A DNA stretch of 46,328 nt from the IMG/VR virus record IMGVR_UViG_3300031251_000039, positions 1 to 46,328 of that record. One strand, written 5' to 3'. Positions within the stretch are counted from its first letter, which is position 1. Each line of letters opens with the position of its first letter. The stretch is from a virus. The notes under the pieces are model-generated. The model saw nothing but the letters and a program-made list of their open reading frames with translations, had not been told where the DNA came from and made no database searches. Positions 1 through 46,328 of the stretch are shown here, piece after piece. A program made the translations under genes and the position numbers.

Positions 1-1612
1 TTCCGCCTGCGGTCGACAACTGCCGGACGATTTCGCGCAGATGCGTCCCCGCCGCTTCGGGATCCTCAGTATTTCGCAAATAGGAATAGTTCGAGACCAT
101 TTCTTCCCAGGACATGTTTCCCAGGTTCTTCAGGGCGGAAGAATGCTTAGCCAACTGAGCCAAATCGGGGATCTTAAGCGGCGTTTCTTTCAGTCCCTGC
201 ACGGCAACCGCCAGCTTCTCGACGTTTTCGCCCGTCTTTTCCATGCCAGCACCGCTCATGAACTGGCTGAACGATTCGGCCAGCTCGTTGGCGCTCACCG
301 ATCGTGACGGATCCGTCGACTGAGCTTTCATGAATTTCAAAAACGGCTTGAGCGCCGGCCCCATCGCCTCTTTCGACTCAAATCCCGTCGAAGCCATCGC
401 CGTCGCTGCACCGAAGGCATCCTGGCTCGTCGTCGCCGTGGACAACGCTGTCCGGTAAATGCTCTGTTTGGCCCACCGGCCTTCTTGAACGTCTTTGATC
501 CCCGCCTGCGCCCGGAACCTGGCAATCAGGTCTTCTTGCTTCGCAATCGCATCGGACGACAATTGAATCTGCTTGCGGGTTTCTTCCTGAATCATCTGCA
601 GCGCGGACCGCAGCGCCATATAGGCCGCAGTGACCCCGGCAACACGACCAGCCCACGCACCCAGCCCGGCACCCATCGACTGGACGCTTTGGGTTTTCTG
701 GATGATCGTCATATTCGCTTCAGACGCCGCCCGCTTGAACGTCGTCAGATCAATCGCCCCGGCCCGCAACAAAGCCCGCAGCCTGGCAATCGCCGCATTG
801 TGGCGCTCCTGAGCCGTTCGCGCTTGCTCGGTGACCTTCACACCGTCCCGCTCGACCGCCTGACGCCTGGCCGTTAAACCAATCGCGTCTTGGTACATCT
901 GCTTTTGCAGCGTCCAGGCTTTGCGGAATTCCTCAACAGTGATTTCGCCAGTCGCCCGCATTGAACGCAAGGCTTCCATCGAGTGCTGATAGCTCTCGAA
1001 GGCGACCTGTTCCGTGGACTTCACCATTTGTTTGACGCGATCCGCCGCCTGTCGCCGTTGCAGGATTTCCTGATTCAGTGCCGCAGAACGTGCGGACCGG
1101 GCTTTATCGATCTCGGCCTTACGCCGCTTTTCCTCACGATCCGCGCGGCGCTTGTCCACCTCTGCCATCCGCTGATCATGAGCTTGCTTCTCGGCCAGTT
1201 GACGATCCTGATCCGCCTTCTCCCTGGCTGCCGCCCGCCGGTCTTTCAGCCGGTCGCCCATCCCGGAATCAATCAAACGCTGCTTCAGGCTCGCCTGAGA
1301 CGCCTTGGCAAACTGGTCCGCGTCGATTTTGCCCATCCGGTACGCGACCCGGATTTGCTTCATCCGCTCTAAATGAGCGTCCAGCGGATTCACCGCCGGT
1401 TTGAATGCCTGTTGGATCGACTTGCCCAGCCGCGACAGCTCGCCCGTCGCTTCTCGAAATCCTTCATGCAGACTCTTGCCGCCGGTCTTACCCGCCTGCG
1501 ACAGCTCTTTCAGCTTTGCGATCTCTTTTTCGAGTAGAGCGTTACGCTTCTGGAAATCCTCAATGATCGCCCGAGAATCACTAGACCAGACAATCCCGAT
1601 AGTGTTCGTCAT
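1..1612 (-). CDS. Tail tape measure protein, N-terminal part (cut by window edge)
   Basis: Sets tail length and is threaded inside the tail tube during assembly. 537 codons are open from the ATG to the left edge, so the C-terminus lies outside. Residues about 110-180 are very rich in K, R, E, Q and A and look like a long coiled coil. Near the edge the protein reads SWEEMVSNYSYLRN and then GTHLREIVRQLSTAGG, the kind of sequence found in TP901-type tape measure cores. The ATG lies 9 bases after the end of the frameshifted tail-chaperone product, the standard gene order for long-tailed phages. Identity is inferred from position, length and coiled coil. Confidence 0.8.
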   Translation of the reverse strand, partial: MTNTIGIVWSSDSRAIIEDFQKRNALLEKEIAKLKELSQAGKTGGKSLHEGFREATGELSRLGKSIQQAFKPAVNPLDAHLERMKQIRVAYRMGKIDADQFAKASQASLKQRLIDSGMGDRLKDRRAAAREKADQDRQLAEKQAHDQRMAEVDKRRADREEKRRKAEIDKARSARSAALNQEILQRRQAADRVKQMVKSTEQVAFESYQHSMEALRSMRATGEITVEEFRKAWTLQKQMYQDAIGLTARRQAVERDGVKVTEQARTAQERHNAAIARLRALLRAGAIDLTTFKRAASEANMTIIQKTQSVQSMGAGLGAWAGRVAGVTAAYMALRSALQMIQEETRKQIQLSSDAIAKQEDLIARFRAQAGIKDVQEGRWAKQSIYRTALSTATTSQDAFGAATAMASTGFESKEAMGPALKPFLKFMKAQSTDPSRSVSANELAESFSQFMSGAGMEKTGENVEKLAVAVQGLKETPLKIPDLAQLAKHSSALKNLGNMSWEEMVSNYSYLRNTEDPEAAGTHLREIVRQLSTAGG

Positions 1613-1621
1613 GGTTCACGC

Positions 1622-2427
1622 TCACAGCTTGTCGCAGAAATACAGGTCAAACCAGGTCGGCGCATGATTCCTTAATAACCCGGCCCGCCAGGCCCGAGTC
1701 TTCAACAGTCGCGGATGTCTCAGGTTGATCCGCTTTTTTTTTCCAAACCGGCCTGTTCGCGTTCCTTGAGAGTTTCAAACTCTCGCAGGACTTCATCGAT
1801 CTGCATCCCGTCGACCGCCGCCGTGGTGATCATCAGCATGTTCTCGGTATCAATCAGACCCAGCTCCGACGCGATCAGTGGCGTGATCCGGTAATTCTGC
1901 CGCAGACAAAACACCGCGAACTCGGCCCAGTCGTCCCGCAACTGCTGCGGATCCATGCCAGACTCGGCCAGAATCGCCTTCTCGTCGAAGGCTTGCAGCA
2001 TGTAATAGCGGAACCAGCGTTCCGATTGCGTCCAGAAGTGATCGAACTGCGGCTTGCGGCAAGTCTTCCAATGACCATCAAGAAGCCTGAGCGTCGCTGG
2101 CAACTCAGCCGCCGCCGGAATCTGCCAGTGATTGCCGTCAGACAACCGGATCGAGTATCCGGCAAACAGGGACCGCCGTTCCAAGTCCTTCGGAACACAC
2201 GGTTTGTCGATCCAGAACCCGATCCGGTATGCCTGACCGCTGTCGATCCAGCGCTGCTTCGCCGCGTCGTAGCCGATCCCCTCACCCCAGCCGACCAATA
2301 GCCCCGGCACGCCATCAATCACCGTCTGGACTTCGGTAGCATCGTCCACAAAATCCGCCAGACCCACCGACCGCAGACAACTCCCGGAATTCGATTGCTT
2401 TCCGGCGAAGAAAATTTGGAAGTGCAC
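1622..2427 (-). CDS. Tail assembly chaperone, -1 frameshift product (gpGT-like)
   Basis: Slipping back one base on AAA-AAA at 1735-1740 opens a 38-codon extension that begins KRINLRHPRLLK and ends FDLYFCDKL, stopping at 1622-1624. It fills the otherwise empty gap before the tape measure ATG at 1612. In lambda and many siphoviruses the equivalent gpGT extension binds the tail tube protein while the G part binds the tape measure. I translated the extension base by base: it has no stop until 1622 and normal amino-acid composition. The slip itself is inferred, not shown by the sequence. Confidence 0.72.
1720..2427 (-). CDS. Tail assembly chaperone, short form (gpG-like)
   Basis: 235 residues between the tail tube gene and the tape measure, the position of lambda gpG. 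In that family the protein coats the tape measure during tail assembly and is replaced when the tube is built. The C-terminal part (IDEVLREFETLKEREQ) is helical and charged. The gene ends EKKSGST just after a run of nine A that permits a -1 shift (separate entry). Start is a GTG with GAAAGGG about 8 bases upstream. An ATG at 2434 in another frame gives a 39-codon reading, so a sequencing error near the 5' end cannot be excluded. No sequence-level family recognised; the role is from position and frameshift. Confidence 0.68.
   Translation of the reverse strand: MHFQIFFAGKQSNSGSCLRSVGLADFVDDATEVQTVIDGVPGLLVGWGEGIGYDAAKQRWIDSGQAYRIGFWIDKPCVPKDLERRSLFAGYSIRLSDGNHWQIPAAAELPATLRLLDGHWKTCRKPQFDHFWTQSERWFRYYMLQAFDEKAILAESGMDPQQLRDDWAEFAVFCLRQNYRITPLIASELGLIDTENMLMITTAAVDGMQIDEVLREFETLKEREQAGLEKKSGST
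1734..1743 (-). promoter_or_regulatory. Slippery sequence for -1 ribosomal frameshift
   Basis: Nine consecutive A (minus strand) after GG. Frame-0 codons are GAA-AAA-AAA-AGC, so A-AAA-AAA is an X-XXY-YYZ heptamer on which two lysyl tRNAs can re-pair after a -1 slip. Transcriptional slippage on the A9 run is an alternative route to the same product. Confidence 0.72.
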
Positions 2428-2439
2428 TCGCCATGCCCT

Positions 2440-2508
2440 TTCAAAAAGTAAAAGATCAAACCACCCGGCTACACACTTTCAGAAAGTGACTACACACTTT
2501 CAGCAACA
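2440..2508 (-). other. Intergenic hairpin region after tail tube gene
   Basis: Contains two copies of ACACTTTCAG on the plus strand, and a CACTTT/AAAGTG hairpin with a 3-base loop. It lies directly after the tail tube stop and may attenuate read-through into the chaperone gene. There is no clear T-tract, so it is not called a terminator. Confidence 0.3.
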
Positions 2509-3474
2509 TCACGGACCCGCAACGGCCGCCGCCGAAGTCACCGCCAGCGACACGCCCGAGATCCGCAGCGCCGCGTTGCCGTGCTTGGTCTCACTGGCCC
2601 GCAGCGCTTGGGGAACAATGATCCCGTTCGCGAAACTAAACTTGAGATGCGCCGCCGTGGCATCGGCGATATAGGTACCGCCTGGCACACGCCGCCGCAG
2701 AAACGCGCTGAACTGAGTGATCTGGGCGACGCCTTCCAGCGATGCGATCTGATCGAAGTCCTCGACCTGAATCTCGATCACCGGATTGATCTCTTCCAGG
2801 AAGATGTCACTGGGATACGGACACCCGTCATAATGCTGCTTCTCGCTGTACTGACAGCCGAAGTTCACACTAAAGCCGACCTGTCGCGCAATGCGAGTCC
2901 CGTTGATCCAGACCGGACCGCCGCCCCACATCGCCGTAAACGCCTGAGCCGGCAGCGTCTGACCGACCAGGGCTTCAAACGGAGGCACCAGCCCGTCACC
3001 CGAAAGGTAATGAATCGCACCGCTGGCCGTCACCGCACCGGCCCGAGGAGCCGTCACCGATTGCGGAATCAACTGCGCTGGCGAAATAATACTTCCCGCA
3101 TTGTCGGCCGCAGGAGTGCCCCGGATCACGACATGATGCGCCCCGCTTTGAAAAGTTCCGCCGGACGCACGCTTCTGGTAAGGGATCACCAGCGTCGACC
3201 CGTCCGCGACCCTGGCCCCGGTCGGCGTGAACAGCGTCAAGAACGTCTCGATATCGACTGTCGTCAATTGCCCTTCGGGCGCCGCGTCGGAAATGTACTG
3301 CGCGGCGTTGGCGACATCGCTGATCGTTTCGAGCGCGACGTACGGGCTGCCGGATTCGCGACCCATGATAAAGTTGTAATGCGGATCGAAATCGCTCTGA
3401 GTGATCTGCCGCAGGTAAATCGGATTGCTGCTTCCATCGACGCCGATCTGGGCGTCATAGACTACGTCTGGCAT
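2509..3474 (-). CDS. Major tail (tube) protein, probable
   Basis: 321 residues starting MPDVVYDAQIG. The protein is rich in G, T, S and beta-type stretches with few charges, as expected of a tube protein. It lies between the head-tail connector genes and the tail chaperone, which is the tube position. I chose the ATG at 3474 over the in-frame ATG at 3483: the Shine-Dalgarno GAAGGGA sits 9 bases from 3474 but abuts 3483, and the two sister leaders use the same spacing. It carries the special SD-in-loop leader shared with the capsid genes, which supports a highly made virion protein. No family motif was recognised directly. Confidence 0.65.
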   Translation of the reverse strand: MPDVVYDAQIGVDGSSNPIYLRQITQSDFDPHYNFIMGRESGSPYVALETISDVANAAQYISDAAPEGQLTTVDIETFLTLFTPTGARVADGSTLVIPYQKRASGGTFQSGAHHVVIRGTPAADNAGSIISPAQLIPQSVTAPRAGAVTASGAIHYLSGDGLVPPFEALVGQTLPAQAFTAMWGGGPVWINGTRIARQVGFSVNFGCQYSEKQHYDGCPYPSDIFLEEINPVIEIQVEDFDQIASLEGVAQITQFSAFLRRRVPGGTYIADATAAHLKFSFANGIIVPQALRASETKHGNAALRISGVSLAVTSAAAVAGP

Positions 3475-3475
3475 T

Positions 3476-3529
3476 TGGACCATCCCTTCGTTGGTCCATC
3501 GCGTTTGAATCTTGTACGGGTGGCCACCC
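3476..3529 (-). promoter_or_regulatory. Shared structural-gene leader, copy 1 (tail tube)
   Basis: Read on the minus strand: 12-bp palindrome GGGTGGCCACCC (3518-3529), 13 bases, CGCGATGGA, then stem TGGACC/GGTCCA (3493-3498 with 3476-3481) with loop AACGAAGGGAT holding the Shine-Dalgarno. Two ANGGA motifs (ATGGA and AGGGA) are 9 bases apart, CsrA-site-like. The start codon follows the stem by one base. Confidence 0.7.
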
Positions 3530-3538
3530 GCTTACCTC

Positions 3539-4054
3539 TTACCGGAACTGCTTCAAGACTTTGGTTTGATGAGCTGGATCAAAGACCGCCGCTTGATACT
3601 GCAACCGCATCCGTTCGCGTTGCTGGTCGATTTCGTCATCGCTGACGAATTCCATTTCTTTGCGTCGCTGCTCGGTCAACGGACGGCGGATCATTTTTCC
3701 AGCGTTCGGACCGAACTTGATCATGGTCTCCAGGGGCGCCTTGGCTTCGAGCTTGCCGAAATCCTGAGTCTTCCGGATCACGCTTTCCGTCAAGACCGCT
3801 CGCCGAAGCGCTCCCGTCCAGACGTTCGGCCGATCGTGACCCACTTTTCGGCGTTTGATCCTGCGCCAACGTGCGGACCGGTTCGCGAAGATTCCCGGAT
3901 ACCGCCGGAACGCTTCCGTCATGAAGTGAAACGGCAGGTAAATATCCCGGATGTACTTCATCGTCTCTTCGTGGCATTCCTTCATGACCTTGCCGTGTTC
4001 ACGCTCATGAAACAGCCTGGCCGTCAGCACGCCGCCGATGATCGTCGTCGTCAT
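3539..4054 (-). CDS. Neck/tail-completion protein, HK97 gp10-like (tentative)
   Basis: 171 residues from MTTTIIGG; the ATG overlaps the previous stop as ATGA, so longer upstream starts are discarded. A short stretch GHDRPNVWTGALRRAVL resembles the V-x-TG-x-L-R segment of HK97 gp10-type and phage virion-morphogenesis proteins, which sit at the tail end of the neck. The rest is basic and helical. It is fourth in a run of small overlapping connector-type genes between capsid and tail tube. Role is inferred from position plus this weak motif. Confidence 0.5.
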   Translation of the reverse strand: MTTTIIGGVLTARLFHEREHGKVMKECHEETMKYIRDIYLPFHFMTEAFRRYPGIFANRSARWRRIKRRKVGHDRPNVWTGALRRAVLTESVIRKTQDFGKLEAKAPLETMIKFGPNAGKMIRRPLTEQRRKEMEFVSDDEIDQQRERMRLQYQAAVFDPAHQTKVLKQFR

Positions 4055-4569
4055 GGCATCCCCTCCCGGCCCAGACACCAGGTCATTTCCAGCAGGTTCA
4101 CGCCGTTTTCCGTTACCGGATCGACTGCCCCGCAAGAATGCTCCTCGATCCGCTGGAATTCGATGTAGCCTGGCGACGCTGCGAGTGCTGAGAATTCATC
4201 CGTCATCGAGCCAAACAGGTTGTTCAAGTGCTGCCTGTGATCCGCCGCCGTAAACGGTCCGGATATGTCGTACCATGCCGCCAGGTCGTCGTCCGTGAAT
4301 TCATGCAACTGCACGAAAATCAGCATGTCGCCATGCGCTAGGAATGTTTCCATGCCGCTTCTGACCGCGACCGCGCCGCTGTGATGCCGCACGATCGCCC
4401 GAGGAAACGGCTGAGTACTATCATCCAGCGCCAAATCGATATAGATGCTCTGTAATGCCTGTTGCTCCGTGGTGGCGCCGACCAGCTTACGGAACGTGGC
4501 CGATCCGCTGACGGTATTCGCCAGGTTGACCAGCCGCATCGATCGAGTTCCCTCCACTGGCACGCTCAC
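4051..4569 (-). CDS. Head-tail connector / tail terminator-type protein (tentative)
   Basis: 172 residues, coupled to both neighbours by ATGA overlaps. Mixed alpha/beta composition, no transmembrane segment, one Cys-Gly pair near the C-terminus (EEHSCGAVD). No motif recognised. The slot between a head-closure-type protein and a gp10-like protein is where tail terminator and neck proteins are normally encoded. Confidence 0.45.
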   Translation of the reverse strand: MSVPVEGTRSMRLVNLANTVSGSATFRKLVGATTEQQALQSIYIDLALDDSTQPFPRAIVRHHSGAVAVRSGMETFLAHGDMLIFVQLHEFTDDDLAAWYDISGPFTAADHRQHLNNLFGSMTDEFSALAASPGYIEFQRIEEHSCGAVDPVTENGVNLLEMTWCLGREGMP

Positions 4570-4919
4570 AGAATATGACCCCTCGATACCGTCGTCTTGA
4601 CCTTGTCGTCACGCCGCAACGCCAGGATTCGCAGCTCGGCGTTGATCAGTGGTGAACGTTCGACCTGCCACCATTCACCGTTGACCTGCCATTGTTCGCC
4701 CCAGGCATAATCGACGGTGTTCACCACCGTCAGCGTCGCCGTCCGCATGGTCCGCTCACCGGTCGGATCGTACGACCGGTCCACACGCTCCTCAGTGAAC
4801 AGCGACGGAATCGCCGTCTGATCCTGGCTGCCATCGCTGGCGCCGTTAGGAGGGCGACGAGTCACGTCTGTTCCGTGCTGGTCATACAGCGTATTAAACG
4901 AATCCAGGACAAACGACAC
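4566..4919 (-). CDS. Small head-closure-type protein (tentative)
   Basis: 117 residues. The second half reads as a beta barrel with VNTVDYAWGEQWQVNGEWWQVERSP, the W-x-V-x-G-x-W-x-V pattern seen in small phage head-closure and joining proteins. It overlaps the next gene by ATGA. Family assignment is by pattern and position only. Confidence 0.45.
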   Translation of the reverse strand: MSFVLDSFNTLYDQHGTDVTRRPPNGASDGSQDQTAIPSLFTEERVDRSYDPTGERTMRTATLTVVNTVDYAWGEQWQVNGEWWQVERSPLINAELRILALRRDDKVKTTVSRGHIL

Positions 4920-4931
4920 ACCCGCCCCCGA

Positions 4932-5222
4932 TCACTCAGTTTTGACGGCCGGATCGACCACTGGCTTACAAAACAGCAGGTTGTCTTCGACCAGCCGAGT
5001 GATAAAGCGCGGAGTAAACGGCGCACCTGGCGGAAGAATGATCTGCGCCAGGACAGTCCCATCCTGAAAGTAGGTATCGCCCCAGGAGACGACCCCGTTC
5101 ACCACCACGTTGAAAACCGTTGGCTGATCAGGAGCCGCAGGAGCCGCCGCCGGATCACCAGCCGGAGCCTCGACCACAGGAGCGTCACCAGCCACAACCG
5201 GCGTTTCTTCTTTCTTAGCCAT
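4932..5222 (-). CDS. Small protein after major capsid gene, Ala/Pro-rich N-terminus
   Basis: 96 residues: MAKKEE, then a low-complexity A/P/D/V-rich stretch to about residue 33, then a compact beta-type segment (NVVVNGVVSWGDTYFQDGTVL). Not recognised. It is the first gene after the capsid terminator-like hairpin and starts the connector gene run. The SD is GAGGG about 8 bases upstream of the ATG. Confidence 0.5.
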   Translation of the reverse strand: MAKKEETPVVAGDAPVVEAPAGDPAAAPAAPDQPTVFNVVVNGVVSWGDTYFQDGTVLAQIILPPGAPFTPRFITRLVEDNLLFCKPVVDPAVKTE

Positions 5223-5264
5223 CGCGAAACCCTCACAAAAGAAACAGACTCAACCCCAGAAAAC

Positions 5265-5294
5265 GCGGTGCGGCAGATCGCTCCACCGCACCGC
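5265..5294 (-). terminator. Hairpin terminator after major capsid gene
   Basis: 9-bp stem GCGGTGCGG/CCGCACCGC with a 12-base loop, followed on the minus strand by GTTTTC. A second hairpin CCGCTGT/ACAGCGG (5299-5321) lies just before it. Placed between the capsid stop and the next gene, so it probably lowers transcription of downstream genes relative to capsid. Confidence 0.55.
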
Positions 5295-5342
5295 TTCCCG
5301 CTGTCACATCAAAACAGCGGACCCGTCAAGACTCACCCAGAC

Positions 5343-6383
5343 TCAGAGAATCGTGCCGTCCGTGACACCGGTCACCAGCACGCCCGCCCGGTAGAAAGTG
5401 CCGTCAGCCATCGGATCATCGAACGGTTTGACCGCCCAGTTCCAACGACCACGGATCACACCGCCGCGACGCTGTTCTTCGCGGTATTCTTCCATGATGA
5501 TCGCGCTTTCGCCCGAGCCATCATCGAGCCCCGGAATCTTGGCGTTCTGGGCTTGATACATGACCGTGCGGCCCACACAGACCGATGGCGAAGTCAGTTC
5601 CGTCTGCGAATCGGCGATCCGTCCGACCCACAGCATCGTGGGATCCCAGAAGCGGGAAAACGCGGGCGCCGTCCCGTCAGGGTTTGGATTCTTCCAGCCG
5701 TCACCGACCAGAATATTATCGATCTTGAAAATCGCCTTGAGCGCATCGATCGAAATGTTCTTCGGGTCATCGATCCCCGAATATTTCAAACGGTCAATCA
5801 ACTGCGAACACTGAAGCATCCAGTCCAGGGCGATCTGCGGAATGACCAGGGCATTCGCTTTCACGCCGTATTTGCGACACTGGTACTTGGCCTGAAAAAT
5901 CAAGCTGATCGGCGTCGCCGAACTGAGGTTACTGAAGGTCGTTCCCGCCGCGATCGTCTGGTTGCCGGTATAGGCACCCGTGTTAAACACCGCATTGGCA
6001 ACCGCTTGTTCATGCTCGGCCAGCAACAGACTCGTCACACGCTGAGCCGCAATCTGCTCAACCGGCAGAAAATCCCCATACATTTCGACTTCAGCGTCGT
6101 CAACGGCCGATTCGCGACCTTTTTCGACAGTCGAATAGGTGTCAGTCGTCCAGCCGCTTTCATCACGCTTGTAAGCACCGCGCGGAACGCGGGTGTTGTC
6201 TTCCACCGGCGTGAACGTGCTGGCGAGCGACAATCGGGTGAACGAACTGCTGGGCTTGGCCACGGCCGCCGCCGGCATGACCTTGAAACCGATGTAACTT
6301 TCTTCGTTGGCGATCTGATCCCAGTCATTTCGCCGCATCGACAGATCGTAACGCACAATCGCGTTACCGTTCCCGTTAAGCAT
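5343..6383 (-). CDS. Major capsid protein
   Basis: 346 residues, the normal size for a capsid protein without a delta domain. It follows a portal, protease/scaffold and decoration-protein series, the lambda gene order (gpE position). Features consistent with the role: DDAEVEMYGDFLPVEQIAAQRV (here residues only named in part), an AKYQCRKYG helix region, a VIPQIALDWML segment and a C-terminal domain ending in a Thr/Gly-rich strand. The leader has the special SD-in-loop hairpin, and a hairpin terminator follows. Assigned by position, size and context. Confidence 0.85.
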   Translation of the reverse strand: MLNGNGNAIVRYDLSMRRNDWDQIANEESYIGFKVMPAAAVAKPSSSFTRLSLASTFTPVEDNTRVPRGAYKRDESGWTTDTYSTVEKGRESAVDDAEVEMYGDFLPVEQIAAQRVTSLLLAEHEQAVANAVFNTGAYTGNQTIAAGTTFSNLSSATPISLIFQAKYQCRKYGVKANALVIPQIALDWMLQCSQLIDRLKYSGIDDPKNISIDALKAIFKIDNILVGDGWKNPNPDGTAPAFSRFWDPTMLWVGRIADSQTELTSPSVCVGRTVMYQAQNAKIPGLDDGSGESAIIMEEYREEQRRGGVIRGRWNWAVKPFDDPMADGTFYRAGVLVTGVTDGTIL

Positions 6384-6387
6384 TTTC

Positions 6388-6469
6388 GGAGTTCCTTTTT
6401 AGAAACTCCATCGCGCTGCTTGAATGAAACGCCCCCAAGGCGAAAGGAGATCCGGGTTTGGTGGCCACC
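6388..6469 (-). promoter_or_regulatory. Shared structural-gene leader, copy 2 (major capsid)
   Basis: Minus strand: palindrome GGTGGCCACC (6460-6469), 44 bases, CGCGATGGA, then stem GGAGTT/AACTCC (6404-6409 with 6388-6393) with a loop ending in AAAAAGG; the Shine-Dalgarno AAGGA straddles loop and stem. The ANGGA motifs are ATGGA and AAGGA, 11 bases apart. ATG follows 4 bases after the stem. Confidence 0.7.
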
Positions 6470-6509
6470 TCCCCCGGCTCCGCGATGGAGACACATAAAA
6501 ATCGTGTCC

Positions 6510-6525
6510 CGCCTGAAATCAGGCG
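6510..6525 (-). terminator. Small hairpin at end of decoration gene
   Basis: CGCCTG/CAGGCG stem with an ATTT loop, overlapping the stop codon region. The only T-tract (ATTTTTA) lies about 8 bases after it on the minus strand, so it is a weak terminator or an mRNA 3'-end stabiliser. Confidence 0.35.
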
Positions 6526-6875
6526 AGTTGTACTTCTGCGTTCGCGTTCGCCACGACACCGGGCGCCCAGTTGGTCCCGACCGTCACAGCGCCGCCAGCG
6601 CTCGATACGCTGACCATGCCGTTTGCCGCCCCATAACAGGTCACACCCACGCCGATCGTGTCGGCCGCAGTGATCGTCACCCCGTCTTCGGTCTTGGGCG
6701 AAATCACCGCGACGTAATAAACGCCGTTGACCAGATAGGGCACACCATCGGTAATCCCAATGGCGTTATCCGTGACGCCCGCCAGAACCAATTGACCGCC
6801 GGACCATTTGACACGCCGGTTATTCAGCACCGTGCTGGCACATGGCAGCGTCCGGCTTCCCTTCGTCTTCCTCAT
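6519..6875 (-). CDS. Capsid decoration protein (head stabiliser-like)
   Basis: 118 residues, almost entirely beta-type, with ITDGVPYLVNGVYYVAVI and repeated small residues. It resembles the DUF2190/gpD class of small proteins that cement the capsid surface. It lies between protease/scaffold and major capsid, the gpD position in lambda. It has its own copy of the SD-in-loop leader, which fits a protein needed in capsid-like copy number. Family call is from size, fold-type composition and position. Confidence 0.68.
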   Translation of the reverse strand: MRKTKGSRTLPCASTVLNNRRVKWSGGQLVLAGVTDNAIGITDGVPYLVNGVYYVAVISPKTEDGVTITAADTIGVGVTCYGAANGMVSVSSAGGAVTVGTNWAPGVVANANAEVQLA

Positions 6876-6933
6876 TGGATCAATCCTTCACTTGATCCAT
6901 CGCGTTGTTTTGTGTTGTTCAGGGTGGCCACCC
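6876..6933 (-). promoter_or_regulatory. Shared structural-gene leader, copy 3 (decoration protein)
   Basis: Minus strand: palindrome GGGTGGCCACCC (6922-6933), 17 bases, CGCGATGGA, then 8-bp stem TGGATCAA/TTGATCCA (6892-6899 with 6876-6883) with loop GTGAAGGA, so the Shine-Dalgarno is entirely in the loop. ANGGA motifs ATGGA and AAGGA are 9 bases apart. The ATG follows the stem directly, with its A one base from it. Confidence 0.72.
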
Positions 6934-6971
6934 GACAGTCAAAGCACCAAGACACTCAAGCACCGACGATT

Positions 6972-7454
6972 TCAGGCATACTTTTCAGCAAGCTGCCGTC
7001 GCGATTTTCCGCTGGGGTTGGTCGCAGCCAGAAACCTCTGATGCAGCTCGGGATTTTTCCGGGCTGCGACTTTCACGGCTGCAAACCGACTCATTCCGCC
7101 TTTCATCAACGTGCTGACCGCTTCGTCGAATTGCTCAACGGCGTTGCCCGTGTCTTCGCTTTCGGATTCGCTCGTCCCGGACTTTCCCTTGGGGGTGCCC
7201 AACGGTTCGGTTCCGGGCTTGGTGCCGATCGCGCCGCCGGCCGCTTTCAGACCGTCGATTTCCTTGTCCTTGGCCTGAAGCCGACTGTTCATCTCGGCCA
7301 GCCAGTTCGATTGAGCCTGGGCCAGGGTGACCTTGCCCTTGAGCTGTTTCATCAAGAACGAATCGTCAGCCCCCACCAGGTGCGCCGTCAGCTCGTCCAA
7401 GGTTGCCGCGACAGAACCAGTCAGCGTCCCGGCAGGATTTTCAGTACCACTCAT
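6972..7454 (-). CDS. Nested in-frame scaffolding protein (Nu3-like)
   Basis: An internal ATG (MSGTENPAGTL) is in frame with the protease and is preceded by AAAGGGG with 7 bases spacing, a much better ribosome binding site than expected by chance inside a gene. The product of 160 residues is the scaffold-type C-terminal domain alone. Lambda gpC/Nu3 and related phages make the scaffold this way. The protein fills the assembling prohead and is then degraded. Confidence 0.68.
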   Translation of the reverse strand: MSGTENPAGTLTGSVAATLDELTAHLVGADDSFLMKQLKGKVTLAQAQSNWLAEMNSRLQAKDKEIDGLKAAGGAIGTKPGTEPLGTPKGKSGTSESESEDTGNAVEQFDEAVSTLMKGGMSRFAAVKVAARKNPELHQRFLAATNPSGKSRRQLAEKYA

Positions 7455-8405
7455 CTTCGCCCCTTTCTTTGGTTGCGAATTTCCCTTTGCGCCGGCACGT
7501 TCCGATAACTGCCGCATCGTCTCGTCAAAACTCTGCACCGCGTCGACCAGACCCAGGTCTTTCGCCGCCGCGCCCACATGCACCCGACCGTCAGCGATCT
7601 TGCTGACCGCTTCGGCCGACATCTTCCGGCCGCTCGCCACGCCCGCAATAAATTGCGTGTTCAGCTGATCGACCATCGCTTGCCAGTTGGCAAGCTGTTC
7701 ATCGGTGATCTTGGTCCCAGGAGTTCCCGCACCCTTGAAGTCACCGGCCTTGATCACATGGACCTTGATTTTCATGTCTTCGGCCATTCCCGAAGAATCA
7801 CGCACCGCCATAAACGTGCCGATCGATCCCACCAGCGCCGAGGGTCCACATGCCACGAATCCCGCCTGGCTGGCACACCAATACGCCGCACTGGCGCACA
7901 GGTCTTCGCAGTAGGCTGCGGTCGGTTTCTCGCTATTCGCCGCCGCGATCTCTGCCGCCAAATCCTGAGTGCCCGCCACGGTCCCGCCGGGCGAATCAAA
8001 CACCATGCAGATCGCCTTGACCGAGCTATCCCGGACCGCTGCCCGGATCGCCTGACGCAGCTCGACCGTCGAGGCACTGGTCGAAAAGCTCGAAGTGGCT
8101 TTCATCAGCGTTCCGTCTGCCCGGATCACCGCAATCCCGTCATCGGCCATCTGGTACCCGCCGCGTCCGCTGTCCGATTCGCTGATCCGACTGACGGGCT
8201 CGTCCTTCTCCTTGGCGATCAGCTCCAGCTTCGCAATGTTCACCTGCGCTTCGGGGATCAACATTCGCTGCGCGACGTGATCCCGTAGGTCCATTTCGCT
8301 GACCAGCGAAAACAAACCCGCAAACGCCGGTTCGTGCATCGACCACAGACCGAAATAGTCATCCAGTCGCTGGTAAGCTGGCCGTAGTGCTTGAAATTCC
8401 ATCAC
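6972..8405 (-). CDS. S49 (SppA-type) head maturation protease fused to scaffold
   Basis: 477 residues. The N-terminal 300 form a ClpP/SppA-type serine protease: DSPGGTVAG at 137-145, EDLCASAAYWCAS around 167 with the likely nucleophile Ser172, VGSIGTFMA at 192-200, and AGDFKGAG with the likely partner Lys224. Such proteases cut scaffold and capsid proteins inside the prohead. From about residue 318 the sequence turns into a coiled-coil, charged scaffold-type domain (SRLQAKDKEIDGLKAAGG) with a Gly/Ser linker. This is the lambda gpC arrangement, with the scaffold also made from an internal start. Stop is 96 bases before the decoration gene. Confidence 0.88.
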   Translation of the reverse strand: MMEFQALRPAYQRLDDYFGLWSMHEPAFAGLFSLVSEMDLRDHVAQRMLIPEAQVNIAKLELIAKEKDEPVSRISESDSGRGGYQMADDGIAVIRADGTLMKATSSFSTSASTVELRQAIRAAVRDSSVKAICMVFDSPGGTVAGTQDLAAEIAAANSEKPTAAYCEDLCASAAYWCASQAGFVACGPSALVGSIGTFMAVRDSSGMAEDMKIKVHVIKAGDFKGAGTPGTKITDEQLANWQAMVDQLNTQFIAGVASGRKMSAEAVSKIADGRVHVGAAAKDLGLVDAVQSFDETMRQLSERAGAKGNSQPKKGAKMSGTENPAGTLTGSVAATLDELTAHLVGADDSFLMKQLKGKVTLAQAQSNWLAEMNSRLQAKDKEIDGLKAAGGAIGTKPGTEPLGTPKGKSGTSESESEDTGNAVEQFDEAVSTLMKGGMSRFAAVKVAARKNPELHQRFLAATNPSGKSRRQLAEKYA

Positions 8406-8410
8406 GCCCC

Positions 8411-10024
8411 CTATGCCGCCGATTTCTTGCCGGTACCGGATTTTCCGGTATCGCCAGGTTGCGGCTTGTCTTCACCCTGAGCCGTCAGACTCAGCGTCAC
8501 ACCCTGCGGCAACGCCGCGCCGATCAATTCGTGCCAGTCGACCTCGACGCCCAGGTCCGCCTGAATCTTCTTCGCCGCAGCGATCGCTGCCCGGATCTTG
8601 AAGTCGTGATCCTCGATCGTCTCGGTGACGATCCGGTTCCAATCCAGTTGGTTCTCGCCCAGAATCCTGCGCGGAGAACTCAGCAGACTCACGCCACGCA
8701 GCGCGTCGGCCTGCGCGTCTTTCAATGGCTCGATGTACGACCACCCCGGCGGATGCCAGAGATGGCTGAATACGTTCAACCCCTTGGCAGCCGCAGCCCG
8801 CAAACGTTCACCGCGCGGCGAGTTTTCCCGCAGCCATTCACGCACCTTCCAGCGATAAACCGGCCGATGCAGGTTCTCAATCAGCCACTGCTGCATCTCA
8901 CGCCAGCGCAACCGAGCCTGATCGATCGCACCACGCCAGCCCGAGAAATTCGTTTGCGTTGGATCCAGCATCATGACCTGAAGCGGCAAATCGAGGTTCA
9001 CCGCGATGAATGCCAGCACCAGCATCGAATGACTGATAAAGTCGCTGCCGGCGACGTTCGGCGAAAACGCCTGAAGTTTCTCACCCGGATTCCCGGTGAC
9101 TTCCATGCCAGGATAAATCTGCTGAAGCAGCCTGACCGTGTTTTCGTTCGGCCTCAGCTCGACTTCGCCCATCGTGCCAGGTGGCTGCTGAGTCAGATCA
9201 CTCAGCGGCAGTTCCCGCATGAACGCAATACAGCTCTGCACCTGGCGTTTGACCAGCTCCGCGAACTGGATGTCATCATGCAGACCCGCCGCCTTGAACG
9301 TCGGCGCTAACACCGTCACGCCCCGCGTCATGCTGAACCTGCGCCGCATGACACCGTGTAAGACCTGCGCGTTGCCGTTTTTGTCATAAAACGGATATGG
9401 CTGAATCCCGCTGACGAGATTCAATTGCTGCATCGGCTGAATATTTTCCTTGGTCAGCCAGGCTTCCAATGGCTGCCCGGCATCGTTTTTCAGGATCCCG
9501 AAGACCACATTCCGCGTCGTATTTGTTGGACGTCGGCAACGGTGACCTTCAATCGTGTCGATCGATCCCTGATTGGTCAGGACGTTGAACATGTCGCCGT
9601 CAACAAAAGTCTGCCGCAGAGTCAGCCGCTGGATGTCTTTCCAGCTACAGACCTGGCCGAAGTGGCACGACCGTTTTTCTTCGCCCCACTCGGCCCAGCT
9701 ATCCAACAGCAACTTGTCAACGTCCGTGTCGCCGGTTTGCGGATCGACCGGAAAACCCTCTTGGACAACGTTGGTCACCAGCCGGTTGATCGCCTGGCCG
9801 ACCACCAGATCGTTGCGATCGACATCCCGAGCCAGTTCCATGAAATGCAGGTACTGGAACTCAAACCGAATATGCCAGTCGGCACTGGCACCCATCGGAG
9901 CCAGCCCGGTCCGCTGCCGATTCAGCGCGTCGGTTTTCGTGGCGATGTAATCGCTACGCAGACCGTCGAACAACTCGGCCAAAGACGGATTGAGATCCAA
10001 GTTCGCACGTCGGCGACCCATCAA
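8411..10024 (-). CDS. Portal protein, lambda gpB family
   Basis: 537 residues, the usual size for this family. The portal forms the dodecameric ring at the capsid vertex through which DNA enters and leaves. Family-like features: RDVDRNDLVVGQAINRLVTNVVQEGF near the N-terminus (given in part), a conserved-looking TLRQTFVDGDMFNVL, and a C-terminal half with MMLDPTQTNFSGWRGAID and RWREMQQWLIE, very like the SYSSaRaa helix region of lambda-type portals. Lies directly before the protease gene. Begins ATGATG, overlapping the preceding stop by ATGA. Confidence 0.9.
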   Translation of the reverse strand: MMGRRRANLDLNPSLAELFDGLRSDYIATKTDALNRQRTGLAPMGASADWHIRFEFQYLHFMELARDVDRNDLVVGQAINRLVTNVVQEGFPVDPQTGDTDVDKLLLDSWAEWGEEKRSCHFGQVCSWKDIQRLTLRQTFVDGDMFNVLTNQGSIDTIEGHRCRRPTNTTRNVVFGILKNDAGQPLEAWLTKENIQPMQQLNLVSGIQPYPFYDKNGNAQVLHGVMRRRFSMTRGVTVLAPTFKAAGLHDDIQFAELVKRQVQSCIAFMRELPLSDLTQQPPGTMGEVELRPNENTVRLLQQIYPGMEVTGNPGEKLQAFSPNVAGSDFISHSMLVLAFIAVNLDLPLQVMMLDPTQTNFSGWRGAIDQARLRWREMQQWLIENLHRPVYRWKVREWLRENSPRGERLRAAAAKGLNVFSHLWHPPGWSYIEPLKDAQADALRGVSLLSSPRRILGENQLDWNRIVTETIEDHDFKIRAAIAAAKKIQADLGVEVDWHELIGAALPQGVTLSLTAQGEDKPQPGDTGKSGTGKKSAA

Positions 10025-10371
10025 TGCACCTCTGCATTCTGCGGAGGCTGCTCAGGAATGTACTCGTTGCGCATCCGGTTGAAGCCAAACTGACGCGGCA
10101 CCTGCGCCGTCGCAATCAGGGCATCCACCGATCGCGTCACATTCGCAGCCAGCCAGCGCTCAGCCTGATTCAAGGCTTGATTGACCGATGGCAGATCCCA
10201 TCCGGTTTCATACCGCACCAGACCACCCGCAGCACTGGCGCTTGAACTCGGCGTAACAAGCCGCAGCGCCTCACACGCCTCGATAAACGCAAGCGCCTTG
10301 GCACCGGTCGGATCGCTTCGGTATCCGAGGTTTGCCTCTGCCTGATCAATATAATCCTGCCGTGTTGCCAT
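10021..10371 (-). CDS. Small protein before portal (gpW-like position)
   Basis: 116 residues, helical, starting MATRQDYIDQAEANLGY; overlaps the portal start by ATGA. The first part contains an Ala-rich helix followed by a second helix around QALNQAERWLAAN. In lambda the small gpW gene sits directly before the portal, but this protein is longer and no gpW motif is certain. Preceded by an AT-rich palindrome that may be a promoter. Confidence 0.5.
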   Translation of the reverse strand: MATRQDYIDQAEANLGYRSDPTGAKALAFIEACEALRLVTPSSSASAAGGLVRYETGWDLPSVNQALNQAERWLAANVTRSVDALIATAQVPRQFGFNRMRNEYIPEQPPQNAEVH

Positions 10372-10374
10372 GAC

Positions 10375-10394
10375 CCATATATAATGTTATATGG
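10375..10394. promoter_or_regulatory. AT-rich palindrome upstream of portal operon
   Basis: CCATATA/TATATGG inverted repeat with a 6-base spacer, ending 4 bases before the ATG at 10371. It lies in the only intergenic space between the Cys-rich gene and the portal operon. Either an operator or a promoter -10 region (TATAAC or TATATA readable on the minus strand). Confidence 0.35.
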
Positions 10395-10433
10395 TGTCAT
10401 TACAAACAGTCTTAGTAACAACCCGAACCCGGA

Positions 10434-10829
10434 TTAGTCGGATCGTTCGGGCGAGCGATATTCCTGGCACGTCAGACAGACCCTGACGTCCTGATCACGG
10501 CAGTATCTGGTCAGCGAACATTCGCCGTGTTTCGCACAGGAATAAATCGCGATCTCTTCACCGCGCCGCCCGCACAGGTTCGAGACATCTTTACGCAGCT
10601 CGGCGCCACGATGCACGCAGTCCGAGTTCGGTACAAAATCCGGTCGCACCTCTAACGGACGAACCTGGCACGTTTCGCAGTCACTGATCGGTTTGCCCTT
10701 CGAGGTTAAACCCGATGGCAACAGCGTGCAGAAACCACAACCGCCCAGACATTGTAAGACATCCGGGTGATCGCCGTTCTTGGAATACTGGATCACACGC
10801 CCCAGCACCGGACAATGCGGCTTCGTCAT
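10434..10829 (-). CDS. Cys-rich small protein, unknown
   Basis: 131 residues with about 14 Cys in CxxC-like pairs (CLGGCGFC, CETCQV, CAKHGEC, CLTCQEY). Probably binds zinc or forms disulfides. No signal peptide. Sits between the beta-propeller protein and the portal operon. Not recognised. Confidence 0.5.
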   Translation of the reverse strand: MTKPHCPVLGRVIQYSKNGDHPDVLQCLGGCGFCTLLPSGLTSKGKPISDCETCQVRPLEVRPDFVPNSDCVHRGAELRKDVSNLCGRRGEEIAIYSCAKHGECSLTRYCRDQDVRVCLTCQEYRSPERSD

Positions 10830-10838
10830 GAAAGAGAC

Positions 10839-12983
10839 CTATAGGCAGTTAGTCGTGGTGAACAAACCGGAAGACGAAGGGTCAGTAACAGGAGGTTGAC
10901 GCACACAGCCCTTTGTGCAATTGTCCGGCCCGAACATCGACCATTGATAACCTTCGGCTTCGTTGCCAGTGCTAATCCAATCCTGAGTCCCCAGACATTC
11001 AGAATGACTGTCAATCGTGCCGCCACAATCCGCAGGCACAACCGTCAATGTGCGTGGCAACGGCCAGTCACCGTAAACCTGATTGCTAAGATAGAAGTAG
11101 CCGGGACCGGTAGGATCGGTATCGACATTCTCTGCAACCTGGCCCCAGAATACGCCACTCTGAAAGTTGAAAACCGCCTCCTCGCAACTGAAATCGTCGC
11201 AGCGATACGCGCCATTCAAACCGAACGCATAATAGATGCGCGGCTGGCCTATTAAATAACTCGGGGACATCTGATCGGACCAATCCAGCAACGATTTCGT
11301 CTGACCGGAATTGATGTAGAGCGTTGCGCCGATTCCATCGGTGTCTAAAACCAAGCTGGAATTTCCGCGCAGTAGCAAATCAATCGAAAAGTTCGTCGCA
11401 CTCTGCCAGATGCAGCCGCTGGACTGACAGACGCCCTGTTTCAGAGTCAGGTCATACAGACCGTCCGGCAATTCGAAAGAGATCGGATCTGGCAAAACAA
11501 ACGAGAGAGGACCACCCGGATCGATAATGCCTCCTTCGACAAGAGGAGGCTGAAAACCAGCTCCAATTCCGAGCAATGAATTGAGACGGATCAAAATATT
11601 CAGCATGTCGTCGTTGGTGATCGTCGGACAATCAATTGTCGTTGGAGCGCCTTCCACCGCGAAACAGGTGTCGCAGCAAAGCGGCACGCAATCCCGAGAC
11701 AGCGCCCGCGTATCATCGACCAGTTCCTGCGTCACGCAGGTGCGGTCCTGTGACCAGATCGAACCGCCGCCAGGAAGACTACGAGCATCGCGAAACGTCT
11801 GGTTCTGCGAGGGATGTGGATAGTACTCATAGTAATCCGTACTGGTCTGATCCCAGACTTTCCACTGACTGAAATCCGATCGGTTCAAGATGGCCGGAGG
11901 CACAAAGATATTAAATAACGTTGTCTGCATGCCGATTTTTTCATCATCGGCAAAAAAGAAACCACCTGAATAAAATCCGTTACCCCCGGCCATCCGGATA
12001 CAAGAATAATCCGTCGACTCCAGAGACGCCTTGTTAAAGACCTCAAACCCAGTGCTGCCCGCAACAATCAGCGAATCCCCTTGGACGCGAATCACCCACG
12101 GCACGCCAGTGCGGCTCAAACAAGAGGGATTGAAGGTGAATTGCGCGTCATAGAACAGATTTTCCGAGGTCACGATTTTCTCGATGGTCAGGCTGTCGCG
12201 CTTCAGGCGAGCGACCCCGAAATTGATAACCGGAGAATAACCCAACCGCTTCGTACAGACAGCGTAGACCGTGTCGTCGTCATCGATCGTCGCGCAGATG
12301 ATGTTCGTCGCATGCGGAACGACATTCGGATAATCGTACGAAGTGAACGTATGATTGCCGCTGTCGATCAGAACTTCACTTCCGTCGGCATTATCCAGCA
12401 GAATGATCGGACTGCTGAAATCAATTGGTGTCTGCCAGCGATACCAGAGAGATCGATTCTCGCTGGCCGCGACGAGCGTGGCGCCGCCAATCAACGTCAC
12501 TCTCCAGACCTGATTCCCGTCTTGATCAAGCGCCGTCGCCCGTGTCAGCCCATCGCTGTATTGGGTGTCATGCGTATCACCAGAGAATGCATTCAGTGCT
12601 GAATTGTCGCCGACAATCACAATGGGCGAACCGTTGTTATTCGACGTGCGGCATCCGAGCAACGGTGTCGGACCGCGCCGCAACCCATCGCCACCCTCAA
12701 CCCCGTACGGACATTCCGACCAGCTCCAGCGCAGATTTCCGTCCGAATCCCAACTGCGGAGCGTATACATTGGGTTCGACTGTTCGAGGTAATTCACCGG
12801 TACCAGATTGTTCAACCGCGTCGCAGCCTGATAGACGTTACCGTCCGCGTCCACATCACACTGCGCAACAGCGATCAATCCGGTCTGGGCATCCGCGAAG
12901 AAATCATTCTTCCAGACAATCTTCCCGTCCGCGTCCACCCGGTAAATCGTTGCGCACTGCTGGCAACAGCCCGTTCTGCCCAT
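10839..12983 (-). CDS. Beta-propeller (PQQ-like repeat) protein in head gene cluster
   Basis: 714 residues. The N-terminal two thirds contain repeats of the form D-x-D-G-x-x-x-W typical of quinoprotein-like propellers: YRVDADGKIVWKNDF, SWDSDGNLRWSW, ALDQDGNQVWRVT. The last third is a separate Cys-containing beta domain. I chose the ATG at 12983 rather than the TTG at 12995; it lies one base after the upstream stop. It contains many Cys and a CCQQC start, so it may be disulfide-bonded on the virion surface, but there is no signal peptide. Lying between terminase and portal is unusual. Role unknown; virion attachment or decoration is a guess. Confidence 0.6.
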   Translation of the reverse strand: MGRTGCCQQCATIYRVDADGKIVWKNDFFADAQTGLIAVAQCDVDADGNVYQAATRLNNLVPVNYLEQSNPMYTLRSWDSDGNLRWSWSECPYGVEGGDGLRRGPTPLLGCRTSNNNGSPIVIVGDNSALNAFSGDTHDTQYSDGLTRATALDQDGNQVWRVTLIGGATLVAASENRSLWYRWQTPIDFSSPIILLDNADGSEVLIDSGNHTFTSYDYPNVVPHATNIICATIDDDDTVYAVCTKRLGYSPVINFGVARLKRDSLTIEKIVTSENLFYDAQFTFNPSCLSRTGVPWVIRVQGDSLIVAGSTGFEVFNKASLESTDYSCIRMAGGNGFYSGGFFFADDEKIGMQTTLFNIFVPPAILNRSDFSQWKVWDQTSTDYYEYYPHPSQNQTFRDARSLPGGGSIWSQDRTCVTQELVDDTRALSRDCVPLCCDTCFAVEGAPTTIDCPTITNDDMLNILIRLNSLLGIGAGFQPPLVEGGIIDPGGPLSFVLPDPISFELPDGLYDLTLKQGVCQSSGCIWQSATNFSIDLLLRGNSSLVLDTDGIGATLYINSGQTKSLLDWSDQMSPSYLIGQPRIYYAFGLNGAYRCDDFSCEEAVFNFQSGVFWGQVAENVDTDPTGPGYFYLSNQVYGDWPLPRTLTVVPADCGGTIDSHSECLGTQDWISTGNEAEGYQWSMFGPDNCTKGCVRQPPVTDPSSSGLFTTTNCL

Positions 12984-12984
12984 A

Positions 12985-13365
12985 TCAGCACCCAATCCAA
13001 ATCAAATGCCAAACGCCATCAATCATCCGCCAGATGCTCATTGCGGCCTTTTTAGGATCACTCGGCAGAGCGTATTTCAGGCTCAGGTCATAATTCGGCA
13101 CCGTGATGTCGTCCCCGACCGTCTTCCGCTTCGGAAACGGAGTTGAATCATCCAGCTCGGTCCGCTTCACAGTGAACGTCGACGGCGTGATCACCTCGAC
13201 CGTATCGCCCGTTTCCTCGTCGACTTCTTCGGTCGCCGTCGCCACCGAGATACTGGATGTGACCCTGGCAACCATCCATTCGCTGGACGCCACGCCGTCA
13301 CGCCACTTGTATTCGTCGCGACGATGATCGTCGTCGGCGTTCCACTGGTCCCGGTATTTACTCAT
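12985..13365 (-). CDS. Small unknown protein between propeller and terminase
   Basis: 126 residues. Charged N-terminus (MSKYRDQWNADDDHRRDEY), then a beta-type middle and a C-terminal DKPKKAAMSIWRMID-like tail ending WHLIWIGC. No recognised motif. It overlaps the next upstream gene by 8 bases and is one base from the propeller ATG, so the three are co-transcribed. Possibly a partner of the propeller protein. Confidence 0.45.
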   Translation of the reverse strand: MSKYRDQWNADDDHRRDEYKWRDGVASSEWMVARVTSSISVATATEEVDEETGDTVEVITPSTFTVKRTELDDSTPFPKRKTVGDDITVPNYDLSLKYALPSDPKKAAMSIWRMIDGVWHLIWIGC

Positions 13366-13852
13366 CCGCGCCCTTTCCTTGAACTTTTCCAGCGATCAGC
13401 ATCATCAGGTACCGGATCAGATCATGCGGTCCGTCGACGTGCAGCACTCGTCCGCCCCACACATAGGTCGCATGCTTCGCCCGCAGACCCAGCAGCAACC
13501 GCTTGAACGTCAAGCCCGCTTCGCCCGTCAGGTCGCAATCCAGACGCGACGAAACATATCCATGTACTTTTGGGTCAATCTCGTCCAGACAAACCGGCAA
13601 ATTCAGGAGTACTTCCCGAATCGTCTGTTCGCTGAGCAGTTCACGGACCGCCTGTTTCGGCACGTATTCCTGAATCGGTCCCGCCGGAAGTTCCGGAGTA
13701 CTTTCTTCCGGTACCGGCGCAGCGATCACCGCGTCATCCAGATTCTCGGTCTCGTTCTCCTGCTGGGCCAGCGCCAGGGCAGGATCAATAAAATCGTCCG
13801 CCGGATCGATCTCGGTATTGACTTGCGTTCCCGCTTGAGGTTTCTTCGCCAT
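13358..13852 (-). CDS. Unknown protein after large terminase
   Basis: 164 residues. Acidic, low-complexity N-terminal 60 residues, then a compact domain with PVCLDEIDPKVHGYVSSRLD and GLTFKRLLLGLRAKHATYV. Not recognised. Position between terminase and portal suggests a head-assembly or packaging accessory, which is inference. Confidence 0.45.
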   Translation of the reverse strand: MAKKPQAGTQVNTEIDPADDFIDPALALAQQENETENLDDAVIAAPVPEESTPELPAGPIQEYVPKQAVRELLSEQTIREVLLNLPVCLDEIDPKVHGYVSSRLDCDLTGEAGLTFKRLLLGLRAKHATYVWGGRVLHVDGPHDLIRYLMMLIAGKVQGKGADE

Positions 13853-13896
13853 CGGTTTCTCGCCTTCTCGCCAAAGTAAACAAAACCCGCAACCTG

Positions 13897-15921
13897 TTAC
13901 CGGTTGCCCACAAAATACGGACGTCCGTCTGGAGTCCTTAACGCTGCTTGCCGTCGCTGTTCGTCCAGCGCCCGCTGCTGAATCTGCTTTTGAATCTGCT
14001 GTTCCGGAGTCAACCGGGGTGGCAAATTATTGAAGTTCTTGCCGCCGTTCGTCTGGTACCAGGCTGCCGCCAGGTTGTACCGGGCCGCATCCCGCCATTC
14101 GTTCACATGGCGTTTTTTCCATTCGTGGATCTCGTATCCCTGATCGTTGATCGCATCCAGGGGATACTCAGACGCCCACTGCCGCCAGAATTCGTCATCC
14201 AGCGCCAATTCTTCCGGGAAACTCACGCCGTTCGGATCAGTCGGTCCGGTCAAGCCCGTAATCGAATTCTCGACCCACCAGTTTGTTTTCTCATGGTTGA
14301 TCTCAAACAGCACCAGACCGCCCAGACGCTGCTGGAGTTCCTTGTTGGGCGTGGACGAGCTTTCCAGACCTGACAGCCTGAACATGGTCGGAAACGTCGA
14401 TTTCGACGATCCCTTGCAGGGCTGCACGCCCCGGAACTGCCGACAGAAGGCATAGACATCGTTGGCATGGTTGCCCGAGTCGATCAGCGTAATCGGCGCC
14501 CGCAGCTTGGGACCGCCGTCCGCATGGTCGTAATAGCGAGTATTGATCTCGTTTTTCAGGCCGTCCGCATCGCTCACGCCCAGGTCGATCAAACAACCCC
14601 GCCCGCCGGCGCCCCAGCCCCAGACTTCCCACCAAAATTCATAACGATTGTCAGGAGCCTGAACGTCGCTCGCCCTTGTGAGAAACCTCACCCAATCCGG
14701 ACAGACCCGCAAATACTGCCCAGTGACGCACAACCTGGCCGCCAGCTCGTTCGGCTTGGCCTGTTGAGGAGCATCGTCCCAGGTCAGACCCATCCAGCTA
14801 TTAATAAAGTTCCGGCGCTTGGCCCGTGGATCGCCGATCAAGTTTGATTTCTGACGCGAATCAACGCTCGCTTCTGCCACCAGCCCGAACGTCACGCCAG
14901 GGATCAAACTATGCAGAGTCGACAACGGTCCGAACGACGCATGACTTCCAGGACGTACCGGCTTGCCAGTGACCTTGCCGCCCGAAGTCACATTGCAGCC
15001 TTCCGGTACCCACACGCCCGATTGCAGCATCTGATAGCGATGCTCTTCCAGGATCCGCTTCTTGCAGTACTGGCATTCATACCATGCCGTGTTTCTGGCC
15101 AGCTCCAGCGTGCTGTGACCGGACTTGTCTTTTTCCCACCGCAAGCCGCCGTTCCGCAGCCCCAGAAACTTGCCGCTGCGATCATAGACCGCTTCCCCCT
15201 CGACCAGTTCCTGAAACGCATTGCAATGCGGACAAGGCACCATCCGCCGCCGGTTGTCACCGGCCAGCCGCTCGCTCTCGATGTAACACGACCCGGTTTT
15301 CGTCGGCGTGCTCATTTGCAGAATCTTGCGGTTGTGAAAGCCTTTTGCGCGTTCGTCCAGCAACTGCGCAAACGGGGCTTCCTCACTCTTGCGCTTGGAC
15401 ATCTTGCTGGCTTCGTTCTTGACGATGATCTGCGCCCCATAGTCGGCCGCAGACGCCGCCGAACCCGACCAGGCTCCATTGATCCAGCAATCGCTCAGCT
15501 CAACCTTCAGATCGCTCCGCAAACGTTCGGGCGGCATCTTGCGCCGCAGGACATGCACACCCTCGATCGTCTTCCAGACGCGACCCAGAACGCGCTTGAC
15601 GCTCTTTTCGTCCGCATCACCAAACGCCATCGGGGCCGGTCTGGTCGCCGCGATCTTGACCATGCAGGCAATCGCGCTGGCTGTTTTTCCCAAACGAGAA
15701 CCCCATTGCATCGTGATCCGCTGGATACGCGGATCGTCAAAACAGGCCAGCACTTCGCGAACATGCGGAAACAGGTCCAGCCGGAACGCGCCTTTGACTT
15801 CGCTGCCCGGCGGCAAAATGATGTTCGCGCAGGCCCATTCCGCCGTGGCGACAAACGGCCGCTCCTTCAAGACATCAATCACATCGGGGGACAACCCGCA
15901 CAGCATGATCAGACACCACAT
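13897..15921 (-). CDS. Terminase large subunit, GpA family
   Basis: 674 residues: the ATPase-nuclease motor that cuts concatemers and packs DNA. N-terminal ATPase with Walker A-type GSRLGKTASA at 74-83 after FRLDLFPHVREVL, and an IIVKNEASKMSK segment in place of a classic DEF box. A zinc-finger-like module CPHC...CQYC lies in the middle, as in lambda gpA. The C-terminal nuclease half has acidic residues near LIDLGVSDADG and LIDSGNHANDVYAFC. I chose ATG 15921, 4 bases after the previous stop; ATG 15906 is also possible, and starts further upstream would overlap the neighbour. Follows a small-terminase-type gene. Confidence 0.92.
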   Translation of the reverse strand: MWCLIMLCGLSPDVIDVLKERPFVATAEWACANIILPPGSEVKGAFRLDLFPHVREVLACFDDPRIQRITMQWGSRLGKTASAIACMVKIAATRPAPMAFGDADEKSVKRVLGRVWKTIEGVHVLRRKMPPERLRSDLKVELSDCWINGAWSGSAASAADYGAQIIVKNEASKMSKRKSEEAPFAQLLDERAKGFHNRKILQMSTPTKTGSCYIESERLAGDNRRRMVPCPHCNAFQELVEGEAVYDRSGKFLGLRNGGLRWEKDKSGHSTLELARNTAWYECQYCKKRILEEHRYQMLQSGVWVPEGCNVTSGGKVTGKPVRPGSHASFGPLSTLHSLIPGVTFGLVAEASVDSRQKSNLIGDPRAKRRNFINSWMGLTWDDAPQQAKPNELAARLCVTGQYLRVCPDWVRFLTRASDVQAPDNRYEFWWEVWGWGAGGRGCLIDLGVSDADGLKNEINTRYYDHADGGPKLRAPITLIDSGNHANDVYAFCRQFRGVQPCKGSSKSTFPTMFRLSGLESSSTPNKELQQRLGGLVLFEINHEKTNWWVENSITGLTGPTDPNGVSFPEELALDDEFWRQWASEYPLDAINDQGYEIHEWKKRHVNEWRDAARYNLAAAWYQTNGGKNFNNLPPRLTPEQQIQKQIQQRALDEQRRQAALRTPDGRPYFVGNR

Positions 15922-15925
15922 AAAA

Positions 15926-16162
15926 CTATTCCGGATCCGAATAGGGCAACCAGGATTGAGCCTCAGGCTTCGCCGCCGCGCCCCTGACCGGCGCTTCAAA
16001 CCGCTCGACAACCGGCATCGGAGTCCGATGACGGTTCACACACAACAAATGATCCGGCATCCGCACACACAATCTCGACCCGCATTCCGCACAGCAGTAC
16101 TTGATCGGTTCACTTTTCGCAGCACCCTTCAGTTCACCAGCAACCGCCTTCTTCTTGGCCAT
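15926..16162 (-). CDS. Small zinc-ribbon protein between terminase genes
   Basis: 78 residues with CCAECGSRLC and CVNRHRTPM, a CxxC...CxxH-type ribbon, and a Lys/Ala-rich N-terminus. Starts one base after the small-terminase stop and ends 4 bases before the large-terminase ATG. Unknown role; a DNA-packaging accessory is plausible from position. Confidence 0.5.
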   Translation of the reverse strand: MAKKKAVAGELKGAAKSEPIKYCCAECGSRLCVRMPDHLLCVNRHRTPMPVVERFEAPVRGAAAKPEAQSWLPYSDPE

Positions 16163-16163
16163 T

Positions 16164-16637
16164 TCATGCCCCCGGATCGCGTTTCAAGTCCTCCGCCAAC
16201 CGATCCCGCAATGCCCGCAATTCTTCTTCGAGCCTCGACCTGAGCCGCGACCGGTATTTCTGGGGAACCTCGCCCTCGACCAGCACCGGCAACTGATCCA
16301 TAAAATCACCCACACCTGCCAACAGCGACGCAATGAATCCCTCGTAGAGCAATCTGGGCAATAGTCGTCCTTCCTCTTCCGCGATTTGCAGATCCAGAAG
16401 CTGGTTTTTCTTCTTGATCTCGTCCAGCTTGGCCAGCTTGATCGCCCGATTGATCATCTCGTTCTGTTCGGTCTGGACGCTGCCTTTCTTTTGCTGCGAC
16501 TCCCGCCAGGTCTTGATTGCGTCCAGGTCGTAGCCCGCCGTGATATCCGGGAAGCCTGGCTGCTTGATCCATTCGCGCAGGGCTCGATCGGTAATCCCTA
16601 GAGCTTTCGCTGCGCTCTTTTGTTCGAGAACAACCAT
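16164..16637 (-). CDS. Terminase small subunit, Nu1-like
   Basis: 157 residues. The N-terminus is a winged helix-turn-helix (EQKSAAKALGITDRALREWIKQPGFP) that would read DNA at the packaging site, followed by a long charged helix around residues 60-95 (AIKLAKLDEIKKKNQLLDL) for oligomerisation and a C-terminal helical tail. This is the layout of lambda Nu1 and related small terminases, and the gene lies just before the large subunit. Preceded 5 bases upstream by the ParB-like gene, so packaging genes form one operon. Confidence 0.82.
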   Translation of the reverse strand: MVVLEQKSAAKALGITDRALREWIKQPGFPDITAGYDLDAIKTWRESQQKKGSVQTEQNEMINRAIKLAKLDEIKKKNQLLDLQIAEEEGRLLPRLLYEGFIASLLAGVGDFMDQLPVLVEGEVPQKYRSRLRSRLEEELRALRDRLAEDLKRDPGA

Positions 16638-16642
16638 TCACG

Positions 16643-17344
16643 CTACTTCACCTGCACAGTGTTCAGACGCGCTTCGATGCCACGGGTTTTCATCTCTTTC
16701 AGGAATTCGATCTGCTTGTCCTGCGAATCAAACGCCGCGATCACCCGATGGGATAACATCACATCAATGTCGTCTGGTTTCTTGTCTTCGGGCTGCTCAG
16801 CGGTCTCTTCGACGACTTCCAGCTTCTCCATGCCTTCCAGCACGATCGCCGCCAAGCCGCTCAGGTCCGGATCATCGAACAGCGCCGGAGACTCGTCCGC
16901 CAGCTTTTGCAGGTTAACGTCGTTCCAGTGCGCCAGCGTCGCGACCATATTGTCCGCCGCCGCAAAGGCCCGGGCTTTGTTCTGGTCTTCGTCAATGAAG
17001 ATCACTGGGACATATTCCCAGCCGTTCCTGAGCGCCGCCTGCACCGTGCCGTTGCCCGCTTCGATTTGGCGGTTCGACCTGCGCACCACGACGGCACGAC
17101 GGATGCCGAATTCCCGCAGACTGGCCTGATGACTGGGCAAATCCGCTTCGCCGTGATCTTTCAGGTTCAGCGGATCGATCGACAACGAATCCGCCCGCAC
17201 CGCCAGGTATCTCAGGTCCGGAGGAATGTACTCCAGATCCGCATCCACAGTCGGTGAGAACTCGTCGGGAACCCTGACCGGTAACTTTTCCGGTACCGGC
17301 GGCGCGATCTCCGCGTCCACCGGCTTTGCCTTTGCCCTTGCCAT
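16643..17344 (-). CDS. ParB/sulfiredoxin-fold nuclease-like protein
   Basis: 233 residues. Residues about 50-140 carry the ParB-type domain: VRADSLSIDPLNLKDHG, then LREFGIRRAVVVRRSNRQ, then the hallmark IEAGNGTVQAAL at 94-105 (family: G-x-x-R/T-x-x-A). The C-terminal third is acidic. Phage relatives next to terminase genes are usually called ParB-like nuclease or sulfiredoxin-fold proteins and may act in DNA modification, nicking or packaging. No helix-turn-helix partition domain is evident, so plasmid-style partition is unlikely. Ends 5 bases before the small terminase. Confidence 0.75.
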   Translation of the reverse strand: MARAKAKPVDAEIAPPVPEKLPVRVPDEFSPTVDADLEYIPPDLRYLAVRADSLSIDPLNLKDHGEADLPSHQASLREFGIRRAVVVRRSNRQIEAGNGTVQAALRNGWEYVPVIFIDEDQNKARAFAAADNMVATLAHWNDVNLQKLADESPALFDDPDLSGLAAIVLEGMEKLEVVEETAEQPEDKKPDDIDVMLSHRVIAAFDSQDKQIEFLKEMKTRGIEARLNTVQVK

Positions 17345-17394
17345 CAGATTCTCGCTTTCTGATTGAAGTGCTCTGAATTGTCAAACGCTGCACA

Positions 17395-17706
17395 TTACGC
17401 CCGGCTGCCGCCTGCGAATGCACGCAAGCCGCCTCCAGACCAGTACAGCACCGCTTCAAGCGGAGTGATTTCGCGCTGGCCGTCCCAGGCGATGGTCCCG
17501 ACTCCGACCACGGCGCCGGCCGACAGAAACGTCACGACATAAAATCCCGGTCCGACTGTCGGCATATCGCCGACGTAGTAACCGCCCTTGCCGGTCACTT
17601 CGCTGATGGGCGAAATGTCGGACCCGACTTGGGTGGCGCCCTGAAACAGTCGCGCCGTAATCGTTTGACCGGTCACCCCGGAAGCAAAGCATAGTTCGCC
17701 CGACAT
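17395..17706 (-). CDS. Small tail/virion-associated beta protein, unknown
   Basis: 103 residues starting MSGELCFASGVTGQTITARLF. The ATG at 17706 has AGGAG 8 bases upstream; upstream in-frame starts would run into the next gene. The protein is beta-type, with GYYVGDMPTVGPGFYVVTF. Such proteins often describe decorations of tail fibres in phages, but no family is recognised. Confidence 0.5.
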   Translation of the reverse strand: MSGELCFASGVTGQTITARLFQGATQVGSDISPISEVTGKGGYYVGDMPTVGPGFYVVTFLSAGAVVGVGTIAWDGQREITPLEAVLYWSGGGLRAFAGGSRA

Positions 17707-17723
17707 ATATGAAACTCCTAACC

Positions 17724-18287
17724 TCAAGAGGCCAACAGCCGAAAGAAACCACGCCGCGTTTGCGTCACGCCGGCAGCGGTGTAGGTCACCGACATCCGCG
17801 CCCCGTACACATAAGCCGTCTTCGCCACCAGCGCCGTGGCATGACAAACAATCGCGAAGCCGAAATTGCTGGCGTTGACATTCGAGACAGTCGGAGTCAG
17901 ACCCCACAGATTGCTAGAGCCGCCGATGCTGTAGGACGCCGCCGAGACCGACGAGATCAGAATGGGGGTCGAAGCCATGTTCGTGCCGCCCGTGGACCCG
18001 CCGATGATCAAATTGGCTTGGGTGATATTCGTTGCGGTTCCCGATGCCAGGGCCATGACCTCAGCCAGAATCCCGTTGATCGTCGCGCCGCCAGGAATCG
18101 CAAAACCGAATCCCGTGAAATACAGCCAGTCACTGTCAGAAATCGCTGGCATGTTGACGCTGGCGTTCGCCGCCAGACTCGACCAATTCGACGACCCCTG
18201 TGCATTCGTGACATTGCTCCAAGCCGTACCACCGGCGAGCGTCACGTCTGCACATGTTCCACAATAATTAGGGCCGCTCGTCGCCAT
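17724..18287 (-). CDS. Tail-fibre-associated beta-sandwich protein, unknown
   Basis: 187 residues, rich in G, S, T, N and A with alternating hydrophobic strands (YFTGFGFAIPGGATINGIL), typical of receptor-binding or fibre-tip domains. Starts with MATSGPNYCGTCAD. Overlaps the preceding short gene by 20 bases. Belongs to the fibre module by neighbourhood; exact role unknown. Confidence 0.5.
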   Translation of the reverse strand: MATSGPNYCGTCADVTLAGGTAWSNVTNAQGSSNWSSLAANASVNMPAISDSDWLYFTGFGFAIPGGATINGILAEVMALASGTATNITQANLIIGGSTGGTNMASTPILISSVSAASYSIGGSSNLWGLTPTVSNVNASNFGFAIVCHATALVAKTAYVYGARMSVTYTAAGVTQTRRGFFRLLAS

Positions 18288-18477
18288 GCTGTCCTTCGAA
18301 TAGTTTCTCGTACTCGGCCGATCTCTCGGCTTCCCACTTCTTCGCGTATTCCTGGTGGAAGTCCGCCACGGCGCTGCCGATCACCACGTCATACGCCACC
18401 CGGCTGCCTTGCGCGATACCCAGACCCGCAAACACGAGACCCGCCAGAACCGCCAATTCCTGCATCAAATCCGACAT
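18268..18477 (-). CDS. Small membrane-associated protein in fibre module
   Basis: 69 residues: one hydrophobic helix at about 7-22 (ELAVLAGLVFAGLGIAQG), then a charged helical tail (YAKKWEAERSAEYEKLFEG). Could be a small single-span membrane protein such as a holin-type or an inner-membrane factor; that is speculative. Not recognised. Confidence 0.45.
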   Translation of the reverse strand: MSDLMQELAVLAGLVFAGLGIAQGSRVAYDVVIGSAVADFHQEYAKKWEAERSAEYEKLFEGQHGDERP

Positions 18478-18597
18478 ATCAAACCCCTGTCATGCGAACC
18501 AAAAAACACAGATCGCTACAACAGGGTTAAACCCCTTCAGCACCTTTGCAGATGACAACGAAAGCTTGCATTGCAGAAAGCTTCCGGTATTCCACAA

Positions 18598-19143
18598 CTA
18601 ATGCCCGAAGTTCTTATCTAACAAGTCCCACTTGCTATCCGCTGAACAATAGGTGAACAAAACATAATCCCACATGCCGCTGCCAGAGCTGGCCGTGGGC
18701 AATGCCAGATCGGCGCTTGCTCGAAAGATCGCGTTCCAGCTAAACGTCTGGACGTTGGTCGACTTGATCCGGAACAGCAACATCTGACCGTCCAGAGGAG
18801 TCCCTGACGGTGCGTTCATCGTCAGCGTTCCGGTCGACTGCGTATTCGTCTGGCTGGCGATGTCCGACGTGTCGCCCGCCATCGTGGCCGAAGTCGCATC
18901 CGTGACCGTGACCACCCGAGGAGGGATTCGCTTGTTGGTCAGTGTCTCGGTACCGGTCAGCGTCGCCAGAGTGCCCGTCGTGGGCAATGTCACCGTGGTG
19001 TTCGCCGTGATGGTGATCGTCGCCGTGAACGCCCCGCTGAACGTGACCACGCCCGCAGCGACGAACATCTCGGAAAACAACGTCTGAACGCCGCTCCGCT
19101 GGCCGAGAATCAAATCTGTGCTGGCTGGTACTGTGCCCGTCAC
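18598..19143 (-). CDS. Tail fibre/virion-surface protein
   Basis: 181 residues. Contains TVTLPTTGTLATLTGTETLTNKRI (given here as the TLTNKRI-type segment), a stretch common in phage tail fibre and baseplate-associated proteins, followed by a beta-rich C-terminal domain (MWDYVLFTYCSADSKWDLL). Start is a GTG with GGAAGG 9 bases upstream. Probably a fibre subunit or fibre-tip protein. Confidence 0.55.
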   Translation of the reverse strand: MTGTVPASTDLILGQRSGVQTLFSEMFVAAGVVTFSGAFTATITITANTTVTLPTTGTLATLTGTETLTNKRIPPRVVTVTDATSATMAGDTSDIASQTNTQSTGTLTMNAPSGTPLDGQMLLFRIKSTNVQTFSWNAIFRASADLALPTASSGSGMWDYVLFTYCSADSKWDLLDKNFGH

Positions 19144-19173
19144 GCTGTCATTCCTTCCTGATCACTCGCCGAA

Positions 19174-20052
19174 TCACTCACAGGGAATTTTCCGATACAC
19201 CCGCACGTAATCGATCTCGAAGTCGATCGGATACACCGGATTTTCTGGTACCGGACCCTCCCAGGCACCGCTGGCCTGCATAATGCTCACATACAAAAAC
19301 ATTGCCGATTTCGGCGCATGAGCGGACCGCCGTCGCTCCACGCCATCCAGGTACCAGATCAACCCGGTTTCGTCCCATTCCACCGCGTACGTGTGAAAAT
19401 CTTTCGAGAGATCCACCCGAGCGTCGATCGAAACGTGTTCATGCTGGTTCGCCAGCAGGTTCAGCCCGAAATGCGTATCGGTGCTCATGATGTTCGGCTG
19501 CGTGCCGACCCATTCCACAATGTCGACTTCAAACGATTCATCCATCGACGCCCGAGTCCCGCCGACAACCGCCGTGGGATGCAGATAATTCACGTCGATC
19601 GGATTCATCCAGAACGCCGTCAAGACCCCCGACTGCGGCGCTGGCTGCTTGCAACGGCATTCGAACCATCCATAAAGCTGCGAAAACTTATCGACCTGCG
19701 GCAGCTCGCTATGATTGAGTGTCGGCCTGGTCTGGTCGATCATCGCATTCGACGTTTGCAGCGAACTGATCCGCATCGTCGCCACGTCCGGCGAATACAA
19801 CAAAGGCTTGTCTTTATCGATCCGCAGCTTGATCGTCGTGGGCGACCAGTCAAACAGCGCCAGCGAACGATCAGGAGTCGTCCGGAATCCCAGATAATGC
19901 GGCACCCATTTCGACTGATTGAGCGCACCGCAATTGAACTCATCGCGCCACCTCAACTCCCAGCCCGGCTTATCCGCCGAGACCTGCGCCATGGCATCCG
20001 CGCCACAGTACAGCGCGACGATCAACACCCAGACAAAACTCAAAAACTTCAT
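19174..20052 (-). CDS. Glycoside hydrolase family 16, secreted
   Basis: 292 residues. The signal peptide is about 1-22 (MKFLSFVWVLIVALYCGADAMA). The GH16 catalytic motif E-x-D-x-x-E is present as ESFEVDIVEWVG, with likely nucleophile Glu175 and acid/base Glu180, and the domain ends with the typical strand IDFEIDYVRVYR. GH16 enzymes cut beta-1,3/1,4 glucans and galactans (laminarin, lichenan, agar, carrageenan); which one cannot be read here. It lies in the tail-fibre module directly after an SGNH esterase-like protein, so it may help penetrate host capsule or stalk polysaccharide. A signal peptide on a phage enzyme is odd for a virion part and suggests export from the infected cell. Confidence 0.88.
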   Translation of the reverse strand: MKFLSFVWVLIVALYCGADAMAQVSADKPGWELRWRDEFNCGALNQSKWVPHYLGFRTTPDRSLALFDWSPTTIKLRIDKDKPLLYSPDVATMRISSLQTSNAMIDQTRPTLNHSELPQVDKFSQLYGWFECRCKQPAPQSGVLTAFWMNPIDVNYLHPTAVVGGTRASMDESFEVDIVEWVGTQPNIMSTDTHFGLNLLANQHEHVSIDARVDLSKDFHTYAVEWDETGLIWYLDGVERRRSAHAPKSAMFLYVSIMQASGAWEGPVPENPVYPIDFEIDYVRVYRKIPCE

Positions 20053-20056
20053 CTCG

Positions 20057-22012
20057 TCACCTCAAATACGGATAAACCTGAGCCAGCGTCGCTTCGGCCA
20101 TGCGGCTGGCAAAATAAGAATTCCCGAAGTCGTCCGGATGCACGTTGTCGGTCCCGTTGATATAGAGCGTCGCGTTCGTGCTGGCCGTGTTGAAAGTGTT
20201 GTTCCAGGTTCCGGTAAACCACGGACCGGTCGGATCGTTGCGGATTGGAATGAAGAAAATCGTCGAGTCTGCCATGCCGGACACTGCCGTCGAGAGCAAC
20301 CCTTCAAAGTCGGCGATCTTCTGGCCGGTCGTATAGCCCGTGTCGTTAATCGAACTGAATCCATAGACGATAATCGGCGCCGCACTCACCGCCCGAATCG
20401 CCGTCAGCGTCGATGTGACAGCCGCCTGAAACGTGCTGTAATTCGCATAGTCGTTGGTCGATCCGAACAACGTCCACAGGTCCGGATTGCGCGACGCCGC
20501 TTCCGCGATCCGATACGAATATTTGTCGGTTGTGGTACCCGCACCCGCACCCCGGTTGACGTATCCCGTGCCGCCTTGGGAATAATTCCAGACATCATTC
20601 CAGCCCAGCCGATGCCCCAACAATTTCGTGATCGAGCCGCCCGGTACCAGGTTGTGATACGTCGAACCGTAGAAATAACTGTCCGCAATACACGCCACCC
20701 GGATGCGGCCGGCATTGTTTCCCGCCCAGATCGAAGAATTCGAATCCACCGCGATCGCCAGGAACTGCTGGAACGATTGCCGCCATTCCAGTTGATAAAA
20801 CCGGTTCCTGCGTCCGCCAGTCGTCGACCAGTCCAGCGTGCACCAGTTGGTACTCGATGTCGCAGGAATCCCGTCGCCGCGCATAATCCTGCCGTCGACG
20901 ATCAACATCGTGGGGTCGGCGTTGTTCGAGACGTTAAAGTTGATGTTCTGGGCGTCTGACCAGAACTCCAGCGAACCATGATTCATGTACGGAGTACATC
21001 CCACCGTTGGCTGGAACGTATAGACATTCCACCGCGACGAACCCACGCCGCCGTTGTAACAGCCCCGCAGCGTACACCAGCTCGGATCTGGCCACTCGAC
21101 CACAAACGTCGCACCGGTACCCGATCCGGTTGTCGATCCCTGCGACACGGTCGCACCTGGCAACACGGTGTAAGAACCAGCGTTGTACAGGCTGATCCCG
21201 GTAATCGCGCCGGAAGCAACAGAGGTCACCTTGCCCACCACGGCCGTCGAGAATGTGCCGCCGGTCAGAGTGATCTGATCGTTCACGGCATATCCGCTGC
21301 CGCCGGTCGCGACCCAGATGTTGCGGGCGCTGACCGCCGTAAACGGAGTGAACTTGTAATTGTTCGAAGCGCTGGGCGCCGAACCGCTGAAGGTGATCAG
21401 TGGAAAGTCCGGAATATTCGGCGCCGGCTTGTTCAGCCCGTAATAGTTCCAGGTGACGCCCGAATCAGTGATACCCAATGTCGTACCAGTCGGTCCGCCG
21501 CTGCTGGCTGCCGTTCCGCCCACAATGCACGCATACAGGTAAGCGCCATTGGCAACGATCTGGCCGGCGGTATAGGTCGCGCCGGCCGTCCAGACGGGCG
21601 GCGTGTAACTCGGATCAACCGTCGTGTCGATCTGCCCGCAATAAATCCAGCCCGTCGTATTATCCGACGCACCCGCCGGCGATGTCAGCGACGGACCATT
21701 CCCGGACGAGGCTGAAGTTCCGGTCCCATAACAAACGAATTTCAGACCGCCGTTCGCGATCACTTTTCCCTTGATGTAAGCCGTACTGCGTTGCCAGGGG
21801 TCCAGCGCGTACAGCGGTGGCATCAAATACGGATTTCGCGCCTTGGCGACCCGTGCCGCCTGACGCAGCCGGTTGCCCAGCGTCTCATTGGATTCGACGT
21901 TTAACGCCCGACCATTATTCGTGATCGTGGCCGTGCCACCACTGGAACCGATGGTCAGCGGTCCACGCTGGCCATTCAGAGACGAGACAACAGGAGGATC
22001 CGTAATTGACAT
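20057..22012 (-). CDS. Tail protein with C-terminal SGNH/GDSL hydrolase domain
   Basis: 651 residues. The ATG at 22012 overlaps the previous stop as ATGA, and an in-frame upstream reading is discarded. N-terminal 430 residues are beta-rich with repeats such as GATYTAGQIVANGAYLYACIV, common in fibre proteins. From about 435 an SGNH hydrolase follows: block I CIADSYFYGS with Ser445 (ADS for GDS), block III FGSTND with Asn520, and block V DNVHPDD with Asp622 and His625. SGNH tail enzymes remove acetyl or other ester groups from surface glycans. Next gene is a GH16 hydrolase, so the two may act in sequence. Confidence 0.82.
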   Translation of the reverse strand: MSITDPPVVSSLNGQRGPLTIGSSGGTATITNNGRALNVESNETLGNRLRQAARVAKARNPYLMPPLYALDPWQRSTAYIKGKVIANGGLKFVCYGTGTSASSGNGPSLTSPAGASDNTTGWIYCGQIDTTVDPSYTPPVWTAGATYTAGQIVANGAYLYACIVGGTAASSGGPTGTTLGITDSGVTWNYYGLNKPAPNIPDFPLITFSGSAPSASNNYKFTPFTAVSARNIWVATGGSGYAVNDQITLTGGTFSTAVVGKVTSVASGAITGISLYNAGSYTVLPGATVSQGSTTGSGTGATFVVEWPDPSWCTLRGCYNGGVGSSRWNVYTFQPTVGCTPYMNHGSLEFWSDAQNINFNVSNNADPTMLIVDGRIMRGDGIPATSSTNWCTLDWSTTGGRRNRFYQLEWRQSFQQFLAIAVDSNSSIWAGNNAGRIRVACIADSYFYGSTYHNLVPGGSITKLLGHRLGWNDVWNYSQGGTGYVNRGAGAGTTTDKYSYRIAEAASRNPDLWTLFGSTNDYANYSTFQAAVTSTLTAIRAVSAAPIIVYGFSSINDTGYTTGQKIADFEGLLSTAVSGMADSTIFFIPIRNDPTGPWFTGTWNNTFNTASTNATLYINGTDNVHPDDFGNSYFASRMAEATLAQVYPYLR

Positions 22013-24357
22013 CAAACCACCGTTAAAGCAGGCTTCGTTGTGACCGCCCCTGACGAGTCGCGCGTCACCGCCGACTGAGTGACCGTCTTCGTGACCGAGC
22101 CGAGTACCCACGTAATCGTGTAAGCGTCGATCGTCAAAAATGTGCTGTTCTTGGTCGTTGTGGTAAACGTGCCGGTTGCACCGCCTGGCCAGACCACCGA
22201 CGCCGTCGTGATCACTTCGTCCGAGTCGCGCGAAATCGAAGTCAGCTCGAAGCACTCGCCAGTTGCCATCAGCTTGATCGCTTCGTTCGAAATCAAGTCC
22301 GCGAACAATGGCGCCCAGCCGCTGACACTGGTGAATACGCCCCAGCTTGTCGAAGTCGTATCGACCGTGACGCTGCTGGTGTTCAGCACGTACTGCCAGG
22401 CTTCCTTCGCCGATCCCACACCGTTCACGGTATAGACCAGCCCCGCCGCGATCGTCGCCGCATGCAGGTAATCCGTCGGACGAGTCAACGCCGCAGAAGA
22501 CCCGTTAAAAATCCAGGGTCCATTCTGGCTGCCGGTCGTCTGATTGATCAGCAAAATCCGATCGCCAGACTGAACGCTGTACGTGCCGTCCGTCAACGCA
22601 CCTGGCGAACTGATCGTGATGTTCGTCGCGAACAATGCCGCAACCTGCAAATAGGTATGCGTCCCCGTGATGATCGAAGCCTGCATCTGCGACAACGGCA
22701 CCGCGTCGCCAGGATTCACCGCTGTCGGCAAGTTGGTCAAAACCGGAGCGTTCAGCGTCGCACCGTTAGCCAAGACCACCGCACCGCTTCCGCCGGTTGT
22801 GCCGTCGCTCAGGTCCGCCGCCGCTGGCTGGCTGGCATGAGGCACCCCGGACGTGCTGATCGAGTCGATCCATTTGTGACTCACCGCCGCCAGAGACTCG
22901 ATACCACCCAGCGAAGACGCACCCGGATTCGGCAACCTGGCCGCAGGCAGAGTCCCCGAACTGATGTTGCTGGCATTCGTCGCGTCGACGTTGGGCACAT
23001 TCGGCAACGCCGTCCACAAGGCCCATGTCGTGGTATCCGTGTCGACCACAAACGGCCCGGCCGTGTTACACACATAAAACGCACCGAACTTGGACGAACC
23101 ATTCCCGCTGATCGCGTAGATTAATCCGCCGCCATTGGTGGCACCGGTCGCATAGTCGGTGGGTCTGGTCATCGCTACGCCGGAACCGTTGTAAACCCAG
23201 GGTCCGTTTTGGCTGCCGGTTGTCTGGTTGATCAGCAACACCCGAGTATTCGCCGTCACCGAATACGCGCCGTCGGTCAGTGTACCCGGCGAACTGATCG
23301 TGACATTCGTGGCGAAAACCACATGCGTCTGAGCGTACCGATGCACGCCGTTGACCAGCTCGCTTTCCGCAACCAGATTCCCGGTTCCGGTCACAGTTCC
23401 CAGGCTGGCACCCGCCGGACTGACCTTTGAGGTTCCAAACGCCGTGGTCGCCACCGCGTTGCCGATCGTGCCGTCATTTTTCAGGACAACATGCGTCCCG
23501 TCTGTGATCGAACTGACCTTCATATAGGCCGTGTTCGTGCCGTCCGAGACAAACACTTCCTGATTGATGCCCATCCAGGCTGTCGCGCCCACCGTCACGC
23601 TGACGGTCGAAGCCACCGCCGGCATCGTGAACCCGCTGGTCGAGGTGTAGGCATTCGTGCCGTTCGTGCCGGCCGCTCCGAAGATGTTCGCCACCACGGC
23701 ATACGTGCCGGTCGATCGCAGATACACATCCCCGTTGGCATTGTTCAGGTACAGGTCACCGTCGATCCCCAGGCTGTTACTGGGCACGCCCGTATCGACC
23801 CGCCAGACCGCACCCGGCGCACCGGCCGCAATGTTGGCCACCAACGAGTAACTACCCGCCGACTTCAGGTACACGTCACCGTTGGTCGTATTCAGGTAGT
23901 AATCGCCGTTCGAACCCAGCCCGGAACTGGGCGCCCCCGCACCGTTTCGCCAGCCGCTGCCCGCCGCACCAGCCACGCCGCGAATATTCGCGACCACGGC
24001 ATAGGCACCAGACGATCGCCAATAAACGTTGCCGTTGTTGCCGTCGAGATAAAAATCACCGTCCACGCCCAGACTGTTACTCGGCGCCCCGGTCGCGTTG
24101 CGCCAGACCGATCCGTTCGTGCCGTTGGTCCCGTTGGTTCCATTGGTCCCGTTGGTTCCGTTGGTCCCGTTGGTTCCGTCCGCGCCCTTCAGGACGACCC
24201 TCAGCACATAAGCGCCGGAAACGCGCTGGTAGAAATGCCCGTTCGCATCGTCCAGATAATAGTCACCGTCGACGCCCAGCGAGTTACTGGGCACACCCGT
24301 GTTGTCACGGATGACCTGTACTGCGGACGAACCCGGCGCTAATGGCGAAGCGAGCAT
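22012..24357 (-). CDS. Long tail fibre with collagen-like segment and repeated modules
   Basis: 781 residues. N-terminal 210 hold about four copies of a 40-residue module (GxPSNSLGVDGDxYLxxxNGxVYxRS), separated in one place by seven G-T-N triplets after GAD, a collagen-like Gly-X-Y run. The middle and C-terminal parts hold two copies of a 90-residue module (NVTISSPGTLTDGxYSV, then LLINQTTGSQNGPW, then RPTDY). Fibres of this make-up form trimeric shafts. The GTN run (seven 9-base units) could vary by slippage. ATGA overlap with the SGNH protein gene. Confidence 0.82.
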   Translation of the reverse strand: MLASPLAPGSSAVQVIRDNTGVPSNSLGVDGDYYLDDANGHFYQRVSGAYVLRVVLKGADGTNGTNGTNGTNGTNGTNGTNGSVWRNATGAPSNSLGVDGDFYLDGNNGNVYWRSSGAYAVVANIRGVAGAAGSGWRNGAGAPSSGLGSNGDYYLNTTNGDVYLKSAGSYSLVANIAAGAPGAVWRVDTGVPSNSLGIDGDLYLNNANGDVYLRSTGTYAVVANIFGAAGTNGTNAYTSTSGFTMPAVASTVSVTVGATAWMGINQEVFVSDGTNTAYMKVSSITDGTHVVLKNDGTIGNAVATTAFGTSKVSPAGASLGTVTGTGNLVAESELVNGVHRYAQTHVVFATNVTISSPGTLTDGAYSVTANTRVLLINQTTGSQNGPWVYNGSGVAMTRPTDYATGATNGGGLIYAISGNGSSKFGAFYVCNTAGPFVVDTDTTTWALWTALPNVPNVDATNASNISSGTLPAARLPNPGASSLGGIESLAAVSHKWIDSISTSGVPHASQPAAADLSDGTTGGSGAVVLANGATLNAPVLTNLPTAVNPGDAVPLSQMQASIITGTHTYLQVAALFATNITISSPGALTDGTYSVQSGDRILLINQTTGSQNGPWIFNGSSAALTRPTDYLHAATIAAGLVYTVNGVGSAKEAWQYVLNTSSVTVDTTSTSWGVFTSVSGWAPLFADLISNEAIKLMATGECFELTSISRDSDEVITTASVVWPGGATGTFTTTTKNSTFLTIDAYTITWVLGSVTKTVTQSAVTRDSSGAVTTKPALTVV
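24113..24179 (-). repeat. 9-bp tandem repeat coding for G-T-N
   Basis: About seven units of GTTGGTCCC/T on the plus strand, one with CCATTGG, coding for the collagen-like Gly-Thr-Asn run in the tail fibre. The near-identical units could expand or contract by slippage without losing frame. Confidence 0.8.
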
Positions 24358-24439
24358 ACGTATTTTCCTCCTTGCGGATCGATCTACGAATCAATCCTGA
24401 TCGCGTCTTGAAACTCAGAATGCCGGAAGCGGGGCGCTA

Positions 24440-24805
24440 CTAGGGGCTGCCCTCAGTCGGCACAGGACCGACAGACGCCGCTTCCGTTCCGGAGGCACGG
24501 CCACTACCGCGCTTGACCAGTGTTCCGTGCAGGTCTCGCAGTAGATCGAGCGATCGGTCTGATTTCTGATCCAGACGATCCAGCTCGACGCCCTGGCGAC
24601 TCAAAATCTCTGTTTGTTTGACCTGCGTCTCGGCATTGATGACCAGACCTTTGGACGTGGCGTCCATAAAGGCAAAATGCTTTTCGATGAAGCGGTCCGC
24701 ATGCGGCTTGAACCAGCTTGCAATGACGATCAGGGCGACAGTCGGCATTCCCCAACGCTCAACCCAATACGCCCAATCCCTTTTTTGCCCAGATTGCGCC
24801 GCCAT
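24440..24805 (-). CDS. Single-span membrane protein with coiled coil (holin-like candidate)
   Basis: 121 residues: one hydrophobic helix at about 19-34 (GMPTVALIVIASWF), preceded by a charged N-terminus and followed by a helical coiled-coil region (QTEILSRQGVELDRLDQKSDRSLD). Layout fits a class III-type holin or an inner-membrane lysis regulator. Its position at the end of the secreted/membrane gene cassette supports a lysis role but does not prove it. Confidence 0.5.
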   Translation of the reverse strand: MAAQSGQKRDWAYWVERWGMPTVALIVIASWFKPHADRFIEKHFAFMDATSKGLVINAETQVKQTEILSRQGVELDRLDQKSDRSLDLLRDLHGTLVKRGSGRASGTEAASVGPVPTEGSP

Positions 24806-24856
24806 CTGTGATTCCCTTCAGCTCTCAATATCCTGTTTGACCCGATTCCTTGAAAA

Positions 24857-24885
24857 CCGGGCGGCGCCACAACAGCACCGCCCGG
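24857..24885 (-). terminator. Rho-independent terminator
   Basis: Stem CCGGGCGG/CCGCCCGG (8 bp, 13-base loop), followed on the minus strand by TTTTCAAGG. It separates the membrane/secreted cassette from the holin-like gene and the fibre module. Confidence 0.65.
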
Positions 24886-24942
24886 CCCGTCAAGGAGTTG
24901 CAACGACGGAGAGCGTTGCTTTCCTACAAAAACCACGCCGAG

Positions 24943-25356
24943 CTATAAAATCAGCTTGCTCGGCTTAATGCTCGATTTGTTCTGCGGGATCCGCTTGGAC
25001 CTGACGCCGTGGCTTTTCGACTTCTCGCTCAAGATCTGCGGCCTGGCACCGGCCGGCCGCTTGATGGACATGTTCGTCGTCTGGCTGATCTTCTGCCGAG
25101 ACGCCGCTTTGTCCGCCTGCGTGACCCGTTCCTTGGTGACGACCTTCGTCATCTTCAACTGTCTGGGGTCACTGCCCCAGTTCTTGACTTCCGTCGCCGG
25201 ACTGCCGTCCGAGGGCACAATTCGCGTCACCCCCACAATCCCGTCCGGGATTGTCCGAACGATCTCGTTTTTTTCGTTGACCTCGATACTGGCACACAGC
25301 GGAGACACCGCCGTCAGCAGCAGCACCGCAGCCAACAACACACAAACACCACGCAT
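24943..25356 (-). CDS. Small secreted protein, unknown
   Basis: 137 residues from the ATG at 25356, which has AAGGAG 7 bases upstream; a GTG at 25377 is possible but has no SD. Signal peptide about 1-22 (MRGVCVLLAAVLLLTAVSPLC), possibly with Cys22 available for a disulfide or lipid. The mature part is basic and Lys/Ser-rich at the end. Not recognised. Confidence 0.55.
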   Translation of the reverse strand: MRGVCVLLAAVLLLTAVSPLCASIEVNEKNEIVRTIPDGIVGVTRIVPSDGSPATEVKNWGSDPRQLKMTKVVTKERVTQADKAASRQKISQTTNMSIKRPAGARPQILSEKSKSHGVRSKRIPQNKSSIKPSKLIL

Positions 25357-25376
25357 CGCCTGACTCCTTCGATTCA

Positions 25377-26792
25377 CTACTGCACGGCAAAATCCCGCGA
25401 CTGGATCAATCGCGATCCTGAAAATTGCACATGGATATTGCGGTCAGTGATCACAACCCGTTTTACGACCAGGTTGAACGTAAACAACTCTACCAATTTC
25501 ACCGTGGGCGCTTGCTCGAAATCAACAGTAATCACATCGGAATTCAAGACCATGCTACAAGAGACCTGGCCAGGAAGTAACAAATCCAGATGCGGACTCA
25601 GTAACGCCGCAATTCCCGAAAAAGCCGAATAAATACCCCAGTACGCCACGATGTCATCGATCACGAACAACCCGTAAGGCTGCGCACTGGCTGGCGAGTC
25701 TTCCGAGAATTTCAGATTCTTGAGCACATCCGGAAAGAAAATCTTTTCCAGGTCCAGCTCGACACCCTGGCCCCGCAAGGCATAACCGAACGCCAGCGAA
25801 TCGACCGGCAGCTTAACCGCCCCCTTGGCTTCCAGGCTGACATGACCACGGGAACCCAGGAACGCCGGCACCGTCCAGTCGGTCCGTGCCAGTAGTGGCA
25901 AAGACTGCTCGCCCGAGCGATCCCAGAACACATGCGCCTCGACCCCGTCGCCGATGTAGGTTCTCAGGAATTCCTGAAACCGCCGGATCTGCTCGCCCGC
26001 TTCGATGAAGCCCGCCGCACCGTGTGCATTCATCACCGCCGGCCGCTCGACTTCTTCGTCCCAGGTCGTCCTGAGAGCGCTCGATAAAATCTCGGAGGAC
26101 GTGTAACGCTCCCACAACTGCGACTCGACACCACGCCGCAATAACACAATCGTCGGACAACTGTCGATCTGTGGATTACCGTCCACGAACCGGATCTGAC
26201 AATCCGGTTCCCGCCCCATCTTCCAGCCGAGAGGCTTCAGCTTGGCCAGCAATTCGGCTTTGACGCGCTCGCCCGCCGGACAGGTTGGTTGACCATTACG
26301 ATCTGCGGGCCAGGTCTTGACCACCAATTGCGCCGGAAGTTCTCGGGACTGCGCCGCCGGACCGTTCGACCGCGACGCCGAGGACTCAATCACCAGCCGC
26401 ATCGGCCGCAGAGTCGGACCCATCACCGGGGATCGCCGGGGGACTGAAACCGGTTCGGCGTTCGCAATCGACTCAAGATCAATGGGCACCGGCACAGGTT
26501 CGATGACCACAGGGGGAACAGTCGCTTGCGGAACCGGTTCAGTCACCGGAGAAGACGCAGGAATCGATTGAGCGGGAACAGCCTGAAAGGGTGTTTCAAG
26601 ACCCATGCGACCGCTGGAACCGCGTTGTTCCAGGTTTGGCTGACGGTTTGCGAGATTCAGCCTGGCACGGGCGACCGCCACGGCAGCCGCCGCTCGCTGG
26701 CCCACAGTGGCCGCTTGCACCACGCCGCCAACCAACAGGCACAGCACGCAGACCAATGCCAAGAACACAAATCTCTCGGATCGAACAGACAC
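25377..26792 (-). CDS. Secreted protein with degenerate thioredoxin-like domain
   Basis: 471 residues from the GTG at 26792, which follows AGGGGAGG by 5 bases and gives a classic signal peptide (FVFLALVCVLCLLVGGVVQA). After a Pro/Val-rich linker, residues about 150-220 resemble a thioredoxin fold: VVKTWPADRNGQPTCPAGERVKAELL in the place of WCxxC, then the cis-Pro loop SCPTIVLLRRG. The CxxC pair is lost, so redox activity is doubtful. The C-terminal half is an unrecognised beta-type domain. Lies in the cassette with a papain-like protein, lipoprotein and membrane protein. Confidence 0.55.
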   Translation of the reverse strand: MSVRSERFVFLALVCVLCLLVGGVVQAATVGQRAAAAVAVARARLNLANRQPNLEQRGSSGRMGLETPFQAVPAQSIPASSPVTEPVPQATVPPVVIEPVPVPIDLESIANAEPVSVPRRSPVMGPTLRPMRLVIESSASRSNGPAAQSRELPAQLVVKTWPADRNGQPTCPAGERVKAELLAKLKPLGWKMGREPDCQIRFVDGNPQIDSCPTIVLLRRGVESQLWERYTSSEILSSALRTTWDEEVERPAVMNAHGAAGFIEAGEQIRRFQEFLRTYIGDGVEAHVFWDRSGEQSLPLLARTDWTVPAFLGSRGHVSLEAKGAVKLPVDSLAFGYALRGQGVELDLEKIFFPDVLKNLKFSEDSPASAQPYGLFVIDDIVAYWGIYSAFSGIAALLSPHLDLLLPGQVSCSMVLNSDVITVDFEQAPTVKLVELFTFNLVVKRVVITDRNIHVQFSGSRLIQSRDFAVQ

Positions 26793-26824
26793 GATCACCT
26801 CCCCTCTGCGGAACAGAGAATCAA

Positions 26825-27814
26825 TCACACCACCGTCTTGGCGACATACTTCGGCGCACCGACCGCCCAGGCTTCGCCGCCGTTGCGGATTTCATTCCAG
26901 AACCGCCGCGCCCGGACACCCACCGAACCAGGAGCCAGCACATGCACCCCACCGGCATACTTCAAGGTAATCCTTGGCATCTGATCGATCGGCATCGTGC
27001 GATCATTCAGCGAAGGCTGACCTGCCGGAAACTCGCCCCAGGATTCGGAACTTTCCAGTTGCGTCTCGCCGTTTTCATCCAGGAACACACCCGTGAAACA
27101 GCGACAATGCGGACCGTAACTTCCCAGATCGCTCATGCCCCGAGCGTCCGGCATTCCCGTGACATACCCGTGTGCGTACGGCACGGCATAACCCGCCGCC
27201 AGACAATCACACAACAGTTCAAACGTCTCGGCCCAGAAGGTTTCACAGGTGAAGCCCGCCGCCGCTCGCATCCAGTCTTGAGGAGTCCCCACACCAGGAG
27301 CCGCTCGCTGGACCGCCAATTTTTCGATGCTCAGTTCATCCATGCCGCGAAACAGGTCACTGGTCGCCACGCCCAGCTCATGCACCGCCCTGGCCGCATC
27401 CGCCAGAATCGCACCGTCGCCGTAACCGCACCGGTCGCGGCCGATTTCGTGCCGAGCCATGCTGTAAATCGGCGCCCACGCCACTTCGACAGCTTGCAAT
27501 AAGCTGGCCGCATCGGCGATCGAGTAATCCAGCGAAGTCTGCACGCCCCGAGCCATGCCGCGCGAAACACAGGTACCAGATGCTTGAAGAAACGGCCGAC
27601 GATAGTTGCCGGTCACTTTCTTTTCGCGATCACGCAGGAACACCCCTTTGATGCCTTCGCGCTGCAACCGTTGCCAGGTGCCTTCGAGTGTCGGAGCCTG
27701 ACGCGCACAAAACACCGATGTCGTGGCCGCATGACCGGCAGCCAGTCGCGACTGGATCGATTCAGTGACTCGGGCCGGATCGCTGACCCAGCCGCTGACA
27801 AAGTTGGTAATCAT
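26825..27814 (-). CDS. Papain-like (C1-fold) protein, possible peptidase or amidase
   Basis: 329 residues. QASGTCVSRGMARGVQ resembles the active-site helix of papain-type enzymes (x-G-x-C-x-x-x-A). It is followed by APIYSMARHEIG and GYGDGAILADAARAVHELGV, the lid-like sequence common in this fold, and a His-bearing GPHCRCFTGV. The Asn-Ser-Trp-Gly site appears as SSESWGEFP, so Asn may be replaced. No signal peptide. Coupled by one-base overlap to the lipoprotein gene. A candidate cell-wall or protein hydrolase of the lysis cassette; activity uncertain. Confidence 0.5.
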   Translation of the reverse strand: MITNFVSGWVSDPARVTESIQSRLAAGHAATTSVFCARQAPTLEGTWQRLQREGIKGVFLRDREKKVTGNYRRPFLQASGTCVSRGMARGVQTSLDYSIADAASLLQAVEVAWAPIYSMARHEIGRDRCGYGDGAILADAARAVHELGVATSDLFRGMDELSIEKLAVQRAAPGVGTPQDWMRAAAGFTCETFWAETFELLCDCLAAGYAVPYAHGYVTGMPDARGMSDLGSYGPHCRCFTGVFLDENGETQLESSESWGEFPAGQPSLNDRTMPIDQMPRITLKYAGGVHVLAPGSVGVRARRFWNEIRNGGEAWAVGAPKYVAKTVV

Positions 27815-28155
27815 TATTGCGCCAGCCCCCTGACTCGTTTGGAATCTTTGATCGCACTCAAGGGACTTTCGTCACTGGGAGCGTTCACGAATTCCGAGTT
27901 AAACCGGCTGACATCCTGATCGGTCAACTCGCCGTTTTTGCGCAGCTCGGACACGAACTGGCCCAGTTCCCGAGCCGTATCAATATTTCCGGCAGCGACC
28001 GCCTGAGACAGCGCCATCCAGACCGCTTCCGGAGTCGCCTTCTCGACCGTGACCTGATCGGGCTTCGTATCGCGTCCGCCGGACTGATCGATCGGGACGA
28101 CCACTGGACCGCAACCCAGCACCAGGCACGTCAGCAACATCAACAAGCAACGCAT
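27814..28155 (-). CDS. Small lipoprotein, spanin-like position
   Basis: 113 residues. Signal peptide with lipobox (MRCLLMLLTCLVLGC), predicted lipid-modified Cys15, then a charged soluble part (VSELRKNGELTDQDVSRF). Both ends overlap neighbours by TAATG. The pairing of a small lipoprotein with a two-span membrane protein and a hydrolase-type gene fits a lysis cassette with an outer-membrane spanin, but no spanin motif is seen. Confidence 0.6.
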   Translation of the reverse strand: MRCLLMLLTCLVLGCGPVVVPIDQSGGRDTKPDQVTVEKATPEAVWMALSQAVAAGNIDTARELGQFVSELRKNGELTDQDVSRFNSEFVNAPSDESPLSAIKDSKRVRGLAQ

Positions 28156-28619
28156 TACACACTCCCTTGACTGGTGGGATCCGGCAAACCGAACTTGGCC
28201 AAAAAATCGTTCTGCACCCGCAACCAGGCGAGTTCCCGGATCAAATGCTGCTCATCGGGCGACTTGGCATTGTTGAACTGCTCGATCAGATCATCCGCCA
28301 CGCCGATCGGCGGCAGCGGACTCAACTTCAGCGAAGTCGTGTTGCGGAGCGTCTCGACGACATCACGAATCTTTTCCGGTTGAAGATTCTTCGCCTCCCG
28401 AGCCAGCCAGGCCCAGAAGCCCGCAACAGTGAAGCCACCGGCAGCCAGGAAACTGAGCACCATCCGCGCAATACCCTCAGCCGAGACCTGCACACCGTTT
28501 GGTCCTGTCCCACGGGCGACCATTGGACCGGCAACGGCCAGTCCCGTGAAACAGAAGACCAGCGCGGAAACCACGGCCACAGCGAAACAGACAACAGCAA
28601 TCACATTCTTATGGCTCAT
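28155..28619 (-). CDS. Two-span membrane protein, holin candidate
   Basis: 154 residues with two transmembrane helices (about 7-30, CFAVAVVSALVFCFTGLAVAG, and 52-70, VLSFLAAGGFTVAGFWAWL) and a charged C-terminal tail with NNAKSPDEQHLIREL. A two-span protein beside a lipoprotein and a hydrolase-type gene is consistent with a holin. One-base overlap with the lipoprotein gene (TAATG). Confidence in holin function is low; membrane topology is clear. Confidence 0.55.
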   Translation of the reverse strand: MSHKNVIAVVCFAVAVVSALVFCFTGLAVAGPMVARGTGPNGVQVSAEGIARMVLSFLAAGGFTVAGFWAWLAREAKNLQPEKIRDVVETLRNTTSLKLSPLPPIGVADDLIEQFNNAKSPDEQHLIRELAWLRVQNDFLAKFGLPDPTSQGSV

Positions 28620-28660
28620 CGCCTGAACTCCTGAAAGATTCGCCTTGACCGCCGAGCTGG

Positions 28661-29056
28661 TTATTTCTTGACCCAGGGATTTGGCATCGGGCCAGGAGGA
28701 ACAACCGGCTTCACGGGATCGGGCTTGGTCGCATCGTTGTTGGCGGGCTGCTGGGTATTGGCCGGAGTGGCGGGATCGGGAGTAGCGGGCGGTTTGTCCT
28801 GACCCTGATCCTGAGACTGGGACGCCGTACGGTACATATGCAGCTTGGCATACAGCGCCGCCATGCCCGACAAAAAATCAACCACGCATTTCACTTCAGC
28901 GAACTCGGGCTGAAACGGCGCCAGAATCCCCGTGAACTGCCCCGCCGCGATTTCGGCCTGGAACATCTGCAAACCTTCAGAACCCAGCGACGCCAGTTCG
29001 GCTTCGATAAACGGCCGCAGCGCCAACGCTTTCTTGACCAGCGATTGATCCGCCAT
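28661..29056 (-). CDS. Small protein with Pro/Asn-rich tail, unknown
   Basis: 131 residues from MADQSLVKKALALRPF. The ATG at 29056 has GGGAG 8 bases upstream; a longer upstream reading lacks an SD. A helical N-terminal domain (LRPFIEAELASLGSEGLQMF) is followed by a Pro/Asn/Thr-rich tail ending PNPWVKK. First gene of the membrane/secreted cassette. Not recognised. Confidence 0.5.
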   Translation of the reverse strand: MADQSLVKKALALRPFIEAELASLGSEGLQMFQAEIAAGQFTGILAPFQPEFAEVKCVVDFLSGMAALYAKLHMYRTASQSQDQGQDKPPATPDPATPANTQQPANNDATKPDPVKPVVPPGPMPNPWVKK

Positions 29057-29161
29057 TTGAAAAACTCCCTGACTGGCAGTGTGCCAAAAACTGTTTGAAA
29101 TCAGACTAGGCACACAAATAACGCTTTGTTAGATTAGCTGCAATACTAAGATAGTTATATA

Positions 29162-29178
29162 ATGCTAGTTACTAGCAT
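29162..29178. promoter_or_regulatory. 17-bp palindrome before the late cassette
   Basis: ATGCTAGT-T-ACTAGCAT, perfect 8-bp arms in an AT-rich stretch (29100-29185), with TATATAAC-type sequence next to it on the minus strand. It is the only sizeable gap between the accessory strip and the cassette; a late promoter or operator is likely here but unproven. Confidence 0.4.
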
Positions 29179-29189
29179 CCTGATGAATC

Positions 29190-29405
29190 TTAGTTATCAC
29201 TCGCCACAGGCGGGATCAGGTCGGCCTGGACCGACTTGAAACAGAACTTGCACTTGCGGCACTTGTGCCAGCGGGTTTTTCCCAGAGTGTGCGTCACCGG
29301 ACAATCCGCACAGCGGCAAGTCCTGACCGGGCACTGGATCACGACCCAGTAAATCACCGCCGGATCAATATCGGCATCAGCGAACAGTGATTTCTGGTAC
29401 GCCAT
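29190..29405 (-). CDS. Small zinc-ribbon protein
   Basis: 71 residues with CPVRTCRCADC and HKCRKCKFC, at least one CxxC...CxxC ribbon. Begins MAYQKSLF. Likely DNA- or RNA-binding or protein-binding; not recognised. Close to the end of the accessory strip, and followed by the AT-rich palindrome. Confidence 0.5.
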   Translation of the reverse strand: MAYQKSLFADADIDPAVIYWVVIQCPVRTCRCADCPVTHTLGKTRWHKCRKCKFCFKSVQADLIPPVASDN

Positions 29406-29408
29406 CTG

Positions 29409-29702
29409 TCAGCCCGAAATCGTCTTGATCGTCGTTTGATTCAGCGATTCCAGCAAATCGAACCGCTCGTTCTTGTGATACGCCGCGAGCGCATCGAGCA
29501 AACCCGGCTTCGCCCCAAACTTCTCCATATTCAGGGCAATATCGCTCCGACTCATCCAGACCCAGGTTGCCTCTTGGCCGCCCAACAGCATGCACACCCA
29601 AGCCGCTTCACGCCCCCGAGCCGCTCGAACCGGATTGAACCGATCCAGCCGAAACGAGACGTACAGTAATTCATCAACCGGTATTTCGACTTCGTTCGCC
29701 AT
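29409..29702 (-). CDS. Small unknown protein (97 residues)
   Basis: Starts MANEVEIPVDELLYV; I prefer the ATG at 29702 to the upstream start at 29726. Helical, with a WVWMSRSDIALNMEKFG segment. Overlaps the preceding small gene by about 30 bases, which is long but both read as plausible proteins. Not recognised. Confidence 0.45.
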   Translation of the reverse strand: MANEVEIPVDELLYVSFRLDRFNPVRAARGREAAWVCMLLGGQEATWVWMSRSDIALNMEKFGAKPGLLDALAAYHKNERFDLLESLNQTTIKTISG

Positions 29703-29871
29703 ATAACACATGCTCCGGTACACCAAGGTTCCTACAGATCGCGGTCAACAACAAACGATTGAACATCAGAAAATCATTCCGCCGCGCCGCCTCATTCAGC
29801 CACAAAGATTCAATCAGCGACAAGCTCCAGGGAAAACTGCGGATCACGGCAAGCTGTCGTTGTTCAGACAT
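29674..29871 (-). CDS. Small unknown protein (65 residues)
   Basis: Starts MSEQRQLAVIRSFPWSLSL at the ATG 29871, which overlaps the upstream stop by 8 bases. Two helices, ending GVPEHVLYGERSRNTG. Not recognised. Confidence limited by short length and the overlap with the gene downstream. Confidence 0.4.
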   Translation of the reverse strand: MSEQRQLAVIRSFPWSLSLIESLWLNEAARRNDFLMFNRLLLTAICRNLGVPEHVLYGERSRNTG

Positions 29872-30139
29872 CAATCCCCCGGCAGTTTTCGGTGGCGATC
29901 CGCACGCATTCCCTGGCATGAATTGCAGACTGGACGGTATCGCCCCGCAGCAGACAAGCCAGATCCTTCTTGAGTTCCACCAGCAGCATTCGCTCACCCT
30001 CAAAGTCGGCCGGAGGAATATCGGGACGCAGCGCATGAATGCACTCGACCGTCAGGATGAATTCTTCCACTTCCTGAATCATGCGACGAACGTTCCCGAT
30101 CATCGATTCGATCGTGATATTGCGCTTGCCGCGTTTCAT
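29864..30139 (-). CDS. Small helical protein, unknown (91 residues)
   Basis: Starts MKRGKRNITIESMIG, followed by a helical body (VRRMIQEVEEFILTVECIHAL) and an acidic segment. Contains four Cys and several acidic residues; no motif. Four bases from the next gene, so part of one operon. Confidence 0.45.
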   Translation of the reverse strand: MKRGKRNITIESMIGNVRRMIQEVEEFILTVECIHALRPDIPPADFEGERMLLVELKKDLACLLRGDTVQSAIHARECVRIATENCRGIDV

Positions 30140-30143
30140 GACA

Positions 30144-30371
30144 TCACCTCAACCGCACAAAGGCATTTTTCGGAATCTCTTTTCCCTCAGCCCGATACGC
30201 CGCCTTCAGCAAACCGACCGCCAGACCCCTGGCAGCCTCGACCGAGCAAGACACGCCGCCCGCCAGTGAAGGCGGGACCATGATCGCGACCTGACCATTG
30301 TTCGTGACGCCGACATCAATCTGGCCAGTTTTTTCCAGCTCGCCTTCAACAAATTCTTCTCTCGTACTCAT
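30144..30371 (-). CDS. Small unknown protein (75 residues)
   Basis: Starts MSTREEFVEGELEKTG; beta-type middle (IDVGVTNNGQVAIMVPPS) and an Ala-rich helix. Not recognised. Co-transcribed with neighbours by short spacing. Confidence 0.45.
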   Translation of the reverse strand: MSTREEFVEGELEKTGQIDVGVTNNGQVAIMVPPSLAGGVSCSVEAARGLAVGLLKAAYRAEGKEIPKNAFVRLR

Positions 30372-30386
30372 GACTTAACCCTAGTT

Positions 30387-30611
30387 TTAGACTCGTTTCG
30401 ACAAATAAAGAGACACAGTTTCCGAAGACTCGGCGATCCGCTCGATTAAGTCTTTTTGTCGCTCTCGAAGCCGAAGCAACTCGGCATTCTGCTCAATCCC
30501 TTTCTGAACTTCGGGCGACGCTGGCAACTGTTTGATCAGCCACACCGCCGGAACAATCGCAATCAGCAAACCGAACCCGAACGAAAACCCCTGCAAAACA
30601 GCAACCAGCAT
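30387..30611 (-). CDS. Small membrane protein with coiled-coil tail (74 residues)
   Basis: The ATG at 30611 has AGGAG 7 bases upstream, so the longer TTG start is discarded. One transmembrane helix (VLQGFSFGFGLLIAIVPAVWL), then a charged helical tail (LLRLRERQKDLIERIAES). Unknown role. Confidence 0.48.
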   Translation of the reverse strand: MLVAVLQGFSFGFGLLIAIVPAVWLIKQLPASPEVQKGIEQNAELLRLRERQKDLIERIAESSETVSLYLSKRV

Positions 30612-30648
30612 TTTCAAACTCCTAAAAACAAGAACCTTTCAAACACCT

Positions 30649-30888
30649 TTACTCAAACAAATGAATCTGACCGGGCGAATCTTCGATCGTCGGCTTGGTC
30701 TTCTTCGTGCCAAGCTGTACCCGGATCTCGTCGCACCAAACTTTGTACGGCCACATCCGCCGGTACTTGTAGGGATAAGCCGCACGCAGCGCCGCACGCA
30801 AAACCTTCATGTCTTCGGCACCGACTTCAGAGATCACCTTCGCAATGATCGGTCGACAGTGATCACGCCAGGTCGATTGAGCGCTCAT
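30649..30888 (-). CDS. Small unknown protein (79 residues)
   Basis: Starts MSAQSTWRDHCRPIIAKVI; ATG overlaps the upstream stop by ATGA. Helical and basic with YPYKYRRMWPYKVWCDE, possibly nucleic-acid binding. Not recognised. Confidence 0.48.
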   Translation of the reverse strand: MSAQSTWRDHCRPIIAKVISEVGAEDMKVLRAALRAAYPYKYRRMWPYKVWCDEIRVQLGTKKTKPTIEDSPGQIHLFE

Positions 30889-31235
30889 ACTGGAGCCAGC
30901 AATTTCAAAAAGTCGCCCGTGATTGTCCAACCCACCTTCTGCGCAACGCTCACTAATTCGTCCGGATTCGTAGACCGCTCCTCGATCGTCTCCTTGAGGT
31001 AGCAGATCAAAGAATCATTCTTCTCATCGAACCAGTAGTCATCGACGGTGGCGACATTGACCACAAACTCGTCATCGTCACTGCTGACCAAATCAATAAA
31101 CGAGCCGGGAGGAAGCAGCGCCGGAAGATTGATCAACCGGTCGGCGCGACCCGCCCAAATCCTTCCTCTTGTTCCGGAAGAATCAATCGCATCAGTAATC
31201 TCCACATCCATTCGCAATGTCACTTTGATACTCAT
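30885..31235 (-). CDS. Unknown protein (116 residues)
   Basis: Starts MSIKVTLRMDVEITDAID; beta-rich, then a helical C-terminus (QKVGWTITGDFLKLLAPV). SD AAGGAG at 7 bases. No motif recognised. Confidence 0.45.
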   Translation of the reverse strand: MSIKVTLRMDVEITDAIDSSGTRGRIWAGRADRLINLPALLPPGSFIDLVSSDDDEFVVNVATVDDYWFDEKNDSLICYLKETIEERSTNPDELVSVAQKVGWTITGDFLKLLAPV

Positions 31236-31277
31236 GATTTCGCTCCTTAAAACACCTTGGCATCGCGAACGATCGAA

Positions 31278-31586
31278 TCATCCCTGTCGTCGCATTTCAG
31301 ATATCAACAGGGTCCGACGCGGCCATTGCCCATCGATCGACACCCACGCCTGCGGTGGCTCGCCCACATAATCCACGGCAATAACTTTCCCAGTTCGAAC
31401 CTGACCGTCAAATTTGCACTCGAACGAGTCACCCACCGAGAATTTGGCCATAACGACTTTCTCAATGTCCTCCATATAAAATCGGCAGTCGTAACTTCTA
31501 TTTTTCCCGATCCCCGTCATCGGTTTAGTCTCAGCACTCGTAATAGTCAGCCGCACCAGAACCTCATCGCCGTTCTTGAATTGCAT
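31278..31586 (-). CDS. Unknown beta-type protein (102 residues)
   Basis: Starts MQFKNGDEVLVRLTI with AAAGGG 6 bases upstream. Reads as a small beta-barrel (KFSVGDSFECKFDGQVRTGKVIA). No motif. Right after its stop is a 15-base copy of the 3' end of the next upstream gene, see findings. Confidence 0.45.
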   Translation of the reverse strand: MQFKNGDEVLVRLTITSAETKPMTGIGKNRSYDCRFYMEDIEKVVMAKFSVGDSFECKFDGQVRTGKVIAVDYVGEPPQAWVSIDGQWPRRTLLISEMRRQG

Positions 31587-31601
31587 GCACAACCCTTTCC
31601 A

Positions 31602-32045
31602 TCAAATCAGCCCCCGGACGATCGAATCATCCACGTTGAATAGCCCCTGTTTGCCAGCAAACGGGATCGGCGTCTCGAACCGCTCAACCTTCTCGAGAAT
31701 CCAGCACCAGGGGCCTTCGGTGTGTTCGTGCTGCGCCAGCCAGGGGTACTTGTGCCTGACGAAATCGCTCATTACCGGCCGCTTTTCGATATCCAGCAGG
31801 ACTTCCACGCAATCGATCAACTGACACCGGCCGACGATCGCACCCCAGGCCACCTTGGGAAAAAGATAGGAATAATAGTCATTCCAGTATTTTTCCGACT
31901 TCCCGGCATGAATCAGCATCGGCCCACGGTACGGCGTGGACCAGGTTCGATTCTCAACCCGCTTCTGGACCTGCGTCATCGGCAACTCGTCCTGCGGAGT
32001 CACAATCAAATGCGCATACGGCTGACAAATCGTGAGACACTTCAT
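31602..32045 (-). CDS. ASCH-domain protein
   Basis: 147 residues. The ASCH/PUA-like fold is suggested by MKCLTICQPYAHLIV, by ENRTWSTPYRGPMLIHAGKS (the nucleic-acid-contact loop), by WGAIVGRCQLIDC and by GPWCWILE. ASCH proteins bind or process RNA or modified bases and are common in phage accessory gene strips. Overlaps the methyltransferase stop as ATGA, suggesting joint expression with it. Confidence 0.78.
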   Translation of the reverse strand: MKCLTICQPYAHLIVTPQDELPMTQVQKRVENRTWSTPYRGPMLIHAGKSEKYWNDYYSYLFPKVAWGAIVGRCQLIDCVEVLLDIEKRPVMSDFVRHKYPWLAQHEHTEGPWCWILEKVERFETPIPFAGKQGLFNVDDSIVRGLI

Positions 32046-33121
32046 GGGCGTTCTTCCCCTTTCAGATTTGAAATAACATCCTCCAGCCGACGCTTCGTCA
32101 GATCGATCTGTGATTGACGCACATCAATGCCGATCGAATCCCGGCCGTTGATCTCGGCCGCATGGATCGTCGTCCCAGAACCGCAAAACGGATCCAGCAC
32201 AGTCCCGCCTGGCGGACAGAACGACTTGATGAAAAACTCGGCCAATGTCAGCGGAAACGGCGCTTCGTTTTCGTGACACAACTTGTGACCCATCACGCCG
32301 CCGCCGACGATGAACTTCAGCACATTCCCAGGATTGGCCATCTTGGGAATCGTATACCCGACTTGCGATTGCTGTTTCGTGCCGTCACGGTCCAGCGTCA
32401 TGACTTGCGGCGTCTCCCGAAGTACCTCTGTGCCATCTTTCTTTTGATGCACTTTGACGCGACTTTTCGCCCCCTTCCTGCGATCTGATTGCGGTGTTGA
32501 TTTCGTGCCCGGCGTAAACCCGAAATCGTCCCGCTCGGCCAGAACATGACTCGGCCGGCGACCCCGAGACCTGACGCGCCCGTCAGACTCAACGACCGTC
32601 GCACCGCTGTTGATCGAGTGCCCCCATTGATTCACCCGAGCGCCGTTCGATTGCCTGTTAGACATCTCGCCGCCCGGCGCCCACTTCGGCGGATGACCGC
32701 AAGCCGTGTTGTCCGACCAGGGCAGCTTCCCATGCGTCGCACAGATGATCAGCTCGTAATCATTCCGCAACCACTCTTTTCCACCCGAGCCAGGAATCCC
32801 GACCCTGTGAAAGATCGGCGGCTTACGGAGCTTCACGCCACGACGATGAAGATCCGCCGCCAGCAAGATCGGCACTGCCGAATAGCGGAAATTCTTCGTC
32901 TTGCCCTCGATCACCCAGGCAACCAGCCCCTTGGAAACCCGCAGGCATTCCAGATAACGATCAACGCACCAGTCAACGAACTCCTGCCCCTTCAGCGAAA
33001 ACTGAATGCCATAGGTCCGGCAGTCTTCGTAGGGCGGACTGGTGAACACCAGATCGACCGACTTGTCCGGCATGCCGCGCATCAGGTCCAGGCAGTCGCC
33101 ACTCAAAAGCTGATAAGCCAC
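32042..33121 (-). CDS. DNA methyltransferase, beta class (N4-cytosine or N6-adenine)
   Basis: 359 residues. Catalytic motif IV is TSPPY at 27-31, and the SAM-binding motif I DPFCGSGTT comes near the C-terminus (310-318), the beta-class order. A long variable region between them (about 100-260) would read the target site; TSPPY is most typical of m4C enzymes, but m6A cannot be excluded. Start is a GTG with AGGGG upstream. No restriction partner is visible, so it is probably a solitary phage methylase that protects the genome or regulates. Confidence 0.9.
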   Translation of the reverse strand: MAYQLLSGDCLDLMRGMPDKSVDLVFTSPPYEDCRTYGIQFSLKGQEFVDWCVDRYLECLRVSKGLVAWVIEGKTKNFRYSAVPILLAADLHRRGVKLRKPPIFHRVGIPGSGGKEWLRNDYELIICATHGKLPWSDNTACGHPPKWAPGGEMSNRQSNGARVNQWGHSINSGATVVESDGRVRSRGRRPSHVLAERDDFGFTPGTKSTPQSDRRKGAKSRVKVHQKKDGTEVLRETPQVMTLDRDGTKQQSQVGYTIPKMANPGNVLKFIVGGGVMGHKLCHENEAPFPLTLAEFFIKSFCPPGGTVLDPFCGSGTTIHAAEINGRDSIGIDVRQSQIDLTKRRLEDVISNLKGEERP

Positions 33122-33130
33122 GACAACCCC

Positions 33131-33652
33131 TCACTTAAACAGCGTCTCGCCGTTGGTCTTGCCGTTCTCCTTGCCCGGTTCTTTTGCGGGCGCCTCAACA
33201 TCGCCAGCATCCGGCCGCAAACCCTTGGGATGGGGTTTTGACTGAGTGATCGCTTTCAGGTCGTCGCGGTCGATCGCCGGCATGCCCGACAACTTCCAGA
33301 AGTCGGTGCCCATTTCCTTGCCCACCGCATCGATCGCAGCAATCACATACCTCAGATACCGGGCCACTCGGCGAACCCGATCACCGACAGCGCCCGGCCT
33401 GGTACGCTGTCGCGCAAAGCTGATTCCGATGTCCTTCGCCACTGCGTCGATCGTCGACGCGCTGATGTCAAGACTCAGTTGCTCAGAGGCTCGGGCTGCC
33501 ACCTGCGCCATCGTGAACTTTTCTTGCTCGATCGCCTTCTTGTTGGCGACCATCCATTCCCGCAACCGGAACAGTTCCGGAATCGACAGCATGCGGCGTT
33601 TCGCTTTTTCAGGACCGGTTTTTTCAGGAACGGTTGTCACAGGCTCATTCAT
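33131..33652 (-). CDS. Unknown, DNA-binding-type protein
   Basis: 173 residues. A helical N-terminal half (IPELFRLREWMVANKKAIEQ and SASTIDAVAKDIGISFARQR) looks like a helix-turn-helix; the C-terminus is Lys/Pro-rich and disordered. It lies just upstream of the methyltransferase. Not recognised. Confidence 0.48.
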   Translation of the reverse strand: MNEPVTTVPEKTGPEKAKRRMLSIPELFRLREWMVANKKAIEQEKFTMAQVAARASEQLSLDISASTIDAVAKDIGISFARQRTRPGAVGDRVRRVARYLRYVIAAIDAVGKEMGTDFWKLSGMPAIDRDDLKAITQSKPHPKGLRPDAGDVEAPAKEPGKENGKTNGETLFK

Positions 33653-33714
33653 GACTCAAACTCCTTGACGTTGAAGTTGAAAACAAAACACACTCACACA
33701 TGACCACAGACAGA

Positions 33715-34107
33715 TCAGACGTACGGGGCGACTCGTCCCAGACGCGACATTCCCGCCAGCTTGAGATCAAACCGGTTTTCCAGCTTGTCGTAGTAATCGC
33801 GCAGAGACGCGATCGAGAAGAACACTGGCTTGCCCATTTGCATCGCGCGGATGCACTCGGCATCAGACCCCAGGGATTCACCTGGCAACCGGATCACGGC
33901 GTCGCAGCAGTCCAGAAACTGCTGGTCAAGCTCCATCCAGAACTCGTACGGCCGCTTAAAATTCAGATGCCAGAAGTGGCACAGATGCGGAACAAACGGC
34001 GCGAAACCAGCCTCTGCCAATTCCTGAGCCATCGAGATCGCGTTATTGACATTGTCGGTCACATTTCCCAGCGTGTAAGGCCCCGCAACATAAATCTTCG
34101 CCCTCAT
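33715..34107 (-). CDS. DUF4406 / nucleoside 2-deoxyribosyltransferase-like protein
   Basis: 130 residues from MRAKIYVAGPYT, where ATG overlaps the upstream stop by one base (TGATG). Rossmann-type fold with the YVAGPYT loop, a NAISMAQELAEAGFAPFVPHL helix-strand, and CDAVIRLPGESLGSDAE, the family's acidic catalytic-type segment. Such enzymes swap or hydrolyse nucleobases in the nucleotide pool. Lies between a nuclease and a small gene in the replication/nucleotide strip. Confidence 0.75.
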   Translation of the reverse strand: MRAKIYVAGPYTLGNVTDNVNNAISMAQELAEAGFAPFVPHLCHFWHLNFKRPYEFWMELDQQFLDCCDAVIRLPGESLGSDAECIRAMQMGKPVFFSIASLRDYYDKLENRFDLKLAGMSRLGRVAPYV

Positions 34108-34559
34108 CACAACCCCTCGAAAGAAAAATCCAGCGCCCCACACACCAAAGCGATCGACTGGACGGGACGCTTTTCCAGATCGGCCACATGAAACCTGATG
34201 ACTCGCCAGCCAGCCCACCCGGCATGGTTGTATTTCTCCATGTCGCGCATGATGCCCGTGATGGAACGATGACCGGTTGGCTTGCCATCTTTCCGCTGAA
34301 AGATGCCCCCCTCGATCTCGACGGCCACCCGGCGATGCGGGAAGGCGAAATCAAAAACCCATTTCCGGTCTTGATCAAACCGGTATTGCCGTACCGGATC
34401 GATCGGAGGACCCATCTTCCGCCACAGCGCCAGAAACAAACCCTCCAGATCCGGCGGCGGGACTTTCGTTGTGACCTTCTTCGCCGCCTTCTTGACCGGC
34501 CGCTTCGCAGGAACATCAGCACCGCGCGGAGCACGCTTCAGTTTGATGCGGGCGCTCAT
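34107..34559 (-). CDS. PD-(D/E)XK-type nuclease
   Basis: 150 residues from MSARIKL (ATGA overlap). After a Lys-rich N-terminus comes FDQDRKWVFDFAFPHRRVAVEIEGG, the D-x-F-A...E-x-E-G-G core of the nuclease fold (residues given in part), then HRSITGIMRDMEKYN and GWRVIRF. This pattern is common in phage endonuclease-like proteins placed near replication genes, where a junction-resolving or repair role is likely. Specificity is not readable. Confidence 0.75.
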   Translation of the reverse strand: MSARIKLKRAPRGADVPAKRPVKKAAKKVTTKVPPPDLEGLFLALWRKMGPPIDPVRQYRFDQDRKWVFDFAFPHRRVAVEIEGGIFQRKDGKPTGHRSITGIMRDMEKYNHAGWAGWRVIRFHVADLEKRPVQSIALVCGALDFSFEGL

Positions 34560-35044
34560 GGCTGCACCCGGTTGATGAAGGCCCATTCACGCCCCGATGG
34601 CAGCGAGTTGTCGTGTCCGGTCCGGATCAGGAATTCCCCGAAGTTCGAGACACACACCGCCTGAACTTCAGAGACCGCGAACAAATCCACCACCCGAGCC
34701 AGATAGGCCGCATGACACAGCGGTACCGGACCCTTGCCGTCCCAGTCCAAGCACCAGCAGCCCAGGTTCTTGTCACGCAACTGCCGGAAGGTATTCCTGA
34801 GCAGCCCATGCGCCTCAAGCTGAAGATTCAGCCAACGCAGGTAAGTCACCAGCCGCATCCGCTTGTCGGCGTTGCTGTCGGTTTCCAGGAACCGGAAGGG
34901 ATTGCCCAGCCCGCTGTTTCGCCACTCGCTGCCCTCAAACCTGCCCGATCGCAGATAGGCATACCGACCCACATAGACGTTTTCGTCGAAGTGCTGCCAT
35001 TCGTTGGGGTCGATGCGTCGAATATTTTGAACCCGAGTTGTCAC
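34556..35044 (-). CDS. DUF4326-type protein
   Basis: 162 residues. Shows the family pattern of a YVGRYAYLR strand, a GLGNPFRF segment, a middle helix (RLVTYLRWLNLQL), and LRDKNLGCWCLDW followed by a C-H-A-A-Y-L segment. Start is a GTG that overlaps the next upstream stop as GTGA. Function unknown; common in phage accessory strips, possibly nucleotide- or ADP-ribose-related, which I cannot show here. Confidence 0.65.
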   Translation of the reverse strand: MTTRVQNIRRIDPNEWQHFDENVYVGRYAYLRSGRFEGSEWRNSGLGNPFRFLETDSNADKRMRLVTYLRWLNLQLEAHGLLRNTFRQLRDKNLGCWCLDWDGKGPVPLCHAAYLARVVDLFAVSEVQAVCVSNFGEFLIRTGHDNSLPSGREWAFINRVQP

Positions 35045-35334
35045 TCAGTCGCCTCCGGTTTGGTTTCTTGTGGATCTTCTGTTGTGGTCCCTGGCCGTTC
35101 CGCGACGTTGCCCGACTTGGGCTCTGCAGGAAACGCCACGTAATTGCCTTCGTCGCGCAGACGTGTCGTGACCAGTTCGTTCTCGTAGGTCCGTCGCTGG
35201 TTCTCGTCGACCAGATGCACACGGCTGACGTAGATCACCAGCTTGACGCCGGCTTCAGTCACCGCTTCGAATGCGTGGTGACGTTCGGCGCGAAAGTCGG
35301 CCCAGTATTTCGTGCTGGTCGCTTGGAGCTTCAT
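35041..35334 (-). CDS. Small unknown protein downstream of initiator
   Basis: 97 residues, starts MKLQATSTKYWADFRAE; ATGA overlap with the initiator gene. Helix-strand N-terminus (AVTEAGVKLVIYVSRVHLV), acidic Pro/Thr-rich tail. In lambda the gene after O is the helicase loader P, but this is too short for P. Not recognised. Confidence 0.45.
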   Translation of the reverse strand: MKLQATSTKYWADFRAERHHAFEAVTEAGVKLVIYVSRVHLVDENQRRTYENELVTTRLRDEGNYVAFPAEPKSGNVAERPGTTTEDPQETKPEATE

Positions 35335-36296
35335 ACACGCACCTCGCCCATATCGAGCTTGCGGATTGCGTTTCGCGCCGCGTCTTCCTCAGCGTTGTTT
35401 CCCGGCCACTTGCTCGAGGACGCTGATTCTTTCAAGTAAGCCGTCAATCGCCCGCCAGGATTGAAAATTGAGCCCGCAGCGACGCCGCCCGAGACATGCT
35501 TACAGAGCGTGAAAAACCGCAATCGGTCATCGTCACGCAACCAGCCCCGGTCCCTGGCATGCTCGAACAGTTGCTGAACGACAGTCATCGTCGTCATATG
35601 TCTGGGAAGGATGTAAAACGGCCAGCCGCCGTTACCGGAATTTTCTTCCCGGTCTTCGTCTTTCTGGGCCTCTTCCTGATCCCCGTCTAAACCCACATCG
35701 CTACATGTAGGTTTATTAGTTGTTTCATAATGTTTAAGAGCGCGCCCGCGCGAATAAGAAGTGCGACCTGTTTGCGGCGGTGACAAGTTGTCCCGGGTCG
35801 CTGACAAGTTGTCCCGGGTCGCTGACAAGTTGTCTCGGGTCGCTGACAAGTTGTCTCGGGTCGCTGACAAGTTGTCTCGGGTCGCCGAGGGTCGGGATTC
35901 CCCGGAATTCGGGTCCACCACGCCGGCCGTTTTGGGATTATCGAGCAACATTTGCTTGACCTCGCACCAATCAATTTCGTACACGCTGAAGTCGTTGCGG
36001 CTGAAGGATCGTTTCTTGACCCTGAGCAGCCCCAGCCGCTCGCAATCAGCGATTGCCCGTGATGCCGTGCGTTCGCTGACATTCATTTCCTGAGCGATCG
36101 TCGACCGCTTGAGGAAACATTCCTTGCCGTCCCTGGCATGGCATTCAATCACCTTGAGCAGACTTTTCGCGGTCGGCGTCCTCGCCAGACGCCGCTCGCC
36201 GGCGGTTTGGCGCTCGAACCGAGGAATGATCAACCGTTCGAGCCACCGCAGCCGCCGATAACGCGGAAAGTCAATTTCGAGCTGTTTTTCCGACAT
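35331..36296 (-). CDS. Replication initiator (lambda O-like) with iterons inside
   Basis: 321 residues. Residues about 45-110 form a winged helix-turn-helix (AKSLLKVIECHARDG, then STIAQEMNVSERTASRAI). A five-copy SATRDNL repeat spans 137-171 and is encoded by the iterons. A linker with acidic residues follows, then a C-terminal domain (TVVQQLFEHARDRGWLRDDDRL, FFTLCKHV), the type that contacts a helicase or loader. Initiator genes that contain their own origin are typical of lambda O. ATGA overlap with the next gene. Confidence 0.72.
   Translation of the reverse strand: MSEKQLEIDFPRYRRLRWLERLIIPRFERQTAGERRLARTPTAKSLLKVIECHARDGKECFLKRSTIAQEMNVSERTASRAIADCERLGLLRVKKRSFSRNDFSVYEIDWCEVKQMLLDNPKTAGVVDPNSGESRPSATRDNLSATRDNLSATRDNLSATRDNLSATRDNLSPPQTGRTSYSRGRALKHYETTNKPTCSDVGLDGDQEEAQKDEDREENSGNGGWPFYILPRHMTTMTVVQQLFEHARDRGWLRDDDRLRFFTLCKHVSGGVAAGSIFNPGGRLTAYLKESASSSKWPGNNAEEDAARNAIRKLDMGEVRV
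35695..35755. promoter_or_regulatory. AT-rich stretch next to iterons (candidate DNA unwinding element)
   Basis: AT-rich segment with the perfect palindrome CTACATGTAG (35701-35710) and TTTATTAGTTGTTTCATAATG, lying on the downstream side of the iterons in the initiator gene, as the AT-rich part of lambda ori does. Confidence 0.55.
35781..35885. repeat. Five 21-bp iterons (phage replication origin)
   Basis: Copies begin at 35781, 35802, 35823, 35844 and 35865 with an exact 21-base period. The unit starts TGACAAGTTGTC, then one Y (C or T), then CGGGTCGC; its core GACAA-G-TTGTC is an inverted repeat, so each unit is a dyad site for a dimeric initiator. Located in the gene for a wHTH protein, next to an AT-rich stretch. 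Lambda ori has four 18-19-bp iterons in gene O in the same arrangement. Confidence 0.78.
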
Positions 36297-36346
36297 TCAC
36301 CAATCCATAATCAGACCCACAAAAACCACCAGCCGCCGGCCGAAAC

Positions 36347-37168
36347 TCAATTCGGCTGGCCGCGATAGACACGGATGCGATCGATTTCCGAAAGCTCGTT
36401 TCGGATCATCTCATCGGCGTATTCCAGCGTTTCCTGCCGAGCCTCCAGCAAGCTGGCCTTGGTCGGCCAGAGCGCGAAATAGGACTTGCGGGCCGGATCG
36501 GCTTCAAACACCACATCGACCGCCATTTCGCGACGCAGACTCAGGTCGGTAAACACTCGGGTTTTCATCGACAATCGTTCCGGCCATTCAATGGGCTTGC
36601 CGTCAACGACCGATGTCACGCCAGCTTCGTAGGTACCGTGCCCCTGGCTGACACCGTGTTCCTGTTGGGTTCGCACCCGCTGAAGCTGACGGATCAGCGA
36701 ATCTCGCTGTTTGTCATCGCAGAAGCATTTCCAGAACATCGTGCGCAATGCGTCCCGCAGTTCTTTGGTCGAGAAAGCGTCGCCTTCCTCCATCTCCGAA
36801 AGTTCGCCAAACCGTTCGAAGACGTCGGTCGTGGTCAGCGGACAGACCGCGCGGTCCTGATGAATCCTGCGATCTTCGAGAGTCGCGATGACATTGCTTT
36901 CGCCGATCCAGATATTGACGTGATTGGCGCCGTCGGCGCGCTCGGCCCAATCCCTGGCCCAAGCAATGACGTCGGCAATCGAAAGCAACTTCTCCAGTCG
37001 CTGCGGCTCGTCCCAGGGCTTTTGCTCTATTTTTCCCGTGTGATCGACAACCAGCGTCGTCTTCGTGTGCGGCAAATCCATCACATGCACTTTGCTGGCC
37101 GCATGATCGCCGCTTCGCGCAGTATCCAATAACAGTTGCAGCGCGGCTTGGTTAAATTCGGTACTCAT
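36347..37168 (-). CDS. Unknown protein upstream of initiator
   Basis: 273 residues from MSTEFNQAALQLLLD (ATGA overlap). Contains VHVMDLPHTKTTLVVDHTG and LEKLLSIADVIAWARDWAER, then a C-terminal domain ending EIDRIRVYRGQPN. No family identified with confidence. Position before the replication initiator suggests a DNA-metabolism or virulence-accessory role. Confidence 0.5.
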   Translation of the reverse strand: MSTEFNQAALQLLLDTARSGDHAASKVHVMDLPHTKTTLVVDHTGKIEQKPWDEPQRLEKLLSIADVIAWARDWAERADGANHVNIWIGESNVIATLEDRRIHQDRAVCPLTTTDVFERFGELSEMEEGDAFSTKELRDALRTMFWKCFCDDKQRDSLIRQLQRVRTQQEHGVSQGHGTYEAGVTSVVDGKPIEWPERLSMKTRVFTDLSLRREMAVDVVFEADPARKSYFALWPTKASLLEARQETLEYADEMIRNELSEIDRIRVYRGQPN

Positions 37169-37263
37169 CGGTCTTTTCGCTCCCCATCCAGATAAAGGCT
37201 GTAAACACAGAAAACACACAGCGTGATCGCGAACGCGATCCGAAAAATCTCACTCAGAATCAT
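37165..37263 (-). CDS. Very small membrane protein
   Basis: 32 residues, MILSEIFRIAFAITLCVF and onward, with one hydrophobic helix and a charged tail ending GERKDR. Start overlaps the acidic gene's end by 14 bases and its stop overlaps the next start as ATGA. This coupling to both neighbours supports it as a real gene, but it is short. Confidence 0.4.
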   Translation of the reverse strand: MILSEIFRIAFAITLCVFCVYSLYLDGERKDR

Positions 37264-37729
37264 CATCGTCGTCATCGTCATCGTCCGGAGAATCGGCCAG
37301 TGCTGGCTCGTCGTCGAACAGTTCCATCTGTTCCGGAGCCAGTGAATTCGCAGGGTTAAACCGCGCGTCGGTGATCCGACCGTTGCGGACATCCACCGCA
37401 CAGACCACGTCGCCGGATTTGAAGATCGGCAACTTGTCTTTGATCATCGCGCTGATCATCAGCCCGAAGATTTCCGGCACCTCGATCTCGTTATGGCCGT
37501 ACGCCGTCTCGACCGGCTTCTTGACCTTTCTAATCTGCGGAGTCACCGTCAATTTGATCGAGACTTCGCGGGATTCTGGCTTGCCGTCCCGACAGGGGAA
37601 CTCGCTGATGTTGTCCAAAATCCTCGCAATGGCCCTGGCGAATTGCCTGTTCAGCCTCCCCTGATCGAATTTGTGCAGGCTCTCTAAGGTGATCTGCGGT
37701 AATTTGTCTTTCAGTCGTGGATCCATCAT
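37250..37729 (-). CDS. Unknown protein with poly-Asp tail
   Basis: 159 residues starting MMDPRLKDKLPQIT (ATG 37729; ATG 37726 is equally possible and has better SD spacing). Basic body (SIKLTVTPQIRKVKKPVETAYG) and a nine-Asp C-terminal tail (ADSPDDDDDDDDDSE). Not recognised. Acidic tails are common in DNA-binding phage proteins. Confidence 0.48.
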   Translation of the reverse strand: MMDPRLKDKLPQITLESLHKFDQGRLNRQFARAIARILDNISEFPCRDGKPESREVSIKLTVTPQIRKVKKPVETAYGHNEIEVPEIFGLMISAMIKDKLPIFKSGDVVCAVDVRNGRITDARFNPANSLAPEQMELFDDEPALADSPDDDDDDDDDSE

Positions 37730-37800
37730 CTACCCTCATTTTGAAAACGTCCTTTCTGCGACGAACACGCTTCGCCGACCCCAAATCCTCATTCAGCCCG

Positions 37801-38004
37801 TCACTGTTCAACGGTCTGTTCCGCTTCACACAGCGCCTGCAATTCCGCAGTGATTGCTTCACGCACTTCCCAGCGATGAATCGCGATGTCACCAGGTGCG
37901 TCGATCCCGATCCGGACCGTGTTCGGACCAATGCGGACAACCTTGATCACGATCGAATCACCGATACAAATCTTTTCCCCAGGCTTCCGAGACAGAACGA
38001 GCAT
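37801..38004 (-). CDS. csrA: Carbon storage regulator CsrA (RNA-binding)
   Basis: 67 residues from MLVLSRKPGEKICIG, with the CsrA hallmarks: N-terminal MLVLSRKPGE strand, IVIKVVRIGPNTVRIGIDAP core, and the C-terminal RNA-contact segment IHRWEVREAI. CsrA dimers bind ANGGA sites in mRNA hairpin loops and usually block ribosome binding. The ATG at 38004 is preceded by AAGGAGG; the start at 38046 used by a longer reading is discarded. In the leader, ACAAGGAGGT matches the published CsrA SELEX core ACARGGAUGU at 9 of 10 positions, and it sits in a GAC/GTC mini-hairpin. It shares the phage with leaders containing paired ANGGA motifs. Confidence 0.93.
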   Translation of the reverse strand: MLVLSRKPGEKICIGDSIVIKVVRIGPNTVRIGIDAPGDIAIHRWEVREAITAELQALCEAEQTVEQ

Positions 38005-38016
38005 GAAAGACCTCCT
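37997..38016 (-). promoter_or_regulatory. CsrA-site-like ribosome binding site of csrA
   Basis: Minus strand reads GACAAGGAGGTC: a short GAC/GTC stem with loop AAGGAG carrying ANGGA over the Shine-Dalgarno. Suggests autoregulation. Confidence 0.5.
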
Positions 38017-38049
38017 TGTCAGTGACGGGTTAAATGAATCGAACACAGA

Positions 38050-38361
38050 TCAAGACGCAGGAACGGCATCAGGAGCGCGAACCGGATCAGGTGCGACAAC
38101 GCCGTGAATCGTCTCCAAAGTGACAGACAAACAGCGATCCTGTTCGACTCCGTTGCGCACCGAACCGTGGCCGTTCGCATGCAGTCGATAGGTGCAACGA
38201 ATCGGCCCGTTGATGTTGAAGTTCTGCTGAACCAGCGCCGTCAGATGCGGCAACGCATCGTCAAACTCGACCTTGGATTGGTCCTTCAGTTTCGCGCTCA
38301 AATCAAACAGCGCCTTAACGATCCCATCGGGCTTGCCAATAAACGAACATGACCACGACAT
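38050..38361 (-). CDS. Small unknown protein downstream of tRNA
   Basis: 103 residues from MSWSCSFIGKPDGIV. ATG 38361 is preceded by AAGGAG; the longer upstream reading enters the tRNA and is discarded. It reads as a compact alpha/beta protein (TALVQQNFNINGPIRCTYRL). Not recognised. Stop is 45 bases before csrA. Confidence 0.5.
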   Translation of the reverse strand: MSWSCSFIGKPDGIVKALFDLSAKLKDQSKVEFDDALPHLTALVQQNFNINGPIRCTYRLHANGHGSVRNGVEQDRCLSVTLETIHGVVAPDPVRAPDAVPAS

Positions 38362-38462
38362 TGCGAAACTCCTTGAAACGAACCAGAACACCGCGCACAC
38401 GTTGAGCGCAGAATTTCGAGAGGGGAGCTTGAAAAGCCAGGGCGTCGAACTCGCTCGTTTAA

Positions 38463-38487
38463 CCACGGGGATTACAAGTTCCCGTGG
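38463..38487 (-). terminator. Hairpin downstream of tRNA, anticodon-arm-like
   Basis: CCACGGG/CCCGTGG with an 11-base loop, 22 bases after the tRNA 3' end. The loop contains CTTGTAA, which is the loop of a tRNA-Thr(TGT), so this may be a decayed tRNA anticodon arm as well as an RNA-end hairpin. See findings. Confidence 0.4.
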
Positions 38488-38508
38488 CCCTGCGCTCAGC
38501 TTGAGAAA

Positions 38509-38581
38509 TAGCGGATGAGGGATTCGAACCCCCGACCTCCAGGCCATGAACCTGGCGAGCTGACCACTGCTCTAATCCGCG
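38509..38581 (-). tRNA. tRNA-Met(CAT), initiator-like
   Basis: 73 nt, foldable by eye. Acceptor: positions 2-7 GCGGAT pair with ATCCGC, while position 1 (C) and 72 (T) do not pair, a mark of bacterial initiator tRNA. D stem GAGC/GCTC gives the A11-U24 pair also typical of initiators. Anticodon stem CCAGG/CCTGG with loop TTCATGG, anticodon CAT. T arm GGGGG-TTCGAAT-CCCTC with one G-U pair. Not all three GC pairs of the anticodon stem are present, and CCA is not encoded. Positions 37 and 38 are G, which is unusual. Confidence 0.85.
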
Positions 38582-38638
38582 TCAAAAAGTGGGCATCCCT
38601 GCCCGGCGGCAATCCCTGCCAATCCTAGACTGCGAAAG

Positions 38639-38887
38639 CTAACCTGCGACCGCTTGCTTGCGTCCTTTGCTGACAAAGGCGTGCAGAGCATCCCAAGGGA
38701 TGCGGATCGCATTACGTACAAAGACCACTTCCAGATCGCCATCGCGAACCATGCGATAGATCGTCTTCGGAACGACTCCGAAAAACTCGGCCGCTTCGCT
38801 GGCCGATGCCAAGCCACTGGTCGGATAACTGACTGGTTCCTTGGCCTTCGCCTTGGCGGTTTTCTTGGGAGCGGGTTTTGTTTTCAT
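38639..38887 (-). CDS. Excisionase-type HTH protein
   Basis: 82 residues from MKTKPAPKKTAKAK, a basic tail, then the HTH_17/Xis-type motif: ASASEAAEFFGVVPKTIYRMVRDGDLEVV, then RIPWDALHAFV. Such small wHTH proteins bend attP and drive excision or act as repressors. The nearby attP-like region, at 39.1-39.36 kb, makes Xis the best fit. I use the ATG at 38887 because upstream residues look like read-through. Confidence 0.75.
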   Translation of the reverse strand: MKTKPAPKKTAKAKAKEPVSYPTSGLASASEAAEFFGVVPKTIYRMVRDGDLEVVFVRNAIRIPWDALHAFVSKGRKQAVAG

Positions 38888-39103
38888 TCCTATTGCCTGT
38901 GTGGACTGCGTTGGACTGTTGAGGACTGCGTTGACGCGGCGGATGATATCCAGGAATTCCAGCTTGAAAAGCGAAAAGACGATCGTCAGGCACTCCAGAA
39001 AAACACGGTCGCCATCGCGTCGAAAACGTGTCGACACTATGCCGACATTAACGCGATTTGAAGAATTATTTCCGCCCGTTTTGAGCGGTACCGATACCGG
39101 TCG

Positions 39104-39127
39104 GAAGTGTTACCAAAAGTGTTACCA
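39104..39127 (+). repeat. Arm-type repeat, left copy
   Basis: 24-base sequence starting GAAGTGTTACCA and containing two tandem AAGTGTTACCA units. An identical 24-mer occurs at 39340-39363 in the same orientation. The two flank the tRNA-half core, as integrase arm sites do. Confidence 0.72.
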
Positions 39128-39159
39128 AACGCCGCCACTTCGCGACCGCCAAAGCAAAA

Positions 39160-39183
39160 AACCGCCCCGAAAACGAGGCGGTT
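39160..39183 (-). terminator. Rho-independent terminator after integrase
   Basis: Minus strand: stem AACCGCCTCG/CGGGGCGGTT with TTTT loop and one mismatch, followed by TTTTTT. It is placed beyond the integrase stop and the att core. Confidence 0.75.
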
Positions 39184-39194
39184 TCTGGAATCTG

Positions 39195-39273
39195 GTACCC
39201 GTGAGTCTCGTCAAGTCCCATTGCGATCGGACTTCGGAACCGAGGGTTGCAGGTTCGACTCCTGCCGGGTGCA
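39195..39273 (+). other. attP-like core: tRNA-Arg(TCG) 3' half with degenerate 5' part
   Basis: From about 39227 to 39273 the plus strand matches the 3' half of a tRNA-Arg: anticodon loop CTTCGGA (anticodon TCG), 3' stem ACCGA, T arm TGCAGG-TTCGACT-CCTGC, and acceptor CGGGTGC plus A73. 39195-39201 (GTACCCG) pairs with the acceptor strand, with one G-T pair, but the D arm cannot form. The gene cannot be a working tRNA, so this is the identity block a phage uses to integrate into the host tRNA. Confidence 0.72.
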
Positions 39274-39278
39274 TTGAA

Positions 39279-40517
39279 TTATGCCTGTTTTTTATGTGTT
39301 TTTCGAACGGACGCAGGATTCTCTGAACCCGATTTTCCAGAAGTGTTACCAAAAGTGTTACCAGAATCGCGCTCGACTGATTTCCAGACCGCATCCGCAG
39401 CATCTTCGGCCATATTTCCCACATAGAACTCCATCGTCGTCTGGATCGATTCGTGTCGCATCAATTCTTGCAGGACTTTCGGCATAACGAGTTTTGACCA
39501 CCGATACCCGAAGGAGCGCCTCAAGTCATGGGCCGATGCGAATTTCGTATCACTGACTCGAACTCCGGCAGCCTCGCCAACCTGGCTAATGACCCGGCCG
39601 GCATGTTCGTGCGTCGGCCGATGGGGAACCGGACGCCCGCCACGGGGATACGTCAGCGGGTGAAAAACCAGACCATGGCGCTGGGATTCGGGCGTCTTGA
39701 GCAGAAATTCGGCAAAATCCGGCGTCATGGGCAGCAACCGGAACTTCCGCCCCTTTTCGTGCTGGGCTTGGATCCGGAACATGGGCCGGCGGTGCGACAG
39801 ATCGACCATGAATTGCCGATCGTCGTCCCAGCTCAACTTCATCGCTTCTTCGAGCCGCAGACCGGAAAGGTTCATTCCGGTCAAGAAGTACTCCCAGGAT
39901 TCGACGAACGCCTTCTGAACGACTTCCGGAATTTTTACCAGCATCCGGTCGACTTCTTCGGCCGTAATCGGACGCCCCTTCATGCCACCCGCTTTGGGAG
40001 GCATCCGGATAACCGGCATTTTTTGAATCAAATCCAGGTCCCTGGCCCAGCGCAAAACCTTCCGCAGCTCTGCCAGATGACCGCGAATCGTGAAATTCTT
40101 CCGCACGATCGTCTTGGTCACGACCTTGCCGTCAATCGTCTCTTCGATCGTTTCTTCGCGCAATGCGGAAGCAAAACGGCTCACAAACGACGCCTGAGCG
40201 ACCGTTTGAAGCAGTTTTGGCTTAAACAGCCGCTCGACAGCGTTAAACATCGCCTGCGTCTTCAGACGGGTTTTCAGCGCCCGAGTCGCAGAAACTTCGG
40301 TCTCAAACCGCTTCCGCAGCTCGTCCCAGGTCGTGAGGGTGTTATCCACGAACTGACCGGAATTCAGCTCATCTTCGAGCCTGGCCGCGAACTTCAGGGC
40401 CTCCCGCTCAGTGGTCTTCTTCGTCGAGCGGGTTTTGATCTCCCCCGTGACGGGATCGTTCCACTGAGCGAGCCAATAGGCCCGAGAACTCGGGTTTTTG
40501 ATCCGAACCTTGATCAT
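39279..40517 (-). CDS. int: Tyrosine-type integrase
   Basis: 412 residues. N-terminal arm-type region with basic segments, core-binding domain to about 170, and a catalytic domain with Arg221 (SGLRLEEAMKLSW), His330 and Arg333 (AHDLRRSFGYRW), His355 (LMRHESIQTTMEFY) and the nucleophile Tyr365. It integrates the phage at the tRNA-Arg-type site. It begins ATGA with the HTH gene and ends 5 bases past the core. Its last codons (SGNTFGNTSG) overlap the right arm repeat, so gene and arm site share DNA. Confidence 0.92.
   Translation of the reverse strand: MIKVRIKNPSSRAYWLAQWNDPVTGEIKTRSTKKTTEREALKFAARLEDELNSGQFVDNTLTTWDELRKRFETEVSATRALKTRLKTQAMFNAVERLFKPKLLQTVAQASFVSRFASALREETIEETIDGKVVTKTIVRKNFTIRGHLAELRKVLRWARDLDLIQKMPVIRMPPKAGGMKGRPITAEEVDRMLVKIPEVVQKAFVESWEYFLTGMNLSGLRLEEAMKLSWDDDRQFMVDLSHRRPMFRIQAQHEKGRKFRLLPMTPDFAEFLLKTPESQRHGLVFHPLTYPRGGRPVPHRPTHEHAGRVISQVGEAAGVRVSDTKFASAHDLRRSFGYRWSKLVMPKVLQELMRHESIQTTMEFYVGNMAEDAADAVWKSVERDSGNTFGNTSGKSGSENPASVRKTHKKQA
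39340..39363 (+). repeat. Arm-type repeat, right copy
   Basis: Identical 24-mer to 39104-39127, including two AAGTGTTACCA units, within the last codons of the integrase gene. About 70 bases from the core. Confidence 0.7.
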
Positions 40518-40858
40518 TCTCGTTTCCCCTTCTGCGCCAGCCGAGCCTTACGCTTCGCCGATGGTCGCTCGCCCAGCTTTGGATTGTTGAGCAAAAACTC
40601 AATGACTTCATCCGTCAAAACCCAAACAGTCCGTGTTCCAGGTCTAGCCGTCCTTAAACCCGCTTCCCTCCACAATTGGACCGTTTCACGGGAAGCCCCG
40701 AGAATCCGGCGAACTTCCTCCAGACGGCAGAGTCGCCCTCTCGATATATACCCATATTCACTATTTTCTACATTATCACGTATTGAGTCTTGACTCGTCT
40801 TATTTTCGGACGTATTTTCTGTGCTCACCTGGTCAACCTCGCAAGTTCCGGTGTTCAT
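40514..40858 (-). CDS. HTH_17/MerR-type protein, excisionase or repressor
   Basis: 114 residues from MNTGTCEVDQVST (ATG 40858), with CRLEEVRRILGASRETVQLW and VLTDEVIEFLLNN. Similar HTH to the 38639 gene. Overlaps the integrase start as ATGA, so it is made together with it. The preceding 13-bp hairpin lies 11 bases from the start codon and may control it. Confidence 0.72.
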   Translation of the reverse strand: MNTGTCEVDQVSTENTSENKTSQDSIRDNVENSEYGYISRGRLCRLEEVRRILGASRETVQLWREAGLRTARPGTRTVWVLTDEVIEFLLNNPKLGERPSAKRKARLAQKGKRE

Positions 40859-40868
40859 GGAATCTACA

Positions 40869-40900
40869 GGACCCCACAAGGCGCCAACCTTGTGGGGTCC
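40869..40900. promoter_or_regulatory. 13-bp perfect hairpin next to HTH gene start
   Basis: GGACCCCACAAGG/CCTTGTGGGGTCC with 6-base loop. On the plus strand followed by ACTCTTTTC. It may be a terminator for plus-strand RNA or an operator for the HTH gene. Confidence 0.55.
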
Positions 40901-40934
40901 ACTCTTTTCGCCCGCTGCGAAAAAGGGGAATGAC

Positions 40935-41142
40935 GGCGCAAAGAATTACATGATGCGCCCTCCAAGAGAGAGATAATCTACCCGATTATGTCTGAGTGAA
41001 TTGCAGATAATGCGCAAGAGCGTATTATTGCGATTCGGAAAGGAAGCGCGAAAGCGCTTCACATTCCAAGGGAGAGAAGTTCGCCAATTCTGCATTTATG
41101 GCCTGACTTGAAAGCCGCAACGCTGAGAACGTTGCGGCTTTC
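40935..41142 (+). ncRNA. Candidate structured RNA, hairpin array ending in a terminator
   Basis: Within 210 bases the plus strand can form: GGCGCA/TGCGCC (40935-40959), ATAATC/GATTAT (40973-40989), ATAATGCGC/GCGTATTAT with AAGA loop (41007-41028), GAAGCGC/GCGCTTC with GAAA tetraloop (41043-41060), and a 13-bp terminator GAAAGCCGCAACG/CGTTGCGGCTTTC followed by CCCCTTTTC. No credible protein gene covers it. Either a phage RNA regulator or a set of protein-binding sites. Confidence 0.45.
41110..41142 (+). terminator. Strong terminator-like hairpin
   Basis: 13-bp perfect stem with 7-base loop, followed by CCCCTTTTC on the plus strand. Confidence 0.65.
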
Positions 41143-41618
41143 CCCTTTTCTGAGGGGTGTTTCATAATCGCTCGGCGGTGCGAGCGGGTGGCCGATAGAT
41201 TGATGAAGGCGTCTTAACAAGTCAACCGATGCGGTGGCTTTTAGTGCTTTTTTTGCCGTATCAGAACTGAACGCAGGCAAATCCCGAAAAACGGGAAAGA
41301 CCGGTTAATACGTCTGACGGATTGCATCTCAGGAAATTCCTGATGAAACCCGCGTATTTCCTTGTTCTTCGGAAAAACACCGGAAAAACAGACCGAATCA
41401 CCCCGACCGGAAGGAAGGAAGTGACATTTCAAATCGGTCAGGTGCAAAAAATTCGCGATTGACCCACCGCGACGGGGACCTCCCCCCCTGGGAAGGACCC
41501 AAGCGCCGCACGGGCTTCATCCCAGACCAGCGCATGCCGGTTTATAACATCACATTTCTTGCGGTCCGGACCGTCCGGACCGGACCGTCTGGGATCATGG
41601 TTTTGAGGTATTTTCATC
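41143..41618. other. Non-coding space between integrase block and right operon
   Basis: About 480 bases with no credible gene; the short readings here do not look like proteins. Notable are the CGCTCG/CGAGCG hairpin near 41168, a run of GGAAGG sequence near 41408, and the nested inverted repeats at 41519-41595 listed separately. Confidence 0.5.
41519..41595. promoter_or_regulatory. Nested inverted repeats upstream of right operon
   Basis: ATCCCAGAC (41519) and GTCTGGGAT (41587) are inverted and enclose a 12-bp palindrome CGGTCCGGACCG (41562-41573) plus GTCCGGAC. Probably an operator region for the promoter at about 41650. Confidence 0.45.
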
Positions 41619-41620
41619 TT

Positions 41621-41690
41621 TTTTTGCTTTTCTTGCCTTTTTTGTGTCCGTTTTGCAACCGGAATGACGTCTTATAGGGTAGAGACTATG
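41621..41690 (+). promoter_or_regulatory. Duplicated promoter-like module, copy A
   Basis: T-rich tract TTTTTGCTTTTCTTGC, then TTGCAA (41653), 16 bases, TAGGGT (41675), then AGAGACTATG. Copy B has the same spacing with no gaps. Likely a sigma-70-type promoter with a T-rich upstream tract; the minus 10 is a poor match. Confidence 0.6.
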
Positions 41691-41736
41691 ACGCAAGTGT
41701 TCAGCGTAACAATGAACACAACACGAAAGGGACACA

Positions 41737-41955
41737 ATGAACAGTCTAACAGTCGACGGGATGACGAATGACGGCTTGGTTCTCAGCGTGACGGCTTTCC
41801 ATAGCTACGCTGACCTGACTGCCGCAATGGATCGTGGATACGTTCCAACACTGACCACAGTTCGCAGCAGACTGCGATATCAGCAGCAGCGCAACGCAAT
41901 GGTCAGCGAACTAGCCGATCGGCTTGAAGCCGACGGATATCGTGTCATTCGCTGA
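41737..41955 (+). CDS. Small unknown protein, first gene of right operon
   Basis: 72 residues, MNSLTVDGMTNDGLVLS, with GAAAGGG about 6 bases upstream. A strand-helix layout with DRLEADGYRVIR at the end. Not recognised. Lies right after promoter copy A. A 27-codon reading from ATG 41688 overlaps its start and could be a leader peptide. Confidence 0.55.
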   Translation: MNSLTVDGMTNDGLVLSVTAFHSYADLTAAMDRGYVPTLTTVRSRLRYQQQRNAMVSELADRLEADGYRVIR

Positions 41956-42022
41956 CCAGCAACGTACCTGGCCGGCGGAATCGTCCGCCGGCTTGCTTCT
42001 GGAATTCGCTAGGATCGCTCAA

Positions 42023-42730
42023 ATGACAATGATTCAACCGATTGAACGAAACCGTCAGGTAATTGGATGGAACGTCACATTGGACGCGCCCGCATCGTCT
42101 GACGCTATGTTCTCGACTGCGATCATGGTCGATGTCATGATTGACGATCTTCCGATTCCGAACTATCCGACCGATCATCAAATCATCCACGTTGCCAGAA
42201 TCAAGACGCAACCGGCCGTTCCCCCCAAGCGCCTGAAACGTCGACGATGCGTCAAAACGGCTTGGAGCAAGGCGCATGACGTTTGCCAGGTAGCAGCACA
42301 AGAGAACGGCTTAGATATCGAACTAGTGGTTTCGCTGCTACCTGACGCGCTGGCCACACTGACAGCGGAATGGGAAGCAACGGAAGTTCCCAAGCGACGC
42401 GCACGGGAATTGACGGGATTGACGTTGCGGGATGTTGAACGCATCGAACGCCATGGCGCCGATTATTCAGACCTGGCGCATTTCGACGAATTCGCGAACG
42501 AACTAGCTTACGAATGTCCGGAATTAAACTGGTCAGTTGATGACGCGAATTCTGATAACTTGTGGGCGCTGCTGCATATGCCGGCCGTTCGCAAGCCGGC
42601 CAGGTACGGCCAGGAAACGATCGATCGGGCTTGTGAATTCGCTGCTGATCGCTTTCGGGGAGAGATTGAATTCGCCGAATGGTCTGAAGATGACACGTTC
42701 GAACCAACGGCCGAATATGTCCCCTTCTGA
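42023..42730 (+). CDS. Unknown protein upstream of AAA ATPase
   Basis: 235 residues from MTMIQPIERNRQVIG with AGGA 8 bases upstream; an earlier in-frame TTG at 41924 would overlap the previous gene. Arg/Lys-rich middle (PPKRLKRRRCVKTAW) and acidic C-terminus. Contains a GLTLRDVERIERHG helix. Not recognised. Its linkage to MoxR/VWA suggests a substrate or adaptor role, which is inference. Confidence 0.55.
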   Translation: MTMIQPIERNRQVIGWNVTLDAPASSDAMFSTAIMVDVMIDDLPIPNYPTDHQIIHVARIKTQPAVPPKRLKRRRCVKTAWSKAHDVCQVAAQENGLDIELVVSLLPDALATLTAEWEATEVPKRRARELTGLTLRDVERIERHGADYSDLAHFDEFANELAYECPELNWSVDDANSDNLWALLHMPAVRKPARYGQETIDRACEFAADRFRGEIEFAEWSEDDTFEPTAEYVPF

Positions 42731-42740
42731 GATTACAAAC

Positions 42741-42793
42741 AACGGCCGGCCGTTATGCCGGAAACGCAAGGCGCTAGCGCAACAATGGCGCCA
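42741..42793 (+). repeat. GC palindromes between two right-operon genes
   Basis: AACGGCCGGCCGTT (42741-42754) is a perfect 14-bp palindrome and TGGCGCCA (42786-42793) another, in the 81-base gap before the ATPase. Possible mRNA structure or protein site. Confidence 0.5.
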
Positions 42794-42811
42794 CATTGAA
42801 GGGTTTTCGCT

Positions 42812-43798
42812 ATGAAACTGACAGACATTGTTCAATCGATTCAATCGGCTAACGGCGCTCATGTTCCCCTGTATTTGTGGGGAGCGCCAGGTATCGGCAA
42901 AACGGCCATTGTTAGCGCTGCCGCAGAATTGCTCGGAATTGAACTGCTGACACTGCGCGTCAATCTTCTGGAACCGGTTGATTTTCTCGGCTTGCCAGCG
43001 CCGACGGATGGCGGCCGTGTTAAATGGCTGAAGCCCGATTTTCTCCCACAAGAGGGAACGGCCGGACTTTTGTTTCTCGATGAATTCGCACAAGCGCCAC
43101 TGGCGACGCAATGCGCTGCAATGCGGTTAGTCGATCATCTGCCAGATACCTGGCAAGTTGTGGCAGCCAGCAACCGGACAACGGACCGCGCCGGCGCCGG
43201 CCAGGTAGCTACTCACGTCCTATCGCGTTTCACGCATTTGGACGTGGACGTGTCGCGCGAAGACTGGCAATCATGGGCGACGAAAACCGGAATTCATCCG
43301 GCCGTTAGAGCGTTCATCGATTTTCGGCCGGCGCTACTTTTCGCGTTCGACGCTGCCCAGGCACAACGCGAACGGGCGAATTGTTCCCCCCGATCATGGG
43401 AGCGCGTTTCGCGTCTTATGTCCTGCCCAGAATCAACACGGCCGGAATTGCTCACAGGCACGATAGGCGCCGGACCGGCGGCCGAATTTCAGGGATTTCT
43501 GCGGATATTCGCCGAATGTCCCTCGCCCGATGCAATTCTCGACGCGCCAGAAACAACGGCCGTTCCACGCGATCCTAGCGCGTTGTTTGCCATATGCGCA
43601 GCGCTGGCCGATCGTGCTCGCGGTTTGAAGCCCGATCGACTGACGGCGCTTGTCAAGTATCTCTGTAGGCTTCCGGTTGAATTCGGCGCAATTCTGATCA
43701 CTGACGTGTTGAGTGTCGCGCCGGCCGTTCTCACGATTCCGGCCGCCGGCGCTTGGATCAATCAGCATAAAGAGATATTCGCTTCCCCCAGGTCCTGA
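42812..43798 (+). CDS. MoxR-type AAA+ ATPase
   Basis: 328 residues. Walker A GAPGIGKT at 24-31, Walker B LLFLDEF at 86-92, sensor AASN at 118-121, and a C-terminal lid with Arg-rich helices. MoxR ATPases act with VWA proteins as chaperone or metal-insertion-type machines. Here a VWA protein follows two genes on, the standard pairing. Start ATG 42812 has GAAGGG about 9 bases upstream. Confidence 0.9.
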   Translation: MKLTDIVQSIQSANGAHVPLYLWGAPGIGKTAIVSAAAELLGIELLTLRVNLLEPVDFLGLPAPTDGGRVKWLKPDFLPQEGTAGLLFLDEFAQAPLATQCAAMRLVDHLPDTWQVVAASNRTTDRAGAGQVATHVLSRFTHLDVDVSREDWQSWATKTGIHPAVRAFIDFRPALLFAFDAAQAQRERANCSPRSWERVSRLMSCPESTRPELLTGTIGAGPAAEFQGFLRIFAECPSPDAILDAPETTAVPRDPSALFAICAALADRARGLKPDRLTALVKYLCRLPVEFGAILITDVLSVAPAVLTIPAAGAWINQHKEIFASPRS

Positions 43799-43812
43799 CC
43801 TATTTCGGACAA

Positions 43813-43880
43813 TTTTTGCTTTTCTTGCTTTTTTTGCGTCCGGTTTGAAACTCAATTCGCGTCTTATAGGGTAGAGTCTA
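43813..43880 (+). promoter_or_regulatory. Duplicated promoter-like module, copy B
   Basis: Same T-rich tract TTTTTGCTTTTCTTGC, TTGAAA (43845), 16 bases, TAGGGT (43867). The distance from the start of the T tract to GTCTTATAG is 48 bases in both copies. It lies 15 bases after the ATPase stop and gives the downstream genes their own promoter. Confidence 0.6.
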
Positions 43881-43951
43881 ATACAGGTCGACACTCGACC
43901 GAACGCAAGCCGCAAGCGTAACAATTGCGACATCGACTAAGGGTAGAGACT

Positions 43952-44803
43952 ATGCAGGCTTCACAAAACAATCTGGCTGGTAGCGCGGTTTTCTGGACAC
44001 TGGGCGAGGATACCGATTTTCCGGCGCTGTCGAATTCGCTTCACGCTGCCGGTTTCGGCAAGTTCATCCCCGAACGAATGACCGAACGCGCAGCGCTCAA
44101 ACAGACCTTGGAAGATAACTTTGCCGGTTGCGAAGTGTTTCAGGTCGGCGCTTCGAAAACCACGTTCGAAGTCGTTCGCGTTGTACGATCATCAGACGAC
44201 AAGCGAAACGAATACCGTCACATTATCACGGCCAGTTTAGACGGATGGCAAAATGTCCAAGTCGACACGGGCGACGCGGCAACCGAAGTGAACTTGACCG
44301 AATCGTACCGCCGGAATCGCGACACGGTACCCTATCATTCAATGTCATCCGCGCTAGTCGACATCGTCTACGCTTTGAACGGAACGACCCTACGACCCAC
44401 CGGCGGGATTTACTGGGTACCGAATGACAACTGGTCGCGCTGGGAACGTGTCGCCCAGGCAATCGAATCGGCCGGCGCGAAAAACAAAGTATTCGGCTTG
44501 CGAACGTTTCTTGACGAAAACAGCGCTGCTGTGATCCGTGAAGCCCTGGCTTCCGAGATCGCACGGGAAGCCCGTCAAATCGACGAAACGCTTCACGATC
44601 CTGAAACCGGCTTGAAAGCCGCAGCAACCGCCAAGCGACGCGCAAACGACCTACGGCGCAAGATCGCAGCCTATGAACAGGCTTTTGAAATGGCGCTTCC
44701 TGACCTGAAACGCGCTTTGGATGAAGCAACCGGCCAGGAAGCACGGGCGACCCTTATGGACATCGCGTCAGCCGGTCCGATGCTATTGTTCGAAGTCGCC
44801 TAG
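43952..44803 (+). CDS. Unknown protein between ATPase and VWA protein
   Basis: 283 residues from MQASQNNLAGSAVF, with SD AAGGG 8 bases upstream. Contains WTLGEDTDFPALSNSLHAAG, GGIYWVPNDNWSRWERVAQAIE and a C-terminal coiled coil (RRANDLRRKIAAYEQAFEMAL). I recall similar proteins (DUF6744-type) beside MoxR/VWA genes in phages, but this is from memory and should be checked. Role unknown. Confidence 0.6.
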   Translation: MQASQNNLAGSAVFWTLGEDTDFPALSNSLHAAGFGKFIPERMTERAALKQTLEDNFAGCEVFQVGASKTTFEVVRVVRSSDDKRNEYRHIITASLDGWQNVQVDTGDAATEVNLTESYRRNRDTVPYHSMSSALVDIVYALNGTTLRPTGGIYWVPNDNWSRWERVAQAIESAGAKNKVFGLRTFLDENSAAVIREALASEIAREARQIDETLHDPETGLKAAATAKRRANDLRRKIAAYEQAFEMALPDLKRALDEATGQEARATLMDIASAGPMLLFEVA

Positions 44804-44860
44804 TTAGAGGCTTCCACCGTTGCGGCCGGACGGCCGGCCGCATTACTGGACGCCTCTAAC
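44803..44860 (+). promoter_or_regulatory. Compound intercistronic hairpin
   Basis: Outer stem GTTAGAGGC/GCCTCTAAC and inner stem GCGGCCGG/CCGGCCGC with ACGG loop, nearly filling the 76-base gap between the unknown gene and the VWA protein. No T-tract, so more likely an mRNA stabiliser or a processing site than a terminator. Confidence 0.55.
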
Positions 44861-44879
44861 TTTCACAGGATTCGAAACT

Positions 44880-46280
44880 ATGTCGACCATGACCACAAAC
44901 GAAGCAATCCGCAAGCTTGAAGAAGTCGCGCATCGGGCGACATCTGAAGAACGCGCAGCCCGGATCGTATCGGCCGCAAAAACCCGGTTGATTCTCTCCA
45001 AAGACGCTAGGGCCGTGTTTTTCGCGTCGCTGGTGTTGCGGCTTGAATTCTCAGCAGACTGGAACATTGAAACAGCCGCAACAGACGGACGGCGCTTGGT
45101 TTACAATCCTGACTTCGTTCAAGAACTGACCGAACAAGAATTGATAGGCTTACTCGCCCATGAGGTTTTACACTGCTCAAACCGGCATTGTACGCGCCGC
45201 GCTAGTCGCGACCCGCATCAATGGAACGTTGCTTGCGACCTGGCAATCAACCCACTGTTGACAGAATCAGGCTTCACGCTTCCCGATGGCGCTCTTTTCC
45301 CAGGCGAGGGACCGTACGCGAAAATCGACGCCGGCCGTTCTGCGGAAGAAATCTTCACGGCATTAACCGCCAAGCCCGAGGAACAGCCCCAAGAACCAGG
45401 CGACGACCAGCAAGGCGACACCGACCAAGACGACCAGGCAGAGAGCAACCAGAACAACCCGAGCAATCAACCAGGAGACGACAGCGATAGCGATGACTCG
45501 GGAGACACCGACCAAGACGGCGCCGATTCTGACGCACCAGGCGACGCACCTGGCAACCAGCAAGGCGCGCCCGATCCTGGCCGATGCGGTGGCGTCATGG
45601 ATCCCACGGACGACAACGGCCGGCCGGTTGACCTGGCCGAAGCGCGACAACTCGACCAGGAATGGAAAGCAAACGTTTCGGCAGCCCAGCAGATCGCAGA
45701 GCGACGCGGAACGCTGCCGGCCGGCATTGCTCGCATGATCGGCGAACTACTGGCGCCGGAAGTAGACTGGAAGGCAGCGCTTCGCGAATTCATGACCAGG
45801 AACGCCAAGAGCAATTACAATTGGAAACGACCCAACCGGCGGTTTGTCCACGCTGGGATCTATCTCCCGTCGCGACACTCCCAGGAACTTGGCCACGTTA
45901 TCGCAGCGATCGACACTAGCGGATCCATCGGCGAAGCAACCTTGAGCCGGTTTGCTGCTGAACTTCAAGACATCTGCGAACAAGGAATCGAACGACTGAC
46001 GATTCTCTACCATGACGCTGAGATTGTACGCGTCGACGAATGGACCCCGGACGACGGACCGCTAACGCTAACCCCGTGCGGTGGTGGTGGCACTGATCAC
46101 AATCCGGTTTTCGAATGGATCGAAGAGAACACGACCGAGGCGCCGGCCGTTCTCGTATGCCTGACAGACTTGTGGTCAGACTTCCCCCACGACGAGCCCG
46201 CTTATCCGGTTTTGTGGGCTTCGATTGACCCCAGGAAGCAACACCCGTTCGGCGAACGGATCGACATTCCGGCCGAATAG
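44880..46280 (+). CDS. Metallopeptidase-like/VWA-domain protein (DUF2201-type)
   Basis: 466 residues from MSTMTTNEAIRKLEE with AGGA 10 bases upstream. The N-terminal domain has HEVLHCSNRH at 94-103 (H-E-x-x-H with a third His), the zinc-peptidase signature. Residues about 165-235 form an acidic D/Q/G/N linker. The C-terminal domain is VWA-like: IAAIDTSGSIGEA (MIDAS D345, S347, S349) and VLVCLTDLW. The MoxR partner lies upstream. Function of this pair in phages is not established; metal or protein remodelling is the usual role. Confidence 0.85.
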   Translation: MSTMTTNEAIRKLEEVAHRATSEERAARIVSAAKTRLILSKDARAVFFASLVLRLEFSADWNIETAATDGRRLVYNPDFVQELTEQELIGLLAHEVLHCSNRHCTRRASRDPHQWNVACDLAINPLLTESGFTLPDGALFPGEGPYAKIDAGRSAEEIFTALTAKPEEQPQEPGDDQQGDTDQDDQAESNQNNPSNQPGDDSDSDDSGDTDQDGADSDAPGDAPGNQQGAPDPGRCGGVMDPTDDNGRPVDLAEARQLDQEWKANVSAAQQIAERRGTLPAGIARMIGELLAPEVDWKAALREFMTRNAKSNYNWKRPNRRFVHAGIYLPSRHSQELGHVIAAIDTSGSIGEATLSRFAAELQDICEQGIERLTILYHDAEIVRVDEWTPDDGPLTLTPCGGGGTDHNPVFEWIEENTTEAPAVLVCLTDLWSDFPHDEPAYPVLWASIDPRKQHPFGERIDIPAE

Positions 46281-46328
46281 TTTTTGCTTTTTCTGCTCGC
46301 AGCCTTTACCATCACGCCGGCCGGATCA
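46281..46328 (+). promoter_or_regulatory. Third, partial T-rich module at window end
   Basis: TTTTTGCTTTTTCTGC directly after the VWA stop resembles the T-rich start of modules A and B. A further gene unit probably begins outside the window. Confidence 0.4.

Follow-up and report, generated by a model that had tools for sequence, protein, structure and literature searches.

Three minus-strand genes of this virus, encoding the major capsid protein (MCP) and the presumed tail tube and head decoration proteins, share a leader in which the Shine-Dalgarno (SD) sequence falls within a hairpin, and the capsid copy appears to have been kept by compensatory changes; judged from sequence, this candidate is probably a real element of translation control. 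The reading that we prefer, at a probability of about 0.45, is that a cis-acting RNA element, an SD-sequestering hairpin that is closed by default and opened through a constant box, controls the translation of these virion genes. The features concerned are given below, numbered on the window, by which we mean the whole stretch of 46,328 nucleotides that was analyzed.

2509..3474, minus strand: presumed tail tube gene, 321 aa, assigned by gene order only
3476..3498, minus strand: tube SD hairpin, TGGACCA / loop ACGAAGGGA / TGGTCCA, SD in the loop, -11.2 kcal/mol
3495..3503, minus strand: constant box CGCGATGGA of the tube leader
3517..3530, minus strand: palindrome CGGGTGGCCACCCG of the tube leader, an RNA hairpin with a GGCC loop
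5343..6383, minus strand: major capsid protein gene, 346 aa, phrog_1005 at E=1.5e-33 and PDB 3bjq at E=7.8e-10 by profile
6388..6409, minus strand: MCP SD hairpin, GGAGTT / loop TCTAAAAAGG / AACTCC, -12.2 kcal/mol with the box U and the next G
6406..6415, minus strand: strand 3 of the MCP leader, CGCGATGGAG, the constant box and 3′ arm of the long helix P1
6452..6477, minus strand: helix P2 of the MCP leader, CCGGG/CCCGG around GGTGGCCACC (6460-6469), a GGCC-loop hairpin
6481..6490, minus strand: strand 1 of the MCP leader, CTCCATCGCG, the 5′ arm of P1
6519..6875, minus strand: presumed head decoration protein gene, 118 aa, weak phrog_122 match at E=0.07, between the protease and MCP genes
6876..6899, minus strand: decoration SD hairpin, TGGATCAA / loop GTGAAGGA / TTGATCCA, SD in the loop, -10.3 kcal/mol
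6896..6904, minus strand: constant box CGCGATGGA of the decoration leader
6923..6932, minus strand: palindrome GGTGGCCACC of the decoration leader
37801..38004, minus strand: phage-encoded CsrA gene, PF02599 at E=3e-23, a candidate trans-acting factor

Each of the three leaders (start codons at 3474, 6383 and 6875) carries GGTGGCCACC, CGCGATGGA and an SD hairpin of 6-10 bp, in the minus-strand places where the earlier note had put these motifs. A sequence scan of the window located the box at 3495-3503, 6407-6415 and 6896-6904 on the minus strand, with one inverted copy at 6481-6489 (plus strand), and three matches to the palindrome without mismatch (3519-3528, 6460-6469 and 6923-6932), the distance from palindrome to box being 15, 18 or 44 nt among the leaders. 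The stems are unlike one another (TGGACCA/TGGTCCA, TGGATCAA/TTGATCCA and GGAGTT/AACTCC) and, as the note had claimed, all of them pair. Its placing of the SD in or at the edge of the loop is right for the tube leader (7-bp stem, 9-nt loop) and the decoration leader (8-bp stem, 8-nt loop), whose loops contain the SD, and wrong for the capsid leader, where RNAfold extends the 6-bp stem to GGAGUUUCU[AAAA]AGGAACUCC, so that the SD is predicted to be paired. Hairpin stability by RNAfold is -10.3 to -12.2 kcal/mol across the three, and all of them have the T4-type arrangement of an SD or start codon within a stable hairpin. The linear distance from SD to ATG is 8-10 nt, so that the 3′ arm of the stem fills the initiation footprint and must open for initiation.

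Such hairpins arise infrequently by chance. When the last 45 nt were shuffled 20,000 times, an SD hairpin of at least 6 bp appeared 120 times for the tube, 207 times for the MCP and 75 times for the decoration leader (0.4-1.0%); with the box held fixed, the figures were 3.1%, 1.1% and 9.1%. The joint chance with the box fixed, 0.031 x 0.011 x 0.091 if the leaders are independent, is a rough guide only because they are probably paralogous, and the product is low: the three hairpins are unlikely to occur together by chance. That there is no fourth copy, as had been noted, was borne out, since every other match to a hairpin of at least 6 bp in the window scan was without the box; one of them, at the portal start (10021), was dismissed as a chance match that is not conserved in the related phage described below. 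An upstream ORF starting in the box (ATG/GTG GA...) was likewise rejected: no SD precedes it, and its frame and length differ between leaders (25, 25, 28 and 26 nt from its start to the gene start).

The protein names given earlier fared unevenly. Profile matches, including phrog_1005, support the identity of the MCP, while the decoration assignment is weak, being drawn mainly from position beside the phrog_122 match at E=0.07, and the tail tube is presumed from gene order, a family search of its protein having returned no match. Predicted structures of the decoration and tube proteins yielded no identity at mean pLDDT values of 42 and 29, and with such low confidence these two identities rest on position.

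A search with TerL led to one related phage, present as two contigs (L104/L098 and L105/L099) that are 99.99% identical to each other over 14 kb. Gene order is the same as in the window, and identity is 72% for TerL, 57% for the MCP, about 65% for the decoration protein and about 51% for the tube protein. The relative's MCP leader can be aligned over the entire element, which is larger than was first described: the earlier account missed an upstream arm, CTCCATCGCG at 6481-6490, that is a perfect 10-nt complement of the box 65 nt upstream of it. A complement of this length within 100 nt upstream was obtained in 17 of 100,000 shuffles of the window leader and 11 of 100,000 of the relative's. 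Nine nucleotides do not vary among the three window leaders, precisely those that match this arm, and the rest of the stems covaries. The resulting helix, P1, is a perfect 10 bp in both phages (CTCCACCGCG...CGCGGTGGAG in the relative versus CTCCATCGCG...CGCGATGGAG in the window) and differs between them at two positions only, which are pairing partners (U-A to C-G). In the GGCC-loop hairpin (P3), two substitutions are again partners (G-C to A-U), giving GATGGCCATC in the relative versus GGTGGCCACC. P2 (CCGGG/CCCGG) and the SD stem GGAGTT/AACTCC are identical in the two phages, and the loop of the SD hairpin differs. The two compensatory pairs of this two-sequence comparison are not significant alone (134 of 500 shuffles).

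When the four SD hairpins, three from the window and one from the relative, were aligned, four stem pairs had changed on both sides and 96.9% of cells paired, with C-G/U-A/G-C, C-G/U-A and A-U/U-A pairs at stem positions 4-6. This covariation score was reached by 0 of 500 shuffles, and slid controls collapsed; the sample is four leaders that share descent, from no more than two distinct phages. The proposal that pairing rather than sequence is conserved was upheld by this result and by the hairpin retained in the relative's MCP leader. A UGGCCA core with covarying flanks is also kept in all four leaders.

The same data bear on a reading at the DNA level, in which the palindrome is the operator of a late transcription activator and the leaders resemble one another through recent duplication, their hairpins having no role. 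As DNA, GGTGGCCACC is perfectly palindromic, and the substitutions that turn it into GATGGCCATC are symmetric, which would equally be expected if a dimer bound there. The paired changes among the three SD stems, the preservation of P1 through a compensatory change, the variable spacing of palindrome and box (15-44 nt) and a conservation that reaches the start codon all make this reading very unlikely.

The relative's decoration and tube genes have neither box nor SD hairpin upstream, and REP-like inverted repeats are found there instead. The notion of a leader general to the three virion genes fails on this point, homologs without the pairing or the box being one half of what the earlier note had named as evidence against it. 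The MCP leader is, on present alignments, the conserved element, and the decoration and tube versions look like reduced copies belonging to this phage only. The REP-like repeats fall into two families, GTAGCAGGCAGATTCCATCTGCC and GTAGCGG..GGCTTCCAGCCACCG, which occupy intergenic gaps of the relative (in L104, for example, 6651-6743, 10163-10261, 5651-5684, 9411-9444 and 13660-13691) and have no counterparts at equivalent positions of the window. The relative's decoration protein (L104 9446-10141, minus strand) is a tandem in-frame duplication of 231 aa with two copies of about 115 aa.

Wider searches yielded no further carriers. Pattern scans of 2.9 million viral contigs gave short-pattern matches without the leader context, the carriers being the relative's two contigs only; MCP and TerL protein scans of viral and genome contigs found one close relative, the others being at 22-28% identity; a covariance model of the MCP leader, run over 50 loci (0.9 Mb), matched at full strength only in the window and the relative; and blastn of the MCP leaders against phages and plasmids returned nothing or short, low-scoring pieces. 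In Rfam no family matched the leader, the tRNA alone reached the gathering score in the window, and sub-threshold matches within 3400-7100 lay off the leaders. The single tRNA-Met (CAT) gene, at 38509-38581 on the minus strand, is close to the integrase and may mark an attachment site.

Within the MCP leader, P1 and the SD hairpin both need the GGAG of strand 3, which doubles as the 5′ arm of the SD hairpin, and are therefore mutually exclusive. In the minimum free energy (MFE) fold of both phages' leaders, strand 1 (GUCUCCA) is paired to an intermediate strand and the SD hairpin is closed. The intermediate strand reads UGGGGGC in the window and GUG-U-GAGAC in the relative, two U-G to U-A differences that keep the pairing. 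The P1 fold, which is not the MFE fold, lies above it by 6.4 kcal/mol in the window and 2.5 kcal/mol in the relative, with P1 pair probabilities of about 0 and about 0.25, and the whole leader exceeds its shuffles in stability by a small margin only (z of -2.17 and -0.76 in the two phages). In these models the energetics would look like those of a two-state leader, which calculations on two sequences cannot establish. A terminator-like stem in the MCP leader (6442-6430) was discarded, being absent from the relative. Directly after the MCP gene, a strong terminator-like hairpin (5265-5294, minus strand) of 13 pairs followed by GTTTTC suggests that MCP transcription may stop there.

According to the cis-acting reading that we prefer, a hairpin of 6-10 bp (-10 to -12 kcal/mol) would enclose the SD together with everything from there to the start codon, and initiation would be blocked until it opens. 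The 5′ edge of this hairpin falls inside the box, CGCGRUGGA, of which CGCGA is unpaired and UGGA begins the stem; the box may serve as the opening handle. In the MCP leader the opener would act in cis, the arm CUCCAYCGCG pairing with CGCGRUGGAG and thereby removing the 5′ strand of the SD hairpin, so that the two mutually exclusive folds would form a toehold-switch or riboswitch-like arrangement. The decoration and tube copies, which consist of the GGCC hairpin, the box and the SD hairpin with no arm, would need an opener in trans, which could be the MCP arm, another RNA or a protein. The closed default, the switching and the coordination of the three genes are what we infer from these arrangements.

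The more ambitious version is a natural network of toehold switches: the identical CGCGAUGGA toehold would let the MCP 5′ arm open the decoration and tail tube SD hairpins as well as its own, whether in trans or at long range along one mRNA, and a single RNA strand would then fix the relative amounts of high-copy virion proteins. In trans, the arm could form 9 bp with the other leaders, in duplexes of -17 to -18 kcal/mol, and the same arm occurs 407 nt downstream of the decoration leader; none occurs within 400 nt of the tube leader, and cofolding of longer tube and decoration leaders with the MCP arm did not predict the trans pairing. We regard this version as unlikely.

Timing of the kind known from T4 would offer another explanation: long transcripts would fold the hairpin and go untranslated, and a late promoter in the 5′ arm (CGCGATGGA) would give short, hairpin-free transcripts. 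This mechanism is documented for T4 e and I-TevI, and hairpins that sequester the ribosome binding site (RBS) are documented for soc and 49 too (PMC3014915, PMC2988022); the constancy of the box and its position on the 5′ arm fit as well. The box, however, is G+C-rich, a scan of 3000-9000, which does not cover phage-specific promoters, detected no sigma-70-like promoter, and the compensatory change between the box and the arm about 65 nt upstream is left unexplained, and we think it improbable that the leaders work in this way. Slightly less probable still is an operator for a virion protein, by analogy with the coat proteins of RNA phages, which repress translation likewise. The capsid or another phage protein would bind the GGCC or SD hairpin and repress translation when abundant, which would suit both the presumed high-copy virion genes served and the retention of the UGGCCA core in four leaders; it would also require loss before two genes in the relative.

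The main rival to the cis-acting reading is control by CsrA, of which the phage's own version is otherwise a plausible trans factor. The GGA sequences to which CsrA binds lie in hairpin loops, often overlap the SD and have a second site nearby, and the protein activates ymdA by melting an SD-sequestering hairpin through one site inside the hairpin and one just upstream (PMC7652899). As targets of phage or host CsrA, the leaders would have AAGGA/AGGGA at the SD bridged to AUGGA in the box, with the SD occluded or the hairpin melted, as happens on the mRNA of ymdA in E. coli or of hag in B. subtilis. The window contains a csrA gene, and two ANGGA motifs, 12-14 nt apart, occur within 45 nt upstream in only these three of the 51 genes checked, a count that follows partly from the shared box. 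Conversely, ANGGA is not conserved: the corresponding sequences in the relative's MCP leader are GUGGA and GGGGA. The relative's contigs, themselves fragments, yielded no csrA. The stems here are of 6-10 bp, as compared with mostly four or fewer contiguous pairs in SELEX sites (PMC7652899), the GGA of the SD is predicted to be paired in the MCP leader, and P1 has no explanation in these terms. No comparable SD hairpin was seen in the leaders of the MCP genes from five other csrA-bearing phages (four of the MCPs are annotated and DC1 gp48 is presumed; in a sixth phage, PSTCR8lys, with no annotated MCP, two neighboring genes were inspected). Taken together, these points leave direct control of the leaders by CsrA doubtful.

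The csrA gene of the window has a strong SD, AAGGAGG, and is located near the integrase, in the other half of the genome from the virion genes. In Burkholderia phage DC1 (L236 29875-31353) and Pseudomonas phage F116 (L235 33363-33569), csrA or csrA-like genes are located within the head cluster; that of DC1 directly precedes gp48, a candidate for the true major capsid gene, although the record gives this name to a 139-aa gene. Like the CsrA/RsmA targets glgC, hag and ymdA (PMC7652899), the leaders present a GGA in an SD-overlapping hairpin loop with a second GGA near, in a genome with csrA; unlike them, they have stems too stable for a typical site, a motif that the relative does not keep, and the helix P1, which is not found in CsrA targets. 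Phage-encoded CsrAs have been described (PMC8450108, PMC10269572), and csrA is carried here too, as it is among the head genes of Burkholderia phages (CSP3, PMC10269572). The published proposals have these proteins act on CRISPR-Cas and physiology of the host rather than on virion mRNAs of the phage; the leader would give a phage-encoded CsrA a target in the phage itself, whereas the roles proposed so far concern the host.

How the output of capsid, decoration and tube proteins is set at the level of translation in dsDNA phages is little known outside T4, and a small leader that shows compensatory changes and recurs before several virion genes of a single genome would provide a compact example in which coordinated translation control could be tested. 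In narrow searches of open-access papers, we did not find described a box and palindromic hairpin with an alternative long helix at several virion genes. The earlier remark that no element of this form had been described is right insofar as Rfam has no match and too broad insofar as phage late genes are already known to carry RBS-sequestering hairpins (PMC3014915, PMC2988022). The leader is a good candidate for a structured leader with a testable mechanism, not for a new class of control.

The closest precedent, and the established one for this kind of control, is provided by the RBS-sequestering hairpins of the T4 late genes e, soc and 49. In these and in I-TevI, likewise genes of a dsDNA phage, the SD and/or the start codon lies in a hairpin, as here, and soc is an outer capsid gene (PMC3014915, PMC2988022). 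The T4 hairpins are gene-specific, whereas here a constant box and a palindrome recur at three genes, an alternative long-range helix is present besides in the MCP leader, and no sigma-70-like promoter was seen in the 5′ arm. A synthetic toehold switch holds its RBS in a loop and has a stem near the start codon in the OFF state, and it is opened by a strand that enters at an unpaired 5′ toehold (PMC7247568). The leaders share with it the unpaired 5′ toehold, the RBS in the loop (tube and decoration), the stem beside the start codon and a complementary strand potentially able to open it (PMC7247568); they differ in being natural, in having the start codon after the stem and a toehold of only 5 nt, and in the MCP trigger lying in cis, the opening itself being one that we infer. 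The leader described here is possibly a natural counterpart of that synthetic device.
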